Below, one piece after another: positions 1 to 64,000 of a stretch of 64,000 nt of DNA. Below the pieces are notes generated by a model. That model was given only the letters and a program-made list of their open reading frames with translations, had not been told where the DNA came from and ran no database searches. This DNA is from Atherinomorus stipes. Its lineage: Eukaryota > Chordata > Actinopteri > Atheriniformes > Atherinidae. The position numbers were made by a program, and so were the translations under genes. Location: positions 78,501-142,500 of the forward strand of contig JALJCO010001075.1 of NCBI GenBank assembly GCA_023101725.1. Reading direction: 5' to 3'. Numbering within the stretch: position 1 is the first letter of the stretch; each line of letters begins with the position of its first letter.

Positions 1-1055
1 TATCACTATGAGACAGATATTTCAGTTTCAGAGAAATATCTTCAAAGTACTGAACCGATTACTATGAAATGGTATGTAATTACAGATATTGAAGTCTGTG
101 ACAGTAAGTCAAGAGGAAAACCCAGACGCAGGAGATGAAACCACTGAAAGTCCAAAAATTGCTTTGCTGTCCTTATTAATATTGCACTTACACACTTTGG
201 CACTAGCTTTAAATATGTTGGCTTCAGCATATCTAGCTTTTTATTCAGTAAATAGATAGTTTTTTGTTAAAATTTTATATTGTGTAACATTTTCACTCCC
301 TAACCAGATTCCCATCAGTGTCAGTTGTGCTCCATTTGTTGTTAATATTGGTATGCAAACACATTAAATGTAGATAAGTCATTGGACATCATAATAACCC
401 AGACATGCTCCTTGCTATGGTATATTAATATAAGATTTAAGCTCATTTAGCCTCGCGGAGATGCTGGCAAACCGCAGACAGGAACACATCTGTGCTGTGT
501 TATTGTCGGTGCTGTTAAGGTGGTAAAATGTCAGTAGTTTTCAAGATGAACTGTCTTCAGAGAAGCTGAGGTCTTTAAGTGGAGTGTTAATGTCACTGGA
601 GGTGTATCCACACTTTGAAATGATGGAGCATCAAACCTCCTCTTTTAGTGCTTTATTGATCTCCTGTTGCTCTCCACCTCCTACGCCTCATATCATCATG
701 TGATCACAAGAAGACTTCTACAGTGGAGTTTTGAAAGCTCTGAGGCATCGCTGGGCAGATGTTTCCTGATGCAAGAATTTGATCATGACCCTGTAATTAA
801 GCAGTGGTGTTCCCACTTTTCTTCACTTTTCACATTCATGATTTCAGCAACCAGGGAACCCCACATGGTTACAGAGTGTCATTAGCCTAATGGACGTGAG
901 CAGAGGATGGCAGGAATGAATGATTGCATTATGGTGTCATTTGCTGCAGACTGTACACTGATATAAATAGTCCAAACAAACAATAACTGTCCATGTGCCC
1001 ATTTTAATGTATTGTGAAGCCTTGCTGTGTGATACATGGGTTCAAGCTGGGGTCT

Positions 1056-1081
1056 GAGAGAGAGAGAGAGAGAGAGAGAGA
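1056..1081 (+). repeat. (GA)n microsatellite
   Basis: Thirteen GA units in downstream intergenic DNA. Confidence 0.95.
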
Positions 1082-1424
1082 TGCTCTTATGTGCCCTTGT
1101 GTCAGAGCGAGTGGGGCGGGTGGGGGCTAAATAGCTGGGAACTGGATTTAGACACAACTACCCGATCAGCCAAGACCACTCTGCTAAATAACATACAAGT
1201 AGCAGATAAGCGAGAGATGGAAAAGGACATTTGGAGAGAATACACAGGGAGGGAGAGAGCACTCAGCTTTTCTCCCTTCCTAAGCCATCTTTTCAAGAAT
1301 GCTTGAATGGAGCCATTATGAGATCCAGATCCAACAAGTTTGAGATAGTTTAAGTAACAAATAAAAACTGGACTGCTAGCGGTACATATTCTCCAGCACT
1401 GGATCTCAAGCAAAGGATTGACCC

Positions 1425-2293
1425 TAAAGGGGTAGTTTAGAATTTTTGACATAGGGCCTCGTTTTTGAGTTAAGGGCACTATTTATCACTGAAGACAGTT
1501 TCATCCCATTATTCCAGTTGCAGGAGGTTGCCATTGCTACAGCTAATGCATGTCGGTTGGATCATGTAGCCTGTCATTAAAAACAATCTTATCCACTCCA
1601 CTGAATGCAAGTCAGTCATATGATGATCGATGAAAATGCCCGTTTTAGTAATGTTATAGCTAAATAAAACTAGCCTTTCCTTGCATTTTGATGGTAAAGT
1701 GGCTCAGCCACAACAGAGTTTTACTTCCTGTATTTGGCAGCGGAGTGATATCATTTGCCACTGCATGCATGAAAAATAGAGTCAAAACTATGTCCATGTG
1801 TGAAAGGCATGCGGATATATCAGATTTTGAAGACGATTTTGAATTTGCTCCATCAAACGAACTGTCACCATGTCTCTATGAACCTGCCACCTGGAAGCAA
1901 AGTAAATTTTTGCAGCAATTGAGAAACTAGTCCCGCAAAATGGATTGCATCATTTATGTTAAGGTAGTTTTAAATGACAGGCTGGGTGATGCTATTGACC
2001 TGCACTAGCTATAGCATTGGCGACCTCCTGCAACTAATAATTAGATGAAATAGGTTGAAACTGTCTCCAGTGATGAATAGTACCCTGGTTAACTTGAAAA
2101 TAAGGCCTCATATCAGGGGTGGGCAACTCCGGTACTCAAGGGCCAGCATCCTGCAGATTTTGGGAGTCTGCCTGTGGCAATACACTCTGTGACCTGTGCA
2201 GAGCTTCACGTCAAGCTCTGCACAATTACCCATTGATTGGAGTCAGGTGTGCTGCAATAGGAAAAATGTCAAAAATTCCAAACTACCCCTTTA
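1425..2293. mobile_element. Palindromic non-autonomous DNA transposon (foldback), TA-flanked
   Basis: The left end TAAAGGGGTAGTTTAGAATTT and right end AAACTACCCCTTTA (as reverse complement) begin long inverted arms. About 1425-1595 pairs with about 1960-2293: for example GACAGTTTCATCC against its complement near 2060, and GCAGGAGGTTGCCATTGCTA against its complement near 2020. The termini AAGG...CCTT are bordered by TA, consistent with a Tc1/mariner-type target duplication. The middle is unique with a short open frame. The right arm is interrupted by a second repeat at about 2114-2262. Confidence 0.75.
2114..2262. mobile_element. hAT-like non-autonomous repeat inserted in the palindromic element
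   Basis: Starts CAGGGGTGGGCAACTCCGG and includes AGGGCCAG, CCTGCAG, CAAGCTCTGCA and an end rich in CAGGTGTGCTGCA. This layout is familiar from abundant fish hAT-derived short repeats. It splits the right arm of the surrounding foldback between its GGCCTCATAT and ATGTCAAAAATT segments, so it inserted later. The right boundary is approximate. Confidence 0.6.
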
Positions 2294-5180
2294 AAAAGTA
2301 GTTTCAAATTCATTCGTTGAGTACTTATATTTTCTGAATTTTTTGTTGCTCATGTGCAATCAAATGCGCCCTGATGCTGACAGAAATTATGAATATAGGT
2401 CTGAGGCAGTTTACACTGAAGGCTTTGATTTAGCGAGAGGGAAATTGATCCTCTTCCATCTTTCTGCCTCCAGTAGGGTCGCATGCTGCTATCTAATCAG
2501 GGACCATGGTCCGTTGTAAACATGTATTCATGTAAAATTTACTGAATCTAATTAATCATAAATTTTCTAGTTCATTTTTAATTTCTTTATTTGCACTTTA
2601 ATATATAAAAAAATATATATATGCTCCATGTATTTCACAAGAGAAGCTAATTGAGAACCTCTCCATAGTCTGGAAATAGATTATAAATTAACCATAACAA
2701 AGGAAATTGTCCAAACAATATTACATGGATATAAATACATAGATATTACAAAGATAATCTATCAAGTAGTTTTGGTTATGAAACCCACTGACAAGGTTTG
2801 AGCACCTAAACTTCCTCAACAACATGATTTTCTAAGCTCATCATGTACTTTTTTATTTAAAAAAGGATGCGTGAAAAAACATTGAAATGAAAAAATGATG
2901 CTGCTCTAAACTGGTCACGTGATGAGTTTTAAAGACTTTTGCTGATAGACTGATTGGAGCTGGTGTATCAGAATCTTGTATCAAAATGAATCTTGTTTGT
3001 CATTCACAGACTGTTCTGACTTGAGAACAGATAAGCCCCAGACACTTTGAAACAGCTTGAAAAATGCTCTTTCCTTCCTGATGAACATATGTTCTGGTGG
3101 AAAAACAAGCCAGGCTTCAGGCTAGGCCCTGCCAAATCATTGGTAAAGATAATTGGATGATAGAACAAACAAGTGGTAAATTGAAACGGTCCCACTGTAT
3201 TGACATTAACTTATATTCTATCTGTGGGGTCTCAGTGAAAATGCTGAGGATAGACAGAAGCATCCTTGAAACTCCAGAGAACAATGGACCAAGTTACAGT
3301 ATGGGAAAAACCCTTTGACTTTGAAATACGCCAAAATTCACTGATATGGCATCCAAAAGAAGGCTGTTGTTAAGGATATTTTCTTGACTGCTCCGGTTCG
3401 TCGGCTAGAGAGCCCGGAGTTACACTGTGGCTCTGCCCACCATTCCTCCACAGCTCTGCCTGAGCTTCTCTTTAAATTTATGGTTGGAAAGTCACAAAAA
3501 GTTGTAAAATATTTCATTAGATTCAAAATTGTTATACACTTTTACTGGAGAACAAGTCACAAGCTGTTTTATTTACTGATTCATTTTGCTTCTTTAGCTC
3601 TTTAGCCATCAGGGGGCCAGATACTGGTGCTAAAACACTGGATTTAAGTTTATAGGGGCTATAAGAAGTACTGTGTTTACAGCATACATACTAAATCCTT
3701 ATAACTGAGGTAGCTGTATTTTATTTGCACAGCTTAATGTCATTAATCCAGTCTGTAACTGACTGTAAATGACCTACTTGTGGGAAGGAAACAAGCATAT
3801 TTGATTTGTTGGTATTTTGAATGAAGTCATTAAGTAGTGAAGCCATGAAAATTATGCTAATTGTTATTGATGCTATTCTGTGATTGCTAAATAATTACCA
3901 ATGATATGCTTCTCACATCATCACCACATTAACATGCTGATCTCTACATCAGCTCATCAGTGATGGTGCTGTGATGTCGGCCTATCAGGATCCACTCTCA
4001 CACCACCTGCATACTTTAGAGTGTGGGAGCGTTGGGATGGAGTGTCTGCAGGGTGCCATCATAGCTTTGGCCCAAAGAGCGCTATCACAGCCTTGTCATG
4101 TTGAGTCAGTCCCGCTTCGTCTCTTTTCTTTCTGTGTCTTCCTTTTTTGGTCAGGTGATGCACCTGCTGAAAAAGCCCGGCCGTCTGCATCCGGAGCCCT
4201 AACGCTCTCTGTCAGCTGGCTGTTCCTGCGGTCACAGTGGAGATTCATCTTTCTGCTGATGTCCCGTCTGTGTGGCAGAGAGTTGCCAGCCCCAGCATTC
4301 TTAAAGGCCTGCCATGGCCTGGAGGCACAGGAGGCAGGTAAATGTAAGTGCGTCAAAGCAACGCTGATCTGTTGGTAAATGACGAAAAGGCTGAATTAAC
4401 AAATGATTGCCTTCTGGATCTGATTCCGGTGCTAATCCATCAACAAAATCTATGAATACCCACACATCATTACAGACACTAAAACAATGGGATCTTTTAG
4501 GTTTCCATTTTTTTTGTTTTTCTAATTAATACGCCACGTCTTGGGCACACTCGAGGTAATTAACATTGTTTTTTGCCAGCAACACACAGCAGATGGTGAT
4601 TGAAAATAGAGGGATGAGTCGCTCAATCAACCACCATTTGTCTGTAGCCATTAATTATCTTGCGAAGAATACATTCAGTCCCTAAAGTTGATAGTTTGGG
4701 GGGGAAGAAGAATACTGTCCTTCTGTTCCTCATTACTCTTTAACAGCAAAAACTGCTGAAACTAGAATGCTGGATAGGGAGATTGTGATTTTAATAGCAC
4801 TGTCATTATCTTCTCCCATAAGGTGGCATACGATAGAAGGCTGGTAGAAAAAAATGGTGCTAACAAAAAGGAGCTGCAGTAATTGAAAGCCAAGCAACAT
4901 CTTGTGGTTCATTCTGCTCAGATTCATCAAAGACCACTTTTAGGGATGATAGGAACAAAATGTGCAGTTCTATTCAAGATGATGGGTCCAGAAACTTCCA
5001 CAGGGTATGTTTGTTTTACTAATGATCAAACTGGTTGCAGGTAGTTCACATGACTACAGCAACAGAACACCACAGGCCATGTGACTTAACCATGTGACTT
5101 AACCAATCTTCCTAATAGGTACATAAAATTTGATTGGACTAACAGCCTTCTCCCTGCAGCTATTGCTGTCATATTACTAA

Positions 5181-6141
5181 GGCCCAATCCCAATGTTCCC
5201 CCTATTTCCAACCACAGCCCCTGCTCCCCCCCCCTCTCCCACTATCACTACATCCTCGAATTGAAGCCACAAGGGGTAGGGCTTTGTAATCTTCCCTAGG
5301 AATTCGGACGCCACTTGCTGCGTTTACATTCAGGCACGTCAGTGACTGCGTGGTGATGTTTGTACATATGTCTCACCATAACAACACATCCAGCAACAAC
5401 ACAGAGTTAACAGTTGCAGTTGTTTTTTTTTTTTTAATCATTCATTATGCTTTGGTTGATTAATAAACAAAACAACCACACGGAGACAACGTTTACCATT
5501 GACGAGTTGTCTCTTGTAAACTGCCTAAAAACCTTTGCAAGCTTTTCATCAGTATTTTAGCCTAGCTAGCGTGGCTAGTCTGGCTAACGTTATGAACAAT
5601 CGTGTAATCTGTACATGTACATTTGTGAGTTTTCTTCTTCGAGTCCTGTCGCTCCCCGGAGGTTGCTGTTGTTCCCTTTTCTTAGGCCCTTTCCTAGCAA
5701 GTCAGCATCTGACGTCCCTCGCTCTGAAGGGCAAGATCCATATCTACTACCCCTCGTTATGTCCACTACCCCTACATGCAAAGAGGGATTGGGACAGCAC
5801 TACCTTCACGGGAACGTGCAAAATTTAGGTCATCAGTCAGTCATTTTCTGTACCACTTATCCAGTTCAGGGTCGCGAGGGTTGCTGGAGCCTATCCCAGC
5901 TATTATCATGCGAGAGGCAGGATACAGCCTGGACAGGTCGCCAGTCTGTCGCAGGGCCAACACAGAGAGACAGACAACCATTCACACCCACATTCGTTCC
6001 TAGGGGCAATTTAGAGTGATCAATTAACCTAACATGCATGTCTTTGGATGGTGGGAGGAAGCCGGAGTACCCGGAGAGAACCCACGCATACATTAGGGGT
6101 AGGGCTAAAAAGTAGGGCTAGTGGGTGTATTGGGACGCACC
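5181..6141. mobile_element. Mosaic DNA-transposon copy with terminal GGCCCAATCCCAAT / ATTGGGACGC ends
   Basis: The left end reads GGCCCAATCCCAATGTTCCC and the right side carries GTGTATTGGGACGCACCC, with GGGGTAGGG motifs near both ends. These are hallmarks of a common fish hAT-like non-autonomous family. An internal ATTGGGACAGCACTACC near 5788 suggests a rearranged or nested copy. Interrupted by the repeat at 5826-6090. Confidence 0.55.
5826..6090 (+). repeat. Widespread teleost interspersed repeat (GCAGGGCCAACACAGAGAGAC type)
   Basis: Contains, in order, CAGTCATTTTCTGTACCACTT, GGTCGCGAGGGTTGCTGGAG, CCTATCCCAGC, GGACAGGTCGCCAGTCTGTC, GCAGGGCCAACACAGAGAGA, CATTCACACCCACATTCG, GGCAATTTAGAGTGATCAAT, CATGCATGTCTTTGGA and GGAGTACCCGGAGAGAACCC. 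This arrangement is one of the most frequent dispersed repeats in fish genomes. No coding function; class uncertain. Confidence 0.75.
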
Positions 6142-8061
6142 CAAAGTGTCTAGAAGTAGCTTCTTCTTTCAATTCCACCTAATCATGTTGCTTTCGCTTC
6201 ACGTGGGCACTCCAGGGAGACTGACTTCTGCCTAGCAATAGATTAACATTACACACTAAGCTTATATGAAATCCTCAGTTGTACGAGACTAAGACAGTGA
6301 AAGAGAGAGGCACAGATTGAGAAAAAAAAAAAAATTGGGAGGGGTTGAGTACAGAAAAACCTTGAAGGGACACTAAAGGCGAGAACTGAGCAGCACAACA
6401 CATCCTGGCATCAATTCTTTGATGTCTTTCTGACATTGCCAGCAGCTCCCTAACCTCTTTGGCACTGTAATCTTGTCATTATTCTCTCTGCCAACCTTTT
6501 AGTCAGACATAATCAGTGTCAGCTAACTTTAATTATTGTGATAGAAGCTGTGATAAATGTTGATTCAGCGTCAGTTGTTGTCTTTTCAAACTGGGAAGAA
6601 ATTTGGACTCTTGTGGCAGGCTGAAAATCAGGAATGAGTTCTTTATAGTAAATTACCAACAGGATTGCTCATGTTCCACCCCACAGGCTTTAATTAACAA
6701 GTCTCAGGTAGTTTAGAACCAATCTGATTTTCCCACACCTTGCCTTGCACTGACAATGAAACAGCAAAGAACGTGAGGGGAAAATGCAGCAGAAAGAGGA
6801 AATCCTCATGACAATGCTTCAAAAACTATGCATGCTTTTTATCTACTACTTGGCCACCTAAAAATATTTAATCATTGGAAAGAAGAGCGTCACTTTCAGG
6901 ATTCAACAGCATGCAACGAGGCAGCTGCAGCGACTGTAGATGCCAAAGGAAATACAGAGCTGCACAACTCAGCAGCAACATCTCAGTGTTTGTCCCACAG
7001 GGAGCCCAGCCCCATCAAACCCTATTATCTCCAAGGCTACCACTTACTTCCAACTGGAGAAGAGATAGCTGCTTATCTGGTGGTTAATAATAAAAAAGAC
7101 ACATAACAGATAAAAAAAAAGAAGCCATCCTATCATGATGGAAAGAGAGAGGCGGGGAGGGGGGGAAGGCCGACAGGGGAGCAGAGAGATTTCCAGGGAC
7201 AGTTTCATTCTGTGGAAAGGGCAAGCAGAGGGAGACCTCCCGCTGTAATACGGCAGCCGAGCTGAAATGAAAGCTGGCCGCTCTCTTCTCCGGGGCTAAA
7301 CAGCGGCCTTAATAAAAAACACAATCAGACCCCCAACCTTAAAGTTTAATGCACACTCTTCCCATATTTCTCTTTGCACCTGTCGAAAAAGGACATAGTA
7401 GAAGGTCCTGGTGTGATCCCAGCTCCTCAACTAGAATATGTGTGTGTGTATTAAATAAGAAAGTGGGGGTTGTTATAGCCATAATGAAGCCCCATTGAAT
7501 ATCAAGCACACCATCAAGTCGCTATAGCTCTCCATCGCGTTAATGAAATTGTTCCCCCCAACTTTTTTAATTAACTTGCACACTCACGGTGTGGAGTCAA
7601 GTTGTGGACACAGACAAAGACTACAGTGTTCTCTCGCAGGTGATGTGAATTTCAAAGAGGGAAGCTCCTTCGAGTGAGAGTGAGTTTCTTTATTAGGAGA
7701 GAAACCTCAGCGAGACAGATGTGCCAAGGATGTGCATGTGTCACTTCCCCTCGTCAGTCAGCTTTCATTCAACACTTTGATATATAGCGAGCATGGGATG
7801 AAAGGATGGATAAATTTATGGCCAATTCACTTGTAAAGCAAGAGTTGTTTTCATAACTTTTACATCTCCAATTTTAAAAACTTCAAGGATATGTCTCCTT
7901 GATAGTAATCAGAGAGTACAAATCATAATCATTCCTCGGCGCTTAGTGAAAGTGGTACAACGGTGCTTGATGAAGGGACATTCATCACATCAAGGAAAGA
8001 CAGATAACAGAGAAGCCACTAAAGGATAGACAGTCTTTTTTTTTTTTCAAACACATTTCCC

Positions 8062-8067
8062 TTTATT
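8062..8067 (-). terminator. Candidate distal polyadenylation signal
   Basis: AATAAA on the minus strand, followed 14 nt later by a 12-base A-tract (plus-strand T run 8036-8047). It is the last strong signal before the sequence character changes to intergenic. The A-tract could also be a source of internal oligo-dT priming, so mRNA evidence is required to fix the end. Confidence 0.5.
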
Positions 8068-8212
8068 GGCATGGTGAGGCTGATGAGAATTGCACATAAA
8101 AAATAAAATTCACAAGAAAGTAGTACAATAGGTAGAACCACAAAGGCATTGGTAAGGACTTGGCAGAAGGCAACGTGGATAGGACACATACAGGTAACAA
8201 CCCAGAGTGACA

Positions 8213-8226
8213 CCCCCCCCCCCCCC
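8213..8226 (+). repeat. Poly-C and CA-rich tract
   Basis: Fourteen C bases, followed by C-rich and then (CA)n-like sequence to about 8310, inside the proposed 3'UTR (G-rich in the transcript). Confidence 0.9.
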
Positions 8227-9463
8227 TCACCTCCCACCCTTCCCCCCAAAACACGCACACACACACATCCAGAAACACACACATACCTGCTTAAAATCAC
8301 ACACACATTTGCCAATAAACATTTTGTCCTTCCAAAAGAAACATGATTACCCAACAAACGTTTAAGCAGTGGCAAAGTACTCAATGGGTCATATTATTAA
8401 AAAGTCTGCCACAGTTTGAAATTTGAACCAGGAGGTGTTATAATATATTGCTACTCTAGGCAATTTACAAAGCATTTTTTTCTTTTTATTACAATGATTA
8501 AAGCCACATCTATCAAATGGGACACGACACCATTACCCAAACGCTATACAGACAGCAAAAAAGTAAAACAATGTCTTAATACACAGGTAAAAGTTTTCTC
8601 TTTTTTTTCCCCCAAATTCTTCCATCAACCAATTTTTGCCTCTTTGCATCATAGAAATGAGCTGTTTCTTGTCTCCACAGTCAAACTCCATGAAAGGAAG
8701 CCTGTGATCAGCAAAGCTTTTATACAAAAGATTTTTCCTTCCTGTGATGGAAGCTGGTTCTCTCATTACTTGGCTCGCGCTAGAAACGGGATATTAATTG
8801 AACCAGAAACCGCAAGGTTACCTTTTATGTCACGTTGACGGCGATGTGATATCTGGACTGTGAGCGTGGGGGTGGGAGAGGGGGTGAGTGGAAGAGCAGG
8901 GAGAAGGGAAGGGGGGGAGGTTGAAGGAACAGGGAACAGGGTACGGCATGCGATACATTGTTGAGTACTTTTCTTCAGGCTTATAGAATGTCATTGAAAA
9001 TCTGCCACTTGAGGCGGCTGACAGGCAGATATCCAGAGTGGTTTAGGCTGTACCGACTTGGCATCCTGTAATAGCCATGCACTACACAACAAACAGTTTC
9101 AACTCGACACATTTTTTTTTACACACAAAGTGGAGTTAAGAGGCAGTCACGTTTGCACAGATGTCACAAGGTAATGCGTGCGATACAATCACATAGACTC
9201 GGCTACATCTTAAAGGGAAGAGCAAGTGGGAGCGAGGACGTTCAAGTGTTCACCGCACAGGGTCATGTGATGAAATGCCAAGATACTGGACTGGAGGAAT
9301 CCTAACTACCAGCGACTGGGTAATGGGTCAAGTCCAAAAATCACACAATAGGAGCTAAAATACAACTCTGAAAAATAATTTATTGCTTTTTATATATTTT
9401 TTTTCATTTATGTTATTATCATCATCATTAATCATCTTATTATTGTGAATAATATTAGTGGTA

Positions 9464-9466
<3 letters not shown>

Positions 9467-9498
<32 letters not shown>

Positions 9499-9527
9499 GT
9501 ATGATTATATATATATATATATATATG
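9467..9527 (+). repeat. (AT)n microsatellite in the 3'UTR
   Basis: Two AT dinucleotide runs separated by a short interruption. If transcribed as part of the 3'UTR they would form a self-pairing AU hairpin. Confidence 0.95.
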
Positions 9528-11163
9528 CATTTCATCAAATACAAGATCTTTAAAAAAATTGAGGAAAAGGAAATTGTAAACTTTTGTTTGGCATTCACAT
9601 AATCAAGCATGAGCGGAGTGATGACAGCATGTCATGTGTACAGAGCGGTGCAACAGAAGTTCTGTAAAATCATTTTATTGCTTTATGTTCTGTGTTTGTA
9701 TGGGAAAAAAAAAACAGTTAGGCGCTGCAGATGGAACTGATAGTGGAGACAAATTACTAAAAGAATGAAGGCCTGACTGCTGGACTGATTAGCTGAATGT
9801 TTTGATTGTTTCGGAAGGCATAGAAGGTAATATTATCCCCACCAAACCATTTATTGTACACCCTGTCTAGTGATTGCAAGATAAATAACAAAACAAAAAA
9901 AAAAATCTAAAGACATAACACAAATAGCAAATAAATTTCACGAGGTACACCATGTTCAATGGAGTCCATAAATACTTCTGATTCAAATATGTAATAAATA
10001 GATAAATATGTTTAGACTGATTGAAAAGATCTGAAAGCAGTTTTAGCTTTTAATGATGTCAATCAAATAAGAAATGTAAAAATAAATCAGAATTATAGAT
10101 ATATACATATAAATATATGTATATATGTATATGATTGCTTCAGAAATAATTAATCATCAATAAAAAAATGGGGTATTTGTTTTACAATCATGAAAAACAC
10201 GTTAAAAATGCATTTTACACCGGTTGTTTGAGCAAAAACACTGATTGAGAAACTTTAAAAACAGAGAAAACTATACATGGTTGACTGTTCTTTTCCCCCA
10301 CCAAAAAAAAATAACTTAAAAAAAGGACATTTGTTCGCATGCTCCCGCAAAATGAGCAATCGGACATGTCTTTTTTTTCTTTTTCTTTTTTTTTTTTTGT
10401 ACAATCATATTATGTCTTCTAAACATCATGTAGGTGTACAATATGTTTTACATTATTGTAATTACTACAGATCGACATTCTGAATTAAGAAATTTTCTCT
10501 TCATTTTAAAAAAGGCTGCGTTTTACAGTGCATAGCTGTAACAAATAAAGAACTTCGATATGTACATAAAATAAAAATATTCCTTTTTTATAGTATTTGT
10601 AAATACACTGCTACATTTCTCCTTAAAATGTAGACAACAATGTTACCTTGAGAATTTTTACCTCCAAGATACAATTACCTATACTCTTTGTAACGTAACA
10701 CCAGATCCAAACACCAGATTTCAAAGGAAAAGGAAATCAACAGCAAAAGAAAACAAATCTGGTTGAACAAGCTGCATGTCTTCACCCAAAAAAAGAATTG
10801 TGGGTATTGTAGTGCTTGGAGAAAAATAAAATCATGAGGTTTTTTTTTTTTTTTCGTTTGTTTTCTTCTTCTTCTTCTTTCACTGATGGTTGTACAGCAG
10901 TAGCGTGCATCAAACCTGTGCACCAGTTTTTGAGGGTTCACTGGCTTTCCCAGAATGTCTCTTCCCAGCTCTTCAGCAGCTATGTTCATGTAAACTTTAT
11001 TTTAATATATTCATTTATATTGATATAGGTCTATAGACTTATTCTTACATACTCTCTGATAGAGTGTAAAACTTCTGGTAGTCTCGTCATCAAAGAAGCG
11101 AGAAACAACAGTGAGGTATAAGAAGTCCCTCTTTGTGACAGACAGCGGGCGTCACTGAACTGG

Positions 11164-11267
11164 TTACCTTCTCAGGCTGCACTGGGCCTCCCTCAGCAAG
11201 CTGTCAAAATCCATGGAGTCATACTTGCTTTTTGTGGAGGCTGGATCAAAGTCGTCCGAATGGGAGT
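11164..11267 (-). CDS. ppargc1a: ppargc1a coding exon 13 (C-terminus and stop)
   Basis: 104 nt, residues 907-940 and TAA at 11166-11164. Encodes (D)SHSDDFDPASTKSKYDSMDF then DSLLREAQCSLRR, the conserved PGC-1 C-terminal tail, known in the family for cap-binding protein (CBP80) contact. Acceptor TTTCCAG|AC. Confidence 0.97.
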
Positions 11268-13376
11268 CTGGAAAATAAAACAGAGCTGTGGTTAATGTTG
11301 ATCAGAACGGTGCTTCTTAGAAAACTAAAAGGTTCACCTTTTTTTTTCCCTTAAAAAGGACTTCATGGTGTCAGAGTTCACAGAATATGCTGCATGTACA
11401 CTTAATGCTCAATCATGTGAGGCTTCAATGCTTATCTGATAGCATCAAAAGAGTTATCAACATCTTCCTGACAAAGAAATTTACAGTATTTGTCCTGTTT
11501 TTGGTGTAAGAGTGAACAGTAGTGGTCAACGCTCAAGCATAAGCTGTAAAAGATGAAAACTTAACAGAAAGTCCATGTTAATAGAAAACCTGGTGTATTC
11601 TCTGTCAGAGTTAAAGGGTGAATGGTTATATGCAAGACAATTTCATGGCCGGCTGGAGTAAATAGTTAAAAAAAAATATGTCAATCAATAACTGCATGGT
11701 ACAGTCGCAGCCTAGCATAAAATTCAGACACTGATTCTGCCTACTATTTTTTTCTTTTTCATTTTAATTTCCCTTTTCTTCCCTTTCCCTTTCTAATGGA
11801 ATTGTAGCAAGCACAAATTCTCTTTGTTTTGTTCATTTTCTTTGGTTTTAAATGAATAAAAGGATGTTTGCTTTTTTGGACATTTTGTTTTGCTGATATA
11901 ATATTTTGTTACATTATCAAGAGTGATGACAAATAAAACAAACCACTTTGCACATGTGCTGAAGACTTAAAAAGAGTCCTGAGGGGGGTTCATGTGGAAA
12001 TGAAACGTTTGCATCTGCTCTGGACTCGGAGATTTTCCACCCGGGACCGTGTGGAAATCTCCAGATCGCTGTATGAATGTGCCAGCGAATATCTCAGAGC
12101 ATTTACAGCTGCTGTGTGCATGACCTGTAGGTGTGTGAGCTGGCGTGAGTTTGTCCTTTCTGCTCATCTGTATACTGCTCCCTGCTGCTGTTCAAACGTA
12201 CAGATACGGAAACATGCGGTACTCAGATTAACGCAACAAGGAGCCTCATTTGCTATTTTCAAGGTGTTTCCTGTGATTTCTACGGAGTAATTTCGCCATC
12301 ACGTGCCCTGTCCTTTGGCACTCCAGACAGCCGTTCCCATGAATCCCCTTCCTCATACTTCCAGCTGGGAGAGTGCATCGCTAGCAGAAAGCCCCCATCT
12401 GTGAGGTGCTTGTGTGAACAGCGAGTGCAGAAAAAGACCGGACCCAATTGTCCAAACTTGCTCCTAAGAATCTTTGATGTTAATGTGTGACGGCAGTTTA
12501 AGCACATCATCAACGACTATACTAATTCAGGCCAAGTGTCTGTAAACACAACCAACAAAGGTGGATTCAGAAAAATCCCGAGCATGTTCCTCCTCCACAA
12601 TTACAGTTAGTGTCTGTTTTGAATGTTTGGAAAGAAATGATAGATATGCTTTTATTCTGCTCCAACTTGCACATTTATACGGGAGAAGAAAAGAATTGTT
12701 CAGCTTCTTTCAATTTAAAAGATTTAATCATAATAAAAATTGTTAAATAAACATGTTTAATTTCGTACATAAAAGGTTTTTGTTGTGTTTCTTCTCAAAA
12801 AAAAAAAAAAAAAAAAACGTCTCAACTATAAAACATCCTGTTGACATTTTTCTTTTGCACCCTGCTGTAATGCTTATGTTTTATGTAAAGCACTTTGAAT
12901 TGTCCTGCACATTAAATGTGCTATAAATAGAAACTTGCCTTGCCTTAAATCTATATTAATTAATATATAAAAATTATGAGAGATTCTTTTGTCTGCTTAA
13001 TACCAAAGTGTGCACTAAACACTGAAAACTAGCTCAGCTGCGATATTTTAAATGTAAGTGTGTTCTTTCCTTTTGCTTGGCATAATGAATTTTTATAATT
13101 AATTGTTTTTTCTTTATGCACTGTTGACAGATTACAACAATAATGTGTTTCTAACTGGAAACGGGGCTGTCAGGATGTAACAGAGAATAAGCATTACTCT
13201 AGTCCAGCTGGAGACACACATGCTACTGTTTTTGCATTCAAAGGTATGTTGATTGATTATACACGTATTGATTATGCATTCAAAGTATGGAATATCTGAG
13301 GCAGCAGGAGACAAGAATAGTGCCAACCGATATTAAACCACATCCTTCCATCAGTCCATCTCTCATATGTCCTGTT

Positions 13377-13408
<32 letters not shown>

Positions 13409-16400
13409 TTTTTTTTTTTTTGATCGACCTGATAATATATAAAGAGTATCTTATCTGAGCCAACAGACAGCTTCACAAATGGGGCACCTACAGGGCCCAG
13501 CAGCACACTCCACGAGCTTTGAGAAATGGGAATGACCATGGCAGCTCGGAGACGCCAGTTGTGATCTAATGCAATGGCCGAGGGCTGGATTGTGTCTCGC
13601 CGCACACCTTGAGGGATGAAAAATACCCAGGTGCTCTACTTAAAACTAATGGACAGTGTCTCAAAGAAAAAAAAGGATGAGAAGAGGTTTGGATACCACA
13701 CTATTAGAAAATGCTCCTCTCAATCTCTTTATCTTGTGCTATCAATATGGGGGTGACTGAAATAGCCTGTTTCTGACAGAGGCAGTTGAATGAAGGCCTT
13801 TCCATTTCAGTAGACTGATTAGTCAATCTCAGTATAATGTCTTTCCTCTAGGCTTTAGGATTAGCAACTGTTTCTGTGTGTCATGTACTCTTTTAAAAGG
13901 CTAAAGGCTTAAAGCATATGCTTTGAAAATGTGGTAACCGCTTCATTTATTGAGTAAAGTGCTTTTTCTTTTCCTCTAAAGTGACCCATTGACCCTCTTG
14001 AAGCAGTTCATTTCAGATTCCTTAACCTCACATATTGCTGCTAAAATGCAAGAGTCAATACCCATCTTACATGTCATTATCAACTGGAAAGGAAGATCTT
14101 TTGCGGCTGTGAAAATACCTAAAATAATGACATATAGTTCACAGATCTCACTGCTTTTACTTACATTTGTTGTGCAACAAATAAAAGAAAATAATGCACT
14201 TCTTTCTCCATGTCTCAAAAGTAGAGCATCACACCAAAGGAAAAAGCCTTGATTTCAATGATTGCTTGCATTATTTATCAAATGAATCATTCAGCCTTCT
14301 GCCGCATCCATTCCAGTTAGCTTTCTGTTTGAGGTTTATGTGTCTGACCAATATGGAAGCTATGCATGCTCACTCCAGGGAGTCGCTTAGATGAATTCAG
14401 CTATACTGCAGCCTGCTACCATCACCACACTCCTAGTGTGGCCTCCATGTGTGACAGCATCACAACAGATGACCACATGGATACAAAGTACCTCATCTCT
14501 CTCTCTCTCTCACTTTTTTTTTTTAAGTCATGATTTACCTTCTCATATTCTTAAAGGAAATTTCCCACACATGCACCTAATAGTATTTGAAAACACGCGC
14601 TTTAAGAGCTTCCCTGCCCACTAATGTCTCGCTTTTCATATCAACAAAGTAGAAACATGCTTCTCATGTCCAGATGAGTAATGGAGTGTGCCCTGTTCTT
14701 CCTTAAAGATACCACAACTACCAGTGTGGAGGAAATGGAGCTCTATTCTCGGCATGTTCGCAGACTGACCTCTGCCCTCGCTTTGCAATCTTGAGCCACA
14801 GATGCCTTGTGGAGACATCCAGGGCTGCAGGAATTGTTATCAGCACAGAGATGGGTATGTTTTGATGTGGAAGCATCACTCAAGGCTTTTTGCTGTCTTA
14901 CTCAAGCCACCCTCCCGTTTTTCCCTCTTTTTACTGACAGTTTTCAAGACACGCAAATACACTGCACGGCTGCCTGCGGGAGGCCGATGGAGAGAACAAC
15001 AAAACTACCCTTACCCAAGTCTGTGTAATGTGATTTGGAGAACTGCTTTTGTCCGCCGAAGCACAGCTCGAACTGGGGCTCGCTGGCTCTGCGTAAGGTG
15101 TGTCCGTTCTCAAGGGCGGCAAAGGCGTCACAAGTGTAGCGGTACGTGATGAAGCCAAAATTGTCCCTGGTCAAGAATAGAAAAAGACACGTCAGAGTGT
15201 TGCCATGGGGTAACAATGACTCAACAGAGGGCTTTGTCTTCGATGACGATCATGCTATTTATATGCAAAAGAGAATCAATAAAGGTGTATCTTTAGGGCT
15301 CTGTGGGTGTAGAGGTAGATGAAACAGGAGACGCTACAGGACTGCAAAAGCTCTGGCTTTGTCACTTTCCCCAAAGTTCAGCAGTTACAGCAGAGGAATT
15401 TTGTCCAACGCAATCAAGAGATTAGGAATGAGAACGTGAACGTCACCCAGCCACTCAACGCCAACGCCGGGCGGCCATAAAGATGCAAACCCACATGCAG
15501 AGAAAATCCTGCGGCCTTACCCATCATCCCTCAAGTTCACTGCACATTCTTCAATTTCTCCGAAGACTTCAAAGCGGCGCTTCAACTCTGTCCGGGTGCA
15601 GTCGGACCTCAGTCGCCCCACGTACACCACCCGTCTCTCCTCCTGCTCGTTAAGAGGAAAGACAGAGTCGGTGCAAAGAGATTAAAAGGGGGAGGCTGTT
15701 TTTCCTTCCCCCCTCTCTTTCTTCACCAGCCTCTAATGAATTGGTCTTGATCACTCCTGTGGATACCGCCGCTGACTTTGGGCCCCTGTTTTCGTTCCTC
15801 CTCTGTCTGTCTGTCTGTCTGTTTGTGTTCCTCTGTGATTGGTTCAGCTTCCTTCCTCTTATCTGATGGCGTTGTAGTTTGGAAGTGCCTTCAATCTACC
15901 TTGACACCACAATTCCTCTTTCTCTCTGCAACTCATCAACCAGAGGCAGAGCGATTTTTATCAAATGATGCCGTGTCTTAAGTTTGGGGCTGCTTCTTCT
16001 TTTTGTGAAGTCTAAAAATAAAGCTGCGGGGTGATTGGGTTATAGATCAGACAAGTCGGCCTCTTGCCTTCTCTTTTACTTTTAATCACAGCTTTAGAGT
16101 CACAATTCACAGAGAATTTGGTTGCTAAATGAGAGGTCTGTTAATATTAAAGGAATATTCGTACCCAAGAGAGAGGAAGCATTAAGAGTAGCCGTATTGA
16201 GCCACAAGGCAGAAAAACATTGATTTCTATGAACCTCAGAGGACACGGGGGTCATGGTGGAATAATTTAGGAACAAACTGCGCCAGGCTCCAATTATAGC
16301 TTTTGAGTAGTTAAATTGCATCTGCTAATCATATAATACAGTTGAGTCCTAAGGCTATACTGTATCACTACTATTATTTATTTATTCATTCATTTACTTG

Positions 16401-19400
16401 CTATTACTGGGGCAAGTCCACTGAGGCTTTTAGTAATTCTGAATGCTGTCCTGAGAATCGCGCAACATATATGTAAATCAGTTGCCTGGGACTCAACTCA
16501 AAGTTCACCTTTCCCCTTTTGGCTTGTAGCTGAAAACAATACAAATTAACTACAGATTACTGCAAAGCTTTTTCCACTCTGTTTCATGCTTACATGCTTG
16601 TTACGGCTAAAAAAAAGTATTTGCTGAATTAGGAGTTTTTGTTGCTGACAGCTGATAAATAGGTGGTCTTTTCTTGATGGCACCCCAAGGGCTGATTTTG
16701 TGTGAGTGTGTGTGAATGAGTGAAAGAATGAGGCAAAAACAGAGCGCGCGAGACAGACGCACAGAGACACTTCCACATCCCTGGCCTCCCAAACCTCGTT
16801 TGACAGCTTGAGCTCGACTGCTCATGCTTGTTTGTCTTTCCGTCTCTGAAAATGTCTGCATGCCGAGCCACGTTTGCATTACTGCATCATTTAATGTGTG
16901 CTTTATCAACGGGTGGGAGCAGCGATGCCCCACTGGAAACCTGAGTAATTCCCCACTGAGACAAGGAGAGTGGAGATAAGGGAGAAACGCGATATTCACT
17001 GAATCAGGGTGAATTTTGAAATGGATACAGAAAAAGGGAAAGATCTCCACAGAGTCAGAGACCATTTCCTTTTGTACCCCTCTCCTCTTCTTGCTCTGTT
17101 AGTTTCTATTTCCAACTATTTTAACATTTTACCCCTGTGGTGTGATTAATAAGAGTCGACAGCGTTTCCAGACGGCAGAGATGTTAAAAATACACAACCC
17201 AGAGATAAAGAGGAAGGGCCTGTCGCCTGAATCATTCAGGAACTCACTTTGTATGTATTCTTTCAGCAGTGAGACGCTCTGGCACATGGCACGAGGCTGG
17301 AGGCTGTCTCATCCTAAGTAATCTGTGTGTGTCTGTGGGAGGTTTCAGTGGGTTGTGCCACAGCGGTGATTACAAGTGGTCTTTTATCAGCGTTGATGCA
17401 GGGAGATGTAGTTAAGTTAAAAGAAACAGAGGAAATGTGACTGCAGTTGCATCATTAACTTACTATTGCTTTTTGCCTTTGCTTTTCTCTCTGCTCGGCC
17501 CTTTCAAACTCCCGCTTCTCGTAATCCAGGCGGTACTCCTCCCTCTTCAGCCTCTCGTGCTGGTACTCCTCGTAGCTGTCATACCTGTAGAGGAGAAGAC
17601 ATGTATGACATCAATCACTGTCCTCCCCCCAGCCCTTACATGCACCGTTACTGTCGGCGCTTATGAAGAACAATTGCAGGAACCCACCAAGGACTAGTCC
17701 ACTGATCGCTGAGAAGTTGGTTGCAAAGCAAAAGAGATGGACGCCTTAATAAGATGTCTTTTCACTATTGCTATGATTGCGAATCCTGCAGGATAGGCCC
17801 GCGGGAGTGCCGGCGAGCAGCGCGGTCGGGGAGCCAGGCAGCTGCAACTGTCAGCACAACTTCACATGTCATTACTTTCTGCTTAGTTAGGGCTTCATCA
17901 AGAAGGAAAGTGCTACTTTCTCCCCCCACCCTCGACTAGTACAAGACGTGTCCGTTAAGTTTTCAACTGATGTGCGACTCTCGGGCTTGTCGGGTGTCAT
18001 TAGGCACGTGGGTGCCAAATCAGCTTGGAGCACTGAGATGGTGTCAGTCTGGGCCAGTACTTCTCTGCATATGAAACAGTCCCCCTCTGCAGTGGCTCAT
18101 GGAAAGCTACAGATACACCGAGGGGAATATGCGTCACTATAAACCTGGTAGCATTATGTGTGGTATGAATGTGCACAAGTGTAATTTGTAATTCTTTATT
18201 TTTTGTCCCTTAAAACATGATCAATTAAACATAATGGCTGTAAAAAGGAAATAACGGAGAAATTGCACATTTTCTGAGTTTCACGCAGTTCATCATAAAT
18301 CTTAAAAAATTTGTTAGGCAGTTCCATGGATTTAAGATTTGTCCTTACCTGGAGCATGCAGCTAAACAAAGGTTAACAACGCATAATAAATAGGAGGTTA
18401 AATAATTCATTTAAAACAATCACCTTGGCCTGCGGCTGAGAGGAGATCGAGACTGAGGGTGGGGGCTCTTGTGGGTTCTCGAGCGAAAAGCATTCAAATC
18501 TGTGCTGTGACGAGACCTGAGGGAAAAGCAAACAGGAAAAATAGTTTAATATTTTAGCAGAACATAGGAACGCTGCCCATTTCTTCAGTCGGGGAAGCAA
18601 AAACATTAAACTATATGCTGCTGACTTCTTCAAAATTTTGACACCTTGATTGATTCGGTGATGCCACTGAGAGCTGCTTTGATTTTACTGATATGCACAA
18701 GATGCAATAAGATTTTAGGAGTTGAGAGTTAATTCCACACAAACCTTTTCCTCTTTTAAATCACACCTACAATAAATGTGGTTGGTTTATTACTCTTTTA
18801 TTCATTTCTTCTTTTACACACCTGAGCTAGCTCATGCATGTACCTAAAATCTATGTTCTGTGAAGAAGTGGTCAATAGTTTAAACCCTGGTGGCCTGACT
18901 GTAGAGCTTGTACCCCTGCACTCCTTGAACTTCTGATGCTCAATTATTGAAGTGCTGCAGAAGAAGGAAGACCTGAATAATGGAAAGAGAGAAGTTTGGG
19001 AAGCTCAGTGAAGGAAAGGAATGCCAGTTTAGAAAGTAGAATCATATACTGTGAAACTTAAAACAACGGACCAATGCTTTTCAGAATTATTGAACTGAAG
19101 TTCTGTTTTTCTTTTCTAGCACGACTCCCTTCTTACTTGGAAAATTCAACCCCTGTTTTAGTGTTTTGGGAAAGCTTGTAGATGTCAGATTTTGATTGAA
19201 TGTCTTGAGACTATTACTCTATAATTTGTGAGCAACTTGGTGAACAGGATAAAGCAATTGTACTGGCTCTGCGGAGTAAACTGACCTTTCAGTAATCATG
19301 CAAACAAAGTGAATCACTGGAGTGAAGTCCTGCACTGTGAGGTGTTCAATGAACCTCCACTGACACACTGAATTTATTCACATCATTCTCAGTAACTAGT

Positions 19401-22400
19401 GTCTGGAAAAAAAAAACTGTATGCCCCTCGGCTTTGATCAAAGGGAAGCATGGGAAATGTAGTTCTCACAGAGGGCTATGATGATAGGATTCTTTTTTGA
19501 GAGGGGTTTGGAGACTACATTCCCACAGACTAAATTTGGCTTTCATCTCCTGGGATGTAAAAGAGGAGAGTTTGCCACTCAGTAAAAACAACAGCTGCCG
19601 CTTAAAACAATATCCCCAGCATCAAACACGATAAAATAAATAAATAAATGAAATAAAAAAACGGAAGCATTGCATGCAAGGGAGCGAGTGAGGCAAGCGC
19701 AGAGAGACACTCAAATGAAACTCCCTGCCTAGAGATGAAAACTCATACTGTTCTAAAGTCCAGTGCCTCTGGCACCTTTCATGTTCTGTTACTTTTTCCT
19801 TTTTTGTTCATCTTTTGTTGGTTTAGGGAGACCGTACCTTTGAGCTAATTCTTTTCCCCACTGTCAGATCAGATCTACGTGTCACCTGCTGGAATGGATT
19901 TATTCAGTTAGTTAAACAACTGCAGACAATATGGTTAGAAATCCATTCTGGGGGACAAAATAGCGGGGGGTCAAATACTCATGTTACAAGTTTATGGACT
20001 ATCAGAAGTAATTGTTAAGATGCGCTGTCTGACCATGGTATAAATCACGAGTGGGGTGCGTATGTGCCCAAACAGCATAGATTTTAATGCAAGACTGTGA
20101 AAAGTGTTTGAAAGGTGTGAAGGGAGGAGGTTTCCGATGCAATGCAAGCACCCGACGTTAAGTTTAGATGGACTGTAAATCCTGTTTAAGAGTCCTCAAG
20201 GTCTAGGCTGTCTCACACCAGCTCTGATGACTGATCAGGTCTGTTACACTCCAAAACGGGAACCCCTGCCAAGCTCTGTTTCAAACGCATGTTTGGGGAG
20301 AAGCCAAGGTGAATGTATGTGTGTGGTTCTCCACAAAGACATAAAAGCGAGCATGTTTGCATGAGCTGGATGAAAAGAGAGAACTTACCAGGGGGAGGGG
20401 CGTCTGTCAGGTGAGCTGGACAGAGAGCGCCTGCGGTATCGTGATGAAGAGCTGCGGGAGCCGGAGTGGGAACGAGAACGGGAGCGGGACCCGCTGCTGG
20501 TCCAGCAGAAAGGCCTGCTGGGTGACAGGAGGAGGGAGGAAGGTGGGGAGACGGAGCCTCGTGAGGGGGAGCAGCTGGATGGTGGAGAACTGGAGGGAGA
20601 GCAGGGAGAGCAGTCGAAGAGTAGGTCCAGAGGGGTGCCCTCCCACGGATAGATGAAGCGACTCTCACGGCCTTCCCCCAGCTCTAGCTCATCGTGGAAG
20701 GGTAGAAACCCTGGGTGCAAGTAGCTGGAGCCCGGCAGCCTCTGGGAGTAATTGTCATTCTCCTCCTTGAGGGACTGAGGGGCTGTAGCCTTGTTTGGTT
20801 TGCCGCTTGGTTCTCTTTCCTGGCCACCCTGGGTATAGAGGGCTTGTAGTGGGTGGCCAAAGTGCTTGTTGAGTTCTGCTCTGATTTCCTGGTCACACAG
20901 GGGCTTCCGGCTGGTGGCAGAAATGTGTTGTTGGTCCCTAAAAGAAGTGGCCCCTTGTGTGGGGATCTGAGTGGTTTGTGTAAGGGTCTGCACTTCTAAG
21001 CCCCTGACACGGCCCGATTCTCCGTCAACAGAGACAAAATTCTCCTGCTTAGCCAAAGGGCCAGGTGAAGGTGATAATGCAGAAGAAGATGATGAAGAGG
21101 ATGTTGGCATGGCTGAGTCCTTACATTCAACACGCCCATTCTCCACTTTGCCAGCACTCGGTAAGGGAGCAGCAGTTGCACCTGGGGTGAATGTCATTTC
21201 CACAGCTGCCGTCATGGTAACAGTGGCTGTGCCCCCATCCTTCTTAGTACAAGCTGATGCCTGGCAATAGTCATGGTCGCTGTGACCACGGGAAGTTGCC
21301 CTCTTGCAATGCTCCTCAAGGCAGCCCCCCACTGCATGTTGAGTGACGGCGTAAGGGAGGTTGCTGGATGCTTTGCTCAGCTGTGCATAAAGCTCAGTCT
21401 GTTCAGGACCCTTCTTAGTGGGGCCCCCGGCTGAGGCACCTGGGGCCGGGGCCAGAGCGCCGGCGCCCAACTCACTCAGCCTGGCTCTTTTGCACGTCAA
21501 GGCCGAGGAGGAACATGAGGACAACTTGGTTTTGAGAGATGCTTTGAAAGGATTCTCTTGACTGGCTTTGTGTGGGGGCGTGGTAGGTGGTGTCAGACCT
21601 GCATGGGGAGGAAGAGACAGAGGCTGGGTGAGGGCAGTAAAATGGAAATAGAATCATAATGCAACCCTCCCCGTACATCCCCCTTTCCTTTCTCCCCTCA
21701 GTCATCTATAAACTCCCAGGTCAGTTTATGGACAGTGGACACAGATACATGCCTGATTAAAATATTCACTTTCACTTGGTCTAATCCTATTTTATTGCAA
21801 TCTTGACAGATTAATGTAATGCTTGGTGTAACTTAATATAGCTGTGCTGTAATATGGATGACTTGCCGTTCTCCTCTTCTCTGACCTTGAAAAGATCCAT
21901 TTTAAAGGAAAAAAAAACAATACAGAGCCCTGCAGGGGACGAAGTTAATACATTTAATGGGGAAAAAAAAAATAATGAATGAGAAAAGAAGTGAATGTAT
22001 CACATCCCCGCCATCCTCACACAGATGTCTGTCCAGGATAAGAGATAGTTCTGGAGGCCGTATCACCAATCTAAACATGCAATAAGTAGCATGCTGTTAT
22101 GAAGCTTTTAAGATTATGAAGCACCTATGTATTTTTTTTTTCCAACACTGTCAGAGGACTACGAACGTCACTGCGTCTTTATGTTCATTTTGGCATGCCT
22201 GGTGATGTTACCGTGGCAAGATGTCGGCTATGTCAAGGAAGCATAGGAAGAACTGGTGATTGGGTTGACATTCTTCTCAGATGGCATGTCCCTACTGCTT
22301 GTGCCCCCCCATCCCTCCATCTCTTCCCTTGCCTCCTACAGATTTATAACCAGACAGATGGCAGTTATATGGGAAGTCCTGAGATGAGCCCACTTTATAG

Positions 22401-25400
22401 CATTGTTAATGCACTCACACAAACAGCCGTCACCATTACTCTCATTCTCCCTTCCCTCCTCCTCTTCGGTCTCCTTCTTTCTTTAGTTTAGCCTTGTGTT
22501 CTACTCCTTTTTTTCTTTCTTTGTCTACTATCTTCCCTGGATCAATCTCCATTTCCCCCTTTCTGTCACTCTTCATCTTTTCCTGTTTCTTTCTCACACA
22601 GAACAAATGTGCCCACACACAGAGGAACGCTTGTCACTAACAGTCTCTCACTGGAGTCAAGCTCAGACACTTTGAAACACCTACGCTCTCCCCTCTTCTT
22701 TGCCATTCTTATAATGCACATCATTCTTCCGTTGCCAGCGAATTGCACCAAATGACAGCTATTAGTATCAAATCCTGTGTTAGAATATGCACCAGAGAGA
22801 CAGCTTGGCAAAGAGAGTGTGGGAGCCTGACATATAAACATGTACGTTTCTGGAATAACCCTCTTCTGTTTGGGATCCGCGGGCCAAAGGGTTATCAATA
22901 TACTTATTATCTAGATGCGGTTGTAAGTAGGACTGCAAGCACCCAGCCCTTCTTTCTCCCCTCTCTCTTCACTATCTCAGAGCTGACAATGAGACTGTAA
23001 TATATGTATGCATTATGTCAATTAAACAAGGAGACAGGAGAAAGGGAGAGTGGATGTTAGAGAATGCCTAAAAAACTTCTGTTTCATCAATGAAGCGCCA
23101 TCTGTCCAAAACAGTTTGTGCATGGGATCATAAACTAGGAGCCATTAGCAGTGGGGGTGAAATAAATCAGAGTTAGATAAATATGTGCCTCTCAGTCAAA
23201 CTTGCTACTGATGGATGATCTGCAGACACAAACACTAATCATGCAGACGCTTGCAAGAAACCCATGGAACAAGTGAGTACGGCAGAAAGAAACAGGAGGG
23301 TTTTATAATCTTTTTCTCTCTCTCTCTCTCTCTTCGTCCAGCTGTAAATCGCGAGGAGACCATGGAGCGAATAACAACTCCAGGCTTAAAGAGTTGATCC
23401 GGCAGTAAGCTATGCAAATAGCAACACACCAACCACCTCTGTGTCATGAGATACAGTAATTAAAGACAACACAGCAGCACAGGGTAAATCTATTAGCCTG
23501 GCAGAGATTAGGCCTGAACAGTCACTTCCCAAGGGGGCCTGACTGTCTTGTGTAGCCTTTACCACACCTTCAAGAAGGGTCAAGCAAACATGAAAGCTTT
23601 GCTCTCATTTGCTATTAGAAATAATTTGGCAAGGTACAAATTTACAGATACTGACATTTAAATGTTTATTTCTTTCAAACAATAACAGCTACTTCAATTC
23701 ATCATGAAGGTTAAACTTAAGTGGCTCATGCAACGTCCCTCCATTTGACTGTCAGTAACACATCCATTATCTCTATTGTGATGGAATGTTACTCTAAATC
23801 AGCAAAAAGCACATGCAGCATCTTACACCCTGCACTTTCTGGGGTCTGTATCCATCAGTCTCATACAGCGTGAGCCTCAAAAGCTAATCTCTAACTACAA
23901 ATGGGGCTCAGTAACCCAGAGCTTTCTGGACTAATGACTTTCTTGCTAATATTCAATCTTAAATTTGCCCAGGATGGAGAAGTCAGCTGAAGGGCTTTAT
24001 TTGACCATGCTTGTAAAATGGACGTGGTGGAACAGAACGAACACGCAGATTCGGCCACAGGTCAATAGACTCACCCACGTGCAGTAAAACGGGAGGAAAC
24101 ATTAACCGTGCTTAACTGCCCCAGAGCTTAAAGAGCACTGCTCTTTCCCCTCTTTAGGACCAAAAGGCATCCAATTTGACCCTGAAGCTTATCTACACAT
24201 GAGGGTTAAACAACACAACAGCACAAGCCAGAAGGACAGAGGGATACCTCTCAAGGTTTGAATTTCTATCCCCCACAAATGGAGGGTGCACGGGAGAGAC
24301 GAGCTAGAACAAGGATCATATCCCCCCTTGGTAAATGAATACTCAAAATGGCCAGAGTGAGAGGCCAAAGGGCATACATTTCATTTTTACTGATCAACAA
24401 TGACTAATCTCAAAGAAATATGTGGTAATTACTCAAATAACTCACACTGAAAGACCAGAAATATTTCTGCTTTTGCAAACATTCTCCTCACTTTTGTCTC
24501 ATAATGACTTTTTGCACAAAGCATTCTTCTATTTGATTACAGCCAAACAATACAAATACTGCATCACCAATACAGTGAATGATGCAAGAGATGTCCTCAC
24601 ACTGGCACCTAACACTGGAAATTACTGTACCTCTAAGCCAACAGATCAAACTGTCTGCATGAGAAGACACTTAAGGACAGCATGGCACAGATCATCATGG
24701 CTAAACTGAAGTCCAAATCTTAACAAATTACAGTAATACTACTGCTATTTCAATTTCCCTGTGATGAGTGGGCAAGGTAAGCTGTCGGTCAGAGAATATT
24801 AGGATCTGATAAAAGAAAAGGCCATATCGACTCTAGTTATGAAGAACAGGGAGTGATGGGAGGGTTTAGCTGTTAAACCCTGAAGAGACTGGAAGTCCTA
24901 AACAATACTCCAATACATGCGGAAAAAGCAATTTCCCTTGAACCCTGAACTGTGACATTGTGATCAAGATGTTAAAAAGTCAGCATTAACCCAGCACAAG
25001 CAACAACACCCAAGGAATTTGTGTTATTAAGGGTTTGTGTAATGGCAAAATGTATTTGAGATGATCAGAAAAGCTTGCTCACCTGGGGTTCCAGCAATCT
25101 CCACACTTAATGTGCGTTCAATGGTTTTGTTCTCAAACGGTGATCCCTTGTGGTCACTGGAAGACAAGAAAAGAAATAGCAAAATCTTACTTGTCAGGTG
25201 GAAATCTTTAAAAGCTTTTGTGATATAAGAAATGGAAATGAGTCACAAAAATGCCTCCATTTGGATTTTAGTCTGTATAGTTTTCTTTGGCTTTCTCTTT
25301 TGCTGTAGTTTCTGTTGCTTTTTGCCTAGAATAATGTGCAAAAACTTCTCACACTTACTTTGGAGACTCTGGGGTCAAAGGAAGTGGCAAGGTGGTTGGT

Positions 25401-28400
25401 TTGGCTGCAGAACACAAAGGAGCATGGGTAATTATTGACCTAAATATGACACTCATGGCAGAAGAGAAAAAGTCCACATCTGCAACATTTATTCTTAAAT
25501 TTGCTCAACATACAATTATTACTACAAAAATGAGTAAATAAAAAAAACACCCATCCCTAGTTAGAAATTCTTTCTATGGATGCTACTATACAAAGGATAG
25601 TTTTCAAATTGACCCCATTTTAACAATTTACTCTCTTAGGATTTACTGTTTACTCTGTGAGGCAGGATGGAGTGATGGTTTAAGAGGTGTCTAGACACAG
25701 ACAGACTGCGCTCAAGACAACATAGAGATCATAATGGAATCAAAACATACAGAGACAATGCCACAAACAAGACATATGACAGTGGGTGAGCCCCTCGCTA
25801 GACAATAAAGTCATATCGCATGCACCATCAGCAGAGGAGGGGAAAAAAAAAGAAGGAAGAAAGGAGAGTCAAGGAAGCTTGTGCAGTTGCCCGAGGCTCT
25901 GGCCGACTTTGTGCTCCAGCTAAGAAAATGTGGCTTTGGTAGCACGATGCTAAAGAGCAGCACCCGGGATCTGAGTCTAAATGTACATGTTCAGCACACT
26001 CAGCTCAATCAGCCAAAGATGGTTCAAGGAATCAACTTTGTAAATGCAGGGTGTGTAGTAGCAAGACAAGGCTCACCCCTTTTCCCATCCCCTCCTTTTT
26101 TTTAAAAATCTAAATTTCACTCTTTAATTTAGAAAAAAAAACCAACCAAAAACCCAAAACAAAACAAGAGAAATGCCTCCTGGACTAGCGAAAAGCATTG
26201 GCGAGCAGGCTTTCTGCAGTCATTGGTGTTTATGTCCTCAGAATGACTGTTAGATTCAAATTAGAATACGGGTTAGTTGTGAAATCAAACTTGGAAGTGG
26301 TTAGAACAGGAGAGGGAGAAGAGAGAGCAGAGATAAGGCCAGTGGGGGGGATGCAGTCATGATTACCTAACAACGGGTGGCCCTGGTCATCGGGGTGCTC
26401 GCTGAGTGCCTGCCTGTGTGGGTGCCCTTGCCCTTGTATGATGCAGGGAGGGGTGGGCTCTGCAATGCTAGTATCTGGGATGAATGGGCTTGATGGGCCC
26501 TGTGAGAGCACCGCTGCAGGGCTGCCCATGACACGGTCATCATCATCATCATCAACAACACCATCATCATCATGGTCAACATCCTCCCCATAGCCCCCGT
26601 GGTTTGGCCACTCTAGGTCAAGTCCAAAGCCCATGTCTAGCTCTGGTTCTAGCTGGCTGACCCAGCTCTCTAGGTCTAAGGTTAAAGGGGACAACAGGAG
26701 TCCTGAATCAGGCTCTTCAACCAGACTTCCTCCCTGATTTCTATGATCGGTGGTCCGTCTGACATCTTCTTCTTCCACCTTAGAAAAACATTGGGCTGGG
26801 CTCTCGGACCTCTTCTTACCTGCTGACCTGCTCTTAGTGCTATGTAAAGGGGGGATTGTGGGTGGGGGTAGGCTGGCCCGGAACTGAGAGGGCCTCTGTT
26901 TGGAGGTGAGCAGCTGGCTAAGTAAAGGGTGCCCCGGCTTCTCGTCTCTTTTCTTTATTGTCACTGTGATGTGCCTATGTGGAGTGCGGCTGGCACTGCT
27001 GCTGGAACTACGGCCTTGCCTGCCAAAGCCCTCACTAGCCTGAGTGGCGCCTGCAGCCTCTCGGCAATGCTCACAGCTGTGACTCACCTCTCGGGGAGGG
27101 AGGGAATAAGAATGCATATACCTAATGAACCTAGCGGCGGCCAGGCGGCCCACATCGCCTGGCGGCCTTCCTTCTTCACTGGGCGGCCCGTGCTCCAGTT
27201 TGGGGCGGGCATGGCCGCAGGTGTAGGTTCTGTGGCCAACAGGGATAGAGGCAACCTCCGACTCCTCAACCCCGTCATCGTGAGTGCAACGCTGCCACTT
27301 CCCAGCCCCAACACCAGCCATACTACACTCGCCTGCAGCCCGGCTCTCACCTCGCTGGTGATGCTGCTGCGGCGGCTGCTGCTGCTGCTGTTGAGATGGC
27401 ACAGCTGACTTCTTCTTGGAGGTGGTTGTGGAAGAGGAGGAAGAGGTGGAGGACAGGGAGGAGAACGAGGAGGTGGATGACGAGGATGGCGACGAGGAGG
27501 AGGATGAGGCACCGAGACCCAGGCCACTCTTGTCTCGGCTACTGGCACCTCCCCAGGCGCCCTTGGCTTCACTGGCTTTGGTGTGGAGCAGGATGTCATC
27601 GGTGGCCGTTAGGTATTTCAGCAGCTCAGTGCAAGGCCGCCTCACCGGGCGGTTCTGTTGGCTGGATCCCCCTCTTGCTTTACCGTTCCAGGGGCTCTCC
27701 ATCTGTGCAAAACGGAGAAAAAGACACATAATTGCTAAGTTTGCTTAAGATGAAAGTTTTGTCCGCTGCTGTTCATGCAGCAGCTGATCCAGTTGTGAGA
27801 AATGGTAAGTACTCCAAGGCAAAAACATAAAAGTACAAAGAGATGGAGCCACAGTGAGGCTGAAAGAGTGACTCAAGCAAGCCAAAGCACAGTAGTCGCC
27901 CGAGTGTCTGGGAGGCGATGGTGGGAGTGCCGTCCGCCCATCATCTTAATTGCGTGGCCCCCCGAGCACCACCGCGCCACTCTGTACGCGCACCGTGTCC
28001 TCCGGGAGTCCTCATTCGCTCTGCTCCAGAAATGGATGACTCAAAGGCACGGTATGAAAATAGACTCAGCGAGGAAGGTTGACGCACTGAATGTGCATCG
28101 TACGCAGAGCACACACAAATCTGTCTGTGCTGTGTTTAACACACAATATGAACAGATACAGATGCTTTTCACATTTAGCAGATTTTAGGCACTCAGTAAA
28201 GCATAACCAATGAAGATTTCAGACATTTTTGCCAAGCAAGAGCGAACAAGTGCTGCAGTATATTCTTTATATGGCAGTGTAAATAAATGTTGCGTTCTGA
28301 CATGAAAATGGAATCACAAAATCTATCAAGTCACATTTAAAAACGCCAACGGTTCTTACACGGACTAAAATCATATCTTAATCAAATCCATCCTTATAGA

Positions 28401-31243
28401 AAACACTGTTTTCAGAGCATCTACTGAGAACTTCAAGACTAATATTTTGATCCTGGCATCTCAAGACATCAATCTAGCCCAAGAACGAGTCGTGCCCCCC
28501 CTCCCTCAAACAGGCACTATACCAAGGCGTATAAGTGTTGGAGCTAATGAGACAACAGTGCCGATGCCCTCGCCTGGAAAGCCCAACAGCAATCAGCCTG
28601 TTTTCATTACAAGACGGCCCCCTGGGATAGTAGACTGCTAAAGCAGAAGTCTAACATCTTCAGAAGGCGGCCACCAAAAAGAAAAAAAAAAAAAAAAAAA
28701 AAAGTGACAAGAAGTGAGAGAGAAAGAAACAAAACAGAGCACAAGCAGAATGCGAAAGATAAATAAACAGAATTAAATAAGCAGCGAGGCAGTGCATGTA
28801 TTTTGCGTGTGTGTCCCTACCTTGACGACGGCAGGTGGTGGTCTGATCCGGTGGTTGCTGCTGGCTGCATGGTTCTGTGCCTTGCCACCTGTGTATTGAT
28901 TATAGCTGAGCTGGGAGTTTGCGGGTGCCAGAAGGAGCTTCTTCAGCTGCAAATGGACCCAAACAGAACCAGAAGGGTAGGAGAAGAAGAGGAAAGGCAC
29001 TGGGTTATGTAAATGAGCATTTTCCTTCAATTATACGTCATATTCAAGCTGACTGCTACTACATTTTTAAAAAAAGAAAAAAAATCATTGATACACTGAG
29101 ACCAGACAGTTGTATGTAGTTTATAGACATGGGGGAAAAAAAGCCTTTTTTCTTCCTGTGCAGGTGTTTTTGTGTACACACAACCAGGCTTCTCTTATGT
29201 GATTGAATAAACACATTCAGGCATTTTGCTAAAGGTCATTTGGAAAGAAACCGGCATGGAATAAAATGGACTATAACGTAAAATAACATAACGTTTTAGG
29301 TCAAAGCAATAAAGCTAGAAAAATGCCCAGATGCTACGGTCATGAGTACAAATAACTGAACAAATATTTGCTGACTTTTCACTGAGAAATCTGTTTTTTT
29401 CCCCCTTTTTTTCCCCTAAAGATGATCGGGGGCACTGGGATGAGATGAGACCTGCTGACAATAGATGAGATGGGATGCATTTCAGTTTCCCCCTTACTTT
29501 CATTATGTAGCGGCTTTATTTCCGGGGCGGTGGTAATGTGTCAACAGTAGTTGGCCCCACCACTGTATTCATGTCATTGAATTGCCACCACAATAGCAGT
29601 ATTATGTAATTAGCACAGAGCAGCAAGCACTCTTATCCATTCTCCCTCCTTGTATCTTCATCTCTGCTTGCCGTCCCTGCACACAGCGTGGCAACACACT
29701 GTGGCAAATATGAAGCATAACTTGGGCAGGACCAACAGAAATCTAAATTACCACTTTTGGTCCTCGGCTGTGCAATATATTTGCTTTAAGCCAACAAAAA
29801 TCCATAAAGTTTACATATTTAGACATGTGTAGAGGGGAGCTTGTGTTTAGATTCTGAAGATGGTGGAGGTGCGGTTGGTGTTACCAAAGAAGGCTCCTCA
29901 GGCTCTGGGGTGCGTGGTGAGCCGTCAGGAGAAGAGGGACAGCTCCGGTCACTGGCATTGGTCACGTCCCCATCTGCCAGGGCCTCAAACGAAGGCAATC
30001 CGTCCTCATCCACCGGGATGCTGTCCAGGGTCTCTGTGAGCACTGCCAGCAAGTTGGCCTCATTTTCTTCATCTATCTTCTTAGGAGGGGGAAAAGGAGT
30101 AAGACAAGAAAAATAGGGCATTTTAGTTCAGAGATAAGTGTTTATTTTTCATTAAGGGGCGGTAAAGGTGGTTTCTGAGTGCCTGTACCTTCCCTTATTA
30201 ATATAGTACTTTTTGTTCAATTTTCTTTGGCAGTACTAGAATTCTGTCTATTCTGGCAGCCTTCAGAAAAACAAAATTCTCCTTGTGTGCATGTGAGTCA
30301 AGCCTGTCACTCATATTTTTACGCATGCAGCTTACTGGACCAAAATAACATCACCAACAAGAAACCCATTACCAGGACTGACAAGTAGCAAGGAAGACCA
30401 ACTGTGTTGGAGTGGGTTGGGGGATGGAGGAGGGAGTTCACAGAGTTAAAAGCAACAATGGACAGAAGTCGTGTCTTCTCTCTCTTCACCCTCAAAGTCT
30501 TGAGACAATTGCCTCGCTGAAAAGATGTTTGCAGGCAACCCTTATGATAAGGAGAATTATAGCCCACTAACACTAAATAAATGTGATATATTTAAAATGT
30601 TGTTTTGACAACGGATATTCAAGATGAGAAGTTGCAGTCAACATTTCATTACAAATGAAGCTTATTGTTGCCACTCAGCTCTGCTCTGACGTACCAGAGG
30701 AGCTGTGTGATCGCTGCAGCTGGCTGTTTAATGGTTGAGATTATAACCGCCTGTGTGATACAAAGAGCAACGAATATACAGACACAGATATCCAGGGAGA
30801 GATGTGAGCTGAGAGGTTATGGGGGATAATAGCAGAGTATGTGAGTGTAGTGAGAAAAAACAAGAAAAGAGAATGTATGACATAGAGAGATATTAAGAGT
30901 GAGATCAGCATAACTCGCTTAACAGAAGCAGAAGGCAGTGTGTGTGTGTGTGTTTGTGGGTGTGCATGGCTGTGTCTTTTTGCATCGACTACTGACAACA
31001 GGAAGTGCAAGTTCCAGGGGCATAAAAGCCCAGGGGACTTCGAGACAGCGGAAAGATAAACAGTATTTTCGCCCTGGGATGCTCTGTGGCCAGCCCAACA
31101 AGAACAAATCCCTTTATGCACACGGCGGGATTATCATCACTTGGTGACGGCGTGTGGCCATCATTATGCCGTGGGATGGGGGACCAACATCTCAGATACC
31201 AGCGCTTTATCACACACTACTAAGAATCCCACATGTACACCTA

Positions 31244-31274
<31 letters not shown>

Positions 31275-34200
31275 CCTACCCCACTGGTTTTAGACAATTA
31301 CAGACCCACCATGGATTGCACCCCCCCCCCCGAGATGCTTTGGATTTAAAAATGAGATAGGAGTCATCTTAATGCTTTCCCCTTCCAATTTTCATTTATA
31401 GATGACACAGATATCTTCACCATTCAGTTAGCTAGCTAACAGTGAGGAAAATGTTAATCTGATGCTCACTGAGTAGATTTTCTCCTAACAACATAAACAC
31501 TCGGTCATTATTAAAAAATGATAAAGAGGACATATTTCACAGAGATAACATGATGTAGACTAGGGCCATGCTGCATTGGCAAGCAAATGCCTTGCAGGAA
31601 ATTGCTCTGTATGAGGTGGCATGCTGTTTAATTACTTGCAAGAAGCTTCAAAATCCACTGTGCTGGAACCTAGTACTATTCAAAGGCTCACCATTTCCCA
31701 GCTTCCCAAATCATTACCTGAGCACTAAGCAGGTTGGTATTAACTGCAGATCAAGCTGGAGCCTTGGCTTAGCCCAAACATACATCCTGGTATGAAAAAA
31801 TTGAAATTTGGAATCATTTTAGATTATCACAAATGAGTCTTTAATGAGCCTGCCATCTGTTTAGGTCCATACTCATCAACTATCCAATCAGCGCTGTATT
31901 TAGGTGCAGCTTTATCCACCTCTCCCCATCCTCCTTAAACCTATAAATCTACATTCTGTAGAAATGGCAGCCTACGCCACTGTGTGATGATAGTAACGGT
32001 AAAAACTGGGCTGTGCAAGCACCATTATATCATGGTTTAGAAAGGATTGGGGGAATTTTTGCAGCTGTGGGCAGGCTCAAATGTAGTAATTTCAATCCTG
32101 TTGAAAAAAGAAAAAGAAAAAAAATTCTACCAATTGGGAAGCTCGCACAGCCACTCTGTATCCCCAAAGACGACTCAGAAGGGACTCTCATATTCTGTGA
32201 GAGACACTTGTAAAACCCTAAGTCGTGACGGTCAGGCAGCAACCGCTGCTGTGGCTCTAGTGCAGGCACTCATAGGCCAAGTGGGGATTTGAGAAACTGG
32301 GGTAAAGAGCAAACCTCAGTGATCGTTTCTACCCAGGAGAGAAAATGATCTAATAGCTCTGTCCGGGAGGGCGAGCTTTTCCACACCAGCTTAGGGACCA
32401 CACTGTACAGAGTTTCTGCACCAAAGTCAATCTACTCCCAATAACTCACTTGCTTCTTGTATATTTGTAAACAAAATCACTTTGTGGGTGAACGTCAGGA
32501 GCTATGGCACCCAAAGGGCTGAATAACCTGGCAACCTGCAGACGGCCATGTCCACTCATATTGATTACTACAGCAGCTGCCGAGAGGAAAAGAGGACAGG
32601 AAGAACAAAGAGAGGAGAGAAAAATTGTCTCGGTGGAAGCACTTTCCCGGCCATCCCGCTTAATGGACCTCACAGAATTAAAGAGATCTTAACAATCCTG
32701 GGCTAATTGTGGGATCACTATATATTAACCCCGCTCCAATTCTAAAGGGTGCCATTTTGCAGCAGTTTTATTCCAAATGCTTCAATTAGCCATAAAACAC
32801 GCTGGCAAGAGCTGGCAGAGTCCCCCCCACCCACCCCCCTCACCCAAGTTTCCCCACATCAGAGAAAGGAAAGCCAACCCCAGTTGTTCATTATTAGGTG
32901 AGGCCCTTTTGTTATCAGCCAAGCAGTCTTTGAGATTGTCCTTGCCTTTTACGCTTTTATTGGGTTGTACAGCACAGCATTGTGTTCTAGGAGATACTAT
33001 TCACAGAGCTGATAACGAAAGGTAAAGGTGATGTTTTAAACAAACACTAACCCCTGAACAGTAAGGCAAATAGCCATATTAGGTCTAATAATTGTATCTT
33101 GAGGATTTCAAGCTCTTGAGCACATTTCCAGGCATCAAATTTTAATTTAAGATTCTCTGAGAAATGCATCATTTACAGGTTAGAAGGAACAAAATTTAAA
33201 GTCTGATCTTTGGATCACTCCTGTTTTCAAGTGCTGTTACTGTGAAAAGCAGATCATGCGGCAAACAGACGGGATGAGGGAACTTATAGCATTGCTTAGC
33301 AAATGGACCATCTGGTATGTAAAGCACTGTTTTTTCTCAATGTGTCTTTTTGCACATTTGGCTACAAAAGTGGGAGGCAGTGTTAAACATGCCACTTGAA
33401 AAATGACTTTTTTTAGTTCATCTAAATCATTGTCTGAATGTTTCTTTTTTTCATTGCTCCTTGCTTTTCCAAATTCCAAAGACATTCCTTTGGATGAGGT
33501 TTAGAAACTCTGCAGACCTTCTAATAAAGGGACAATCAGGAATTGTGGGGGGCATGTGCGTGCATGGCAAGTGGGGTGTCGGTATCAAGTTATCACATCT
33601 TGACTCTGCCAAGAAAAGCAGCCTCGGATTTGATAAACAAATAATGTCATTCTGTGTTATTACCCTCAGCCCCCAGATTTCAAAGGAAATAAATCAAAGT
33701 CAGCCTTGCCGTTAAGGCGTTAGTCAGGCCTGACACGTCGGCCGGTCACACAGGCACAACATATGGTGGCAGGGAAGGAGGGAGGAGATGGAGGCAGGGA
33801 GGGTGAGGTACGGCGCGATGCACGACGGAGAGACAAATCATGGCAGCCGCCAGAGACGTCTGGTCATTTAGCATGAGCTTACTGAGATGGAGAGAGGGTG
33901 ATTATGGCCTATACAGAGCAATGAAACCATACATAACACTGTTAAGTTCCTCCGTGTGCTTGCTTGTGTCTGTGTGTGTGTGCATATGTGTGTATAAGGC
34001 GGCAGTGGCACAGTTTGATGGTGTTCCAAATCATAAAACTAAATGTTAAAGCTCCATTGTGGTCAGGGCTTTGAATGGCTCACATGATGTAGCAGTGAGC
34101 TAAAGGCTCTCGCCATTTTCCATGTGACTACAGAGTCAATAGAGCGTCTCGTTATTCTGAAATAATTCCCAGAGCAAATGATCCAGTGGACCAGATTTAC

Positions 34201-37200
34201 ATGTTCTGGACAACATTCACAGTTTGGGTAGCCATTGGAGTGTGCTCATATTGACAGAGCAGACACCCTGAATCGATTGTCTGCACTTGAGATTCAACAT
34301 TCAGCATTTTCCCATTTATAGGTTTGTCCTTGGTTAATAATAGTTTGAACTGCATTGCTATATATTTCACTTTCAAAATGCTGACAAAATTGTCCACTTT
34401 AAGCACCAGGCAGCAGATTGTAGGGTTCCCCATCCATTCCCTACTATCTGGACAAAACGTGAATTAAGAAGGATCTTAGTATTTTGTGCCTCAATTTAAA
34501 CAAAAATGGCTGCTGACTGTTTTGAGGCTGGTTTCTATCTTTGTAAGTTAAAACCAGTGAGAAATTGGTTTGGCCCATCAGTGAGGGTCTGTATTTATGG
34601 GTGCAAAAAACAACTTGGAACATTTTGAGACAGTTACAGCAATATGAGATGATTTGACAGGGGTAAAGAGAGGAAAATGATGTGTGAGTGAGCCAAAAAG
34701 AGAAAGCGAACTGTTGTTACACTCGCTGACACAGGCCAGATCCAATTGAGCCACCTACTCAAGGGATGTTGGCAGGGCTGTTTCATCAAGTTATCTGTGA
34801 AAAAAAAAAAAATCTTTTAACCGGTAACCCTGCCGTGAAAGCTAACCACCTGTACTCCGTCACAAACCTGCTGAGATCTGCTGAGACTGTTAAATGCCAT
34901 CAAATTTACCATCAAAAATCATGCATTAGTTGCACAAGTTGAGATATGTGAAGTGGCTTGAGAGACCATATTCAGATTAAGGTATTTTGCTTACACTCAT
35001 CTATATATTAACACTCCTACATTTTAAGAGAGCAATTCAGATGACTGATAAGATCACAGGAGGTTTGAGTGTGTCCTGGTGGAGCCTCCTCATCAACAGT
35101 CTTGCCCCAAGCTGCTGTTGTTTTCCTCCTCCAGCCATTAAACAGATGGTCCAAGCATCCGTTTTCTAGCACCACCAAATCACAAGCCATCATAATGACT
35201 GGACACTCACGCTTTTTGTTTTGGCAGCTACTTCCCAATCAGCTTGGCACAAGGAAACACTGATTGCTGTGATTGCTCTTACTGTGCCTTGACAGTCACA
35301 GCAGGAGAGGGAGAAAAACAGAGATTGGGATGCTCAAATAAGGAATATGCAGCTAGATTCAGAATCTGGATGAGGACTGGTGCTTCCCTCTGCTTTTATT
35401 CTCCTAATGGCATGCAAATAGCTATTTGCTTAAGTCGGCAGCTCTGAATGTGCACTTCTAAGCAAGGGGCCTTTGAACCTACTGTTACACTGCTGATAAT
35501 GTGCTAGAGGAACAAGGGGAGGGGGGACAGACTGAGCGCAGAGAGGGACAGAAAAAGGAGCGCACAGGCTGTTTCCGCTGTCCATCTTGCTGCCACATTT
35601 CCCGGCTGGAATGTAAGTCTGTCATCACCAGTCAAGTGTAGCTATCCATAAAACAATTACACACAGAGAGAGAAAGGCTGGTCACTTTGGTTCTGACATT
35701 TACATAGATCTGCGGCGGGAGCAGAATTGACCAGAATTTCTTATTATTATCTGCTGCTGTACCACTTTTACACACAGACATCCACACACACATACAAAGA
35801 CACCTGCACAATGCAGCTCCTGACCTTTCGGGCCCTGCCAAGCCCATCGAGGGTTTGTGGCGTTTCATTTGTCAAAGTAATATCTTCCTTGGAACAACGC
35901 CAATGCAAGGAGAGCCAGGATAGAGTGGACAAGATATAATGGTCTACAGTGTTTGAAACAATAGACACATAAAGGTGTCTTTCTGTACCGCTGTCCTTTA
36001 CGTGCACTGGTTTGTATCTTTATTTGATGGAGAAACAAATAACACAAATGCAGGGTAGTGGAATTGGCAGAACATTTTGGAAAAGCAGTCAATTTGGTTA
36101 TGCAGAAAAAAAAAAGGGTCATCCTATTCAATCTGCACTTATTGCCACACATGATGTGACAAGACAACTGAAAGAAAATGATCGTATCGGGGCCTCATAG
36201 TCTCATGAAGGCAATGCTCTGATTACTCAATAAACTCATTACTTCTGTGTGAAAATGAGTGTGTTGTTGTAGGAGAAAACCTCTGCAGTGTGTATGTGTG
36301 TGTTTTACCTGTGCCATGACTCTGTGAGCTTTTTATCTTAATTTTTCATTTTTTCTTGCACACCTTTAAGTGCCAAAGGTTTATGAGATCCTCATGAGAT
36401 AGCTTTGGCTGAACATGGATGACTTCACAAGCGTTTTGTGCGAGTGGTAACGATGTGGGGGTGCACAACTTTACAAGCAAGAAAATGAAAAACACATCAA
36501 AGAAACTGTATACGTAAGTCGATACAATCCCTGCTCATAGACATGAGGCAGGGATGCAATGAGAAAGGATGGGGGGGGGGCACAAAAGCTCTTTGAGTCT
36601 TTCTTTGTAGCAGCAACACTGAATGTTGAGCTGAATTCCTTCGTAATCTTGAATCTAGTCTCTGTGGAATACTGATATGTTGCCTTTAGTATGGATAGGC
36701 TTTTACAGCTTACATCGAGCCGAGCGTACCCACCACACCTGCACGCACTACCAGCCTCTGCAACGTCTGCCAAATGCACAATGATCGCTGGCTGTTGACC
36801 ACTTAAATGACAAGCATCAAACACTCAAAATCCTTTCTGAACATCGAGTTATTACACAACAAAGTCTGCTGCAATGTGAAAAGAGGTTTGGCTAACCTGA
36901 GAATAGCCTGAAAATGATTCTCTGGAAAGAGTGGATCAACAGGCAGACAATTAGAGCTGTTGACTTCCTGAGGTCAACAGCATTGTCATGGTGGATACAT
37001 GCAATAGTTTCCTAGCAGACAGGCTACTTCACAGATTTACAACACATATTTTACCATTCTGATAGAAAAAAATGCATGTTTTATTTACATTTTTGTCAAA
37101 TGTTTACATGCTTTAAGCATAATTTTGAACTAATTACTCGAAAGACTACAGTCTGTCCAGCATTCCTTTGAGACTGAGATTTTCTCTGCTCTTACTCTCT

Positions 37201-38864
37201 TTAAAAATAAAGTTTTCATACATTAACTATTTCCCCCATCCCAAGTTAAAGCAACACTTTCTATCTGCAGAGACAAAATGTCTGTAAAAGCTTTCACTTT
37301 AGACTCCGGAGCTACTGATTGGGCAGCAAGTGAGTCATCCAAGCATCAAGTCACTCATGCATCAGCTGAGCCTTAGAGAGCCTCTTGAACTATTTGAGGC
37401 CTGTGCAGACTTAAATGCTTCAGGAAGGGGGGGATAAGCTGGAGCTACAGGCATGCAGTGCACATCATAAAGCTTAGTTAGAATAGGGATGTTTTATCGA
37501 CATATTTTTTTTTCTGTGTGGATGACAAAGCTCAAACTTTGTCTAAACCAGGAGAAACTGGTCTTTCACATGCACAGCACTGGTCTGTATTAAGCGCAAA
37601 ACGTTTTCACATAAATTAGAGCAATTCTGAAAATTAAAACAGAAGAAGATACCATTAAAAAAAATTTAGAGATGCTTTTGTCCTATTATTTTTTAATTTG
37701 GCGCCCCATTATATGCATCAGTTATGGACAAAGAGTCCAGCCCTGTCCCAAACTATCTCTGAAATTAACTTACTCTAAATTTCCTTCTAGCTCCTCCTGT
37801 TATTATGATAAATCCCTGCATTAGAAGACGAATTATTCCTAAACGACTTCCTTTTTATCATTTTCAATAAGTTCAGTGAAAAAGTTTTTTGGAAGCTGTA
37901 TTACAAACGCAAACAGACGCAGGCCAAGAAGCCTGGCCAAGGCTACCACCTTTTACTGGGAATACTGGCATGGAACTGCAGACACCTGGGACTGCTCAGC
38001 CTCTGCTGGAGAGGGAAAACAGCCTATCCTCCAAGACTGACAATGCTTCATCATGAATCATGGCACGCGCTGACCGAAAGCTCTCCACTCTCACACTGTT
38101 TAATTTTTCTGGTCTGTTATTCAGGCTGTTTCTAGCAATTAACCATTTCTTTCACTGTGTTTTGTGCATCTCCCCCAGTCACTGTTTTATCATTTCATTT
38201 AACCTCTTGCTTGTACCACCCTTAACCTCCTGCTTCTTTTCTTTGCAGTAGGAGAGGAATGGAAAAACATCCCGGGGAATCGTGATTGCACCGCACTCCC
38301 ACTCTAAAGAGTGCACTATTAAATAATACAAGTGAAGTTGGTCTTATCGCGAAGCATCATTGCAACATGTTACTGCATGTTTGATAGCATGAGTCGGAGG
38401 AGGGGGGGTGGATTATTGGCTTAGTGTTTTGGCCAGGTTAAAGTGAAACAGGCCTGAGAGGCTCTTAGTGAAGATTACCTTAGGTACTAAAAATAGTCAT
38501 TTTGACCCAATATGCACACAAAACTGAAAGTGATAAAAGTGTTGTGTCTGGCCAGAGACAAGACTTCTATCTGATCTTTGCATGGGGTGTCTCAGTTACG
38601 CAAAAGACGCACACTCATGCACACACCAGTGGTTGCAGTGTGATGACAAAGATGGGTATCCACTAAGGGGGGGGGGGATCAGCTGGGGCAGCAGCACCAA
38701 ACCATGCCTCAATCAGCAGCAGTGGCCCACTGGGACCATGCTTTGAGTGTGTGTGTGTTTGTGTGTGACAGAGCTAGATAGGCAGCCAAGCAGCTACCAC
38801 CAGACCAAAAGATGTTCCCTTGCTCTTTTTCCATACGTTCCCTGAGGGGACTTTTTTTTTTCCT

Positions 38865-38895
<31 letters not shown>

Positions 38896-41800
38896 CTTCT
38901 CTATACTCCTTTTCCCCTTCTTCCTCTCAGCCATTCTTTCCAGAAGCGACTGTTGTAGGCCAGAATATATTTGTTTAGCCACTGATGCTCCAACTTTCCA
39001 TCAGCCAAGAACAAATGCTTTGCCTTGGGAGTGAGAAGACGGAGAGAAGGGGGGGCGGGGGAGCCCACAGCGGGTTGAGAGCTCTTGTTGTGGAGAGGAT
39101 CTGACAGACGCTCCAAGATGACACAGGCTTGGACAGCCGATGTCTGCATCTCTCTACTATACATCTGGGCCTATTTGTCTACACTCCCTTTCATTTTGGT
39201 ATCTTGAAGCAGCATAGCTGCAGGTCTGAAAAGCGCGCTTCGACAGCGATGGAGGATTTCTTCCATCAGACAGTGCAAACAACGTATCAGCACAGTAGAA
39301 CTGAAGGGAACTTTAGATGAGGAAAGCGTGGTGTATTCTAATAAGACTCACTTCAGAAAATCATATTATACAGTAGAATATGATAATTCATACACCCTAT
39401 GCTGGAGCAGTGAACTGGTGCGGGTGGTGTACTCTCAAATGTCAGCATAAATTTGCAAAATAAACGCAACCGGCATTCAGCAGGGAGTAGGAGAAGGGAC
39501 AATAAGGGTTTCTGCTGTTTGCGTGCATGTGTGTGTGTATTTGTGTGTGTGGGCATGACGATCCCTCTCAGAGGATGTGTGACTTTCTGTACACTTCTGT
39601 TTCAGCTCGCAGGAGCTACAGTATACCGCCAACAAATGTGTGAGCTAATCTGTGCTTACGTGTGTTTGCAGTGAAGGCAGAGCTGCTTGAGGAAAAAACA
39701 TTTCATCACAGCATGTTTTATCAAAGCCTCCTAAACACGACCCAATCAATCCAATCTGCCTTTACTTAAGAATAAGCGCCTGTGCATCTGTCCAATAAGG
39801 CACAAACAAGCAAAACAAAGCATCATAATGCCTTTTGAAGGCTCGTGCCATCACGTACTGCATTCTGTGGCGTGATATGAAGAGTTTTCATAAATAAAGA
39901 CCCACATATGTGAGCTCACATGTGTACACTCGCTGCATGTCCAATGTCAGAGTAATGCTTTAAGCCTTGGCATCTTATTTTACTACCTACTAAGCCTACA
40001 ACCTTTTACTTCCAATCCATGGGCTTTGGTTTGGGCTGGCTCAAGTCCAAGCTTCTCCTTGTCTATGTGACTGTTTGTTTCATTACCCATCTGTCCCCAT
40101 GCCTCACTGTCTGTCTGTCTTGTCATTTGCTGGCCTTTCCTATCTGTCCACCTCTCTTTCTTTCACTCATCTCTATCTTCTCTTGTTCCTGTGTTCCACC
40201 TGTCCATCTATTATCAGTGTACCTCTCAAAAGGACACGTATAGCAGGGACAGCATGCTAAAAAGTAAACTGAGCATCAATTTTCATTCAGAATCATGTAC
40301 AATGACTCGGGGCCTACAACAGCTGTAAATTCCTTCATCTGTGTATGTATGAGGTGGCCATGACATATCCCTGTGCGACCGGCCTTAGGACGTCTACATA
40401 GGAATCTGAATAAGCCAAAACCGAGGATACACCTTTCCATCAATCAAATGGTTGAAGCTCGACACGTAATCTGAGAGGAGACCTGTGGTTAAAAAGACAT
40501 TCGGTCACACTTCTGTGCTGTTATCTTTGGCAGTACACTGGGAACTTATTGGACTAACTACCCCTTAACAACTGCAGCCCAAAATAGACTGGACTGTCAC
40601 GGTCGGCCCGTTTTGAAGAGGTGTCAAACACGCCAGGCCAGGAGAGATAGCAGCTATGTGTGTGTGTGTGTGTGTGTGTGTGTTAAAAGATGGGGGAGTG
40701 GTGTATCATTCTCCGCATTTTGTGTCAGGGACAGTTGGGAGAGTGGCAGGGAATGGAGCTAAAGGCCAGCCAGGGGACAGCCTGTGATCTGAGGCTGTGT
40801 GCTGTTTACAGAACGCACATGTTAACAATTTCCATTGACCCTTTAGTAGTCAAATAATCTTTCTCTGGTGCAAAGACAACATTTTCAGGCCTAACTGTAC
40901 TGTATAACCAAACCTGGTTTGTACATTTGCCACAATATTATACGGAACTGCAACTTGAATTCAAGCCTGAGAAAAAAAAAAAAAAAAAAAAAAAACAGCA
41001 GGTGTTTGTCTTTCTGTCAAAGCTGCAAATCATTTCAGCTGTGGACTTAAGTAGTGACAGCAGGTTCAAACTTACAGGGAGCAAAGTGTTTGATGGGGGA
41101 CATTTAAAAGAGGGGCCTCAGTGTGACAACTGCACCCAGCTGTTCCACATGTTACTCAAAGCAGCTTTGATAATCCGCTTCCTGCTGAATTGTAAAGTAC
41201 AGGTATATACAAGAGATGATGGGAGACTACAAGAAAATAAAGAATACTCCGGTTGGCTTTAAAGCTGGCCAGTTATTAACACTTTCTATAATCTTCAACT
41301 TCTGAAGGGATGTCTTTTTGGTCTTTGCAGAGGCCAATCACGGGGGTGCAGGAAGTACAGCTACAGCTTCAGCTTTCTGATCCTTGCCAAGCAGCAAACT
41401 TTCCTCTGTCAGATTAAGTAGGATTAGCTGCGTCCTGCAGTATGATGAACTGTGAACTTCATATGGTGACTAGTAACTTTCCAAAGATGGAGGGGAAAAA
41501 AAAAACATAACTCTGGTCAGGAAAATATATGACTTGCTTTGAAACCCCAGTTTTCACAACTTAATTAGAAGCCTTTCCGTGCCCTCAGCAGTATTACAAT
41601 AGCTGCTGGCTTGTTGAGTGTGTGAAAACATCACCCGCTTACTGCAATATACAGTATTCATGTGGAGGCAAACACGTGCTCTAGTGTGCATGTGCACATG
41701 CAGCTGCACAGATACAGGCTCAATCCCATTTTGCAAGTCACACAAAGCTTCATGCTCAGAGCTACTTCCTTCATCAGGGTCCTCAGTGGGTGCTAAGTTC

Positions 41801-44800
41801 CATTGTGTTTTAAAATGACACACATACACACACATACACTCTTCATTGGTATTTTTATCCATCCCCAGAGCCACTCAGTGGCTGCAAGCCATATCACTCT
41901 CAGACGACAGAGGAGCCACGGTCACACCAGCCAGTACTTAAGACCCCCCTTCTTTTGTGTGTGTGCACATGCACGTGTGTATGTATCCAGGGTGGTCCAC
42001 AGAAGTAGAATGTGATATAAAGAGACTCTGAAAAGGTGGTGGTGGTAGGGAGGAGGCCAAACGTGGAAAGAATTTAGTCTGTTATCAACTGTTGCCTGCA
42101 AGACCACTGTGGACGCACACACAGAAAAGCACACAGCAGAGACCCTGGAATTGTAGCTACATGACAGGACCGTCGGCCTGCACATGCAGAGCCACCTCAG
42201 ACGGGGTTTTTCCTCCTGAGGCAAGTCTAAAGCAGCCAATCTCAGCCTTTCTTGTCTATCTCTGGCACTGATAAAGACTTATAATGAACTGGGGGCTGGA
42301 ACTCAGCCCCCAGACTGATGGCTTTATGGCCATGGCCAGATCATCACCCTCTGTGGACTTCGTTTGCCACCAGGTGAGAACAGAAAGGGAGAGACAGAAT
42401 GAAAGAAAGGGATAGGTGCGGAGAAAGAAAGAACAGAGAAGTGGGCCAAAGATTAAAGTTTTACACCCCAACCTTTGAGAAGCATGTTGCAATACAGCTG
42501 CCATGTTCAGAATTTACTATGGATGCGTTCTCTCAGATCTGAGTTGGATTACTGCCTTCAGGCTAAAATAAATGCTCAAAGTTTTGATAAGGCAGCTTAC
42601 CGTCGCGGCCAGAAGCCAAACGAGGGGACAAAGGTCCTCCCCAGGCTTATCAGTCGCCACCTTATCTCCACTTTTGTACTTCAGCACAATGTAAAGTCAT
42701 GTTTGTAAACTGGTAACAGTTGTACAATTTGTTTGGTTCACATTCAAGTATGTGATAAGATGCATTTGCTGTTACTCTATTTCATCCCTGACCCCTTGAA
42801 ATAATGATATCTTTAACTTAGTACCATAAAGCATAGAAGCAGCAGCTTACAGGGTTATAAATCAATAAATAGAGTAATTTACAACTTGATCTGTAAGCTC
42901 TACTTACCTCAAAAAGATTGGATGCTTCATTCCCATACTGAGTGGAAATTATCTCTGATTGGTCACTGTACCATTTGAGGCCACCCAGGAAGCTGTCTGC
43001 ATCCAAGTCACTGACATCCAGCTCTGAGAGGTCAAGTTCAGGGAGGTCTGGGCAGAGGGGCTGGTCTTCACCAACCAAGGCAGCACACTGGTGACACACA
43101 AAACAGGGATGGTCAAACAAAAGTCACGCATGCTTTTAGTATATGAAAGCAACAAACTGTTGGAAACTTGCTTGAAGCTCATCTTGAAACATCACAGTGG
43201 AAATGTGCTCGATGATTTTGAATATTTCTGCAACTTTCATATGGTGAGTTATACTGGCTAAAATTAATCGATGACTTTTCTTACTATCACCCAATTGATT
43301 ATTAACAGAGAAGCCTTCTGACAGGCTGGGGGTCAGCTGGTTTAAGGATCAATGTACAAAACGTGCAACCTGTTTCCACTTAGTTTCTGTTCTACCTCCA
43401 GTACACTGTGTACACTGTGATTGGTGCTGGCCTCCTTGCTACTAAATGCTGCCTGTTGACATTTTATTCACCAGCCTCTTTTATGTAATCTAGCCAGTGT
43501 GTACTATTTGTAGCAGCTGTTCCTGCTTCCTCCACACACAAATCATCAGCTCTGGCCTGGCAGCAGAAGAGGATTGTGAACAGAAGCTGGAAAGGTGCCT
43601 TGATGAGGGCAAAGAGGAGGCAACAAGTTCACATGGCTTGCTGTTTTTGCGTATCGATGTACAGTAAAAGTTACAGTCATTTTCGGAGTGCTACCTCCGA
43701 CAGCTGAAATTAACAAGGCAAGCAGACTTTCAAGAACTTTAAGCCTTATAACCCGGTCATAAAAAGAAAAAGAACAAAAACAACCCGATTTGAGGCACGA
43801 TCCGACTTTGTGCCAGCATGCAAATGCAAATCCAAGCTCGAGAAAATGGCTTTAAATCAGCTGTTGAAGATAATAACACTAATTTATTTGACAACGCATG
43901 AATGAGCGCCGAAGGGAGGTCTTCAGAAAGATATAAGATAGACATCCTCGGGCGAAGCCGAGGGGAGATTTGTCCCGCACGCTGAAGAGGGTTGAGAGTC
44001 GGGTTCGACTCGGGGCAAAGCTGAGAGAAGGATGCTGTGCCAACTGGGAAAAACCGTCCAGACACCGGTGTCACAGTTCATCAGTTCATGGATTTCACCA
44101 ACACGAATATACGATGACTTAAGATTATGATTAGACAAATCCGTTATGTTGCAAACGCAACAGGGAAGGGGACACATTCACGGCGTCTTAGCTTCCCCCC
44201 CTGAGATGATCCAGACGGACAAGGCACGGCATGACGAACTGGCAACACAGCTGGTCGGATATTCAGAGACTGGACGTCCTATGCTCGATTATCTTATGGA
44301 TTTCTTAGTAAACTAATGAAATAGCGCCGCCAGCCAGACAATCACGATGCACCACAGCGCTCCAATGATTTACGCACGCTTCGCACATAAAGCACCTGCT
44401 AGGATGATTATGAGAGGAAGTACCAATGGCAGCTCTCTTGTTTAAAGAGCAAGCTTTTAACAAGCAAACATGCAGACGTTTCTAAGAATCGATCGAAAAG
44501 AAGCCCCTGGAGTCCCCACATGTGTTGGCTTCACTGACTAACTGAACGCCACCGCAATGCAAACGGGAAACTCTCCTGACGCATACCTGGATTTAAGTGG
44601 CGTCTGAATGCTAAACGCCGCCGAAATTTCTACAGAGACACTGATAATAATTTAAAAGCAAAGTTTATCTCTCCCCATCTGATTTCACAGCCCACATAAT
44701 CAGAAATTTGCAGCCAGACTGCATTCATGGTGTAGTTACTGTTAAACTGTCTGAAGCACCAATGAGCTCATGAATGCAGCCAAATAGGCTATAGCCAGGT

Positions 44801-45686
44801 AAATACACATCCGGAACAAGCTGCGTGGACTCAAAGAATTAAAAAAGGAGATTAATAAGTATCCTTTTGATTTGCCCTATCTGTATGTACTTCAGTCAGG
44901 TATGATAAGATAAGACGACTGGAACGAACGTGCGCCAAATACATGGATAAAGATATTAAAAAGGGGTTGAATGAAAATCGCATAAAATCATCGACTTTGG
45001 CTGGATGCGATGTTGCTCTCCAGCCAGCGCTCCTTTAGCCGGGATGTTGGCACACAGTCGTTGCCGGCCGGTGCCGTTAAGACCGTGATGCTCCTGCGCG
45101 ATGCCAGATAGCGGTGCCTCTGTGTGGAAAACCTTTGCACTTGCCTTTGAAAACAACATGCGCTATCCCGATACGGCACATCAGAGGAATTATTATCGTC
45201 AGTAGATTTCATGCATCAGCGCAATACCTGACTTTGAGACATGTCAGTCATTTCGCCATGAATAAAAACCCTTCTTTGCACAGGAGCGCGTGAACTCCGC
45301 GGCTGGAGAGATTTCCCGTCAGCTTGCAAGCTCCGACTGAGCAGATCCTACGAGGAAAGCGTTGGTCCTGAGCCCCGTGCACGCATTACAACGAGTAACT
45401 GAGGGTGAAAAGGAAGATTCCGCACATTCCCTCCACTTGTCATATATCCCCGAGTTGTGTATTCCTCGCATCCTTAACCGTGTCCAGACGCGCACTACAC
45501 CAGCATGCCACAGACAGCACCGGCACAGGAGGAGAGAGCGATGACTTGTCCATCTCTCCGACAGGAAGGAGGGGGAGAGAAAAAAAAAGTCCAGAGGGCT
45601 AGAGGGATGAGAGAAGTCTGCGTTTCAGATGCGCTCACCTCTAATTCTCTCCACACCGAGTCCTGATTACACCTGTCCCACGCCAT
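11164..45686 (-). CDS. ppargc1a: PPARG coactivator 1-alpha (PGC-1alpha), 13 coding exons
   Basis: Nuclear transcriptional coactivator that docks on nuclear receptors, NRF-1 and MEF2 and drives mitochondrial biogenesis, oxidative metabolism and thermogenic programmes. Coding join, minus strand: 45686-45639, 43087-42908, 30079-29885, 28946-28821, 27702-27351, 25404-25359, 25156-25083, 21598-20389, 18516-18424, 17584-17464, 15642-15521, 15166-15015, 11267-11164; 2,823 nt, 940 aa, all introns GT-AG with consistent phase. Domain order: acidic N-terminal activation domain; LKKLL nuclear receptor box (142-146); ELLKYL motif; Ser/Gln-rich insertion; p38-type LTPESP (310-315); LTPPTTPP phosphodegron-like motif (342-349); HCF-1-binding DHDY (448-451); short Arg/Ser-rich region; RRM with VVYVGRL and NFGFITYR; conserved C-terminus SLLREAQCSLRR. 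Human PGC-1alpha is 798 aa; most extra length is in exons 5 and 8. The RS and RRM parts rule out PGC-1beta as best match. Identity is very secure; intron boundaries are inferred from sequence only. Confidence 0.97.
12858..12952 (+). repeat. LINE/SINE 3'-tail fragment (L2-type tail)
   Basis: Contains TGTAAAGCACTTTGAATTG, then ACATTAAATGTGCTATAAAT, then CTTGCCTTGCC. This is the typical 3' end of fish L2-like LINEs and SINEs that borrow that tail. Only the tail is recognisable; upstream is poly-A and AT-rich DNA. Confidence 0.6.
13375..13421 (+). repeat. (CTTT)n microsatellite with poly-T
   Basis: About seven CTTT units followed by a T run. Intronic (intron 12). Confidence 0.95.
15015..15166 (-). 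CDS. ppargc1a: ppargc1a coding exon 12 (RRM, second half)
   Basis: 152 nt, residues 856-907. NFGFITYRYTCDAFAALENG is RNP1 plus the second helix, followed by HTLRRASEPQFELCFGGQKQF and HYTDL. Acceptor GACCAG|G, donor CTTGG|GTAAGG, phase 1. Strongly conserved with mammals. Confidence 0.97.
15167..15520 (-). other. ppargc1a intron 11
   Basis: 354 bp splitting the RRM between its two RNP motifs, a position shared with other vertebrates. Nothing else seen. Confidence 0.85.
15521..15642 (-). CDS. ppargc1a: ppargc1a coding exon 11 (RRM, first half)
   Basis: 122 nt, residues 816-856. EERR then VVYVGRL (RNP2 of the RNA recognition motif) and RTELKRRFEVFGEIEECAV, the first helix and second strand. Acceptor GAGCAG|GAG, donor GATGG|GTAAGG, phase 2. 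The RRM with the RS region couples PGC-1alpha to RNA processing. Confidence 0.97.
15643..17463 (-). other. ppargc1a intron 10
   Basis: 1.82 kb with a (TGTC)n microsatellite at 15802-15822. No other feature recognised. Confidence 0.85.
15802..15822 (+). repeat. (TGTC)n microsatellite
   Basis: Five consecutive TGTC/CTGT units in intron 10. Confidence 0.9.
17464..17584 (-). CDS. ppargc1a: ppargc1a coding exon 10
   Basis: 121 nt encoding (R)YDSYEEYQHERLKREEYRLD through to RQKAI, residues 775-815, a highly charged helical linker between the RS region and the RRM. Acceptor CTACAG|G, donor GCAATA|GTAAGT, phase 0. Closely matches the tetrapod exon. Confidence 0.96.
17585..18423 (-). other. ppargc1a intron 9
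   Basis: 839 bp, unique sequence, nothing recognised. Confidence 0.85.
18424..18516 (-). CDS. ppargc1a: ppargc1a coding exon 9 (RS region)
   Basis: 93 nt encoding (W)SRHSTDLNAFRSRTHKSPHPQ then SRSPLSRRP(R), residues 744-775. Acceptor CCCTCAG|G, donor CCAAG|GTGATT. The end matches mammalian SRSPYSRRPR. The first half lacks the Tyr-rich ESSHYRHRTHR-like stretch of mammals, so the arginine/serine domain is shortened here. Confidence 0.93.
18517..20388 (-). other. ppargc1a intron 8
   Basis: 1.87 kb. Contains a pair of opposed GGGAAATGTAGTTC / GACTACATTCCCAC motifs at 19451-19524 (see findings) and a short AAAT-rich tract near 19630-19660. No exon seen. Confidence 0.8.
20389..21598 (-). CDS. ppargc1a: ppargc1a coding exon 8 (large central exon)
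   Basis: 1,210 nt, residues 341-743. It begins GLTPPTTPPHKASQENPFKA, a phosphodegron-like motif in the family. Conserved islands follow: TKKGPEQTELYAQLSK, DHDYCQ (HCF-1 tetrapeptide DHDY at 21278-21267), DQEIRAELNKHFGHP, IYPWEGT, and at the end Ser/Pro-rich then Arg/Ser dipeptide sequence of the splicing-factor-like region. The sequence between islands is diverged and expanded relative to mammals, with Thr/Ala- and Ser-rich stretches. Acceptor CATGCAG|GTCTG, donor CCCTG|GTAAGT, phase 2, closing in exon 9 with a Trp codon. Confidence 0.95.
21599..25082 (-). other. ppargc1a intron 7
   Basis: 3.48 kb, phase 1. A (CT)n tract lies at 23312-23332 and pyrimidine-rich sequence at 22440-22570. No coding exon or recognised transposon. 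Confidence 0.8.
23312..23332 (+). repeat. (CT)n microsatellite
   Basis: About ten CT units in intron 7. Confidence 0.9.
25083..25156 (-). CDS. ppargc1a: ppargc1a coding exon 7
   Basis: 74 nt encoding (N)DHKGSPFENKTIERTLSVEIAGTP(G), residues 316-341. Acceptor CTTCCAG|T, donor CCAG|GTGAGC. This block is almost invariant in the PGC-1 family and precedes the LTPPTTPP motif of exon 8. The 202-nt intron between exons 6 and 7 is the place where mammals produce the truncated NT-PGC-1alpha isoform. Confidence 0.95.
25359..25404 (-). CDS. ppargc1a: ppargc1a coding exon 6 (micro-exon, LTPESP)
   Basis: 46 nt encoding (A)KPTTLPLPLTPESP(N), residues 301-316 with both end codons split across junctions. 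Acceptor CTGCAG|CC, donor CAAA|GTAAGT. The LTPESP block is the conserved p38 MAPK phosphorylation segment of PGC-1alpha and lies in the region that mediates repression by p160MBP. Too short to be found as an open frame; identified from the neighbouring splice sites and family sequence. Confidence 0.95.
25405..26366 (-). other. Intron 5 (part common to both exon 5 forms)
   Basis: The shared intronic part downstream of the second donor. The long exon 5 frame continues to a stop at 26232-26230. A run of T (minus strand) followed by ATTAAA lies near 26120, so an intronic polyadenylation product ending at that stop is conceivable but unsupported. Confidence 0.6.
26367..27702 (-). CDS. ppargc1a: Candidate alternative long exon 5 (second donor, +328 codons)
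   Basis: The exon 5 frame remains open beyond the canonical donor to a stop at 26230-26232. Within it a second donor, TTAG|GTAATC at 26366/26365, has the same phase (1) as the first, 984 nt = 328 codons downstream. Splicing from here to exon 6 would give HPLL-AKPTT in frame and a 1,268-aa protein. The added segment holds RFIRYMHSYSLPPR (27132-27091), which resembles my recollection of LIRYMHTYCLPQRK in the centre of PGC-1beta. It also has a CEHC cluster, an LSQLL motif (26922-26908), a Ser run and an Asp-rich patch (26580-26536). Seen: open frame, both donors, motifs. Inferred: use in mRNA. The alternatives are that it is constitutive coding sequence in this species or a decaying relic. Confidence 0.6.
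27351..27702 (-). CDS. ppargc1a: ppargc1a coding exon 5, short (canonical) form
   Basis: 352 nt, residues 184-300 plus one base of the next codon. It starts MESPWNGKA (matching mammalian TENSWSNKA) after acceptor CACAG|ATG, then RRPCTELLKYLT, a conserved third receptor/partner motif. After that comes a fish-type insertion: a Ser run (27507-27421), a short SKKK basic patch shared with mammals, and a Gln/Pro/His run (27393-27355). Donor CGAG|GTGAGA at 27350/27349 is strong and phase 1. Joined to exon 6 it gives HHQR-AKPTT, matching human HLQ-AKPTT, which supports this donor as the conserved one. The reading frame continues open past it; see the alternative form. Confidence 0.93.
27703..28820 (-). 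other. ppargc1a intron 4
   Basis: 1,118 bp with a poly-A run at 28680-28703 on the plus strand; no gene or transposon recognised. Confidence 0.85.
28821..28946 (-). CDS. ppargc1a: ppargc1a coding exon 4 (LKKLL box)
   Basis: 126 nt, residues 142-183. It begins with LKKLLLAPANSQLSYN, the principal nuclear-receptor-binding LXXLL motif. Acceptor TGCAG|CTG, donor AAG|GTAGGG. The segment aligned to the mammalian RIRT AMPK site reads RIRPPP here (codon at 28841-28839), so the phospho-acceptor Thr is absent. Confidence 0.96.
28947..29884 (-). other. ppargc1a intron 3
   Basis: 938 bp, unique sequence with short poly-T/poly-A runs; nothing else recognised. Confidence 0.85.
29885..30079 (-). CDS. ppargc1a: ppargc1a coding exon 3
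   Basis: 195 nt, residues 77-141, KIDEENEANLLAVLTETL... to EPEEPSL. Contains the LLAVL motif (an imperfect LXXLL) and the rest of the activation domain. Acceptor CTAAG|AAG chosen because the family has Phe-Glu-Lys-Ile across this junction. A competing AG three bases downstream would drop the Lys. Donor TTG|GTAACA. The last third is Pro/Ser/Glu-rich and diverged from mammals. Confidence 0.96.
38852..38895 (+). repeat. T-tract followed by 21-base G homopolymer
   Basis: Nearly pure T (38852-38874) joins 21 consecutive G (38875-38895) in intron 2. G runs of this length can form quadruplex structures and are prone to sequencing-length error. Confidence 0.9.
40657..40682 (+). repeat. (GT)n microsatellite
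   Basis: About thirteen TG units in intron 2. Confidence 0.95.
42908..43087 (-). CDS. ppargc1a: ppargc1a coding exon 2
   Basis: 180 nt, residues 17-76, beginning CAALVGEDQPLCPDLPELDL and ending NLFE. This is the acidic Leu/Asp-rich activation domain that recruits CBP/p300 and SRC-1 in the family. Acceptor CACCAG|TGT, donor GAG|GTAAGT, phase 0 on both sides. It is nearly identical to tetrapod sequence, as expected for this exon. Confidence 0.97.
43088..45638 (-). other. ppargc1a intron 1
   Basis: 2.55 kb. The 5' half (about 43.9-45.6 kb) is visibly richer in CpG than the rest of the window, as expected next to an active promoter. Open frames here are short and unrelated to known families. 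No repeat recognised. Confidence 0.85.
45639..45686 (-). CDS. ppargc1a: ppargc1a coding exon 1 (start codon)
   Basis: Encodes residues 1-16, MAWDRCNQDSVWRELE, the characteristic PGC-1alpha N-terminus (two residues shorter than human, which has an extra Glu-Ser). ATG is at 45686-45684. The start context is weak at -3 (T) but has G at +4. Donor GAG|GTGAGC at 45638/45637, phase 0. Confidence 0.96.
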
Positions 45687-45858
45687 CCAGCCACTGAATG
45701 ACGGTCCGAGAAAAAAAAAATGTAAAAAAAAGAAAAAAAGGAAAAAAAAAAAAAGAAAAAAAAGAAACAAATCAAGTAAAAAAGAAATCCACACACGCTT
45801 CCCAGTCGCTCGCACACAGGCAACTGCTGCCCCTCGCCGAGAATGAACCGAGGGCACC
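45687..45858 (-). other. ppargc1a: ppargc1a 5' leader
   Basis: Sequence between the conserved promoter block and the ATG. The part nearest the promoter (GACAGGTGCCCTCGGTTCATTC on, positions 45862-45841) and the GTCATTCAGTGGCTGG just before the ATG match my recollection of the mammalian leader. Between them is an expanded pyrimidine tract (plus-strand A runs, 45711-45780). The transcription start is not determined by sequence alone. Confidence 0.6.
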
Positions 45859-45950
45859 TGTCTTACAACTGCTTTCCATCACATGACAAAGCTATTAAAA
45901 GTAGGCAGGGGAGTGACTCCGCGTCCACTCCACTCGCCAGTGACGCGCGC
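45856..45950 (-). promoter_or_regulatory. ppargc1a: Conserved proximal ppargc1a promoter
   Basis: On the minus strand this contains CTTTTAATAGC (TATA/MEF2-like, 45901-45891), directly followed by TTTGTCATGTGA with a CATGTG E-box of the M-box/CLEAR type (45887-45879), then TAAGACAGGTGCC. From memory the same order occurs immediately upstream of the mammalian muscle/liver PGC-1alpha start. A CGTCA half-CRE lies at 45945-45941, consistent with the CREB responsiveness known for this promoter. MITF/TFE-type factors at the E-box are an inference. Confidence 0.6.
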
Positions 45951-48900
45951 TGAGCAGGCGGAGTCTGGCTGCGCACATAGTAAAATCCTCACCGTGCACT
46001 GCAAGAAAAAAAAGTCAAAATAAAAACCAGTTTATCATCTGGCCATGTGCTCATGATGCATGTTCAAACATGGGAGACACACGCTGCCAATGGGATGGTT
46101 GATTCCGCCATTTAGATAAACGAATTTTATCTACTTATGGAAAATGCTTTTTTAAATGACTTATTAGTTTGATAAATGCCTCATAGGATTCATGATTATG
46201 GTTGCAAACGTCATTCTAAAAATCCGATTTTTTTCTACAAGCAGCTTTTCAGTGAAGTCATTGGAAATATCCCACAAAACGAAGAAAACCGAGTTTATAA
46301 AAGTTAAAAGATTGTACCTGTCCGGATTCTTCCGCAAAACACACAATAGTAATTAGCTTTCCCAGCAGGCACGATTAGAGCGTCAGTGGAAAATGATGTC
46401 TTTCAGCAAATAAATCATCTAAGTTTTGGCATCAACAATCTATCATCTCTGTGACTTCAAGTTTCCTCTGCTCTGAAAAAAATCAACGTTTCGTTCAACA
46501 TCAGTAAATTTCAGGTAAACAGGTGATTTTCTCTGTTTTACCTCCTGCTATAACTGCAGCCTAAAATGCCCGTTGATATGTTAAAAACGAAATAATTCAG
46601 TCCTTTGAGGGAGAATTTCTTTGTCTATTCAGAGACAATAAAAAGGACAGGTGGCAGCATCAACCGTGTATACAGTGTCAACAGGATGTGTATAGGCAAC
46701 ACTACCTCAGTAAAATAAAAACAAAGGCTTTGTGGACATTTCAAACAGAGTTGTGGGGAGGGGAGGACTGACAGGTACACAGCAGGAATAATTGTCTTTC
46801 AGTGCTAAGCGTTTGAGTTATTGTCTCAGAGATTTTCTTTGCACTTCAAGTGAACAGCAAAATCAGATTATTCTCAGTTGCATGATATTTTTGCACAAAT
46901 AGGGCTTGTTAGAAATAATGACAGTTATTTTTCCTTGTGTGGACTTTGTGTTCATAAAATAACCAAGTTCAATTCTGACAATACATTTGTGTAATAGGAG
47001 ACTCACTCCATGGAATATGCTAACCCCAATCCAATTTTTAGTCTTGTAAGCCTATTAAGTCCACCTGAGCATGCAAAGAGCAATTGTCTCCCTAAATTAG
47101 TGAACCACATACAGTAAGTCTCATTAAACACAAAATTGCACGGAAACCCATAAAAAGGTTCTGGGACTGGAAATATAAATTGTACAGATTGTGAGCGAGC
47201 GAGCGGGTGTGTGCTCCCTGTGTGCCGAAGGCATTAAGTGAAAGAGTGTGCAATGTTTATGGATATCTCAGTGCAGTTGTACTGCTAAATCCATACATCT
47301 GCCTCTCCACGTGTGCCCAGAGATGCCACCCAGAAGCCAAGGCAAAACCTGATTGAAGCAGGTGGCATGTGCAGTGACCTCACACAGCCCAGATGGACCA
47401 GCACTGCACAGATAGTAATATAGGGGCAACATGGGTGTCACATGGAGCTCGGTGGTAGGTGGCTTTGTGGAAATAAAATACCACTTAATAGCAGGTTTTA
47501 GATATTCTTTGATGAAAAGGTCTTTCTCTAACCTGCCTGACTCCGTGCAGATGGTATGGTAAAGGTAACTGCATGGATAGAAACTACTAGGTGAATAGAG
47601 ACCTCAAAGCATTGCAATAGCGACAGACTTGCCAAAAAAAAAAAGAAAAAAAAATCTTGGCAGGGGATATATGCTAGTAAATGATATTGCTCCCTCTCCT
47701 TCTCTGTAAGTCACAGTCAGACAGCTTATCTGATTGTACTCTTCACGCCAATTAAGACAAAAGCAACTAAATATAAATATGTTATGATTCCCTCTCTCGA
47801 ATGGCCTTTGGTTCTTTATTCCCTAGCAAACATTTTCCAGCTGGAGGCTAGATATTCATGTATGCAGAGGTAGAGATTTGTAGATACAGTATAGGAGTCA
47901 TTTCAAAAGGAAAAAAAGGAGGTTCAACAACCCCACTGAAGTACAGGTAATCTTCGAAATGCCACAGCTTTTGTTTCAAATGCACAAAGCTGATAATGAA
48001 TGGCTGGGAATGGGGAGACTGGACAGGATGAGAAATATGTTATGTTTAGCAGAGCCAACATCAGAGGATAGTGAGGCCAAAAACACTGCAATCTACAGGA
48101 CCTACTTAACTGTACATTCGATCATTCTGCTCTCACAAATGCCCTCAGGTTTTACTTTCACACGGGCATTACATGTACCCACTTGTATAGATATCACCTC
48201 CAAAGGGGACTGAATATACGGGATGGAGTGTGAAAATTAGTTTGCACCCATTTGATGCAAGCGTGTTGTCATAAAGTAGGATGGACCCAAACTTCCCAGC
48301 CCCCTCTGAGGCTGTAAACACTGCAAATAAATACATAACTTTCCAAATACAGTTCAAATTGAACCATTTGAAAATGAATAATTCAAAGCAGCATTTGAAA
48401 AAATTTGTGATGTGTCTCCGAACTAAAAAAGACAACTGTGGGGCTTCACATCCAGGCTGACTGCAGGGCCTTGCAAGACTCTCAGTGATTAAAGCATTTC
48501 TACAAAGAGTTAGTTGACAAGTGGAGTTCTCAAAGCCAAAATGGGGCTAATCCACAGATAATTATCTTTGTTTGAATATTAAGCATGGCCTGACTCATGG
48601 CACAAAGTCTCCTATTTGCATTTCTGCTCTTATTGAATTTGATATTAACATTTCTATTAAATAGCAGAATTTGCATCCATGCTGTGGTAGAGAAATGATA
48701 GTCATGTTACATTCAAATACACTTTTTTCTTTGTCTTAAACAGTATCTATTTTGACACTCCATCCATTCTTAAGTGGCTGTGTCTTGTTTTGCTTTTTCC
48801 ATAAATTGTGTCACCGGCCCTCTGAGAGTGTGTTGCTGCGCAGCGTGTGGGAGATGATTCATATCACTTTGTTGCATGTCATTGCTCCCAACAGAATCCA

Positions 48901-51900
48901 TCCTAGCATCTGGCCATTTTAATACATGGTGGCTGGATTCATGAGAATTAATTGAGGGCAGAGGTAAAACAGAGTGCTACATCTATTCATGTATCCTTCA
49001 GGACTATAATAAGACAGCTTATGCTTCGTTGTCTGGGTTGTCATTTGATGTGCTTTCAAATCTTTGCCACATGGGTCATTTTTCCGCTTGATATGTCATC
49101 TGTTTTCTCCTTTTTTAGACAGGAAGTGGTTGCATTTCTTATGCTCTTTTATACAATATAATGCAATGTTATACAGAACTGGCTCCAGGAAGTGTTGACA
49201 GATACAGAGTATGTCAAGTACTTTAAAAGTGCCCTTTATTAAACTGTGTTTTTTTTCACACATACAAACTAATTTACATGCATAAATATCAGTGTTAGCA
49301 TTTGATTTTTATATTTCAGTGCCAGAAAAACATTTCTCACAATCGCGATACATTTCCATGGCCTCCATAGGTTCCTAACTCCTGCAAGACAAACAGTGTG
49401 ACACCTCAAATTATGCCAGCACTCGGCCTTTGACATACAGTAAGCTGGTGCACTCTCCCCTTGTGAAGATTTTACATCGCCTCTCTTTGTAGTGCCCTTC
49501 AGAGAACCCGTTGCTTCGCCGCCCTGCGTGCAAGCGTGTAATCCGTTCCATCAATGAACTCCACTGTGTCATTTAGCCGCTCTCAGGATGGCGGCTACTT
49601 TCCCCGCAGAGAGTCCGGCCTACGATATTAAGGCAAATGGCGTGAAGAGGCTAGGGCCAGTTAGCCATGGCTGAGGCTTGGAATTGAAAATAGCATCAAC
49701 CCCATGCAGGGGCTGGTAAACACAAAAAGGAGCCTGGGGCGCAACACAGGGCCACCCTCCCCTCTATGTACTCCAGCTCTGTTTTGGGAGAGCTGTGGAA
49801 AAGCAATACCCCCCTCCCCCTCTTCAGCTGGATATTATCACATGGTGAAGTGAGTTGTAGTCTCCTGCTGGGCCATGTGTTGGAGGGCTGTTATTGGGCT
49901 TGTTTAAGATCGCCAGCGAGTCATGGAAAATGCATGCGGTGGCGAAGAGAGGCGCAGGCCTGGTGTGTAACGCATCTTGGTGGAGGCTAAACTAGCACTT
50001 TGGGCAGGGAATTGTGATGCACGTTGTGTTTTGCTTTGGTATTGCACTCAAAAGGAATATTAAAATTTATGGACCATGAGGGTTTGGGCTGCAAATGAAC
50101 ATACATAAACAAGGCTTGCACGCTCCTGGTGCTTTAAAATGCTACAAATCTTTACTTTGAAACTGCTGTAAAATTCAAACAGATGCCACATGCCCAACAA
50201 GGTTCCTAAAGGAAATGAGAAGTACTAGTGTAGAGGAGATGCTGCAAAATCTATATGAAAACAGTGCATGTCATCCTGCTGAATATCCAGTAAGTGTTTT
50301 TTCAAGTTTAATATAAAGTCTAAACTTGGTGAGTCAAAATCTTCGGCTTGCAAAACAAAATATTTTTGCAGCACAGGCAAAATAAAGAAGGGAGAATACT
50401 ATTTTTCTGCTGGATCTTGTTTGGATTGAGATCTCTGGTGAAACATTCATTTCAGACAAAGACCCTGTTTTTTTTTAACCAAAAATAAAGAGGAGAAGGA
50501 ATCTAAATTAACTCTCAGATGTGAAAACTACATTATTGAGATCTCATCACCAGCCACCGGCAAAATTAGGTGCATTTTTTCTGCAAACTGCAAAAACCTC
50601 CTGTGAGTCATGAGGAGGGCCCAAAGCACAACAGATGTTGCTTGACTTCTAAAATAATAGAGAGGCAGGGCTGAATACCTTGACAGCACAGTCCTTATGT
50701 ACTCTTAGCACTGGAAGAGTGCCAGGGAAGAATTAGGTCAGCTAAAGTGCATTGTGCCTGGTGGAACTCCACGTTAAAACAGCATCAGGGGAGAGATGAA
50801 GGGTGGAGGTGGGGGGATGTTTAGTGGCACACAGGTAGAAATTTCTGGAGCAGCACAACCTGTTTTTTTCGCTCTCTCTCTCTCTCTTTATTCTCGTATC
50901 ATGGAAACGTGAGCAGAAACGTTACACCCCTGAGTCCAGACTGCAGCCTAATTATTTTCAGCAATGAAAAGAGAAGGAAAAGGGGAATGAGAGAGAGGGA
51001 AAAATGCATGCGAATTGCAATTCTTTCATACAGCCTGCATACAGGGTGTATAACCACAAGCCTGAAAAAATCCTTACAGCACAATAAAACTGATTGTATC
51101 ATCACCTTTTTCCCCTTACAGGCTGCATTTCTACTACTCTTCACATCACCTCCTAAAAGGAGCATGTACTGCTGAAGTACACTGTGATGGGAAGGAAAAA
51201 AGGCAGGGCAGGGATGAGAGGAAAGAGAAGGCGCAGTCAATACCCATTTTTGCCAAGACATCCCAGTGAAAAAGAGCAAAGAGACAAAAGGAGCAGATGG
51301 ATGGAGATGGAGCTAATACTGAAAGAGAGTGTGACAGGGAGCAACAAAAGCAAGAGGGAGCTGCTGTGAGTGATAGAAAGAGTTGGACAAAGATGGGGCA
51401 TGAATTAGAGGCAGACATGGAAAGAGGGGAATGAAGATGGCAGCTGAGTACAGGAAGGAATGATTAGGGACAGGAAGTGTCGACTTTAACAAAACGGCTG
51501 GAAAGATGGGAGGCTGGAAACCACCTCGCCATGCTCTGAGGCTGTTCCCTCTCTCATCTTGTGATAACCCACCTTACCGTCTCCCGTAGGGATGACACCA
51601 GTTCCCTGCCTAACTCCCAGTGCCAGTCCAACTGCATTCACTATCTAAGTGTTAATCTAATTGTTACCACCTTCCCATCCCCCGCATATTCCAGTCACAG
51701 TCTGCGATCTTTCTGCTTACGATGAGTATCTCGCCGACATGTTATACGTATTCATTTACAGGAAGGGCTAGATTTTCACACACAGACATATAAACAATCC
51801 CTCCCACTGCCAACACGACCCCATTGCCCCCTCTGACTATCACATCTTGGACACTAAATTGAGTTGCGAATGCAAATTCATGTTGGTGATAACAACTGTG

Positions 51901-54900
51901 AGTGATAATGAGATGTGGTATTGAAGATGTTGGAAAATAATTGGCTTTGATATGTGTAGAATTGTGATTTTAACTGGACGTGATATTCAAATGACTTGGC
52001 AGCCATCCATCAACACGAGAGTGTGTGTGTAAGCATCTTTTTAGATTGTGCTGAGCAATAATGCTGGCTTTTCCTTGTGGGTAAACGACCTCGTTGTTTC
52101 TGGCAGATGCATTTTTTTTTTTTTTCCCAGTCAAACATTGTTATGCCTTAAGCCATTTCCACTATCTGGAAATAAAATGATTTCCATAACTTATTTTCAT
52201 CATATCTGATCATCAGTGGTTGAAATCAAGAGCAAGATGGACTGTGAGGCAGTCATTCAATCAGGCCTCCCAGTTCCTGTAGCCTTCTCCAGGTCCTGCT
52301 CGCATCCCCTTGTTGTGCATTTTGCAGTGCTGCGTGTCCACCGGGACCGTCATCACTGCCACAATAAACAGGATAAATCAGCACTGGCACTGGGCACTTT
52401 GGTCCAGATGACGCGTGTAATTAAGGAGTAATTGGCATGTCATCTGTACATGAGGAAATATGACATGCAAGAACCAGATGCACACACTGTGCAGCCCTAC
52501 AACAAGCACTGCTCCAACAACTGTGTCCTCAAAGGCTTTTTGAAGAGGGATAACTTCCTTTGCACTGCTGACGCTCTCACTTCCTTAACGTCTTTACTCA
52601 CTCTGCAAACTCTCTTGCATTATAATTCACTTGCCTATTCATTTATTTACATGCTAACACATTTAAACACTAATTTGCTAACTTATTCATTTATTTACAT
52701 GCTAACCCACTTACTGCCGCTTGCATTCTGCAACTTATTCATTTATCTACATCCAGGATGACACAGTTGCTTTCTTGAGTATTCATTTATGCACGTGGGA
52801 AGTCACTTAAATTCTTACTTGTTTAATTAAGAAGCTCTGTCTTTTCTCTTCACACAAAAGGATGGGTTTCTGCAGCTTAGTACACAATGAAGCTACACAC
52901 AATGGTAGATGGCCAAGATGCCCTTTCATGCTTTAGGTCAGGCCAGCCGCAACAATAGGTGTGAACTGCCCTTATCTCTACTTGTAAACGGGAAGCTCCG
53001 GGATAAGTCAGAGCCTGATTTCATTGCTCATGTGGGAGATGTTAGGATGAACATGTGCATTATGTTTTCTGTAGTTCGTTGACAAGCCAATGATTTACAA
53101 AAGAAGAGAAAAAGAAAAATCACCACCAAGCTTTCAGATGATGCGCCAAGTTTATCTAAAATGCACCAAAGGCACACTTGCATTTATTCCACTTTCACTT
53201 ATCTGCAGCCATTAGTCACTGCAAATGCATTTTTAAATAAGGAGGAACAGCATCTTCTCTTAAAATTAATGTACCTCATGATTATTAAAGGTGTGCCAAA
53301 GCAAGCAGGCATTATGAATCATGTGGTATGTTTGTGAGGGAATTTTAAACAATGCCAGCCAGGACAAAGAAAGCCACGACTTAACTAAAATAAAGTTTGG
53401 GCGTGGAACTGGTTACAGGAGGGGTTGAGCTTGGCAGGGAGCGAGGTCAGCCATGCACTTGGCTGCTAACCCCAGATAGCTGCTGGCTAATTTGCAGTAT
53501 GCTCTCAATCGCAACAGAAAGCCCAGAGCCACGCTGAGGGGAGAGAGGGTGGCCATAACGGCAAAGCAAATGGCTCATAGAGATATCCCAGTTGTTTTTC
53601 ATCACATCAATTTCACGCCTGTGCCGCCAGTTCTTCAGAAATGTGACAAGATGGGGAGGGAAAAGAGAAAGTAGGAGAAAGGGATGGAGGAGATAGCGCA
53701 GGGGAAGAAAACAATGAGCTTGGAGATACATGAAGCTGGCAATGTTAATCTCAACGCCTGTTCCGGGCGCAAGTGATTGCTGTCAGAGCTGTCTAGTGAG
53801 CAAACAAATGAAAAAATCTTGAAAACTAATATCTTCACTGACAGTTTGCCCACTTCTCAATTTACTGACGCAACACAGGATTTTTTCCAGCAATTCGGTC
53901 TAGTATTTCTGTTTGCTTATTATTGAGGGATCTTTTGCTATTAGGACAGTACTTCCTTACCATACCCTTACAAACACCTTGTGCTGCCTCCTGGAAACAC
54001 AGACAGTGTGTTTTGTTAGCCAACAGTAAAATCTGTCACATACATAATAGATATCCCACCCTCTGTTACCGGTGCAACATTTACTGGTCAAGACTTTTCT
54101 TTCATTTTTCATTATCATTTCATTCACAGCATGAGAGCATAAGTTCTTTTTAGATGGACTTGACCATTATCAGGCCTCATAGGAAAAGTACCCAGTCCAC
54201 CCCAAAATTTTCCACTAAATTCCAAAAGGTGTTGCAGCTATAACAAAGTTTTATCTGCGGTACAAACATGTCTGTTTATACAAGCTGAGATAGCAGATAT
54301 TTAACCGGAGAATTGCTTTATGGCCTCTAGGCCAAATAGATTTTATGGCAGTTTGCATAACTCCCGTCTTTCATCTGTGGCAAGCCTTGCGCTACGCGAG
54401 ATTGTGACTCAATAGTAAAGCATCAACTGATATAGCACCGCATTAAAGGCCTCTGCAGGAGAGGATTGTATAATTAGAAAAGGGAATGTGCTATTAAAGA
54501 TATAAAAAAAAAAAACTCTTTAAATGAGAAAAGCTACTTAATTTTATGTAAATACAGGACTCATGTGCCGCAGATAAACAGCAGGAAGTCCAAATCTGTT
54601 TAAAAACTTTTTGTTTCTACTGAGCAGCTGATGGTGATCTAGTGTGGGAGGGGGACAGTCAACAAGGCTCCAACTCATTGGACAATCCTCCATCCAATAT
54701 AATTAATGACTGCACATTTTTAATTACCCCTATGCGGCAGTAGGCACTACAGCTTTTGTTTATCGAGCCCCACTGATACCCATATTAACAAAGTTAGGTT
54801 AATGATAGAGGTATTTTACTTAATAGCATTTTTATTACTCCCGCTAAGAACGAAGCAATTAATTAACAATGGACGAATTAAGATCCCCCTCCTGTAATGG

Positions 54901-57900
54901 CCTACCAACGCAGGACATCATTACCAATCGTCAAAATAATTCATAAAGCGATGACTCAGGTGGCAGGACGGTTATGGGGAAAAATGAATATTCCCCGGCA
55001 TATGTCTGATTTTTCATTTTAGAAAGGAATAAATTATGGATTCGGTCTGTCAGTGGACATGTTGGTGGTGCTGCATGCAGAGTGAGCTGCAGGATCAAAG
55101 ATGCAGAGCGGTAAGTCGCAGATGTGACAAGGATTTTCTGGGGTGGGGGGTTGGGGGGCATGATATGAACAGGTGACTATTATTTAAAGAGATAAAGGAG
55201 TGAATTAAAGATGCACTGAACAACTACAAAAGAGTTAGAGATGGGAAAGTGAGGGAGAGCTGGGAATGTTCAAGAAATGACATCGAATAATGGACCTCAA
55301 AGATATATATGAAAGCGCATAATCTTTTAAGCTTGCATTTGAAGGTAATCTCCCATTAAAGAACACTTGCTATTTCTTTGTCGAGGAGAAATGCAAAGAC
55401 AGCAGAACCGATGGGGACTATTGGTGTGACTTTGACTAGGGGAAAGAGTGAAATGGCAAAAGGTGCAATTTCTTAACCGCTGGACCTGCGTGGTGAATTC
55501 TCCCATTCCAAAAAAACTAAACTAAAACAGTGGCTGCTGAGAAATATAATCCCCCACCCCCAACCTCCCACCGCACACACACAAACACACACTGAGCCCA
55601 AGTACACATGCAACAAAGAGGCAGAGATTAAAGCATTAATTCAGTGAGAGGGAATAGAATCCTGGCATAAATTTAGAGTGAATGTTTTGGGGTTATCTTC
55701 TCTGCTGACTGTCGTTTCTACTCTCTGTACTCCATTGCACTCCACATACAAATGGAAATCAGGGTCACACCCTGTATCCTGCAGCATATAAGGCTCTAAA
55801 CTCTTGTTTTTCTTTGATAAGCTGTGTGTGTGTGTATGTGTTTACGGCGACAACAGGTGCACTCTTGAACATGGAAATATACCAAACTATCCATGTGCAT
55901 GTGTAGATATTAGTGTGTGAGGGTGTGTCTGTAGATGTGGCTATTACCATGTCTGACTGTGCATTTCAGGCTGTGTCTACCTTTAAAACAAACAAACAAA
56001 CAAAAAGCTAAGAGCAAGCCTTATGTCTCTACAATATGGGATGTGCCTTACCAGCCACACCAGCTTTCCCTCAGCTTTACATTGGATACCAGCTGGTGGG
56101 GCACCGCAGCTTACCTTGCCAGTGTCACAAACGAAAACATATAGAAAACTATTCTGGCAGCCTGCAGTCCTCATTAAAAATGCACCAACGCTGAACGCTC
56201 CCATTAATTTGAGCATGCTGTATTTAGTGAGTGTAGCCTCGTGTACAGTCTATAAAACACAGCAATTAAAATAGGTACTTTTGGCTTCATCAAGGCTTAG
56301 CCGGGTGTAATGGGCCAGAAATGTGAAAAATACCTCTAGCAGCCAAAGCCCCATGTGAGAGCAGCCAGGAGGCTGCACACAGCACAAACTTAGATATGAA
56401 AGAGGAAGATGACATGATCTAATCTTGCACTGGCCTGATAATGGAAAGAAAATCTGTTAATGTTCTTGCTACGGTGTTTAGATAAACATCTCAGAGGTAT
56501 CAATTCTTATTTCAAGACCTCAGTCATTCCAATATAGAAGAGAAAATAAAGGTGTCACAGTAGAAAAATGATGCATCTTTAGCCAAACATATTATGAACA
56601 TATGAGAGCAGGTGTGATATTTAACCATGTACAAACATACATGACCCCGTGGACAAAAACATCTAGCTTATTTCTGTTGGAACCTACTATGAAGTACAAG
56701 GTTGAGGTCAGTGGTAAACAGCATCTGTCATGACATAATTATGACTGTTGTATGAACTTCTCGCAGCAGGGGGTTCAAGGAGAAGTGCTAAGATGCAGGT
56801 CATTGAAGAATGCTTTCATGAAACCCGAGTAGGTTACACCGTGGAGCAATCACATGTGCAGCAGACCCTCTAAGACTTTGATGATTGCTCAAAGGCACAG
56901 ACAGAATAGCTCACATTATCCTGTCCCATAGCAACAACTCTTTTCTTTCTCGTCATTCTAGGAGCAGCTCAAACATATAAGTACTCTGATTTATGCATTT
57001 TCCCATAATAAAAGGGCAAATATATGGTGGAATGGGTCATTTTAGGTTGCAAAGTGTTGCTTTTTATTCATTAATCTTTTCTTTATCTCACTGGTTGGGT
57101 CTTTAGGAATCCAGTCTGTAAATGGTGACAATGAATTTGTGAAGAATATTCATGTGGAAGCAGCAGGCAGAGGGGACACTGATATCAGAGGAGCATTCGA
57201 AAAGCATGCAACAGCAGTCATGTAACGATTCCTGACAAGCAATTATATTTTCATGCATATTCCAAGCAACGAGGGACATTAGACACACATATGGACAACA
57301 AGGCAAAGAGTGTTTATAATAAATAGACACACTGCCAACATGGTAGCGTTACAGTTAAAACAGAGAAAGGAACAGATGAGGAAAGGAGATCTCCCAAATA
57401 AGTCAGTAAAAAACCCTCCACTGGTTTCAGAACATGCTGGAATAAGTCCCATATAAACAAGTGTGGGTTACTGTGTCACTTTGTGTTCTTGTTAGTCATC
57501 CTGCAAGTAAGGCAGGCTCAGCTTTGTAAAGCTGTTCACATTTCCATACCCTAATAATAATTACCCTTTATTTACCCTCTGCCCCACAGGCATCTGGAGT
57601 AAGCAGGCCATGAATATAACCGCATCCATTCTTAAATGTGATTTCACATCAGGAGGTGGCCACATGGTATGGAAGATAAATCATTTTCTAAAGATATATA
57701 TATATATGTGCGTGTGTGTGTTGCCAAGTAAGATAAGGAGACAACTTAGTCCACTGTTGTTTACAAGTCTCCTTTTTATGAATTTTATTTATGGTGGATC
57801 ATGACCTCGAATAAGATTACCCAGTCAATAACATGAATTCACCAAATTGCAGTTGCTGATAAGACCACACTGCAGAACTGTTTCATAATAAATACTTCCG

Positions 57901-58757
57901 ATGGATAATGAAACTAGGGCGTGATTATGTTTAACAGTAAAACTGTAACGTCTAACTGCTGCATAATGACTAATGGCAGTGTGATTTTAATGACTGCTCC
58001 TGCTGCTGCCATGCACTAATTCAAAAATGATTGGTTACTTACTTTCCTTTCCTGGAGAGAAATGTGCGCAATCAAATGTGGGAGCATGATAGTACAGTGG
58101 GGGAACTGAGGTGGCCAATTATCAGCTGACCACCCTCAGCTAATGAGAAATACCACAATATGGGGGGGATTGTTTAAGAGACTTGGAAGATTTTAAGCAA
58201 TTGGACTTTGTTTTGGTTTGAAAAAATAAATAAATATGTTTAAAAAATAGTTTAATCATAAGAAGAATGCAAAAAAACCTTGACTGGGAAGAATGAGAAA
58301 CTACAGGAATTTAAGGGAGATAAAATTAACTTCTCTTTTTTATTTCAGGAGAATATCAGTATTGTCTTCCAAAGCAGGACTTGTAATTCTTGCAATCTAA
58401 TCTAATACAGGGTTAACACTGTCAAAGAAGCCTTCCACCAATAGACTTACACTAGACTTATTCATCCTCTAGGTTTAAGAATGTGTTGCAACTGACAGTT
58501 TAGCATCTGCCATGGCTTAAAAATCAACTAATTTGTCATTTACTCTCAGCCATTAAAACTTCTGCCTTTAGATTAACTATCTTCAGAGACAGTGTGTGGG
58601 AATAAGTGACACTGAGCAAGAAAAGGGCAGATTTCCAACTCAGTACCACCTCCAGGCCCTCTGTGGAGCTAGTGTTTGATTAGTCTGTTCTAGTCTGCTG
58701 TAGTTATAAGTGACAACTGAAACTTGTGACAAATACTCCTTTTTTCTTGGTCACCTG
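45951..58757. other. Upstream intergenic DNA of ppargc1a
   Basis: No coding exon with family similarity on either strand. It contains simple repeats (poly-T 52113-52126, (TG)n near 55822 and 57704, the tandem repeat near 52.6 kb) and non-repetitive AT-rich segments, notably 54690-54930. Alternative upstream ppargc1a first exons exist in mammals; I could not identify one here. Confidence 0.6.
52618..52757 (+). repeat. Degenerate tandem repeat (about 50-65 bp unit)
   Basis: The block ATTCATTTATTTACATGCTAAC occurs twice (starting near 52638 and 52687), and a third partial copy reads ATTCATTTATCTACATCC near 52737. It makes a frame-open but non-protein-like stretch. Confidence 0.75.
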
Positions 58758-58901
58758 CACTGAAAAAAAAAATGATACATTGGATCAACTTAAAAAAATT
58801 GCTGTAATCTGTTACAACTTAATTCATTAGTTTTTTCTCAAACTAAATTTCTGATTGGTGGAAACCATAAATTTTGATTAACTGGAAATACATCTTTTAC
58901 C

Positions 58902-59794
58902 TTAAAGGAATAGTACACCCACAGAATGATCTGTGTTCATTTTCTACTCACCCTCATGCTGAGCAAGACTCTGGAGCACTTTTTTAATGTATCAAATGCA
59001 GCCGGAGATCAGACAGATTTTCGTTTTCCCCCCAATTAATGGATTTCACCGGCGACTGAACCAAAAAGGTTCATAAAAGTCCACAAAAACTTGGCAATAT
59101 TCCTCCATACTGCTCGTCCAATGTAATCCAAGAGTCCTGAGTGGGTAGCATCCAAAATTTATTCGAAACGACATCATTTAGTATAATTTTATAGCCTAAA
59201 CACTACTACATATGGCTGCTGCAAAGCACCCCCCTGCGAGTTCATGACACTAGCAGCCGCTCCAGAGGAGATCGTGCGTTCTCTTTTTCTTTCTTTCTTT
59301 GCTTTAAATCAATAGCCAACCCTTGTTGTGTTTGTCCCAGTTTGTCCGCAGCTCGTTCACTCCTAGTACAATGTAAACAGCTAATTTTTTCTTCTACGCT
59401 TGCATTATCGGCAGAGTAGGCTCTGAATGCTGAGGCTTCTGTAGTGTCGTGAACTTGCAGGGGCATGCTTTGCGGCAGCTATATGTACTCCTGTTTAGTC
59501 TATCAAAATATATAAAATGATTTAGTTTCAAGTAAATTATGGATGCTACCCACTCAGGACGATTGGATAACAGTATGCAGTATGGAGGAATATTGCCAAG
59601 TTTTTGTGAACTTTTATGGACCTTTTTGGTTTGAGTCCTGGTGAACTCCATTGTATGAAAGTTGGGGGAAAATGAAAACCTCTCCGATCTCCAGCTGCAT
59701 TTGAGATATTAAAAAAGTACTCCAGAGTCTTGCTCAGCATGAGGGTGAGTAGAAAATGAAGGAACATCATTCTGTGGGAGTACTATTCCTTTAA
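58902..59794. mobile_element. Palindromic foldback transposon, about 330-bp arms
   Basis: TTAAAGGAATAGTAC at the left and GTACTATTCCTTTAA at the right head inverted arms (about 58902-59250 and 59445-59794). Both arms carry matching blocks: ACTCACCCTCATGCTGAGCA, AAGACTCTGGAG, CATAAAAGTCCACAAAAACTT and CTGAGTGGGTAGCATCC. The 190-bp centre is unique. Flanking TA (or TTAA) fits a Tc1/mariner- or piggyBac-type target. Termini resemble the element at 1425-2293 (TA-AAGG...CCTT-TA). Confidence 0.8.
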
Positions 59795-61171
59795 AACAAA
59801 GAAATTGCTTTGATACAAAGTAAAAATATAATTCGTAACAAAAAAACTTTGTTTACTTTGTTACAACTTAATTTTTCATCTTGGAATAAACTGAAATTCT
59901 GTAACATGCTTTTTTCCCCTAATTTTTCTCAAGATACATTTCCAATTCTGGACAAAGTAAAATTTTACCTATGTCTAACTCAAAACGTTACATTTAGTAC
60001 CAAGCCTAAGAGGTAGTTTATGTATGAGTCTGTGACTGAACAACAACACATCAGTATATATGTCATGTTGGTTTTGAGCCACGCACAATAGAAAGCCTAC
60101 CAATAGATTAGGAGTTTATCTCCTTGTACTGTCCTTCACACTCATGTTGCCATATCTGTTGATGCCAAGCACCCTGTTGTCTTAGTGTTACTGGACTTAA
60201 TAGCTGCATTTGACACAGTGGACCATTCAATCCTTCTGTCTCGCCTTGATCATTGTGTCAGTATTCAGGGTACTGCACTGAAATGGTTTGAATCGTATCT
60301 ATCAAATAGAGCTTTTTCTGTAATGATGGGTGATTTATCTTCCTCTTTTTTGGGGAGTACCTCAAGGCTCCATCTTGGGGCCATTGTTGTTCTCGCTCTA
60401 CATGTTGCCACTGGGGTCCATCATAGCCAGACAAAACTTAGCCTTTATTTGCTATGCAAATAGCCTGGAGATTTATCTCCTTGTGTTCCTAAACATCAGT
60501 GGAGCACTTCATGCCTTGGCCGATTGCATTTCAGACATAACATTGTGATTAGAGCAAAATTTTCTTCACTTAAAAGATGATCAAACAGAGTATATTTTCT
60601 TTGGCAATTGTGCCACTTCTGATTTTAATCTTCTACCCTTTAAACTGAAACCTGCTGTCAAGAACCTTGGAGGTATCTTTGACAGCAGTTTGAGATTTGA
60701 CAAGCAGATTGATAGTGTTGTCAGGGGCAGTTTTTTTTTTTTTTTATCAACTACGTCTTTTAACAAAGGTAAAACCTTTTTGAAATCATAGTGATCATGA
60801 AAAAGCTACTCATGCTTTTATAAGTTCAAAACTTGACGATTGTAATGCACTTTATGTTTGAGTTTTTTAGTTATCAATCAACCGTCTTCAGTTGGTTCAG
60901 AATGAAGCTGCTCACTTTTTAACTAACAACTCCCCGACGTCAGCACATCACCCCGGTTCTGTTTTCTCTTCACTGGCTTCCTCTTTCTTTTAGGATTGAT
61001 TTTAAAATTATATTATTTGTTTTTAAAGCACTTCATGGTCTTGCCCCTCCTTACCTGTCCGAACTTTTACATGTTTGGAACCCAACCAGAGCTTTAAGGT
61101 CAGCAAACCAGTTTTTGTTGGAAGTACCTAGAGCCAGATACAAGCACTGGGGTGATCAGACGTTCTTTTGG

Positions 61172-61563
61172 TTGAGGTGGCTGGGGGTTCCTGCTCTGCA
61201 ATCCTATGGTTGTGGTGTGGGCCCCTGATGGCCGGGACCTGGGGGGTCCGCCTGGTGGTGGCTTCTGAGAACATGATGGCTCCCAGTGTGGATGGATCCC
61301 CAAGATATTGTTTCCTCACAGCAGCGCCAAACCAGGTTATATTCATAAAGTTATAATAAATACTGAGGGAGGGTGTGTGTATGTATGGGTGTGTGGGTGT
61401 GTGTGTGTGTGGGGGGTGGGGATTAAATGATGTGTAATTGTTTGTCTAATTGTCATTTTTTGAAATGTTGCTGATTTTAATATGTAAAGCACTTTGTGCT
61501 ACTTTTGTATGAAAAGTGCTTTATAAATAAATTTAATTCAATCATTCATTTATTTAATTCATT
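61172..61563 (+). mobile_element. Insertion inside the LINE, SINE-like with L2-type tail
   Basis: The LINE frame breaks after WGDQTF and resumes at FLVAGPRLW about 390 bp later. Both sides carry TTCTT(TT)GGTTG, a likely imperfect target duplication. The insert contains a TG-rich tract (61370-61421) and ends with GTAAAGCACTTTGTGCTACT, GAAAAGTGCTTTATAAATAA and AT-rich sequence, an L2-type tail. This suggests mobilisation by an L2 LINE. Head sequence not recognised. Confidence 0.6.
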
Positions 61564-61834
61564 CTTGGTTGCTGGGCCCAGACTCTGGAACAAATTGCCT
61601 CCTGAAATGTGCTCTATAACAGACTTTGGCCTTTTTAAAGCCAGATTCAAAACACATTTATTCAGACTGGCCTTTAACACCCAGTAATGTGGTGATATGT
61701 TTTCATATTTTGTTTGTGTTTATTTGTATTTGCTTGTTTTCTTCATGCTGCTTTGGTTCTCCTTTTATGATTTTGTTTTTATGGAAAGCACTTTTGTCAC
61801 CTTGTTTGCTGTAAAGGGCTATATAAATAAAATT

Positions 61835-61920
61835 AATTGGTTGGTTGGTTGGCTGGCTGGTTGGTTGGTTGGTTGCGTGGTTGGTTGGCTGGCTGGCTGG
61901 CTGGCTGGCTGATTGATTGA
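61835..61920 (+). repeat. (TTGG/CTGG)n tail of the LINE
   Basis: About 20 tetranucleotide units with a switch from TTGG to CTGG and final GATT. This is the microsatellite typical of L2-clade 3' tails. Confidence 0.9.
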
Positions 61921-62326
61921 TGATGCAACTTTAACGTCCAAAACCGAACAGAATTTCTCAACAACTCTGAACATTAACATAACAAAGGCAGTAAAGCACA
62001 TAACTCAAATTTATAGGATAACAGTCATATCAGGTAAAACTCTTGCTATATTTGTATTTCCCATGAGCCTTTGTGGTCTGGATATGTTGAGCTCTGAAAA
62101 TAGCTCCGCCCCCTTTGTTGTTCATGCACTGAGAAGCTGAAACAACTTGAAAAATGTACTTTGAGTGAAAGTAAAAACTTACTTTTGACTAAAGAGTGTG
62201 ATTTTTAAGTTGCTTTAACTCAAAAACATTAAATTTTTATCACCAAACCAAAATATTTAAGTAAAATCAATGTAAATAAGTCCTTCATATCAACTACAGC
62301 CCAGATAGAGTATTCTTTTTACAGTG

Positions 62327-64000
62327 TGCAACACTAACCTGCTGTTAAGCCAGTTTTTGCACAAATGAGGAATTGTGTACAGTTTTGCTGTGTAACAGGT
62401 TCTGGGTTTGGGAATTGAGATCTGGAAGCGTTTGTTAAGACATGAAAAAAGACAATAAATGTGTCTTATGAGTTTTTCTGTTATGTTTTACAGACAGCAG
62501 ATCTCCTTTGGGACTGTCAAGCTAGTAACTGTTCCTCAACCATTTTCACATTCAGTTGGCCCAGGCTGGGGCAAGGCAATTTGGCTCCCGGGCCATCTAT
62601 GCAGTTCCTTGTCTGGGAATGGATTTAGTGATTCTGATCTTTTTTTGTGCTCATGCTCTTTGTCTCCATTGTGAAGACTCAGGAATAGAGAGAGAGCGAG
62701 AAGGAGGCGTAAGAAAAAAAAAAAAAAACAAGTTTGACCGAAGCCCAGTCAATTATCTCCCAGGTGTTTGACTGAAGTGATTGTAAGCGATCGCGGCAGT
62801 TCCCACGAGCCCTGGACTGAGACGGGCTGGAATTAGCCACGAACAAAACCCAATTCAGCAGAAGTGAAGAAACAGCAGTTTTGAATAAAACCAGGGAGAG
62901 AATGCAAAAGAAAAGGTTCCCTGCAGAAGATAAAGTCGAATCTTGGCTCCTTTTTTCTCTCTTCCTCCATTCCCCTGTTACACACAGCCTATCATATAGC
63001 CTTGTCTTTTAAACAAACTGTGGGTCTGGAATTGCGTCTGTGGTGCTTCCAATACCTTATTGTGCGGAGGTTAATTACTGGCAAGGCATGAGAAAATTAC
63101 ATTCTCAAAATAAAGTGTTATGATTGGCTCTTCTGCTGGCTATTTTAAGTCATGCATGGTCTTCATGCAAGATAGCTGGGAAACCAGATTTTTAGACTTG
63201 TTCGATATCAAGTAACCTCGTTTCAAGTCCTCTATTAAAGCCACTATTCTGACTTGCAAATTACCTTTCTTTCCCAGGCCCCAAACACCATTTCCTCACG
63301 AAGATTAAGTTATAGCCTGTACATGAGTGCACACAGTGTTGTAATAACACTGGACACTTTTCTATTGATAGCAGCGAATTTTCTTGTGTCTTCTCACATC
63401 TCTTCCTGAGAGAATTCAGTCATGCTGAAGGGCAGCATTTCTGTACAGGGAACACACTGTAGAGGCTGACATTTAGAGATGGAGGGGGAGGAAAGTGGTG
63501 GATTTCTCAGTCACAACCAGCAGTGGTGTAGGCTAACGTAGATACTCCGAGCCCAGGCTAGCTGCTCCAGGAGATCGGGCATGTTCTCCAAGTGAATTAA
63601 CAGGGCAAGGGACTTTAACTCAGTCTCAGTGAAGAATCTGAGTAGGAGCCTGCTTAGGTTTGCATGAATTGCATGATGGGAGGCCCCAGTTTCCAGGCAA
63701 TGATTGTGCATTTTCCTCCCTGCTGGAATCTTATTTATTCTCGCCTTCCACATGAGATGGCCACGTCAAGCATGGTTTGTGTCCGCTGCGCTTTCGCTCG
63801 GTTGCTCATGCTGCACGCCAGCTCACACACATCAGGCCTAATAAATATAAGGCCAAAGGAAACTGGCTTCTCTTGGTGAGGCAAGGCTGGAGGTATCTGC
63901 TGAACTGGCAACCCTAAGTCAAGGATCGTATCACGTGCAAGTAGGGAGCTGCTTTTGGACTGCGATGTGCATGTAATCACAAACTTTCACTCCGGGCACT
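62327..64000. other. Upstream intergenic DNA, distal end of window
   Basis: Unique sequence with a short GA-rich and poly-A stretch (62683-62730). Open frames are short and show no recognisable domain. Nothing else supported. Confidence 0.6.

Follow-up and report, generated by a model that had tools for sequence, protein, structure and literature searches.

Two same-phase donors and an open 328-residue extension in exon 5 of fish ppargc1a, with a short block in common with PGC-1beta

The closest described relative of the protein discussed here is the short form of PGC-1alpha, a product of the same gene with the same flanking exons and acceptor, which corresponds to the long exon 5 minus its extension and so is without the 328 residues considered in this work. 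In mammalian PGC-1alpha the junction reads HLQ/AKPTT (the slash marks the join or cut here and below). The modular evolution of PGC-1alpha in vertebrates was reportedly the subject of a paper in 2010. A second relative is exon 5 of PGC-1beta (PPARGC1B), which resembles the fish extension by a homologous RYMH block, a predicted RYMH helix and apparently the same borders, with an LXXLL motif of uncertain homology after RYMH, but nothing beyond the RYMH block aligns with it. NT-PGC-1alpha and other mammalian forms are examples of a splice choice that changes the middle of the same coactivator; unlike NT-PGC-1alpha, the fish long form retains the C-terminal half. A long-read study of mouse heart described many PGC-1alpha forms, which involve exons 1, 3, 4, 6, 7, 13 and 14, and an exon 5 extension is unmentioned in the excerpts available from that article (PMC9338484).

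In fish, Ser/Gln-rich insertions of 12–31 residues are found in the short form, in the same region as the extension, which is mapped as NRF-1 binding in mammals (residues 180–403, as quoted in PMC6354234); the extension, in contrast, adds a further 328 residues right after them. The control of fish mitochondria by PGC-1alpha is disputed. Articles on the subject found no such role in bream hepatocytes and ascribed the lost NRF-1 binding in fish to these insertions (PMC6354234, PMC7139572). In searches of an open-access library, including excerpts of PMC6354234, PMC7139572, PMC9338484, PMC10904817 and PMC13282225, a description of the extension was not found. NCBI and UniProt already list the long form among their predicted isoforms, and models in both contain the extension, which is therefore not hidden, contrary to a first-pass annotation of this DNA.

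The window, that is, the whole stretch of 64,000 nucleotides of Atherinomorus stipes that was analysed, carries a fish ppargc1a gene on its minus strand, as established from matches to annotated fish proteins and by joining the exons. The full exon set of PGC-1alpha is present. By using tblastn with the annotated fish proteins P0041 and P0035, exons 1–8 and 10–13 were placed, and exon 9, outside the tblastn coverage, was found on joining the exons. Exons 10–13 match relatives carrying PF00076, so the C-terminal RNA-recognition domain is assigned by the annotation of those relatives. No Rfam match was obtained within the window. The exons are as follows:

45686-45639, minus strand: exon 1
43087-42908, minus strand: exon 2
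30079-29885, minus strand: exon 3
28946-28821, minus strand: exon 4
27702-27351, minus strand: exon 5, short form, holding LLKYL and the Ser- and Gln-rich tract and ending at donor 1 (CGAG/GTGAGA)
27350-26367, minus strand: exon 5 extension, 984 nt or 328 codons, from donor 1 to donor 2
25404-25359, minus strand: exon 6 (KPTTLPLPLTPESP), one acceptor for both donors
25156-25083, minus strand: exon 7
21598-20389, minus strand: exon 8
about 18515-18423, minus strand: exon 9
17584-17464, minus strand: exon 10
15642-15521, minus strand: exon 11
15166-15015, minus strand: exon 12
11267-11164, minus strand: exon 13

With exon 9 left out, the exons joined via donor 2 encode 1237 residues with the sole stop at the end, and those joined via donor 1 encode 909 residues. 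Donor 1 cuts after base 27351 and donor 2 after base 26367 (TTAG/GTAATC), both on the minus strand; each interrupts a codon between its first and second bases, and exon 6 completes it in both cases as G/CC, an alanine. The bases that follow donor 1 are coding in the long form:

27345-27350, minus strand: intronic hexamer of donor 1, GTGAGA, translated as Gly-Glu in the long form

Between the donors (27350-26367), stops are absent from the exon 5 frame, against 9, 10, 14, 17 and 33 in the remaining five. The extension is confirmed as a 328-residue, same-phase stretch that is open between two donors of ppargc1a exon 5; here the rebuilt exon agrees with the first-pass annotation, which had described a frame open for 984 nt to a second donor in the same phase. 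That such a frame would be open by chance, or would be a gene-model artefact inside an intron, has next to no probability. Doubtful junctions do occur in 13 of the proteins listed, but not one of 20,000 random first-order Markov sequences was open (an estimate from base composition gives 5e-6), and the protein is conserved in gar and in every teleost group listed, which together rule this explanation out.

With an approximate weight matrix for donor sites, the scores were 5.6 for donor 1, 2.2 for donor 2 and -0.5 for the donor of exon 3. The low score of donor 2 is compatible with a real donor, since that of exon 3 is lower still. As donor 1 scores above donor 2, use of the long form probably requires assistance or takes place in certain tissues. 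An arrangement like an exitron, which had been proposed for this locus and in which both splice sites of an intron would lie within a single coding exon, is ruled out, because the short form joins donor 1 to the ordinary acceptor of exon 6 and the choice is one of 5' splice site. A third, strong in-phase donor lies inside the extension (26820, minus strand, CAG/GTAAGA, score 7.2) and would add 177 residues; a partial model from Liparis (P0021) joins SKSA to AKPTT at this place.

The distribution of the extension was followed by two protein searches. In search 1, with the 446-residue exon as query, 45 proteins were obtained, 25 of which are ORFs running from the extension through donor 2. In search 2 the query was the 1237-residue long protein, with only residues 358–470 scored and E values accepted up to 10, and it returned 97 proteins, namely 96 long models of fish PGC-1alpha and the partial Liparis model. 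The long models come from gar, eels, a mormyrid, catfishes, characins, cyprinids, salmonids, pikes, pipefishes, gobies and many percomorphs, and the closest extension cores are those of rainbowfish (96% identity) and silversides (93%). All 96 long models pass from the extension into exon 6 at the position of donor 2 (92 recognised by pattern and four, with a variant exon 6, by eye).

Identity of the extension to the window is 38% in gar, 41% in eels, 45% in the bonytongue group, 46% in otophysans, 53% in salmonids and pikes and 78% in percomorphs; the corresponding values for exon 8 are 54%, 50%, 49%, 53%, 58% and 79%. These figures rest on 80 grouped rows of 93, with 13 unplaced, after three of the 96 long proteins, shorter than 1050 residues, had been dropped. 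The RYMH core stays at 74–97% identity across the groups, and some middle stretches of the extension fall to 14–34% outside percomorphs. Judged by these comparisons, the extension changes nearly as slowly as exon 8, being slightly less conserved, and its RYMH core changes much more slowly. This slow evolution, together with the donor 2 join in every long protein from gar to percomorphs, shows that the extension is coding. The RGE pattern, which encodes donor 1, is found in 90 of the 96 long proteins and the residues after it are variable. Both donor sequences are conserved.

Among the 141 proteins of both fish searches, a clean donor 1 junction (QR/AKPT) is seen in four, from a goodeid, medaka, a croaker and carp. 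The donor 2 pattern accounts for 92, eight are joined upstream of the Ser-rich tract, five have other junctions and 32 gave no match to the exon 6 pattern, four of these being the variant donor 2 cases. Both forms exist as database models, which are mostly predictions, in medaka (P0028, P0069) and carp (P0043, P0126). These counts could be read as a long exon that is effectively constitutive in fish, with donor 1 giving a rare or artefactual short form, since donor 2 is used in all 96 long models and clean donor 1 junctions are so few. We regard this as unlikely, although it keeps some weight. The query of search 2 could return only extension-bearing proteins, so the ratio of donor 2 to donor 1 is uninformative on usage; donor 1 is the stronger of the two and is conserved; and a cloned liver cDNA from bream has 881 residues (PMC6354234) and by its length matches the short form, in which case the long form may be a lesser product in that fish. 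The first-pass annotation had left the choice between alternative and constitutive splicing open, and the conserved donors together with the paired models of medaka and carp fit alternative splicing. Both transcripts would then be made and regulated in Atherinomorus stipes.

Two peculiarities of the database models concern the same region. The eight models joined upstream of the Ser-rich tract (P0032–P0035, P0037–P0039 and P0041) reach exon 6 as ..KSGLGL/AKPTT, which would remove the Ser/Gln-rich tract; the counterpart of this join in the window is GGTCTCG/GTGCC at about 27513 on the minus strand, and joins of this type may reflect an error of gene building in low-complexity sequence. In the long model of spotted gar (P0142), HHQR runs directly into LRNGHG, a pattern that would result if donor 1 were spliced to an acceptor within the extension, with donor 2 used afterwards, and the extension of gar may be a separate exon.

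The relation to PGC-1beta was studied with an approximate sequence of the human protein as query. It gave 242 matches, with identities of up to 98% (gibbons), and the 120 of them that were listed are all from amniotes where a species is named. A profile built from the window sequence and 84 of the 96 alpha rows was compared with one of 113 of the 120 listed beta rows. The sole significant match covers 17 columns, AAARFIRYMHSYSLPPR in the fish extension against AMVQLIRYMHTYCLPQR in PGC-1beta, with a score of 62.4 and an E value of 5.9e-8. When columns were shuffled after removal of gap-rich ones, none of 300 controls reached 62.4 and the highest was 23.6. With raw columns, one of 200 scored 132, above the real 62.3, and the next highest was 23.0; the score of 132 came from 13 columns that matched at the model's end, and it disappeared once the gap-rich columns were removed. 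The reversed alpha profile scored 14.2 against beta. The RYMH block is accordingly placed within the window as follows:

27088-27132, minus strand: block RFIRYMHSYSLPPRE in common with PGC-1beta (profile comparison), with RFIRYMHSYSLPPR at 27132-27091

Within the fish proteins, RFIRYMHSYSLPPRE is exact in 79 of the 96 long proteins and RYMHSYS in 93. On the profile score, the block is judged to be homologous to PGC-1beta, and the PGC-1beta-like core that had been proposed from the window sequence stands in this respect, but it amounts to about 17 residues only. In the comparison with the listed amniote beta rows, the rest of the extension gave no further significant alignment to exon 5 of PGC-1beta, and neither SKPYRL nor VRRSKRLNPEL, two segments of PGC-1beta, was recovered from the fish extension. 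LxxELxxW-like segments were also tried as homologues and were not significant.

Genomic ORFs compared by eye with spliced proteins suggest that exon 5 of PGC-1beta runs from immediately after the Lys preceding DSTQD to immediately before PRCLMLAL. Its ends correspond to the start of alpha exon 5 and to AKPTT, with the 5' border taken from one ORF (P0222), and the borders are thus apparently those of alpha exon 5. Given the matching location of the RYMH block in the two paralogues, it is simplest to assume that the common ancestor of PGC-1alpha and PGC-1beta had a long exon 5, that ray-finned alpha retained it next to an internal donor and that tetrapod alpha would have lost the extension. The alternative that the extension arose in ray-finned fish, with the RYMH block acquired by copying from PGC-1beta or by convergence, is quite improbable. 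Both extension searches returned only gar and teleost proteins, with no tetrapod, shark or coelacanth protein among the database proteins matched by queries worded for fish, and just 17 columns align to PGC-1beta. However, within the gene the block holds an equivalent position, downstream of the exon 5 start and upstream of the exon 6 join, and has the same order relative to the LXXLL box; a ray-finned origin requires copying or convergence, whereas retention requires one loss. The apparently equal borders also make the ancestral exon segment suggested by the first-pass annotation the better reading.

Beyond the block itself, the extension carries a small number of candidate motifs:

approx. 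27106-27156, minus strand: predicted RYMH helix, extension residues 67–82 (AlphaFold2)
26908-26922, minus strand: LSQLL, an LXXLL sequence resembling a nuclear-receptor box (motif match)
26536-26577, minus strand: acidic Asp-rich run (DHDDDGVVDDDDDD), overlapping a TCA/TGA-type trinucleotide repeat

In the AlphaFold2 model, which is of low confidence (mean pLDDT 52), the extension is largely disordered apart from a single helix at residues 67–82, where the pLDDT is about 84 over residues 71–80. In a PGC-1beta segment a helix is predicted at residues 77–94, with a pLDDT of about 90 across 81–90. Short helices of low confidence cover the LXXLL motifs of both. To our knowledge, no partner of the RYMH helix has been named. 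An LXXLL motif follows RYMH by 30–110 residues in 89 of 93 alpha rows (three have none and one has no RYMH match) and is found after RYMH in every one of the 111 beta rows in which RYMH was recognised, the other nine of the 120 listed beta rows having none recognised; the median spacing is 63 residues in alpha and 47 in beta. Homology of the box between alpha and beta is uncertain, since the profile comparison was not significant (E 0.5) and the box is lacking in gar, as it is in at least one further row. The trinucleotide repeat (26537-26573) encodes the Asp run, whose length differs among relatives. A search of the PDB gave no match for the RYMH core or the LXXLL segment, and in Pfam nothing was above the cut-off for three proteins.

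Taken as a whole, fish ppargc1a exon 5 very probably has two in-phase donors served by one exon 6 acceptor, with an extension that is the remainder of an ancestral exon and bears docking motifs. Use of donor 1 would give the familiar short PGC-1alpha, and use of donor 2 would place 328 further residues after the Ser/Gln-rich tract and before the AKPTT segment. This insert would be the rest of the ancestral long PGC-1 exon 5, still carried by PGC-1beta, and would be mostly disordered while presenting short docking motifs, namely the conserved amphipathic RYMH helix, an extra LXXLL box in most species, the acidic run and a conserved C-terminal stretch. The choice of donor would decide whether the segment with the putative RYMH docking helix and usually the further LXXLL box enters the coactivator, in the region mapped to NRF-1 binding in mammals, and its inclusion may add or change partners. 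It is tentatively conceivable, with some doubt, that one fish gene switches by donor between a short PGC-1alpha and a long one resembling PGC-1beta, and in this way covers partner preferences that mammals split between two genes.

Should fish also produce a form about 330 residues longer, tests of PGC-1alpha carried out with the short form only are incomplete, and if the donor switch operates as proposed, the reported NRF-1 non-binding and failure in mitochondrial biogenesis need tests with the long form too. The occurrence of the RYMH block in ray-finned PGC-1alpha and amniote PGC-1beta, with a predicted helix in both, points to a putative docking site. The compact tetrapod PGC-1alpha would, on the proposed ancestry, be a reduced form.

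The exon 5 frame remains open beyond donor 2, up to a stop near 26230, and two features lie directly downstream:

26361-26366, minus strand: intronic hexamer of donor 2, GTAATC, with Gly-Asn (GGTAA.) here in 25/25 read-through ORFs
26294-26353, minus strand: C/U-rich tract, 83% pyrimidine, directly downstream of donor 2

Read-through to this stop would produce a truncated coactivator like mammalian NT-PGC-1alpha. Besides the open frame, a database protein of Danionella (P0023) ends in this manner, and about seven codons after donor 2 (26366-26346, minus strand), reading GN..CI(P), are alike in all 25 read-through ORFs, from cyprinids to percomorphs. Nevertheless, this explanation is very improbable: the tails that follow are of percomorph type in 10 of the 25 and differ in length and frame in the other 15, and donor 2, where coding is judged to end, is the splice site of all 96 full-length models. 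The conserved stretch after donor 2 exceeds what a donor consensus needs. Pro, Leu, Ser and Phe make up 54–90% of the first residues of the 25 tails, against 30% in the extension. The pyrimidine content of the C/U-rich tract is matched by 0.4% of the 60-mers of the window on the minus strand, and the tract is a possible splice-regulatory (repressor) element, to which little weight is given because the donors of exon 1 and exon 4 are equally pyrimidine-rich.
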